Below are positions 1-21,728 of a stretch of 21,728 nt of DNA, piece by piece. The notes beneath the pieces were generated by a model. It saw nothing but the letters and a program-made list of their open reading frames with translations, was not told where the DNA came from and did no database searches. The stretch's first letter is position 1; the number at the start of each line of letters is the position of its first letter. The stretch is taken from positions 1 through 21,728 of the IMG/VR virus record IMGVR_UViG_3300009185_000123, one strand, 5' to 3'. The stretch is from a virus. Made by a program: the position numbers and the translations under genes.

Positions 1-1021
1 CATCAAAGTAAGCAGTTCCATGATGTCCAGAATAAGAACAATCAGAACACGTTACTACAATTCTAATACATTGACCAATGTAAGGAGTTAAATCAATATA
101 TTTTGTTTGCCAGTTAACCCATGAAACCCCACTTGTAACTTGATAACCAGGAACTCCACTTTGACAACTTTGTCCAGAAGGAGTTAGGCTCACGTTAGCA
201 CAAGGTATTGGGATTAATGAACCTGTACAATTATACATATCAATTCTAAAAGCAGGTTGTCCGCAACACTCATGAACGCCATCCCAAGAACCTGCATAAC
301 AAAATTGAAATAAGGTATTTGAATTTGAAACTGGAAATTGCGTCATAATTCGAGTCATCAAACCTGTTGGACAAGAGTTTTGTAGTCTTGCAACTCGGTT
401 ACCGCCAAGAGGCGAATTAGGTATTGAGACATTGTCAATACTAAATCCTGGTGGATTAGCACAACTAGGTGCAGGTAGTATTGGAGTAGCTACAATAGAA
501 AATTCAGGACTACCTGCATTCCAATTAGCAATAGGATTAGCAACACATCCAGCACCATATGTAGGATTTCCACAACAAATATTAGAAGTGTTTTGTCCAC
601 TTTGAATTGTCCATCCTAAAACAGAATTCATTCCACTATAAGCTCCAGGTGCAGTAAGCTCAAAGTCTTCATTCACACAAGCATTACCAGGTGAATTAAC
701 TGAGTTAGGACCTCCAATCGGTCTGTTATTTGAATTGACCGGTAGTAATGGTTTAATACCGTACTTTTGATTTACCCATGCTCTTTTTACAAGAGCAATA
801 TAGTTGATGTATTCTGAGCCAAAGACATTTCGTCTCAGCAACTCAACCCGCATAGAGGCTTCATCGAATCCTTGTAAGGAGTCTCCATAGTAACTTTTAT
901 AATCGGTTAAGGAGTTTTTAGAAAGATAGTCACGATTGTTTATGTATCGTTCTTTGGCTGGTGTTTGTGCAATTACCGTTAAGGTTAATAGTAATAGACA
1001 GTAGGTGATTAGTTTTTTCAT
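1..1021 (-). CDS. Secreted Cys-rich surface-type protein, 5' part (cut by window edge)
   Basis: The frame is open from an ATG at 1021 to the window edge, about 340 residues, so the C-terminus is missing. Residues 1-19 form a signal peptide (Lys-Lys, then a Leu/Thr-rich hydrophobic run ending near VIAQ). About 60 polar residues follow, then a region rich in Cys, Gly, Pro and Asn. Towards the visible end there is a jelly-roll-like pattern, IDLTPYIGQ, then CSDCSYSGHHGTAYFD. This strongly resembles the domain found in large secreted flavobacterial proteins that carry gliding-motility or type IX secretion tails. Whether such a tail is present cannot be seen. The role is inferred as extracellular or virion surface, for example adhesion. 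It lacks the N-terminal tag of the genes that follow. It may be host-derived. Confidence 0.8.
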   Translation of the reverse strand, partial: MKKLITYCLLLLTLTVIAQTPAKERYINNRDYLSKNSLTDYKSYYGDSLQGFDEASMRVELLRRNVFGSEYINYIALVKRAWVNQKYGIKPLLPVNSNNRPIGGPNSVNSPGNACVNEDFELTAPGAYSGMNSVLGWTIQSGQNTSNICCGNPTYGAGCVANPIANWNAGSPEFSIVATPILPAPSCANPPGFSIDNVSIPNSPLGGNRVARLQNSCPTGLMTRIMTQFPVSNSNTLFQFCYAGSWDGVHECCGQPAFRIDMYNCTGSLIPIPCANVSLTPSGQSCQSGVPGYQVTSGVSWVNWQTKYIDLTPYIGQCIRIVVTCSDCSYSGHHGTAYFD

Positions 1022-1130
1022 AATTAAGTAGTTATAATATTACTATTATATATTGAATTTTATGAAAAGGGTTCGGTAAATAGTTAATCTAATTATTAGA
1101 GTAGATCTTTTAATTATTAAAGAGATTAAT

Positions 1131-1718
1131 TCAGGTTAATTTCCGACGGACTTTTGAATTTGGTCGAGAGTCTGAAACCTTTTTGCCTAACTGATTAAAT
1201 CTTGACTGCACGTCTGATTTTAGGTTCATATACTTCTTATCATTTGCCAATCCACGATATTCTTCCATTTCAGTATCTGAAGGAGCTTCGCCGTATTCAA
1301 CTGTACCGTCTACTACTTGATTAAAAAGGTCAGGTAAAGGTAAAGTGATAGGTAACTCAGGAATATCAAGTTTATCATGAATACGAATTCCATAAGTTCC
1401 ATAAGTTGCATCGTACATTGCATGAACAGTATATTCACGAGCTGCTAAATCAACACTTATATCAAAATAGGTTTCATCATCCCTAGTTAATTCAGTTTGG
1501 ATTTGATTAAGTACGTGATCAATCATTGCATTATCTACTTCTCCATCGAAATCTTCCATTCTAGCTTCCGTATCTGCATCAGCAGCAAGCTCATCACGTT
1601 GAGCATCAGATAAATATCCAAAATTTCGAATTGGTTGAACTCCTTTAAGTTTAGCACGTTTAGAACCCATTGATTCATTTACAAATTGCCCAAATCTTTT
1701 AACTATTTGATTTTTCAT
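1131..1718 (-). CDS. Capsid-tagged acidic protein of unknown function
   Basis: 195 residues. I recognise no family. The N-terminus, MKNQIVKRFGQFVNE followed by Ser, is basic and amphipathic and ends in VNE. This matches the form of T4 capsid-targeting peptides, which are cleaved after (I/L)xE by the prohead protease. The rest is acidic in the first half (residues 38-80 rich in Asp/Glu) and has a basic C-terminal tail (SKVRRKLT). The tag and about 20 bases of A-rich leader (AAAAAAGAATTAA) are nearly identical to those of the next gene upstream, so the two genes share a duplicated 5' end joined to different bodies. The start was chosen because the tag begins there. It is likely packaged cargo. 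Confidence 0.72.
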   Translation of the reverse strand: MKNQIVKRFGQFVNESMGSKRAKLKGVQPIRNFGYLSDAQRDELAADADTEARMEDFDGEVDNAMIDHVLNQIQTELTRDDETYFDISVDLAAREYTVHAMYDATYGTYGIRIHDKLDIPELPITLPLPDLFNQVVDGTVEYGEAPSDTEMEEYRGLANDKKYMNLKSDVQSRFNQLGKKVSDSRPNSKVRRKLT

Positions 1719-1733
1719 TAGGTTAATTCTTTT

Positions 1734-2198
1734 TTAATAATGTTGTTTAGCGTACATAGTTAATATCTTTGTTATGTGTTCTGGACTAGTACCGCGATGA
1801 GTATCACTAGATGAAACGGTTTGAGCTAGTTCATCTATTGTCATGCTACCGTCATTCACAAACTCATCAACTATCTCTGCTGCGAGCTGGCTTCCAGGGG
1901 TAAAGTATTCGTCTTCTAAAATATGTAATAGCTTTTTTGGATTGTTACGGTAGTATGTTGGAATCCCTAACTGAGAGCCATGGTCAACATTCTTTTCTCT
2001 TGAATTTTTAGTACGCATTGCAATTTTTTTAAAGTGATCTTTATCGTCATCAGTCAACTTATTAAACTCTGATTCAAAATCAACTGGTTCTGTGTGTTTA
2101 CCTGTCATGCGGTTATGGGCAGTCCTTAATAAATTATGAACTGGATTATCTCCTTCGTTTATAAATTGTGTAAATCTTTTAACTATTTGCTTTTTCAT
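1734..2198 (-). CDS. Capsid-tagged protein of unknown function
   Basis: 154 residues from the ATG at 2198. The frame is open further up to 2267, but the internal start is preferred because it gives MKKQIVKRFTQFINE followed by Gly, almost the same tag as the gene at 1131-1718. It also has the same A-rich leader (AAAAAAAGAATTAA) just before it. INE fits the (I/L)xE prohead-protease site, so the mature protein would begin GDNPVHNLL. The body is mixed charged and helical, with a C-terminal part (EIVDEFVNDGSMTIDELAQ) that looks like a small helical bundle. I see no catalytic motif. A GATAAATA box lies about 27 bases upstream. Confidence 0.7.
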   Translation of the reverse strand: MKKQIVKRFTQFINEGDNPVHNLLRTAHNRMTGKHTEPVDFESEFNKLTDDDKDHFKKIAMRTKNSREKNVDHGSQLGIPTYYRNNPKKLLHILEDEYFTPGSQLAAEIVDEFVNDGSMTIDELAQTVSSSDTHRGTSPEHITKILTMYAKQHY

Positions 2199-2224
2199 TA
2201 GTTTAATTCTTTTTTTAATAATGT

Positions 2225-2232
2225 TATTTATC
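2225..2232 (-). promoter_or_regulatory. T4-late-like promoter box, candidate
   Basis: The minus strand reads GATAAATA, one base from the T4 late promoter consensus TATAAATA, 27 bases upstream of the chosen ATG at 2198. Similar boxes precede other tagged genes (10135-10142, 12297-12304). AT-rich DNA makes such matches common, so this is only suggestive. Confidence 0.3.
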
Positions 2233-2269
2233 TGGGTATTCAGGTCAGAACTTAAAATATTGTGCATAT

Positions 2270-3250
2270 TTAGCTAAAGTAGATATTTCCATTAACCGTA
2301 CAGTTATTCTGTTTAAGTTTTTGGTTAAAAATATTGTGAATTGACTTAAACAGCATACTATTAGTCGGTCCGGCCGCCGCAGCTTCACGATGTATATTAT
2401 TAATAATTGTAGATCTTGACACATCAAGGTCTCCACCTACTACTAAATTTTTTGGTAGTGTAGTAATGGTACTGCCATCTAACATTAAACTGCCGCTTAT
2501 TGATAAATTATCTGGAAGAGCGGTAATGTGTCTGCAACTGGTTAATTTTAAATCTCCAACTACTGATAAGTTTTCTGGTAATTTTTCTATAGCTGAATTT
2601 GATAAAAAAATTGATCTTTTAAATTTTGAATTTTCAGGTAACTCTTTAATTATACTTCCATTTGCTGTAAATATACCGTTTACTGTTAAATTATTTGGTA
2701 ACTCTTTAATTTTTGAATATGATATTGTTAATGCTCCACGTACAGAAAGATTATCAGGTAAACTTTCTAAACTAGTTCCGTATAACTCTAGATTAAACTG
2801 ACTATTATTTGGTTCAATATAATTTTTTACACGTTTTGCATCATGCAATAAATTTTTAAACTGATCGACTGTATAGCTATCAACTACACCGATACTATTT
2901 AAGTGTATTAGTTCTTCAATATCAAAATTTATTGGATTCCAAGTATCCGCATTTTCAAAAATCTTTTCACTATCATTAATATAATCAGAAGAGAGTGTTT
3001 CTATTTCAGGATTCTTTTTAAATACTTCGCAAACTTCTTTTAAAATAGAGGTCACAGTTGAGTATGGATCAATTATTCTATTATCAATAAGTTTTTCAAC
3101 TTTTTTAAATAACTCATCTGGTATTCGTAAGCGTTTAAGTGCTCTAAGAAATAATTTGAGTTTAACTGAATGTAACTTAATCATTTCATTTAACTGATCT
3201 GTATTTTTTATTGGATCTTTCCAACTTTCATATAGTTTAATATACTTCAT
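2270..3250 (-). CDS. Divergent capsid-tagged LRR protein with an extra helical domain
   Basis: 326 residues, modular. Residues 1-10 are the tag MKYIKLYESW, identical to the next paralog. Residues 11-100 are a helical, Lys/Glu-rich insert found in no other member here. Residues 104-146 (TWNP ... IGVVDSYTVDQF) correspond to the helical domain that directly follows the tag in the other paralogs. About six LRR units follow (residues 163-285; ELPNNLTVNG, KLPENLSVVG, TLPKNLVVGG). They lack the GCT of the other genes, having Ser or Ile at the position of the conserved Cys. The C-terminus is unrelated to the usual QIYR end and contains an Ala run. This is the oldest-looking or fastest-evolving member of the cluster. 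Its role is probably the same as its neighbours. Confidence 0.8.
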   Translation of the reverse strand: MKYIKLYESWKDPIKNTDQLNEMIKLHSVKLKLFLRALKRLRIPDELFKKVEKLIDNRIIDPYSTVTSILKEVCEVFKKNPEIETLSSDYINDSEKIFENADTWNPINFDIEELIHLNSIGVVDSYTVDQFKNLLHDAKRVKNYIEPNNSQFNLELYGTSLESLPDNLSVRGALTISYSKIKELPNNLTVNGIFTANGSIIKELPENSKFKRSIFLSNSAIEKLPENLSVVGDLKLTSCRHITALPDNLSISGSLMLDGSTITTLPKNLVVGGDLDVSRSTIINNIHREAAAAGPTNSMLFKSIHNIFNQKLKQNNCTVNGNIYFS

Positions 3251-3255
3251 ATCAT

Positions 3256-3888
3256 TTATCTACAAATTTTGCCGTCTACCGATAAATCCTGAGGTAACTC
3301 GCCTAAGCTGGTACAATTATATAAGACTAATTCTCCACCAACCGTTAGGCCAGCAGGTAAACTCTTTAGGGACCTACAACCATGTAGGCTTAAGCTGCCA
3401 TTAACCTTTAATCCAGCAGGTAAACTCTTTAATCCGGCACAGCCATATAGGCTTAAGTTTCCGGCAACATTTAAGCCGGCAGGTAAACTCTCTAAACTAA
3501 AGCAGTTAGATAAGTCTAAGCTTCCGCTAATTTTTAATCCAGCAGGTAAACTCTCTAAGCTGGTACAAGCATATAATTGTAAGCTTCCTCCAACCACTAG
3601 GTCATCCGGTAAACTCTTTAAGCCCGTACAGTACTCTAAGTTTAAGTTTTCTCTAACCACTAACCCATTAGGTAAACTCGTCAAAAGGGCACATCCACCT
3701 AGGTTTAAGGATTCACCTTCGCACCAACCTTTAATATAGTTAATAATACGCTGTTCAGCATCCCTAAGTTTCTTTAGATCGGCTAATTCTTTATCTGAAA
3801 CTACTCCTATCTCATGAAGCCCTTGAGCCTCAGCAAAGGTATCGGCTGTTATAGGGTTCCATGATTCATATAGTTTAATATACTTCAT
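3256..3888 (-). CDS. Capsid-tagged LRR protein, 7 repeats
   Basis: 210 residues: tag MKYIKLYE|SWNP (LYE fits the (L/I)xE cleavage rule), helical domain at about 12-50 (AQGLHEIGVVSDKELADLKK), then seven LRR units from residue 71 to the end, the last one a 14-residue cap ending in DGKICR. The linker before the repeats (IKGWCEGES) differs from the YxGVG of most siblings. The Cys in the GCT position is kept in most units (YCT, ACT, NCF, GCA, GCR, NCT), so a Cys ladder along the solenoid is expected. The gene is separated from the divergent paralog downstream by 5 bases. A binding or effector function is inferred from the LRR fold; the target is unknown. Confidence 0.85.
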   Translation of the reverse strand: MKYIKLYESWNPITADTFAEAQGLHEIGVVSDKELADLKKLRDAEQRIINYIKGWCEGESLNLGGCALLTSLPNGLVVRENLNLEYCTGLKSLPDDLVVGGSLQLYACTSLESLPAGLKISGSLDLSNCFSLESLPAGLNVAGNLSLYGCAGLKSLPAGLKVNGSLSLHGCRSLKSLPAGLTVGGELVLYNCTSLGELPQDLSVDGKICR

Positions 3889-3893
3889 ATCAT

Positions 3894-4640
3894 TTATCTA
3901 TAAATTTGACCTACTACGTTTAGGTCCTGCGGTAACTCGCCTAGGGCAGTACAGCCGTGTAAGTCTAAGTATCCGCGAACTTCTAGATCCGCAGGTAAAC
4001 TCTTTAAACTCGTACAGCCCGTTAAGGATAGAACGCCGCCGATCTTTAAGCCAGCTGGTAAACTCTCTAGGTCAGTACAGTTATTTAAATTTAAGGTTGA
4101 ATTAACTGTTAACCCAGCCGGTAAACGAGTTAGGGACGTACAGCCACTTGCGTGTATGGAGCCTCCAACCTTTAAACCTTGAGGTAACTCGCCTAATTTG
4201 GTACAGCCATTTAAATTTAAGTATGATCCAACCACTAGGTCATTAGGTAAACTCTCTAAGTTTGTACAAAAATTTAGTTCTAAGCCTCCGCTAATCACTA
4301 GACCAGCGGGTAGACTCCTTAAATTGGTACAACCGTTTGCGTATAGGTAGTCTTTGACCTTTAATCCAGCAGGTAAACTCTCTAAACTTGTACAACCATA
4401 TAAGCCTAAGTTTCCGCCAACCTTTAAGCCATCCGGTAAACTCTTTAGCAAGGTACAGTCCCGTAAGTCTAGGCTCCCAACTCCAGAGTAGTGGAGAATC
4501 TCCCACTCAGTCGCCATAAGTTTCTCTAGCTGGGCTAATTCCTGGTCAGAAACAATTCCTATTGAGTGTAGTTCTTGAGCCTCAGCAAAGGCCTCGTCTG
4601 ACATGGGGTTCCAGTTTTCGTATAGTTTAAGATACTTCAT
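3894..4640 (-). CDS. Capsid-tagged LRR protein, 9 repeats
   Basis: 248 residues: tag MKYLKLYE|NWNP, helical domain to about residue 50 (AQELHSIGIVSDQELAQLEK), YSGVGSLDLRDCTLLK as N-cap, then nine units from residue 67, ending ELPQDLNVVGQIYR. An ELPQGL unit lies in the middle (unit 5). That sequence is otherwise typical of the C-terminal cap, so the protein may have arisen by joining a 5-unit and a 4-unit gene. This is the first of the LRR genes after the lysozyme in transcription order, 21 bases downstream of its stop codon. Confidence 0.85.
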   Translation of the reverse strand: MKYLKLYENWNPMSDEAFAEAQELHSIGIVSDQELAQLEKLMATEWEILHYSGVGSLDLRDCTLLKSLPDGLKVGGNLGLYGCTSLESLPAGLKVKDYLYANGCTNLRSLPAGLVISGGLELNFCTNLESLPNDLVVGSYLNLNGCTKLGELPQGLKVGGSIHASGCTSLTRLPAGLTVNSTLNLNNCTDLESLPAGLKIGGVLSLTGCTSLKSLPADLEVRGYLDLHGCTALGELPQDLNVVGQIYR

Positions 4641-4661
4641 TAGGGTTATTTATTCAGAATA

Positions 4662-5507
4662 TTATGCCGATTTAATTATTTGAGATAGGGTATTTGCTCT
4701 ATTTTTAACTTGACCAGCCCATTCAGAGTCCAACATTTCGGTTGAGGCCTTTTTATAATTATTGGATAAAATATACTTTAGAAAATTATTAAATTTAGAT
4801 AAGCCGGCCTTTCCTAAATTAAATACCATTTCAGTTAAAACACCCTGTACTGATAATGGTAGTTTTGGCCAAACTGTTGAAATATTTACCGAACGGTCTT
4901 GTGATATTAAGGTCTGTGCATCGTTTTTTGCCTGGATTAAATCATTGTTTAATAGAGTAGATATTTGAGCATCAGTAAGCTTGGCTTTTCCAGCTTTAAT
5001 TTTAACCGGATTTGCTCCAACACTTTTAAGTAGTACACTTGAATCTTCTCGGTTTAGGTTAAAGCCAACTCCAATCGTTGGATTTTTTTTAGTATCTAAA
5101 TACTTAATATATTTTTTACCTTCATGCTGAATTACCCGGTCTTTAATTGAACTAACCACCTGGTCAGTAGACGGTGGTGGAGCAACAAATGTCCCTAAGC
5201 TGTTTTGAACCTGGATATTAGCAATATGATTATCAATTTGAGTTTTATAGCTTTGGTCAAAAATACCAAGTTCACCATTAATTGCATCGCCGACACTCGC
5301 ATAGGCCCAATCTTTAGTTTTAAAGCCTGAGTTTAAAGCCTGATTTACCTTATTCATTGTTAATACATCAGGTATTGATAAAATGGCCTTTGCTAAGTTA
5401 GGTTCGGTTGTTCCAAGACCAGCACAGGCAACCTGAATTTCATTTGCTATTTGATCAGAGGTTAAGGCCTCATTGATCCAACCTTCAAATACTTGTAAAT
5501 ACTTCAT
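4662..5507 (-). CDS. Capsid-tagged T4-type lysozyme (GH24 muramidase)
   Basis: 281 residues. Residues 1-13, MKYLQVFEGWINE, are the tag (INE cleavage site). Residues 17-98 contain ACAGLGTTEPNLAKAI and later DAINGEL, which look like an annexin-type helical repeat, a weak resemblance. After a Pro-rich linker (109-112) comes a complete GH24 domain (about 118-281). Catalytic Glu129 is in QHEG, Asp138 in YLDT and Thr144 in PTIGVGF. The spacings of 9 and 6 residues match E11/D20/T26 of T4 lysozyme. It would cleave the N-acetylmuramic acid to N-acetylglucosamine bond of peptidoglycan. There is no signal peptide or holin next to it. The tag and the position among cargo genes suggest a virion-carried enzyme acting at entry, though a lysis role is not excluded. 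Confidence 0.88.
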   Translation of the reverse strand: MKYLQVFEGWINEALTSDQIANEIQVACAGLGTTEPNLAKAILSIPDVLTMNKVNQALNSGFKTKDWAYASVGDAINGELGIFDQSYKTQIDNHIANIQVQNSLGTFVAPPPSTDQVVSSIKDRVIQHEGKKYIKYLDTKKNPTIGVGFNLNREDSSVLLKSVGANPVKIKAGKAKLTDAQISTLLNNDLIQAKNDAQTLISQDRSVNISTVWPKLPLSVQGVLTEMVFNLGKAGLSKFNNFLKYILSNNYKKASTEMLDSEWAGQVKNRANTLSQIIKSA

Positions 5508-5512
5508 ATCAG

Positions 5513-6253
5513 TTATCTATAAATTTTGCCGCCAATCTTTAAGCCGGCAGGTAAACTCTCTAGGCCAAGGCAACCACCTAAGGTTAAGTCGCCATCAACA
5601 ACTAGATCAGCAGGTAGACTCTTTAAGCCCGTACACCGATTTAGGCTTAAGGTTCCACCGACCTTTAAGCCAGCTGGTAAACTCTTTAGCTGATAACAGT
5701 CAGTTAAGTATAAGTTTCCTCCAACCTCTAGACCAGCAGGTAAACTCTCTAAACTCGTACAGCCTCTTAAGTCATCGCCAACCACTAAGCCAGCCGGTAA
5801 ACTCGTTAAGCCCGTGCAGTTTGCTAAGTCTAATTGGCCACCAACCACCAGGCCAGCAGGTAAACTCGTTAAGGAAGAGCAGCCGAATAAAGTTAAGTCA
5901 TCTTCAACCTTTAAGTCAGCCGGTAAACTCGTTAAGCTTGTACAGCCAGTTAGGTCTAAGTAGTCTCCAACAACTAGGCCAGCCGGTAAACTCCTTAAGC
6001 CAGTACAGTAATTTAGGTCTAAGAAGCCATCGACCTTTAAGCCAGCCGGTAAACCCGTTAATAAGGCACAGAAACTAAGATCTAAGTTGCCAAATCCTTT
6101 AAAATTAAGTATTTGGTGTTGAGCCTGCTTTAAACTAACCAAGTCCTCTAATTCCTGACTTGAAACAACTCCTATTTGGTGCAGTTCCTGAGCTGACTCT
6201 AACTCTTGATCAGACAGAGGGTTCCATGATTCATATAGTTGCAGATACTTCAT
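5513..6253 (-). CDS. Capsid-tagged LRR protein, 9 repeats
   Basis: 246 residues: tag MKYLQLYE|SWNP, helical domain to about 50 (AQELHQIGVVSSQELEDLVS), then nine LRR units from residue 67. The fifth unit (SLPAGLVVGDDLRGCTSLE) is two residues short, lacking the usual second x-L pair before the GC. This would shorten one turn of the solenoid. The last unit is SLPAGLKIGGKIYR instead of the usual ELPQDL cap. The gene starts 5 bases after the stop codon of the fused paralog upstream and ends 5 bases before the lysozyme start. An A/T-rich TATAAATA string overlaps the previous gene's final codons. Confidence 0.85.
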   Translation of the reverse strand: MKYLQLYESWNPLSDQELESAQELHQIGVVSSQELEDLVSLKQAQHQILNFKGFGNLDLSFCALLTGLPAGLKVDGFLDLNYCTGLRSLPAGLVVGDYLDLTGCTSLTSLPADLKVEDDLTLFGCSSLTSLPAGLVVGGQLDLANCTGLTSLPAGLVVGDDLRGCTSLESLPAGLEVGGNLYLTDCYQLKSLPAGLKVGGTLSLNRCTGLKSLPADLVVDGDLTLGGCLGLESLPAGLKIGGKIYR

Positions 6254-6258
6254 TAAGG

Positions 6259-7311
6259 TTATTTATAAATTTTGGCTCCAACCTTTAGGTCCTCGGGTAA
6301 CTCGGCTAAGCTTGGACACGATCGTATGTATAGACTTGCAGAAACCTCTAGACCAGCAGGTAAACTCTTTAGTGAGGTACAGCAGTCGAGGTCTAAGTTG
6401 CCGTCGACCTTGAATCCAACCGGCAAACTTTCTAGGGCCGTACAGCCTTCTAAGTAGACTCCGCTTTCGACCTTTAAGTCAGCCGGTAAACTCTTTATAC
6501 CGGTACAGCCTTCCATGTCAAGTTGACCGCCAACCACTAGGCCAGCAGGTAGACTCTCCAAGCCCGTACACCTTTTTATGTCTAGACCTCCGCCAATCTT
6601 TAAGCCATCAGGTAAACTCCTTAAGCCCGTACAGCCCCTTAAGTCTAATTCTCCCAGCACCTCTAAATCTGCCGGTATACTCTCTAAGCTCGTACAGCCA
6701 TTTAGCTCTAATCGGCCATTGATCTTTAAGCCAGCAGGTAAACTCTTTAGTAGAGTACAGTAGTCTAGGATTAGGCTGCCAACCCCGTTATATTTAATAA
6801 TACGCTGTTCAGCATCTCTAAGGATCTTTAGCTCGGCTAATTCCTGGCTTGACACAACTCCTATTTGGTGCAGCTCCTGAGCACTGGCAAGATCCTCAAC
6901 GGATACTGTGTTCCAATTTTCATATAGTTTCGGCCCGCCTATTATTCGGCCGGCTACCTTTAGGTCTTGAGGTAAACTCTTTAAACCAGTACAGCCGTAT
7001 AAGTATAGGTCACCGCCAACCTCTAGGCCAGCCGGTAAACTCTTTAAACCCGTACAGGCAGTTAAGCCTAAATTTGCTCCAACTTTTAGGCCCTGAGGTA
7101 AACCAGTTAACAGAATAGTGTAACTTAAGTTTAGGTCCCCAACTCCTTTATAGTCGAGTATCCGTTTTGAACTGATTTTTAAATCATTTAGATCGGCTAA
7201 TTCCTGATCAGAAATAACCCCTATCTTGTGCAGTTTCCTAGTCTCAGCAAAGTCCTTATCAGATAGAGGGTTCCAGTCCTCAAATTTTTCGAATAGTTTA
7301 ATATACTTCAT
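6259..7311 (-). CDS. Fused double LRR protein, 3 + 8 repeats
   Basis: 350 residues, twice built. The first half has the tag MKYIKLFEKFEDWNP, the helical domain (LHKIGVISDQELADL) and only three LRR units (70-127) ending VAGRIIGGP. Immediately after, at residue 128, KLYENWNTVS begins a second copy of the tag end and helical domain (LHQIGVVSSQELAEL), then eight more units to the end (ELPEDLKVGAKIYK). The junction lies where every other gene has QIYR, stop, spacer, ATG. Here stop and start are lost and the frame runs through, so this is a natural gene fusion after deletion. The internal KLYE could still be a prohead-protease site (LYE) and would then release two proteins. Confidence 0.87.
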   Translation of the reverse strand: MKYIKLFEKFEDWNPLSDKDFAETRKLHKIGVISDQELADLNDLKISSKRILDYKGVGDLNLSYTILLTGLPQGLKVGANLGLTACTGLKSLPAGLEVGGDLYLYGCTGLKSLPQDLKVAGRIIGGPKLYENWNTVSVEDLASAQELHQIGVVSSQELAELKILRDAEQRIIKYNGVGSLILDYCTLLKSLPAGLKINGRLELNGCTSLESIPADLEVLGELDLRGCTGLRSLPDGLKIGGGLDIKRCTGLESLPAGLVVGGQLDMEGCTGIKSLPADLKVESGVYLEGCTALESLPVGFKVDGNLDLDCCTSLKSLPAGLEVSASLYIRSCPSLAELPEDLKVGAKIYK

Positions 7312-7316
7312 ATCAT

Positions 7317-8063
7317 TTATCTATAAATTTGGCCGCCTACTTTTAGGTCCTGTGGTAAACTCTCTAGGCGGGTACCACCCAAGAGTAAGTCTCTTTTAAC
7401 CACTAGCCCAGCCGGCAAACTTGTTAAGCCGGTACAACCATATAAGTCTAAGTTTCCGCCAACCTTTAGGCCAGCAGGTAAACTCCTTAAACCTGTGCAG
7501 TTTGCTAAGGTTAGGTTGCCAACCGCTATGTCAGCCGGTACACTCTCTAAGCGGGTACAGCCATCTAGGCTTAAGGTGTTGCCAACCTCTAGGCCAGCAG
7601 ATAAATTCTTTAGGCTGGTACAGCCGTATAGGCTTAAGTTTCGGTCAACGATTAATCCAGTAGGTAAACTCTCTAGGGACGTACAGCCAATTAAGGTTAA
7701 GTCTCTGACCCTTAAGTTAGCCGGTATACTGGTTAGGGCCGTACAGCCACCTAATGCTAAGTATCCAATAACCTGTAGATCAGCAGGTAGACTCCTTAAG
7801 CCTGTACACTTATTTAGGTTTAACATGCCGTTAACCTTTAAGCCAGCCGGTAAACTCTTTAGTAGAGTACAGCTGTCTAGGTTTAGGTTGCCAACTCCAG
7901 GGTATTGAAGAATTTCCCGTTCAACATGCCTAAGTCTTCTGAGCTCGCTCAATTCCTTGTCGGACACAACTCCTATTTCATGAAGATCCTGAACATCTGA
8001 ATAGGCCTCATCGGATACTGTTTTCCAGTCTTCAAATTTTTCATATAGTTTAATATACTTCAT
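7317..8063 (-). CDS. Capsid-tagged LRR protein, 9 repeats
   Basis: 248 residues: tag and linker MKYIKLYEKFEDWKTVS (with the extra KFED seen in two siblings), helical domain (VQDLHEIGVVSDKELSELRR), PGVGNLNLDSCTLLK cap, then nine units from residue 70. Three units are 20 rather than 21 residues long (SIPANL..., SVPADI..., SLPAGLVV...), and one has NLSAGL in place of SLPAGL. The repeats are therefore somewhat decayed, but the frame is intact. It ends SLPQDLKVGGQIYR. The stop codon is 5 bases before the next paralog's start, with the family's usual spacer. Confidence 0.85.
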   Translation of the reverse strand: MKYIKLYEKFEDWKTVSDEAYSDVQDLHEIGVVSDKELSELRRLRHVEREILQYPGVGNLNLDSCTLLKSLPAGLKVNGMLNLNKCTGLRSLPADLQVIGYLALGGCTALTSIPANLRVRDLTLIGCTSLESLPTGLIVDRNLSLYGCTSLKNLSAGLEVGNTLSLDGCTRLESVPADIAVGNLTLANCTGLRSLPAGLKVGGNLDLYGCTGLTSLPAGLVVKRDLLLGGTRLESLPQDLKVGGQIYR

Positions 8064-8068
8064 ATACT

Positions 8069-8572
8069 TTATCTATAAATTCTACGGCCGACCTTTATGT
8101 CTTGAGGTAACTCGCCTAAGCTCGTACAGCGGAATAGGTTTAAGTCGCCGTCAACCACTAGCCCAGCCGGTAAACTTGTTAGCGAGGTACACCCGTTTAA
8201 GAATAGGTCTCTGCCAACGATTAAGCCCTGAGGTAGACTCTTTAAGCGGGTACAGCCATATAGGCTTAAGCTGCCGCTAACAGTTAACTCATCAGGTAAA
8301 CTCTCTAAGCTGTTACACCAATTTAGGTTTAAGTCTCCGCCAACCTCTAGGCCAGCCGGTAAACTTTTTAGCAGGGTGGAGTCAGCTAGGTCTAGGCTGC
8401 CAACTCCAGAGTAGTGCAGAATCGCTTGTTCAGCCCTCATCAGTCTCTTTATCTCTCTAAATTCCTGATCTGAAACGACTCCTATTCCATGAAGCTCCTG
8501 AGCACTGGCAAGGTCCTCAACCGATACGGTTTTCCAGTCCTCAAATTTTTCATATAGTTTAATGTATTTCAT
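8069..8572 (-). CDS. Capsid-tagged LRR protein, 5 repeats (shortest)
   Basis: 167 residues: MKYIKLYEKFEDWKTVS tag/linker, helical domain (VEDLASAQELHGIGVVSDQEF), HYSGVGSLDLADSTLLK cap and only five units from residue 70, ending ELPQDIKVGRRIYR. The stretch EDLASAQELH also occurs in the second half of the fused gene at 6259-7311, suggesting recent exchange between them. This is the minimal member, useful for defining the core architecture: tag, helical domain, first-strand cap, repeats and C-cap. Confidence 0.85.
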   Translation of the reverse strand: MKYIKLYEKFEDWKTVSVEDLASAQELHGIGVVSDQEFREIKRLMRAEQAILHYSGVGSLDLADSTLLKSLPAGLEVGGDLNLNWCNSLESLPDELTVSGSLSLYGCTRLKSLPQGLIVGRDLFLNGCTSLTSLPAGLVVDGDLNLFRCTSLGELPQDIKVGRRIYR

Positions 8573-8579
8573 TATCTTT

Positions 8580-9158
8580 CTATCTTAAAATTTGGCCGCC
8601 TACCCTTAGGTCTTGAGGTAACTCGGCTAGGGAGGTACAGTCTCTTAAATTTAAGTCGCCCATAACCACTAGTCCAGCAGGTAAACTCGTTAGTGAGGTA
8701 CAGCCGCCTAGCGATAAAAAGCCTAACACTTTTAACCCAGCCGGTAGACTCCTTAAGCCCGTACACCCGTTTGCATAAAAGTCTCCCATCACTTTGAATC
8801 CAGCAGGTAAACTCCTTAAGCCTGTGCAGTCAACAATATTTAAACCTCCTCCAGGTTTTAAACCAGCAGGTAAACTCTCTAATCCAGTACAGCCGCTTAG
8901 AGTTAAGTAGCCAGTAACGGTTAAGTCGGCAGGTAAATGTGTTAGACCCGTGCAGCCTCTTAAATTAGCGGACCCATTAACCTTTAATCCAGCGGGTAAA
9001 CTCTTTAGCAGGGTACAGCCATCTAAGTTTAAGAAGCTCGACCCGAATTCAACACAGTTACGAAGTTGTTCCTCAGCCGCTTTTAGTTTTTTAAGCTCTG
9101 CACCTTCCACAGCTTCGGTAATTAAGTTAAATGAACGATATGGGGTTAGGTACTTCAT
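8580..9158 (-). CDS. Capsid-tagged LRR protein with a different N-terminus, 7 repeats
   Basis: 192 residues. The N-terminus MKYLTPYRSFNLITE|A is closer to the non-LRR tagged proteins (ITE cleavage site). It lacks the LHxIGVVS helical domain, keeping only a short ELKKLKAAEEQLRN segment that aligns with its end. SFLNLDGCTLLK starts the solenoid, and seven units follow from residue 53 to an ELPQDLRVGGQILR cap. It is the first LRR gene after 9163-10116 in transcription order, 4 bases downstream, so it is probably in the same operon. The missing domain suggests that the tag and the repeats are interchangeable modules. Confidence 0.85.
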   Translation of the reverse strand: MKYLTPYRSFNLITEAVEGAELKKLKAAEEQLRNCVEFGSSFLNLDGCTLLKSLPAGLKVNGSANLRGCTGLTHLPADLTVTGYLTLSGCTGLESLPAGLKPGGGLNIVDCTGLRSLPAGFKVMGDFYANGCTGLRSLPAGLKVLGFLSLGGCTSLTSLPAGLVVMGDLNLRDCTSLAELPQDLRVGGQILR

Positions 9159-9162
9159 GGTT

Positions 9163-10116
9163 TTAAAAAGAATAACTACGATTTACCATAACGTTTTCTT
9201 CAGCAACCGGATCATATATAGAAAATTCAATTTTACCACCATGATAAAGTTGATAATCGACGTTATAAGTTGGATTAATTTCTTTTACTTTTATGTCTGC
9301 CACAAACGCAACATTATTTAAATACTCTCGAGGCTCTTCTTCAGGAATAAAAGAGTCTGCAGCCTGTGACCATGCATCGCTTAATATTTCGTCAAATGTA
9401 TCTTCAGAAATATCAAGATTTTCTTTTAATAGCCTACGATATCTGCGTGATACAGTTTCGGTTACTGAGTCTGTAAGTAATGGGCTGGTTGGGTCTACTA
9501 TAAAATAAAAGCCGGCAGCCGCAAACTCGCCGCGGTTCATTGGTATTTCGGTACCATCAATACTCGCTCCACCTGGAAATAGTGTAATTAGGCTAAGTGC
9601 CTTTTTGCCATTGGTTAGTGTACCTAGTTCAGCAGTAATTAAATTTACTCGGCTGGTTGGTTTTCTTTTACCTGGGGCTATTTTAACAGCCTCTTTTCTT
9701 CCATCGGGCATTGTGTAATCCTGCATCATAGCTACTTCCTCTGGCCCGGCCTTTGCTACACCCATTTCTCCAACCTTACCGCCATTAGCGGCTAACCATT
9801 TTACTCGGCCACTGGCCTCTTCGGTTGGTGGAGTATTAAGTAATTTTTTAGCAACCTGTCTAAGGTCTACACCGGTTTTGAATAATGAACCTGGTTTTGC
9901 CCCATCTAAGTGTCTTTCCGCAATATGACCGGCTGTCTCTTCAGAAAAAAGTAGGACAAAATTATCTGCTTCAATTAGGTCTGACCCGGTTGCTTTTACT
10001 TTACCTTTTAAAAATTCATTTTTGTCTATTAGAGCCTGGATCTCTTGTGAAATATCTGCGGCTTCAGTATGTGATTCATTGATATATTGACTAAACAATT
10101 TAATATGTTTCGGCAT
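9163..10116 (-). CDS. Capsid-tagged protein, possible injected effector
   Basis: 317 residues, no family assigned. Tag MPKHIKLFSQYINE|S at residues 1-14 (INE site). Residues 52-150 contain FVLLFSEETAGHIAERHLDG, then a Lys/Gly-rich middle and RVNLITAELGTL. The order (a strand, HIxxRH, then strands with VNLIT and LSLITLFPG) vaguely resembles BECR-type nuclease toxins found in phages, but this is a pattern guess and no active site is proven. The C-terminal third is acidic, with many aromatic residues. It heads the minus-strand LRR group; a GATAAATA box lies 19-26 bases upstream. Its left neighbour is an LRR gene. On its right is the divergent GC-rich island. Confidence 0.7.
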   Translation of the reverse strand: MPKHIKLFSQYINESHTEAADISQEIQALIDKNEFLKGKVKATGSDLIEADNFVLLFSEETAGHIAERHLDGAKPGSLFKTGVDLRQVAKKLLNTPPTEEASGRVKWLAANGGKVGEMGVAKAGPEEVAMMQDYTMPDGRKEAVKIAPGKRKPTSRVNLITAELGTLTNGKKALSLITLFPGGASIDGTEIPMNRGEFAAAGFYFIVDPTSPLLTDSVTETVSRRYRRLLKENLDISEDTFDEILSDAWSQAADSFIPEEEPREYLNNVAFVADIKVKEINPTYNVDYQLYHGGKIEFSIYDPVAEENVMVNRSYSF

Positions 10117-10344
10117 GGGTTCTTATTTTTTTATTATTTATCTTCTTTATTGCCCAGGTTCTGGCTCTTTTTGTGCACATAAACACAGGTGCGCGCCTAC
10201 CCTTACAATATAAAATATACCTAAACTATACACTATACCAGGTCTACCTATCAGAAAAAAAAAGAAATATACCAGGCTACCTAGCCAGGTACCAGACCCT
10301 CAACCCTATTCAAGATACCCGTCTACACTAGCCTGCAGACCGGG
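10117..10344. other. Intergenic DNA between divergent genes, compositional transition
   Basis: No gene seen. This stretch separates the minus-strand start at 10116 from the 58-bp array. It passes from AT-rich phage-like DNA to GC-rich island DNA. It contains GGTACC- and CCAGG-rich stretches and two runs of A/T (near 10205-10245 and 10252-10270) that could hold promoters for the plus-strand gene, but no clear consensus is visible. Confidence 0.5.
10135..10142 (-). promoter_or_regulatory. T4-late-like promoter box, candidate
   Basis: The minus strand reads GATAAATA, 19-26 bases upstream of the ATG at 10116. The position suits a late promoter with a short leader. Only the -10-type box can be judged, as T4 late promoters have no -35. 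Confidence 0.35.
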
Positions 10345-10586
10345 ACTAGGGAGTACCTGGTACCTGTATAGAACAGACTCTAACCGGACCCGGCCCAGTG
10401 GGACTAGGGAGTCCCGGCCAGCCCGGACCAGCCGGCCCAGGAGCAATCTGCCCAGGTGGGACTAGGGAGTAAACCGGACCCTTGCCCCGGCCACCGGACC
10501 CCAACCTGACCAGGTGGGACTAGGGAGTACCCCGGCCGGGCTCTGTCCTGTGGGTACCAACCCGGCTTGCTCAAAGACTAGGGAGT
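10345..10586 (+). repeat. Five ACTAGGGAGT copies at exact 58-bp spacing
   Basis: ACTAGGGAGT starts at 10345, 10403, 10461, 10519 and 10577, so all four intervals are exactly 58. The 48-base segments between copies are GC-rich and differ from one another, apart from a short shared left flank. Copies 3 and 4 extend to CCAGGTGGGACTAGGGAGT, copy 2 is one base shorter in that flank and copy 1 has CCGGG. All array copies have G before ACTAG, whereas the dispersed copies have T. The array ends 140 bases before the recombinase-like gene and points the same way. It is probably a multi-site binding or regulatory platform. The repeats are far too short for a CRISPR. Confidence 0.85.
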
Positions 10587-10726
10587 ACGGTGGCCCTCGA
10601 CTCCGCGGCTCTACCGGATTCCCAGGGGTCTCGAGGGTTCCCGGCAGTTGGACACTAGTAGCAGGCTGCGGGACACGGGCAGGCCAGGCTTCCCGACAGG
10701 TAGCCGAGGCCCAGATAGATAAAACC

Positions 10727-11362
10727 ATGGAAGAAGAAGAAATAGGGTCCCTGAAGCCTTTTCCGTCAGGGGAGTTGATGTATAAGAAGGATGCAGCCAA
10801 GTTTGCTGGGGTCTCGTTGAAGACACTGGAGGGTTATGTAGCTAAGGGTGTAATAAACAAGTGGAAGAATATTGTAAACGGCCGGACCTACTATGACAAG
10901 CAGGAGCTCTTGAAGATGATAGGCAGTCGCTTGCCGCAGAAGAGGCTCGTGATCGCCTACTGCCGGGCAGCACCGTTCCCGGATCGAGGAGCGGCCGGGG
11001 TTTCGGTACTGGCCAGGTTACAGGCACAGACGGACCGGGTACTCGGATATTGTACCGCAGCTGGGGTCCGGGTTGACGAGATAATCCAAGATACGGGTAA
11101 GGCTGGTAGCCTAGCTGGCCGATCAGGTCTCGATAGGCTCTTTGAGACCGTGCTTCGCAAGCAGGTAAGTATGGTTATAGTTGAGACTCCGGACCGGCTG
11201 GCCAGGTTTGCAGGTGCCGAGATTCTAGAGAGATTCCTGACCTGGCACGGTGTTGAACTGCATATAATACAGAAAGGATTACATCTAGAAGAGTACAGGG
11301 AAGAATTAAAAGAGGATCTATCTTATCTTATATTAGAGTCAAGAGCCCTGATTGGGGATTAA
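10727..11362 (+). CDS. IS607-TnpA-like HTH/serine-recombinase protein lacking the catalytic serine
   Basis: 211 residues from ATG 10727 (A-rich AAAACC leader); an alternative ATG at 10778 gives MYKKDAAKFAGVS and 194 residues, closer to the family's usual start. The frame is also open through the array, but that extension looks non-coding. Domain 1 is a MerR-like HTH (AKFAGVSLKTLEGYVAKGVI, then NGRTYYDKQEL). Domain 2 is a resolvase fold: RLVIAYCRAAPF, GVSVLARLQAQ, DTGKAGSLAGRSGLDRLF, ETPDRLARFAG and GVELHII. Where the family has Y-A-R-V-S, this protein has Y-C-R-A-A, so the nucleophilic Ser is missing. The Arg of AGRSGL and the DRLARF motif remain. There is no TnpB partner. It is the only plus-strand gene here and GC-rich, so it was probably acquired. 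It may act as a DNA-binding protein for the adjacent array (inference). Confidence 0.85.
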   Translation: MEEEEIGSLKPFPSGELMYKKDAAKFAGVSLKTLEGYVAKGVINKWKNIVNGRTYYDKQELLKMIGSRLPQKRLVIAYCRAAPFPDRGAAGVSVLARLQAQTDRVLGYCTAAGVRVDEIIQDTGKAGSLAGRSGLDRLFETVLRKQVSMVIVETPDRLARFAGAEILERFLTWHGVELHIIQKGLHLEEYREELKEDLSYLILESRALIGD

Positions 11363-11388
11363 CCGGATTTAGGAAATATTCTTTTTAT

Positions 11389-11841
11389 TTATAAAAATTT
11401 CAAACATTTAACTTTACCGTCAGTCGTTGTGTATATTACAAAGTTTACACCATTACCATCATAAAATCCAATACTCGGACTTTCAGGATTATAATTATTA
11501 TCAGCTGGAGTTTTCTGTATTTCCGCAAACATATTTTTTGCAGTCTCACTAATAATGTCACCCGCTACCATAAATTGTGAGTTAATTATACCTGGAACGC
11601 CAGTACAATCCCATACATAATTAACACCATTAAACGTACCTCCAAAACTGGAGGCGTTATAGTTTCCCTTAAATTGTTCGGATGACATCATTGCAGGTGT
11701 TACATTTTTTATTCCCTCAGATGCAACTTTATTTATAATAGGTTTTATATTTTGGTTTACGGCCTGGTCGGTTGGCTCCGCTGGCATGATAGCAGCTTCA
11801 AATCCTTCATTCACAAACTGTTCAAATAATTTTAATTTCAT
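11389..11841 (-). CDS. Capsid-tagged protein of unknown function
   Basis: 150 residues. Tag MKLKLFEQFVNE|GF (VNE site). A linker rich in Ala/Pro (AAIMPAEPTDQAV) is followed by a single compact domain with many Gly, Asn and aromatic residues (ASSFGGTFNGVNYVWDCTG, SIGFYDGNGVNFVIYTTTDG), predicted mostly beta. I recognise no family or active site. It converges on the recombinase-like gene (26-base gap), so it belongs to the minus-strand cargo series that the island interrupts. The stop codon of the protease gene upstream lies 21 bases away, with a T-rich spacer. Confidence 0.7.
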   Translation of the reverse strand: MKLKLFEQFVNEGFEAAIMPAEPTDQAVNQNIKPIINKVASEGIKNVTPAMMSSEQFKGNYNASSFGGTFNGVNYVWDCTGVPGIINSQFMVAGDIISETAKNMFAEIQKTPADNNYNPESPSIGFYDGNGVNFVIYTTTDGKVKCLKFL

Positions 11842-11862
11842 TTCTATATTTGTTTTTTTTAT

Positions 11863-12240
11863 TTATTTTTGGAAAATTTGTGGATTTAACCGGCCGTACT
11901 CTCTGAGTATTACGGCAGCCTGACTGTTAGCCTCGTTCTCAATTGTAGATCCATCTGCTCCATCCAGTGTCTGTCCACTGTCGCGCTGGGCATGGTGTAC
12001 CAATTCATGAGCCAAGGTTCGGTACCAGTCTGCTGTTAAACGATCACCTCGCAAGACCCTGATCTCTCCGGTACGGGGATTAAATGCTCCCATTGACTTT
12101 ACGGACTCGGCCTCGGCATGGTCATCAGTTACAATAATAACTGGTTTAGATGTCCACTGTAGTTTACTCCAGCAAAATTGACAAAACTGTTCAACTTCTG
12201 TTGTTGCCTGCCACTCACTTGACTCCTTGATATATTTCAT
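11863..12240 (-). CDS. Small HExxH zinc metalloprotease-like protein
   Basis: 125 residues. The motif AHELVHHAQ gives H78-E79-L80-V81-H82, the zinc-binding and catalytic motif of gluzincin-type peptidases. ENEAN at 101-105 offers Glu101 or Glu103 as third zinc ligand. Upstream, GAFNPRTGEIRVLRGD (strands) and WYRTLAHE (active-site helix) follow the order of minimal zincins such as SprT or ImmA-like domains, but I cannot assign it to either. The N-terminus MKYIKESSEW resembles the LRR tag MKYIKLYESW, though without a clear (I/L)xE site, so packaging is less certain. A protein substrate is unknown; host target cleavage or virion processing are both possible. Confidence 0.75.
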   Translation of the reverse strand: MKYIKESSEWQATTEVEQFCQFCWSKLQWTSKPVIIVTDDHAEAESVKSMGAFNPRTGEIRVLRGDRLTADWYRTLAHELVHHAQRDSGQTLDGADGSTIENEANSQAAVILREYGRLNPQIFQK

Positions 12241-12296
12241 ATAGATTAAATATTTAGCGTGCCACCTGGCTGACGTCTGCTGTAACTTATTTATGT

Positions 12297-12304
12297 TATT
12301 TATA
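12297..12304 (-). promoter_or_regulatory. T4-late-like promoter box TATAAATA
   Basis: The minus strand carries an exact TATAAATA, the T4 late promoter consensus, 57 bases upstream of the protease ATG, with a second ATAAATA just downstream of it. It is outside coding sequence, which makes it the best late-promoter candidate in the window. Confidence 0.42.
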
Positions 12305-12446
12305 TCCCATAAAAACCCGTTTTGTTTATAAATTCACATAGCGAACCTGGTCCGGAGTTCTCCCCAGCTCGAGCGGAGGTCCAGAACCCATGGGGGTCGG
12401 CACGGGCCCGGGGCTGCAAACTGTAGTCCACTAGCGGATAGAGCCC

Positions 12447-12473
12447 AAAAAAGGGAACCATTACGGTTCCCTC
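12447..12473 (-). terminator. Rho-independent terminator after the DUF932-like gene
   Basis: A perfect 7-bp stem GGGAACC/GGTTCCC (12453-12459 with 12465-12471) and a 5-base loop are followed on the minus strand by six T residues (12447-12452). It lies 29 bases beyond the stop codon of the minus-strand gene at 12502. Confidence 0.85.
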
Positions 12474-12501
12474 TTCATTGCTAACCAATTAACCAATTAA
12501 C

Positions 12502-13617
12502 CTAGATAGCAGCTAAGCTTGCGTGTTCAAGGTCCCAGCTCTTTGCAAAAAGATTTCCACCTTCTACTTTAAACTTTTTAGGGGCTTGAAAATTAAATGT
12601 TGTTGCATGACTTCCAATCCATGTTAACTCGTTAACCAGATCCCAAACGCTTGAGTCAGTTTTGATAAACTTTTTCTGAGCATCGGTTAAGAACTGTGGA
12701 TTGTGGCCATTTTTAAAAATTCGTTTTGATGTGATATCAAACTCTGGAAAGAACTGTTGTTGAGCGGCTCTGATATAGTGCGACTCGACATTTACATCCT
12801 CATCATGAATTTGACCAATTACAGAGTTCATTACTCTTTCAAGTTCTCCATAGCTTGCCTTTGTTCGGATTGCGCCTTCAAGACGGGTTTCAAAAGTTCG
12901 TGGTACAAAACCGGCTTTAGACCAACCTGTCATACTCTCTAATAGTTTACGAAAGGCATCTTGACCTTGGCCAAATTCAAAAGCCGTATTTAAGTTACGG
13001 GCGACCGCACCATTTGCACAACTTAGTCTCAAGAAGAAGTCATCCACTCTGGAATTTGTTGCTGAATTTACCAGTGATACTCCAAATCTGAATACCTCGT
13101 CCTTACCGATTTTATCGAAACCTACTTGACTGCCATGGATAAGGTTTATACTTACACCTCCACCACTATTGTCAATTGACTCAACATGCATATCAGGTAC
13201 TTCATTAAGAATAAGCCCAGCCGTATCGAATAGGGTTTCATTTGATAGTCTGTGATACTTATCAGCCTTTACAATATTGGTTACTTCTTTTGCATTACCA
13301 TCACCGATTAACAAAAACTCTTTGTCACCGTCACGAGTCTCTGAATAAGACTTTACGGCCTGCAATAATTTTGTCTGTACTGAATGATCGGCATTCTTGT
13401 CCATTCGATTTAATAAACTTGTCTGTAAGTTTACAACTTGGCCAAGTCTGTTAAAAAATTTGTTTGAGACTGGGATCTTTGAGTCCCCAATCAGGATATT
13501 ACCTGTCTTTAAGGAGTTATCATCTATCTGAATATCAGATAACTTTACCTTTTTAATAAGCGGATCTTTTCCGCTACTGTCGGCTTTCGCCTTGTCAAAT
13601 TGCTCTTGTGAAATCAT
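12502..13617 (-). CDS. DUF932-like phage/plasmid protein
   Basis: 371 residues, soluble. The central part, FRFGVSLVNSATNSRVDDFFLRLSCANGAVARN (about 177-208), matches the pattern of the DUF932 family of phage and plasmid proteins (a strand, then R-L-x-C-x-N-G). GDGNAKEVTNIVKADKYHRLSNETLFD (105-131) resembles the family's earlier V-T-x-x-Y-x-x-x-x-N section. The biochemical role of DUF932 is not established. The neighbouring RadA-like ATPase (48 bases upstream) suggests a shared unit in DNA metabolism. The gene ends with TAG and a strong terminator, so this is the end of an operon. Confidence 0.65.
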   Translation of the reverse strand: MISQEQFDKAKADSSGKDPLIKKVKLSDIQIDDNSLKTGNILIGDSKIPVSNKFFNRLGQVVNLQTSLLNRMDKNADHSVQTKLLQAVKSYSETRDGDKEFLLIGDGNAKEVTNIVKADKYHRLSNETLFDTAGLILNEVPDMHVESIDNSGGGVSINLIHGSQVGFDKIGKDEVFRFGVSLVNSATNSRVDDFFLRLSCANGAVARNLNTAFEFGQGQDAFRKLLESMTGWSKAGFVPRTFETRLEGAIRTKASYGELERVMNSVIGQIHDEDVNVESHYIRAAQQQFFPEFDITSKRIFKNGHNPQFLTDAQKKFIKTDSSVWDLVNELTWIGSHATTFNFQAPKKFKVEGGNLFAKSWDLEHASLAAI

Positions 13618-13665
13618 GGTTATCTTGGTTTTTTTGGTTTATATTAATATACTATTTAGTTAAAC

Positions 13666-14766
13666 TTATTGGCTGATGATAGGCTCAGAGTCAGAGTCAG
13701 TATCCGGTTCTTCAACCTCAGCTGGTCTGCCAACTGACATAAAAAGATCAGTAAACTTGGACTCAAGTTCAGAACGCTTGTCCCTCTCTTGGTCGGCCAA
13801 TTCGGCAACTTGGGTCTCTTGTCTCCATGAAGTTGCATCCCAACGTACTTCACCTTCTACTAGGGAGTAGTATAGTCGCTTACCAATTAGGCTGCCTCCA
13901 CGACGGTTCTTCGAGAACTCTACGTATCTTCGACCTGCATCATCAAACTTAATCTCCATCATTGATGTTGTTGCATGTTTAAGGTAGGTACTTCCAACAT
14001 ATTGACCGCCTTTAGTCATGTGCTGAATTGCAAAGATTGTTTTGCCTTTCTTATCAGCGGCTTCAATAATTAAGTTAGTTAACCAGGTCATGGCTCTGGT
14101 ACTTTTCCAGCCAAGGATATCTGCTAATTTTACAATAATATCTTGATGCGAGTCAATTAAGATAACATCATAGTCACCATTAATTGTGTCCTCCAATATC
14201 TTATCAAAGCGACCCATAACATAGTCCATCACGAGTAAGGTTGGCACATTTGCAATAATAGGGGTTTTTTGATAATAGAAGTAGAGGTCATTACGTGTCA
14301 TCTCACTAGAGATATAGAGTATCTTTGCCTCAGGCTGAACTCGCTTAATCTTAGCCAAGATATCAAGTGTGACTGTTGATTTACCAACACCACTTTCGCC
14401 GATTACAATATTTGCAGTACCTGAATAGATACCACCGTCTTCCGTATGGTCAGAAAATAACTGGTCAATAAGATCGCCAGATTTCCAGGCAGTAAATGGC
14501 GGAAACTCCATATTGCCAATTTCAATTACTTCAGCCACCATTTCGGTTGGTATAACTGGTTGAACCGGTACTAGGGAGTTCGGCTCGGTGCCGTCTTTTA
14601 ACTTCTTTACAACTCCATTAAAGAGACCATAACTTACCCCGGTCTCGGTTGAGGTTGTCATATACTGAGTATATAACTGTTGAACACTGCGGTCATGTGG
14701 TACTTGACCTTCATAAGCTTCTGTAAAGAATGCTCGTACATCTAATTCTTTTTTGCCGATTTGCAT
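13666..14766 (-). CDS. RadA-like RecA-superfamily ATPase
   Basis: 366 residues. Walker A is GESGVGKST (123-131, Lys129); Walker B is DYDVILIDS (Asp205). The later segment AIQHMTKGGQYVGSTYLKH aligns with the RadA pattern GHVTKEGxxAGPxxLEH, and SKNRRGG (285-291) stands where RadA has its KNRFG motif. There is no N-terminal zinc finger or C-terminal Lon-like domain. Residues 1-110 are unrelated, and the C-terminus (after 315) is an acidic, Glu/Asp/Ser-rich tail. It is probably a recombination or branch-migration ATPase, or a DnaB-related helicase. Two copies of the oriented ACTCCCTAGT motif lie inside this gene, encoding SLV at residues 64-66 and 301-303. Confidence 0.75.
   Translation of the reverse strand: MQIGKKELDVRAFFTEAYEGQVPHDRSVQQLYTQYMTTSTETGVSYGLFNGVVKKLKDGTEPNSLVPVQPVIPTEMVAEVIEIGNMEFPPFTAWKSGDLIDQLFSDHTEDGGIYSGTANIVIGESGVGKSTVTLDILAKIKRVQPEAKILYISSEMTRNDLYFYYQKTPIIANVPTLLVMDYVMGRFDKILEDTINGDYDVILIDSHQDIIVKLADILGWKSTRAMTWLTNLIIEAADKKGKTIFAIQHMTKGGQYVGSTYLKHATTSMMEIKFDDAGRRYVEFSKNRRGGSLIGKRLYYSLVEGEVRWDATSWRQETQVAELADQERDKRSELESKFTDLFMSVGRPAEVEEPDTDSDSEPIISQ
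13859..13868 (+). repeat. Dispersed ACTAGGGAGT motif (in RadA-like gene)
   Basis: Exact 10-mer, plus orientation, with flanks giving CTACT-AGGG-AGTAG, a 5-bp inverted repeat around AGGG. On the coding strand it is TAC TCC CTA GTA (Tyr-Ser-Leu-Val). Confidence 0.8.
14570..14579 (+). repeat. Dispersed ACTAGGGAGT motif (in RadA-like gene)
   Basis: Exact 10-mer preceded by GT. On the coding strand it reads AAC TCC CTA GTA (Asn-Ser-Leu-Val), the same Ser-Leu-Val codons as the copies at 13859 and 21450. Confidence 0.8.
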
Positions 14767-14868
14767 AGGTTTTCTGTTTTGGTTAATTGGTTTATACTAT
14801 ATTATTATACTACAGTTTGCCACAATTGGCTTAAGTACTTCAGTTTTTATTATTTATTCGACATCAGT

Positions 14869-14878
14869 ACTAGGGAGT
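14869..14878 (+). repeat. Dispersed ACTAGGGAGT motif (intergenic)
   Basis: Exact 10-mer in the context CAGTACTAGGGAGTCC, 8 bases beyond the stop codon of the small gene at 14887 and upstream of the RadA-like gene. No coding constraint applies here, so the match supports a nucleotide-level role. Confidence 0.8.
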
Positions 14879-14886
14879 CCAACCGG

Positions 14887-15102
14887 CTAGAAGTCTTGGC
14901 CTAATATATCGGTTACTTCAAAGGTAAACGTGTCAAAGTTGTCGTTTAACATGTCATAGTCAAAGCCGAAATCCTCGCCGGCCATGTAGTCAATAATTGC
15001 CTGTTCAGCATGGTCCAGCGTTTCGTTCATTGAATGAATTACCAATGGGGACTCTAGTGTATCGTCAATAGACGTAATCACTGTACAAAATAATCTTTTC
15101 AT
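14887..15102 (-). CDS. Small acidic protein, unknown
   Basis: 71 residues, MKRLFCTVITSIDD... ending in EVTDILGQDF, stop TAG. Very acidic in the second half (GEDFGFDYDMLNDNFDTF). Predicted fold strand-helix-strand; no known family. It has its own copy of the recurring promoter 25 bases upstream and the leader AACCAACTAACCCC, so it is likely expressed early together with the neighbouring small genes. Confidence 0.7.
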   Translation of the reverse strand: MKRLFCTVITSIDDTLESPLVIHSMNETLDHAEQAIIDYMAGEDFGFDYDMLNDNFDTFTFEVTDILGQDF

Positions 15103-15127
15103 AATCTATAGGGGTTAGTTGGTTAGA

Positions 15128-15175
15128 GTAAATATAAGTATAATTTTTGACATCTAAAAATAAAGTTATTAACAA
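15128..15175 (-). promoter_or_regulatory. Recurring phage promoter, copy for 14887-15102
   Basis: Minus strand: TTGTTAATAAC, then TGTCAAA, then TATACT and TATATTTAC. TATATTTA is close to the Bacteroidota -7 box TAnnTTTG. The element starts directly after the stop codon of the gene upstream. This copy lacks the TTGTCA block. Confidence 0.7.
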
Positions 15176-15433
15176 TTATCGGACCTCACCGCTAGTAATA
15201 ATTCCTTCAAAGGTTGTGAGCTTCTTAAACTCTTTAGTTGGAAAATAGGCTCTGCCGTCTTCTAAATCAAAGTTTCCATTAAAGTTTTCAAGAATTGCTT
15301 CAACATTATCTTTATCTGACTCTATTACTAAGAACCTGGAACCTGGAACAGGAACATCGTCGTCACCTAATAATTTTTCAATAAGATCGCTGTCATCAGT
15401 GATCTGAAATACTGAGAATTTTTCTATTTTCAT
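15176..15433 (-). CDS. Small acidic protein, unknown
   Basis: 85 residues, MKIEKFSVFQITDDSDLIEKLLGDD... ending TFEGIITSGEVR. Alternating strands and helices (SRFLVIESDKDNVEAILENFNG) suggest a compact alpha/beta fold. No family recognised. The stop TAA is followed at once by TTGTTAATAAC of the next promoter. The leader AATTAACCCCTATAGATT is shared with the genes on both sides. Confidence 0.7.
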   Translation of the reverse strand: MKIEKFSVFQITDDSDLIEKLLGDDDVPVPGSRFLVIESDKDNVEAILENFNGNFDLEDGRAYFPTKEFKKLTTFEGIITSGEVR

Positions 15434-15458
15434 AATCTATAGGGGTTAATTGATTGGT

Positions 15459-15493
15459 TAAATATAAGTATAATTTTTGACACCTGACAATTT
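15459..15493 (-). promoter_or_regulatory. Recurring phage promoter, copy for 15176-15433
   Basis: Minus strand: TTGTCAGGTGTCAAA, A/T, TATACT, TATATTTAA. This is the full form with TTGTCA, but without the TTGTTAATAAC block. It sits directly after the stop codon of the upstream gene. Confidence 0.7.
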
Positions 15494-15495
15494 AA

Positions 15496-15792
15496 TTAAA
15501 TTAAATCATCAAAATAAAGAGTAAGGGCCCGGTTCTGGCCGGTTGAGATGTTTATATTATTACTGCCGATTTCGTAGCGGTTACCTTTTTTAATTAGGCG
15601 CTTTGCTCGGGTAAGTCGGGACTCAGTCAGCTGGTCATTTACTGGGCTGCGAGGCGCTACATGATACGATGTGGAAGTATATTCTCCACCGCAACCACAT
15701 CTGCAATGGGCATCTTTGCCGATATAGGTTTGTGATATTTGACTTAAGTTAAAGCCTAAAAATTGGTCAACTGTGATTAGCTCAGGTTTCAT
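15496..15792 (-). CDS. Small Cys-rich phage protein, uncharacterised family
   Basis: 98 residues. TVDQFLGFNLSQISQTYIGK is followed by HCRCGCGGEYTSTSYH and later a helical RLTRAKRLIKKG and NISTGQNRALTLYFDDL. I believe this arrangement (FLG ... YxG, CxCGCGG, RA-K, NRALTLY) recurs in small uncharacterised proteins of many phages. The Cys cluster could bind zinc, but only three Cys and nearby His residues are present. The gene has its own promoter copy at 15818-15874 and leader. Confidence 0.75.
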   Translation of the reverse strand: MKPELITVDQFLGFNLSQISQTYIGKDAHCRCGCGGEYTSTSYHVAPRSPVNDQLTESRLTRAKRLIKKGNRYEIGSNNINISTGQNRALTLYFDDLI

Positions 15793-15817
15793 TTGATATA
15801 GGGGTTAATTGGTTAGA

Positions 15818-15874
15818 GTAAATATACCAAATTTATTTGACACCTGACAATTTATTTTCATAAAGTTATTAACA
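15818..15874 (-). promoter_or_regulatory. Recurring phage promoter, copy for 15496-15792
   Basis: Minus strand: TTGTTAATAAC, then TTGTCAGGTGTCAAA, then TTTGGTATATTTAC. In this copy the usual TATACTTATATTTAC is replaced by GGTATATTTAC, so only the TATATTTAC box is invariant. Confidence 0.7.
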
Positions 15875-15960
15875 ATTTGGCTGTTAACAATTCCCTAAAT
15901 ATGTCGTAGGTCGGAGTCTACCTCCCGCTCCTGGTTTGGACCGTCCCGTCTAGATTAGTT
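15875..15960 (-). ncRNA. Possible small RNA in ORF-less promoter-driven interval
   Basis: A full promoter copy at 15967-16017 points into this interval, which has no ATG-started reading frame before the next promoter. The core (15900-15955) is more GC-rich than its surroundings, and its minus-strand RNA could form GTAG/CTAC and GGAC/GTCC pairings, though no long stem is obvious. It is not a tRNA by eye. Alternatives are a decayed gene or just a long leader for 15496-15792. Confidence 0.35.
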
Positions 15961-15966
15961 GACAAG

Positions 15967-16017
15967 GTAAATATAAGTATAATATTTGACACCTGACAAT
16001 TTATTTTAGAGAAGTTA
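15967..16017 (-). promoter_or_regulatory. Recurring phage promoter facing an ORF-less interval
   Basis: Minus strand: TTGTTAATAAC (overlapping the stop codons of 16018-16245), TTGTCAGGTGTCAAA, TATACT, TATATTTACC. It is the most complete copy in the window, yet no gene begins directly downstream. Confidence 0.7.
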
Positions 16018-16245
16018 TTAACAATCTTCTTGCACAGTAAAATTTACCGGGCCAACTGTTACTCGTTTGCCTATGAGGTCGTCTATACAATATCTCTCAT
16101 CTGCCGGTCCGCGAAAGATTTGATCGTCTGTCCAATCGTCCGAATTAAGTAAGAGTTTAAGAGTTTCCCGAGTTGAATACGTCGATTGTCTTCCCCAATT
16201 GTCTACGGTCTCGACACAGTCGATAATTTCTATTGATGTTTGCAT
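16018..16245 (-). CDS. Small protein, paralog of 16266-16481
   Basis: 75 residues, MQTSIEIIDCVETVDNWG... Its second half, ETLKLLLNSDDW ... LIGKRVTVGPVNFTVQE, aligns with ETLKVLETDIDL ... FIGSIVKVGDQELEIIE of the neighbour upstream, so the two are a tandem duplicate pair. Function unknown. It ends TGT TAA TAA inside the conserved TTGTTAATAAC element. There is no promoter between the pair (20-base gap), so they are probably co-transcribed. Confidence 0.7.
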   Translation of the reverse strand: MQTSIEIIDCVETVDNWGRQSTYSTRETLKLLLNSDDWTDDQIFRGPADERYCIDDLIGKRVTVGPVNFTVQEDC

Positions 16246-16265
16246 AATTTAATTTTTTAAAAGGG

Positions 16266-16481
16266 TTAGTGTTCAATTATTTCTAGTTCCTGGTCCCCAA
16301 CTTTTACAATGGAACCAATAAATTCAGAGCTCGAGCCCATTTTTACCTTGCCCTTATCTAAATAGTCAAGGTCAATATCGGTCTCTAACACCTTAAGTGT
16401 TTCATAAATAGTATTAGGGTCCTTGATACATACATCAGTTGCACCGCCCTTGTTTACGTATATTCTTATAATCTCTATCAT
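16266..16481 (-). CDS. Small protein, paralog of 16018-16245
   Basis: 71 residues from the ATG at 16481, MIEIIRIYVNKGG... The frame opens further back to a TTG at 16541, but that extension runs through a perfect hairpin and is rejected. Its C-terminal half repeats the pattern of its downstream neighbour (strand, ETLK helix, IGxxVxVG strand). No family recognised. A-rich leader AAAAAAGAATTGAAA. Confidence 0.7.
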   Translation of the reverse strand: MIEIIRIYVNKGGATDVCIKDPNTIYETLKVLETDIDLDYLDKGKVKMGSSSEFIGSIVKVGDQELEIIEH

Positions 16482-16517
16482 TTTCAATTCTTTTTTAGGT
16501 TTATATAACACTGAGTA

Positions 16518-16539
16518 GGGACCTCCATTCAGAGGTCCC
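16518..16539 (-). terminator. Perfect 8-bp hairpin between small genes
   Basis: GGGACCTC (16518-16525) pairs with GAGGTCCC (16532-16539) across a 6-base loop, 8 bases past the stop codon of 16547-16939. There is no T-run on the minus strand after it, so it may be a weak terminator, an attenuator or an mRNA processing/stability hairpin rather than a classic terminator. Confidence 0.55.
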
Positions 16540-16546
16540 AAATTTA

Positions 16547-16939
16547 TTATACAGTTCCGGCTCTTAAGATTTCAAGTTGAGATGCGGTAAGTGACTCAAT
16601 TCCGTTTTGACTTATGAGGTCAAGAATATCGTCCAGTGTCCATCTTGGATTTACAGGTTGTGGTGTAACTTCTGAATTTCCTGTTAGCTTATTAATCGCC
16701 TCCATTAATCCCTCGGGTAAATTCTGGTTTAGTGCGCCTTCTTCGATTAGGAAGAATAGTGCCCCAGTTTTTGATAACTGCTGGGTGATCGTGGAAGGAT
16801 CTGACTCAGTGTTAAATACTGAAAGAATTGCTCCAGGAATTGGACCGGCAAAAGCTCGGCCGCTAATGTGTTTAGCTAATACATTAGTAACCTCTGGGTT
16901 TGGAACATTTCCAAAACGAATTAAAAATAATTTTTTCAT
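16547..16939 (-). CDS. Small protein of unknown function
   Basis: 130 residues from the ATG at 16939, MKKLFLIRFGNVPNPEVTNVL. The longer frame to 16990 starts with a TTG within the promoter and is rejected. Residues 1-85 look like a ferredoxin-like alpha/beta fold (KKLFLIRFG ... AILSVFNTESDPSTITQQLSKTGALFFLIEEG). After a Pro-rich linker, WTLDDILDLISQNGIESLTASQLEIL is a small helical, SAP- or anchor-like C-terminal unit. No known family. It is followed by the perfect hairpin and preceded by its own promoter copy. Confidence 0.72.
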   Translation of the reverse strand: MKKLFLIRFGNVPNPEVTNVLAKHISGRAFAGPIPGAILSVFNTESDPSTITQQLSKTGALFFLIEEGALNQNLPEGLMEAINKLTGNSEVTPQPVNPRWTLDDILDLISQNGIESLTASQLEILRAGTV

Positions 16940-16962
16940 GTCTGCTTGGTTTAATTGGTTAA

Positions 16963-17020
16963 GTAAATATACCAAATTTATTTGACACAAAAAAATTTAT
17001 TTAGGGAAAGTTATTAACAA
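16963..17020 (-). promoter_or_regulatory. Recurring phage promoter, copy for 16547-16939
   Basis: Minus strand: TTGTTAATAAC, A/T spacer, GTGTCAAATAAATTTGG, TATATTTAC, then an AACCAATTAA leader. It lacks TTGTCA, like the copies at 20269 and 20613. Confidence 0.68.
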
Positions 17021-17021
17021 T

Positions 17022-17816
17022 TTACAGACCAGCGGTTGCAGTTGCGGTATAGGCATTACCTGCTGCCACGGTAACAGTACCGGTTATTTGGCTGCCCAGC
17101 CCTGAACTTGTCGAGAGAACCGTTGCTCCGGATCTTATTTCGGCAACTCCATTGCGGTCCGCCGTTGTTATTACCTGAACTTTAAATGTATCGCCAGCAA
17201 CTATCGAATAGTACGTACCTGAATCTGTGCCGTATCTGGTCTCGACTACTACATTATTTTTATATAGTTTAAAGGTTGCAGATGTATTTTCAGCCTTGGT
17301 GAAGTTCCATTGAATACTTGGCAAGAAGAGTGTTGTTGTGGTAGTGGTTGCTGGACCAGGCGCAGCCGTTGTTGTTGAAGTGGTAGATGTTGAAGAGGTT
17401 GTTGTTGATGTTGGTACCAGTGCACCGGTCCTGATATTACTCAGGGTAAACGGAGTTACTCCATTTATTATTGAACTATTTAAGGCAGTGGCAAAGGCAT
17501 TTAGCTCATTCCTAGAAGGAAAAGAGATCATAATTGGTGCCCTTTCTCTAATTGATATAAAGGCATCGGTCGATTCGCTTACGGTTTCCAGCGATATAAT
17601 ATTTTGGCCAGGGTTGAATACTGTAATTTCTCGAGTCTTTCCTGCTTCCAGAATCTGCAACTTCATCTGCCCAGCGGGTCCAATTAGTTTGGTAGTCGTT
17701 GTGGTTGTTGACGTTGAAGAGGTTGTTGTTGACGTTGAAGAGGTTGTTGTTGAGGTAGGAGCAATTGTAGTTGTTGTTGTAGGAGCAATTGTAGTTGTTG
17801 TTGTTATGGCAGCCAT
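17022..17816 (-). CDS. Thr/Ser-rich two-domain protein, probable virion surface or secreted
   Basis: 264 residues. Residues 4-42 are almost only Thr/Ser with IAPT spacers. Residues 43-135 form a first beta-rich domain (MKLQILEAGKTREITVF ... SNIRTGAL), residues 136-162 a second Thr/Ser/Pro tract, and residues 163-264 a second beta-sandwich-like domain (IQWNFTKAENTSATFKLYKNN ... ITGTVTVAAGNAYTATATAG). The tracts behave like mucin-type linkers and are candidate O-glycosylation regions in Bacteroidota. At DNA level they contain 21-bp near-repeats (GTTGACGTTGAAGAGG on the plus strand), prone to slippage. There is no signal peptide, so a capsid or tail decoration protein is likely. A terminator stands upstream; its own promoter is not obvious. 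Confidence 0.75.
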   Translation of the reverse strand: MAAITTTTTIAPTTTTTIAPTSTTTSSTSTTTSSTSTTTTTTKLIGPAGQMKLQILEAGKTREITVFNPGQNIISLETVSESTDAFISIRERAPIMISFPSRNELNAFATALNSSIINGVTPFTLSNIRTGALVPTSTTTSSTSTTSTTTAAPGPATTTTTTLFLPSIQWNFTKAENTSATFKLYKNNVVVETRYGTDSGTYYSIVAGDTFKVQVITTADRNGVAEIRSGATVLSTSSGLGSQITGTVTVAAGNAYTATATAGL

Positions 17817-17874
17817 TTGGTTAAATATATTTTATAATCAATTGATATTATCTTATCTATTATATCTATTAAAT

Positions 17875-17905
17875 GAAAAAGGGTCTACCCTCTCGAGCAG
17901 ACCCT
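17875..17905 (-). terminator. Rho-independent terminator after 17933-18259
   Basis: Minus strand: AGGGTCT pairs with AGACCCT (17899-17905 with 17880-17886) around a 12-base loop containing CTCGAG, followed by TTTTT. It closes the small-gene operon that runs from 20246 down to 17933. Confidence 0.8.
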
Positions 17906-17932
17906 ACGGAATTAAACCAATTAAACCGCCAT

Positions 17933-18259
17933 TTAAACTCTTTTTACCTCAACCTTTTCTAATTTTGCAGCCTTACCAAGTGGAGACCATAAGGCCTCTT
18001 CCACTGTTTCAAACTCCAAAGTATTCCATATCCAAACCAGACCCTGCCCTTTTGCCTGTTCTCGAGCAGCACGCTCCCCAATATTAGGGCTTGCGATACT
18101 CAACTTAAACAGTGCAAGTTGATATGCTGATTTAAATGTACCTGCAACATAAACTGGTCTATGTGTCTCAACGATCCTTTCGGTCAAGAGCCATACCCAT
18201 TTTTTATTTCTTAGTGGGCTAGGCACCGCGCTCTGTTGTAAAGATACAGTATATTCCAA
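17933..18259 (-). CDS. Small basic protein, unknown; non-ATG start
   Basis: Up to 108 residues with no internal Met. The upstream-most start is TTG at 18259. A GTG at 18226 (97 residues, starting before PSPLRNKKWVWLL) overlaps the stop of the 24-residue frame upstream as GTGCCTAG and may be the real, translationally coupled start. The protein has KKWVWLLTERIV, a helical AYQLALFKLSIASP and the pair WIWNTLEFETVEEALWSPL. The EALW segment looks like a small alpha/beta domain, but I recognise no family. It is the last gene before the terminator. Confidence 0.6.
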   Translation of the reverse strand: MEYTVSLQQSAVPSPLRNKKWVWLLTERIVETHRPVYVAGTFKSAYQLALFKLSIASPNIGERAAREQAKGQGLVWIWNTLEFETVEEALWSPLGKAAKLEKVEVKRV

Positions 18260-18293
18260 ACAGAATCGATCCGATTATTACTATTCCACACAT
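18219..18293 (-). CDS. 24-residue hydrophobic peptide, possible
   Basis: From an ATG at 18293: MCGIVIIGSILFGIYCIF followed by a short polar tail and TAG. It is one membrane-spanning segment. It overlaps the start of 17933-18259 and lies between two genes of the same operon, so translation could couple the two. It is very short and may be chance in an intergenic region. Confidence 0.4.
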   Translation of the reverse strand: MCGIVIIGSILFGIYCIFTTERGA

Positions 18294-18313
18294 ATTGATT
18301 GGGATTAAATAGG

Positions 18314-18574
18314 TTAAGGTTTTTCTTTTATCTCTTCAACTAACTTCTTTAAGTCAGCGCACTTCTCGTACTGTTCCTTTGTTTCAAAGTACTTTATCAT
18401 AGTCCATATTGCCTCACGTTTTTCAGTGACCGGGGATTTATCATGGGCAATCGATCTAAACTCGCCGGCCAAGGCATCGTATAGTCTGTCCATAAATGCA
18501 TCATAGTCAGTTTCTCGAAGAGTAATTAACTCTAATAGGATATCTTCGTATTTTATTGTGGGCTTCTTTGCCAT
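18314..18574 (-). CDS. Small helical protein, unknown
   Basis: 86 residues, MAKKPTIKYEDILLELITLRETDYDAFMDRLYDAL... ending in KCADLKKLVEEIKEKP. Almost wholly helical and highly charged. The C-terminal EQYEKCADLKKLVEE resembles UvrB/UvrC-motif-like helical hairpins, a loose match. No enzyme motif. It is part of the operon of small genes between 20246 and 17933. An AATAAATA string precedes the ATG. Confidence 0.72.
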   Translation of the reverse strand: MAKKPTIKYEDILLELITLRETDYDAFMDRLYDALAGEFRSIAHDKSPVTEKREAIWTMIKYFETKEQYEKCADLKKLVEEIKEKP

Positions 18575-18607
18575 AGGTCTTTGTTTATTTATTATGTAAT
18601 TAATATA

Positions 18608-18718
18608 CTAAAAAAAATAGGTCCAGACAAGACAGGCAATAAAGCTGACAGTTAAACCTGCAAGCGCAAGCATTATTATCCATTCAGAGTCCTGTTTGTT
18701 TTTATCGTTTAGATTCAT
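18608..18718 (-). CDS. 36-residue single-pass membrane microprotein
   Basis: From an ATG at 18718: MNLNDKNKQDSEW, then IIMLALAGLTVSFIACLVW and TYFF, TAG. It has a polar N-terminus and one clear membrane helix of about 20 residues. It is spaced normally between its neighbours (33 and 39 bases). Membrane microproteins in phage early regions often modulate host processes or exclude other phages; no specific role can be assigned. Confidence 0.65.
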   Translation of the reverse strand: MNLNDKNKQDSEWIIMLALAGLTVSFIACLVWTYFF

Positions 18719-18757
18719 ACCATTAAGATTTATAATATTATATTGCCGAGCGACCGC

Positions 18758-18919
18758 TTAGTTTTCAGCTAAATGGATACTCAACGCGGATTTAATTGTA
18801 CCCTGTAGATATCCTATTATTGCTGCATGGGATTTCTCGCCCTCTTTCCAGTCTTTTTCACTGGTATCTAGTGCACTGCTTAGCAGTTTTATCAGTCGGT
18901 CTTTTTCTACTTGTGTCAT
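18758..18919 (-). CDS. 53-residue helical protein, unknown
   Basis: From an ATG at 18919: MTQVEKDRLIKLLSSALDTS, EKDWKEGEKSHAAIIGYLQG and TIKSALSIHLAEN, TAA. It has two amphipathic helices and resembles a small helical hairpin. It is the same strand and operon as its neighbours and preceded by an AACCCC leader. No family recognised. Confidence 0.68.
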   Translation of the reverse strand: MTQVEKDRLIKLLSSALDTSEKDWKEGEKSHAAIIGYLQGTIKSALSIHLAEN

Positions 18920-18940
18920 GGGTTATTTGGGGTTATATTA

Positions 18941-19171
18941 TTAATATGAGTATGAATCGAATTTACCATCGCAGAATAGAATAAAGATTGTTTCATTTTT
19001 TCTACCATCTTTTACTTCGATAGAAACGTTGGCATATCCTTTATCAGTATCAAGAAGATTATCGATATCTTCAAAAGTTAATAGGTCACTAAATTCGTTA
19101 AGGAACTCAGTAGCCGTCATTTCTTCGGCAAATTTTAAAATTTTGGATTTGAATGGTGTTTTTGTTTTCAT
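18941..19171 (-). CDS. Small protein of unknown function
   Basis: 76 residues from the ATG at 19171 (MKTKTPFKSKILKFAEEM). The frame extends to a TTG at 19198, but the ATG has the better A-rich leader. Helical N-terminus (ATEFLNEFSDLLTFEDIDNLL) followed by strands (ANVSIEVKDGRKNETIFILFCDGKFDSYSY). Acidic. No family recognised. It starts 30 bases after the stop of 19202-19483. Confidence 0.68.
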   Translation of the reverse strand: MKTKTPFKSKILKFAEEMTATEFLNEFSDLLTFEDIDNLLDTDKGYANVSIEVKDGRKNETIFILFCDGKFDSYSY

Positions 19172-19201
19172 ATGTTTATTATTAAATGGTATATACAAAG
19201 G

Positions 19202-19483
19202 TTAATCATTAATGAATAGGAACTTAAAACTTTTTCCATTTTGCGGGTTGAAGCCACGGTACCACCAGCCTGCAATATCTTCTCCACCGTCACTAGAGTC
19301 AACTGAGGTTCGGGTCATTCTGATCTGGTTGCCAGTTGCTGGATTCTTTACATAGATTGGCGTTGCCTGGTAGCACAGATCCGTTATTTCAAACCGGGTC
19401 TGCTCTAGAGAAGAGAGCTCGGCTACAAAGGTAGAGTCTTCTTTATTGAAGCTAATTGCTGGATGATTTATTTCTATTATCAT
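19202..19483 (-). CDS. Small beta-rich protein, unknown
   Basis: 93 residues, MIIEINHPAISFNKEDSTFVAELSSLEQTRFEITDLCY... ending FKFLFIND. Mostly strands with a Gly/Trp-rich stretch GEDIAGWWYRGFNP. Its ATG overlaps the stop of the gene upstream as ATGA, so translation is probably coupled. No known family. Confidence 0.7.
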   Translation of the reverse strand: MIIEINHPAISFNKEDSTFVAELSSLEQTRFEITDLCYQATPIYVKNPATGNQIRMTRTSVDSSDGGEDIAGWWYRGFNPQNGKSFKFLFIND

Positions 19484-19623
19484 GATCTGGTTTTTTTAAA
19501 TGTTTCTAATTTCTCAACTCCATGGATATCAATAAACTCTTGAATAGGAATCAATTCTGTTTCTGAATCGTCAATCCATAGGATTTCTACAAACTCATTG
19601 TTTAGGATATTTAAGATTTTCAT
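19480..19623 (-). CDS. 47-residue protein, coupled to both neighbours
   Basis: From an ATG at 19623: MKILNILNNEFVEILWIDDS, ETELIPIQEFIDIHGVEKLE, then TFKKTRS, TGA. Both ends overlap neighbouring genes by ATGA: its start with the stop of 19620-19820 and its stop with the start of 19202-19483. This double overlap is strong evidence that this short frame is translated. Two or three strands plus a helix. Function unknown. Confidence 0.75.
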   Translation of the reverse strand: MKILNILNNEFVEILWIDDSETELIPIQEFIDIHGVEKLETFKKTRS

Positions 19624-19820
19624 GCAAACATCTTCCTTCCCATCTCAATAAACAAATCATACTCTGACTCGCCCATTAACTCTTTTAATTCCGCAACATG
19701 TGCATGGTATTCTGCTGCTTTTTTGCAAGCCTCTGCCCATTTACCGGCAGACTGCAATTCTTTAAATTCCCAATTGGTATCTATTACCTTGGAAAATATT
19801 TTACTTTCAGCGTTTGTCAT
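19620..19820 (-). CDS. Small helical protein, unknown
   Basis: 66 residues, MTNAESKIFSKVIDTNWEFKEL... ending EYDLFIEMGRKMFA. Nearly all helix, with a likely coiled segment (EACKKAAEYHAHVAELKELMG). The stop TGA overlaps the next ATG (ATGA). It starts 11 bases after the stop codon of the gene upstream, so it is within one operon. Confidence 0.72.
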   Translation of the reverse strand: MTNAESKIFSKVIDTNWEFKELQSAGKWAEACKKAAEYHAHVAELKELMGESEYDLFIEMGRKMFA

Positions 19821-19831
19821 TTTATCTAGTG

Positions 19832-20008
19832 TTAAGCGTTAACTATTTCATTTATTTGGTCCTGTACTCTGTTGGCCCACTCATCGTATTTTGCAGCATT
19901 ATCCAAATCATTCTTGGTGCCTGTTGCATTTCTGAAGAAGTTGGCAGTTTGTTTAAAGTATTCTAATTCTTTAAGTAATCTTTTTGGAGCAGTCTTTGGT
20001 TTTTTCAT
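19832..20008 (-). CDS. 58-residue helical protein, unknown
   Basis: From an ATG at 20008: MKKPKTAPKRLLKELEYFKQ, TANFFRNATGTKNDLDNAAK and YDEWANRVQDQINEIVNA, TAA. A basic N-terminus and two helices. The leader AATCAATTAACCCC is of the same kind as the recurring leader of promoter-bearing genes, but no TGTCAAA promoter is visible within the 28-base gap. Confidence 0.7.
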   Translation of the reverse strand: MKKPKTAPKRLLKELEYFKQTANFFRNATGTKNDLDNAAKYDEWANRVQDQINEIVNA

Positions 20009-20036
20009 TGTTGATTGGGGTTAATTGATTAATATA

Positions 20037-20246
20037 TTAGTCTCCTATAACGTTAGTTGTAATTTGTACAAAGTCTCCGTCGTCACTATATGCTTCAGTT
20101 GGGTCTTTGTCGTTGTTAAGTTCAAAATCATTCTCTTCAGCAAGTTCCTTTAGATAAGCAACAGCAGACTTGTTTGTCTTAAATAAAGACACTTCAACAC
20201 CGTCCGGGTGGTGGTACAATACCACAAATACTTTTTCATCTTTCAT
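20037..20246 (-). CDS. Small acidic protein, first gene of operon
   Basis: 69 residues, MKDEKVFVVLYHHPDGVEVSLFKTNKSAVAYLKELAEEN... ending DFVQITTNVIGD. The strand, helix, strand order with KSAVAYLKELAEENDFELNND suggests a compact alpha/beta protein of the kind that is abundant in phage early regions. Promoter copy at 20269-20319 and the AACCAATTAA leader place it as the first gene of a unit running down to the terminator at 17875. Confidence 0.72.
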   Translation of the reverse strand: MKDEKVFVVLYHHPDGVEVSLFKTNKSAVAYLKELAEENDFELNNDKDPTEAYSDDGDFVQITTNVIGD

Positions 20247-20268
20247 ATTAATAGTTTAATTGGTTTAA

Positions 20269-20319
20269 GTAAATATAAGTATAATTTTTGACACGGAAAA
20301 ATTTATTTTGGAGAAGTTA
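20269..20319 (-). promoter_or_regulatory. Recurring phage promoter for the small-gene operon
   Basis: Minus strand: TTGTTAATAAC overlapping the double stop of 20320-20583, A/T spacer, GTGTCAAAAATTATACT, TATATTTAC. It probably drives about ten small genes down to the terminator at 17875. Confidence 0.7.
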
Positions 20320-20583
20320 TTAACAATCTGCTATGGTAAAAACGGTCTCTTCCAAATGAAGTCCTTCTTCTGTCTCCAGTCCAAGTTCATGTATGATTGG
20401 CATAAAAACCCCTGGATTTCTTAAAATAAGAAACCATGCCAGCCGATCTGACTCATCAAGAAGATCGGGTCCAACGTTTAAGAAGCCTAAATATCTTTCA
20501 TCTTCTTTATTGAACTGGTAGTCTGTTCTAAATTTTTCCAAGAGGTCTATTGCCTCCTTAAATTCTGTTGCTGTTATTCCCAT
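20320..20583 (-). CDS. Small acidic protein, unknown
   Basis: 87 residues from the ATG at 20583 (MGITATEFKEAIDLLEKF). The longer frame back to 20697 starts within the next gene and runs through the promoter, so it is rejected. Helical N-terminus, then DESDRLAWFLILRNPGVFMPIIHELGLETEEG. No family recognised. It ends TGT TAA TAA like 16018-16245, so its last residues (DC) and stop form the conserved TTGTTAATAAC. Confidence 0.7.
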   Translation of the reverse strand: MGITATEFKEAIDLLEKFRTDYQFNKEDERYLGFLNVGPDLLDESDRLAWFLILRNPGVFMPIIHELGLETEEGLHLEETVFTIADC

Positions 20584-20612
20584 CTTAAGTTTGGTTTTAA
20601 TTGGTTTATAGA

Positions 20613-20660
20613 GTAAATATAAGTATTTTATTTGACACGAAAAAATAAAGTTATTAACAA
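20613..20660 (-). promoter_or_regulatory. Recurring phage promoter, copy for 20320-20583
   Basis: Minus strand: TTGTTAATAAC directly after the stop codon of 20661-20879, A/T, CGTGTCAAATAAAATACT, TATATTTAC, then a leader with AACCAATTAAAACC. Confidence 0.7.
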
Positions 20661-20879
20661 TTAGTTTAATCGAGTCTTCATGCACTGGGCAACGCACTGA
20701 TTAAATTCTTCTTCACTAAGCTCTGAGGTATCCTCTTCTAGCAACTTCTTTAGGGTTGTATTATATAGAATATCAACTAGTCGAGTCTTGTCTACCTTGC
20801 CGCTAAATGGGTCGCCTTCGGAAAATAGGATCTCGACACCGGTCTCTGCCCAGAAACGGGCTTCAGTTGTGGTTAGCAT
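20661..20879 (-). CDS. Small acidic protein overlapping the sigma gene
   Basis: 72 residues, MLTTTEARFWAETGVEILFSEGDPFSGKVDKTRLVD... then LLEEDTSELSEEEFNQCVAQCMKTRLN. Its ATG overlaps the end of the sigma-factor gene (ATGCTAA), so the two are translated together from one mRNA. Such tight coupling and its acidic, helical C-terminus make a sigma-associated role (for example an anti-sigma or co-factor) conceivable, but nothing in the sequence proves it. Confidence 0.72.
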   Translation of the reverse strand: MLTTTEARFWAETGVEILFSEGDPFSGKVDKTRLVDILYNTTLKKLLEEDTSELSEEEFNQCVAQCMKTRLN

Positions 20880-21595
20880 AGTCCGGCCTCCCTTCTCATC
20901 TGGAATCTGGCAACCTTTAGTGCACGATTTACCTCGACCGCAGACTTTCCAACAACCTCTGCTATCTCTTTAGTGGATAGACCATCTCCAACCAGACCAT
21001 AAAAAAGTTCAACAATTTGTCGATCCGAATCTTTTAACTTCGCCATTAACTTGGCTAATGTCTGAGCGGACTCATCGGTTTCAAATGGATCAACAAAATC
21101 TGTTTTAAGTAAAAGATCGCCAAGAGTATTTGAACCATCTTCGCCGATTGGCATATCCAGTCTGACATTGGTCATATTGATAGACTCACCGGCCATTTTG
21201 CGTTTGTAAATATCATATTCCTGATTTACTGGAATTCTGACACTGCGACCTATCTCGCATAGGGCCAGGTTAAGACGCTTACGGATCCAAAATTGGGCAT
21301 AGGTAATAAATTTAACATCCTTATCCGCCTTGAATTTATGGGCCGCTTCAATAAGACCAGCATTACCTTCTTGAATAAGGTCATCGATTGAAAGACCCAT
21401 ACCGACAAACTTATTAGCGAGTGTTACCACAAACTTAAGGTTAGCCTGTACTAGGGAGTTCAGTGCTTCACAGTCTCCTGCCTGTATTCGGATAGCCAAG
21501 GCTCGCTCGTCCGCTTTGGTTAGTTTTACCTGGACCTTGGTTATCTCCTTAAAGTAGGCAGGTAGGCTGTTGGTTGTTTGAAATCGTTTTGACAT
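20873..21595 (-). CDS. Sigma-70 family RNA polymerase sigma factor, RpoD-like
   Basis: 240 residues. Region 1.2 is LPAYFKEITKVQVKLTKADE (11-30) and region 2.1 ALNSLVQANLKFVV. Core-binding region 2.2 is DDLIQEGNAGLIEAAHKF (71-88), -10 recognition region 2.3-2.4 KFITYAQFWIRKRLNLAL and region 3.0 RSVRIPVNQ (117-125). Region 4 is LSTKEIAEVVGKSAVEVNRALKVAR, a HTH for the -35/-33 element. The start and the region order match Bacteroidota primary sigmas, but the protein is shorter, with region 3 reduced. It would direct host RNA polymerase to phage promoters, possibly the recurring promoter found in front of itself and its neighbours (inference). Codons 47-49 carry the oriented ACTCCCTAGT motif. Confidence 0.93.
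   Translation of the reverse strand: MSKRFQTTNSLPAYFKEITKVQVKLTKADERALAIRIQAGDCEALNSLVQANLKFVVTLANKFVGMGLSIDDLIQEGNAGLIEAAHKFKADKDVKFITYAQFWIRKRLNLALCEIGRSVRIPVNQEYDIYKRKMAGESINMTNVRLDMPIGEDGSNTLGDLLLKTDFVDPFETDESAQTLAKLMAKLKDSDRQIVELFYGLVGDGLSTKEIAEVVGKSAVEVNRALKVARFQMRREAGLC
21450..21459 (+). repeat. Dispersed ACTAGGGAGT motif (in sigma gene)
   Basis: Exact 10-mer preceded by GT. On the coding strand AAC TCC CTA GTA encodes Asn-Ser-Leu-Val in conserved region 2.1 of the sigma factor. Confidence 0.8.
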
Positions 21596-21622
21596 AGTTA
21601 TAATTTAGTTGGTTAGTTACAG

Positions 21623-21660
21623 TTTAAATATAAGCATTTTATTTGACACTTGACAATTTA
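21623..21660 (-). promoter_or_regulatory. Recurring phage promoter for the sigma gene
   Basis: Minus strand: TTGTCAAGTGTCAAATAAAA, TGCT, TATATTTAA. It has the full TTGTCA form but no TTGTTAATAAC block. It lies 28 bases upstream of the sigma ATG, so the factor may control itself. Confidence 0.65.
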
Positions 21661-21697
21661 TTTTCACCTTTTTTAAGGGTTACGCGAAACCCCCAGT

Positions 21698-21707
21698 ACT
21701 AGGGAGT
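21698..21707 (+). repeat. Dispersed ACTAGGGAGT motif (upstream of sigma gene)
   Basis: Exact 10-mer in the context CAGTACTAGGGAGTAGTCC, intergenic, with TACT-AGGG-AGTA symmetry. The following bases become GC-rich (CCAGGACCC) up to the window end, as in the array at 10345. Confidence 0.8.
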
Positions 21708-21728
21708 AGTCCAGGACCCATGCAGGAC

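Follow-up and report, generated by a model that had tools for sequence, protein, structure and literature searches.

Which proteins of an uncultured giant phage enter the host together with the DNA is hard to tell. The question arose for a 21.7-kb stretch from an uncultured freshwater jumbo phage related to T4 (the window, i.e. the whole DNA analysed), in which 14 clustered ORFs, all on the minus strand between positions 1131 and 12240, were suspected to encode such proteins. The same gene cluster is contained in a 111-kb record (G001), with which two relatives of 253 and 271 kb (G008 and G009) are colinear. The window's own contig stops short of the head module.

The N-termini were scored for an exact core, [FY]xx[FWY][ILVM]xE, for a core longer by two residues, and for two aromatics three positions apart (the aromatic pair). 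Family searches of the window proteins were carried out with Pfam and PHROG (listing threshold E 0.1). For an ORF of 177 aa the start was placed at an internal Met, giving 154 aa (1734-2198). The cluster comprises the following ORFs:

1131..1718, minus strand: tagged ORF, putative cargo, 195 aa, MKNQIVKRFGQFVNES; exact core; without match in Pfam or PHROG at E 0.1
1734..2198, minus strand: tagged ORF, putative cargo, 154 aa, MKKQIVKRFTQFINEG; exact core
2270..3250, minus strand: LRR1, 326 aa, divergent LRR, MKYIKLYESW; aromatic pair only
3256..3888, minus strand: LRR2, 210 aa, MKYIKLYESWNPIT; LRR by paralogy; aromatic pair only
3894..4640, minus strand: LRR3, 248 aa, MKYLKLYENWNPMS; LRR_EndoS E 4e-6, just under the cut-off; aromatic pair only
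4662..5507, minus strand: tagged lysozyme, 281 aa, MKYLQVFEGWINEA; Phage_lysozyme PF00959 E 1.7e-6; exact core
5513..6253, minus strand: LRR4, 246 aa, MKYLQLYESWNPLS; LRR by paralogy; aromatic pair only
6259..7311, minus strand: LRR5, 350 aa; LRR_EndoS E 1.2e-8; aromatic pair only
7317..8063, minus strand: LRR6, 248 aa, MKYIKLYEKFEDW; LRR by paralogy; aromatic pair only
8069..8572, minus strand: LRR7, 167 aa, MKYIKLYEKFEDW; LRR by paralogy; aromatic pair only
8580..9158, minus strand: LRR8, 192 aa, MKYLTPYRSFNLITEA; LRR by paralogy; core with two extra residues
9163..10116, minus strand: tagged ORF, putative cargo, 317 aa, MPKHIKLFSQYINES; exact core; no family match at E 0.1
11389..11841, minus strand: tagged ORF, putative cargo, 150 aa, MKLKLFEQFVNEG; exact core; no family match at E 0.1
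11863..12240, minus strand: putative zinc metallopeptidase, 125 aa, MKYIKESSEW; DUF6782 E 0.0017, below the cut-off; tag core absent

The exact core was present in five of the 14 ORFs (195 aa, 154 aa, lysozyme, 317 aa and 150 aa), while LRR8 exhibited the longer form (SFNLITE), LRR1 to LRR7 the aromatic pair without the core, and the metallopeptidase neither. Against these five among the 31 window ORFs of at least 70 aa, 200 shuffles gave 0.07 cores on average and never more than 1. The pair occurs in 13 of the 14 ORFs and is weak evidence by itself; in six genomes it was also found at 6-15% of untagged N-termini and in 8-11% of internal windows, and was thus rejected as a tag definition. The membership of the LRR proteins therefore rests on their paralogy and on the start MKY(I/L)xx(Y/F)E, which they have in common with the lysozyme, and not on the core.

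A paralogue comparison assigned LRR1 to LRR8 to one family, LRR1 and LRR3 (compared in G001 coordinates) being 35% identical over only a part of LRR1. LRR5 gave two separate matches and consists of two LRR proteins fused head-to-tail, with a second tag remnant, KLYENWN, in the interior of its translation. Relatives were found in G001 only, when LRR3 was used as single query against viral contigs, and in none of the 17 other records of the paralogue comparison. Since the eight LRR genes form one family, the independent tagged bodies number six at most instead of thirteen. As to the cleavage part, [IL]xE directly follows the second aromatic in five of the 14 ORFs, is displaced in one and absent in eight; three of the five exact-core ORFs have V in place of I/L, or I (VNE, INE). 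Within the first 20 residues of LRR1 to LRR7 the sole [ILVM]xE is LYE or LFE, whose last residue lies at position 8. Because [ILV]xE is missing at the right place, these seven proteins may escape cleavage, be cleaved within the docking site at LYE, or go untargeted. Hence, the first-pass annotation, which had seen 13 to 14 proteins sharing the tag, was right that a real tag exists and too generous about its bearers, namely the seven LRR proteins and the metallopeptidase. That most of them possess an (I/L/V)xE site was borne out for five proteins, and for a sixth with the site displaced; that the tag sits on unrelated bodies holds for the non-LRR proteins, which lack similarity to each other.

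We also looked for the tag outside the cluster. Sixty-four spacings were scanned de novo in N-terminal versus internal windows, with freshwater genomes, huge phages and seven control phages as three separate pools. An aromatic residue ([FYW]) followed by another at +3 and by Glu at +6 ranked first of the 64 in the freshwater genomes (75/806 N-terminal versus 162/6540 internal windows, p 1.6e-18) as well as in the huge phages (93/1226 versus 207/8477, p 1.5e-17), and the best of all spacings in the pooled controls gave p 0.26. Position +4 was occupied by I, L or V 57 and 62 times, respectively, far above any other residue. Enrichment was confined to the first 25-aa bin and absent from later ones. 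By genome it was pronounced in G001, G004, G008, G009 and the huge-phage records LR756501 and LR756500 (p 5e-4 to 5e-17) and weak in a third huge-phage record, LR756504 (9/297 versus 21/1622, p 0.03); the short record G003, with the tag in one of 38, is uninformative. Eight of the 120 G001 ORFs are tagged, and 18-34 ORFs per record in G008, G009, LR756500 and LR756501, counts that include a few chance matches and for two of the four records cover the first 398 kb of genomes of 462 and 735 kb. The core also occurs in 0.2-1.3% of internal windows, so that a single call may be mistaken, as for a RecA-like protein with MDAFAKF. The search for the same tag elsewhere in the genome, suggested at the outset, was thus positive, and the locus is not special in this respect: the tag is spread genome-wide in this lineage and the cluster is only one of several tagged places. 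Literature searches, as far as their coverage extended, disclosed no report of tags of this kind in huge or freshwater phages.

The spacing of the tag is that of Y4, F7, I8 and E10 in the experimentally mapped capsid-targeting sequence of T4 IPIII, where targeting depends on residues 4 and 7 and processing on 8 and 10, according to the available text of PMC9026906. Applied to T4, the pattern retrieved ipII and ipIII; IPI was not retrieved (a miss of the pattern or a loss in ORF calling), and one of the three T4 matches is not annotated as internal protein. The window bodies matched no Pfam or PHROG profile named after a T4 internal protein. Instead of the head, the destination of tagged proteins might be, for example, the tail, a host protein or a replication compartment, or the tag might reflect the composition of translation starts; its function is a prediction from sequence, and AT-rich starts are biased towards K, N, I, F and Y. 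We regard this as unlikely, as the tag coincides with the four functional positions of IPIII, a composition effect would produce neither a fixed Glu nor a fixed spacing, both of which the pooled controls lack at their N-termini, and the tag residues are retained between many diverged homologues.

Retention is frequent, not general. Of 214 homologous pairs between G008 and G009, 27 have a leniently defined tag in either partner and 16 in both; between G001 and G008 two pairs have it in both partners and six in one only. Lysozyme homologues in G004, G008 and G009 (55-65% identity) retain the tag. The 154-aa protein has a homologue in G009 (41% identity) with the N-terminus MKTQVKRFTEFLAEG, and that of the metallopeptidase (69% identity, also G009) starts with MKYIKESREW. 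A recent insertion of the serine recombinase encoded at 10727-11362 into the cluster was considered and rejected, since in both G008 and G009 its homologues adjoin the same metallopeptidase. Relatives of the 317-aa protein were found among viral contigs in G001 only; its single-sequence AlphaFold model (mean pLDDT 36.5) was unusable and discarded.

The N-termini could be alike merely through descent from one ancestor, without any selected tag. This applies to the eight LRR genes, one of them a tandem fusion. For the remaining genes it was counted as refuted, and as a general explanation it is most improbable: the 195-aa and 154-aa genes agree at 25 of 30 positions upstream (null 99.5th percentile 19) and at 36 of 42 over the tag (24), and the similarity of their bodies is at background. 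Two LR756500 genes with unrelated bodies agree at 41 of 42 positions of the tag DNA (null 27). Tagged bodies in the relatives include NUDIX, VanY-type peptidase, AAA ATPase and LRR proteins besides the lysozyme and others. In an alignment of 48 tagged huge-phage proteins the tag Glu was the single invariant column, which, as the set was selected by the pattern, shows only that nothing else is common. Since the leader and tag DNA is shared and the bodies are not, the tag moves as a module, which, judging by these alignments, recombines with a variety of unrelated bodies in this jumbo-phage lineage.

A gp21-like prohead protease was the second check proposed for the locus. Pfam searches of the window and of G001 yielded no S77 protease, and no head module was recognised in either. 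The relatives do possess one: G004 encodes a gp21-type (S77) protease fused to the scaffold (PHROG head maturation protease, E 4.5e-35), and related proteins occur in G008 and G009. Across 20 homologues, neither the His of GELDHP nor the Ser of SSR varies. The window's phage presumably encodes the enzyme too, as its colinear relatives do. Each of the 12 named phage records that were searched gave an S77 match at E 0.01, above the cut-off in eight cases. In the capsid proteins of G004, G008 and G009, [IL]NE with A or S as the next residue lies near the N-terminal region equivalent to that of T4, and this motif resembles the tag ends INE, VNE and LNE.

We concluded that the cluster most probably belongs to a greatly expanded T4-type injected-cargo system, in which the 5' gene ends encode a capsid-targeting propeptide, a reading to which we assign a probability of roughly 0.8. 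The propeptide, M-(K-rich)-[FY]xx[FWY][ILV]xE, would serve, through its aromatic pair, to dock the precursor to the core of the scaffold during prohead assembly. The S77 protease, scaffold-fused in the relatives, would then cut after the tag Glu, and the mature body would be freed inside the head and injected together with the DNA. The supposed likeness to T4 capsid targeting was partly corroborated, by the spacing, the recurrence in relatives, the frequent conservation in orthologues and the gp21-type protease of the relatives; seven LRR proteins lack the cleavage part at its place, and the metallopeptidase lacks the tag.

Within the S77-scaffold fusion, a 14-residue unit similar to IxYSEYIAENLDKN is repeated in tandem, and its core matches the tag pattern. 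With His counted as aromatic and Gln as Glu, runs at exact 14-residue spacing comprise nine repeats in G004, G008 and G009, 12 in LR756501, and 10 or 11 in LR756502, LR756504 and LR745206. Tags occur in all five tag-surveyed records with a run (weakly in LR756504), LR756502 and LR745206 lying outside the survey, and the seven control phages show neither run nor enrichment. LR756500 is well tagged, yet its scaffold repeats have decayed. The cargo tag may tentatively be seen as a single copy mimicking the scaffold repeat of the phage itself, by which cargo would enter the scaffold lattice posing as an extra repeat, to be set free once the protease cuts up the scaffold. The repeats count as one event, not nine, and a 660-aa protein has a core with a chance near 1/4 (our own estimate), the core occurring in about 1% of 25-aa windows. 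An AlphaFold model of the protease-scaffold from 20 close homologues (mean pLDDT 43.9) showed the repeats as long helices at pLDDT ~32-47 and was not used as evidence.

The likeness to the scaffold has another possible explanation, which we place below even odds: tag and repeats could both be substrates of the same protease with a consensus that includes the aromatics. The repeats terminate in [ILV]xE, and FGSFLTEA of T4 gp23, which we take to be a cleavage site, has an aromatic pair as well. However, the presumed capsid-protein sites of G004, G008 and G009 (GS[IL]NE) lack the pair, and the division of labour in T4 between residues 4 and 7 (targeting) and 8 and 10 (processing) given in the accessible part of PMC9026906 also argues against it.

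In a reverse test, a profile was built from scaffold repeats alone and N-termini were counted among the top 30 proteins. Recovery was weak: six in G004 (p 0.02), six in G008 (0.04), four in G009 (0.26), seven in LR756501 (0.02) and six in LR756504 (0.17). The G008 repeats gave three in G001 (p 0.5) and five in LR756500 (0.16). Of the controls, run with the same G008 repeats and with Lak-C1 left out, T4 (2), PTm1 (1), SP-15 (2), 121Q (4) and UPM 2146 (2) had p >0.6, and pT24 gave eight (p 0.004). The tag thus resembles the scaffold in its core pattern only, not in whole repeats. Imitation of the scaffold repeat, if true, would also suggest how the T4-type tag is recognised.

With a tag at the mapped T4 positions, candidates for injected proteins can be listed from sequence. 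The known members, T4 Ip1-3, are injected and inhibit restriction of the GmrSD type (available text of PMC12373910). The list is therefore a set of candidate counter-defence proteins for the first minute of infection, in which LRR proteins recur as a class.

The system resembles T4 IPI, IPII and IPIII, described by Black and co-workers, in its two aromatics, I/L/V and Glu, equally spaced within the first 10-16 residues, in its unrelated bodies and in the S77 protease, here found in the relatives. It differs from T4, where the pattern finds ipII and ipIII, in the number of tagged ORFs per record given above, in a cargo that would include LRR proteins and enzymes, and in the fusion of protease and scaffold into one protein in the window's relatives. 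Ejection proteins of giant phages of the phiKZ/SPN3US type and P1 Dar proteins are comparable with the putative cargo, being packaged into the head and processed by a prohead protease; the accessible parts of the sources describe no short common aromatic tag of this spacing for them, and the phiKZ processing site is given as S/A/G-X-E (PMC13282480, available text). The freshwater Bacteroidetes bS21 jumbo phages are similar as lake phages with huge genomes, whose head module comprises terminase, capsid, prohead protease and portal (PMC9723584, as far as available). Unlike here, no packaging tag is described in that part of the source. One of seven records tested, the relative G009, encodes bS21, and the authors of PMC9723584 suggest, in the same part, that bS21 itself is possibly packaged.

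The following features of the window were located:

1131-12240, minus strand: 14 ORFs
6259-7311, LRR5: fusion of two LRR proteins that retains a tag remnant internally, resembling a duplication in progress
10330-10595, plus strand: array of five near-palindromic motif copies
10727-11362, plus strand: serine recombinase gene (Resolvase, E 3e-12)

The first-pass annotation had ascribed a common N-terminal tag to thirteen or fourteen neighbouring window proteins. This held for a smaller set: five of the 14 ORFs exhibited the exact core [FY]xx[FWY][ILVM]xE, likened to the capsid-targeting sequence (CTS) of T4 IPIII, and one a spaced form, while LRR1-7 harbored the aromatic pair alone and one ORF neither pair nor core. 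The core occurred in 5/31 window ORFs, compared with a mean of 0.07 in shuffles of the same ORFs. The 19 listed minus-strand ORFs past position 12,290 all lacked it in their first 25 residues. Because the eight LRR genes are paralogues, the independent tagged bodies number at most six. Judged by position and spacing, five window genes belong to the CTS class.

The window is an entire IMG/VR virus record of 21,728 bases. Its gene cluster is also present in record G001 (110,950 bp), with lysozyme, LRR3 and the 317-aa ORF 100% identical. G001, for which 136 ORFs were called, is colinear with parts of G009 (253 kb) and G008 (271 kb); 71 of these ORFs have a homologue in the former and 62 in the latter. 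For the capsid protein and protease of another relative, G004, the nearest named phage records were the 'uncultured phage' genomes LR756500-504 and LR745206 (462-735 kb), followed, for the capsid protein, by Prevotella Lak phages and the Tenacibaculum phages PTm1 and pT24 (29-38% identity to the named records). A ribosomal protein S21 gene was found in G009 alone of seven records tested; a published study assigns S21 also to freshwater Bacteroidetes jumbo phages (PMC9723584). We infer that the phage infects a member of the Bacteroidota. At G009:223867-224527 a NUDIX-type gene adjoins the S21 gene; the G008 NUDIX homologue possesses the exact tag, those of G001 and G009 retain F-xx-F alone.

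In order not to presuppose the answer, 64 spacings of two aromatic residues and Glu were scanned. The spacing (0, +3, +6) ranked first both in the freshwater genomes (75/806 versus 162/6540, p 1.6e-18; runner-up 1.5e-6) and in the huge phages (93/1226 versus 207/8477, p 1.5e-17; runner-up 1.3e-6); none of the 64 gave a p below 0.26 in the pooled controls. We also compared the number of exact cores beginning in the N-terminal 25 residues with that in internal windows, using ORFs of at least 75 aa. ORF calling was mechanical, taking the longest frames of 60 aa or more, so the denominators include some false ORFs. The tag recurred beyond the window: N-termini of G001, which contains the window and is not independent of it, were enriched (8/120 versus 3/883 internally), as were those of G004 (8/113 versus 13/1041), G008 (18/292 versus 22/2330), G009 (21/281 versus 21/2286) and the first 398 kb of LR756501 (34/450 versus 26/3326) and LR756500 (21/479 versus 25/3529). 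The first 199 kb of LR756504 gave a weak signal (9/297 versus 21/1622, p 0.03), and the 22.8-kb record G003 had the core in 1/38 ORFs (shuffle mean 0.12, maximum 2). No enrichment was detected in T4 (3/222), PTm1 (2/267), pT24 (1/268), Lak-C1 (159 kb, 1/135), SP-15 (219 kb, 1/274), 121Q (179 kb, 0/288) and UPM 2146 (159 kb, 2/189). In this lineage the tag is genome-wide and has the spacing of T4.

The core was often kept in diverged homologues, e.g., in the lysozyme N-termini MKYLQVFEGWINEA, MKHLKIFESWVNES, MKHINLFESWLNEA and MKHINLFESWVNES. With a lenient core, the tag was present in both/only the first/only the second homologue in 7/1/2 of 71 G001-G009, 2/1/5 of 62 G001-G008, 9/0/0 of 104 G004-G008, 6/2/1 of 106 G004-G009 and 16/8/3 of 214 G008-G009 pairs, counts that include some false calls and some misses caused by wrong ORF starts. 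In DNA alignments, the adjacent genes for the 195-aa and 154-aa proteins scored 25/30 upstream, where the 99.5th percentile of the null is 19, and 36/42 in the tag, where it is 24, but 39.5/100 past it. Two LR756500 genes reached 41/42 in the tag (null 27), their upstream score of 16/30 not exceeding the null; the best G008 and G009 gene pairs were weaker (30-32/42 in the tag). The resemblance of the DNA upstream of the lysozyme gene to that of LRR genes was not counted, since an LRR gene terminates in this stretch and makes it up.

According to Pfam and PHROG, the window cargo comprises a T4-type lysozyme, the LRR family, a weak metallopeptidase match and bodies without family match. Twenty of 80 listed tagged ORFs of the freshwater relatives were scanned against Pfam: NUDIX (E 9e-15), VanY peptidase (1e-12) and AAA ATPase (6e-7) lay above the cut-off, HAD, nucleotidyltransferase, M78 and others below it, and 11/20 had no match at E 0.01. 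For the huge phages, 48 of 59 listed tagged proteins were scanned, with results from 25 of 34 families. Among the matches listed, at least 4/48 were to LRR families, and PPK2, PNK3P phosphatase, methyltransferases, radical SAM and a metallopeptidase/VWA pair were single matches. All four LR756500 ORFs fitting a simple LRR pattern start with MKYI-xx-Y-xx-F, three with the exact core. LRR proteins are therefore a recurring cargo of two distant lineages.

The motif array, between the 317-aa cargo gene and the serine recombinase gene, consists of GACTAGGGAGT copies (four as GGGACTAGGGAGT) spaced by exactly 58 nt in a 65% G+C stretch (window 40%). Two copies in G008 and three in G009 precede the homologous recombinase, spaced by 58 and 57 nt; single copies lie nearby, mostly between called ORFs, and all copies found are on the plus strand. 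The recombinase, which we take to be IS607-like by architecture, possesses an N-terminal helix-turn-helix (HTH_17, E 4e-5, below cut-off); in both G008 and G009 a homologue lies beside the metallopeptidase.

The gp21-like prohead protease expected to accompany the tag was recovered in one of the four records searched for S77: the gene for a 662-aa G004 protein (S77, E 5.3e-12; PHROG head maturation protease, E 4.5e-35) neighbours that for the major capsid protein (PHROG major head protein, E 7e-40). Relatives of the 662-aa protein are encoded at 38 viral loci, including ones in G008 and G009, and all 12 named phage records searched gave S77 at E 0.01, eight above the cut-off. Two presumably catalytic residues, the GELDHP His and the SSR Ser, are invariant across 20 homologues. 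The second half of this protease-scaffold contains a repeat of 14 residues that fits the core pattern if His may stand for an aromatic residue and Gln for Glu; it occurs in runs of nine in G004, G008 and G009, 12 in LR756501, 11 in LR756502 and LR745206, and 10 in LR756504. The scaffold accounts for 8/18 (G004), 8/29 (G008), 7/29 (G009, in register) and 12/42 (LR756501) of all internal strict-core matches. The parts searched of T4, PTm1, pT24, Lak-C1, SP-15, 121Q and UPM 2146 had no run above two. Repeat and tag therefore go together, though over perhaps two clades, and LR756500 is tagged despite decayed repeats (run of two). A reverse profile test, searching for tags from scaffold repeats, was weak and one control failed. 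The protease-scaffold repeat of PTm1 (L097, 217778-219547) is different and Trp-rich (EKWI/ENWL-like); the T4-spaced tag is not enriched there, and PTm1 might use another tag.

We concluded that the head-cargo system of these phages is probably of the T4 type, in an expanded and modular form. The proposal that the window is a cargo locus was partly supported: it would be one such locus, its tag having T4 spacing and not being confined to it. Tagged proteins would undergo propeptide cleavage, be packaged into the head and be injected. The likeness of tag and scaffold is the bold and tentative part of our reading. Of the three core matches in T4, two correspond to ipII and ipIII, which are annotated as internal proteins; IPI was not recovered. 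For IPIII, a published study attributes targeting mainly to residues 4 and 7 and processing to residues 8 and 10 (PMC9026906), and these four functional positions coincide with the positions of the tag in the freshwater and huge phages.
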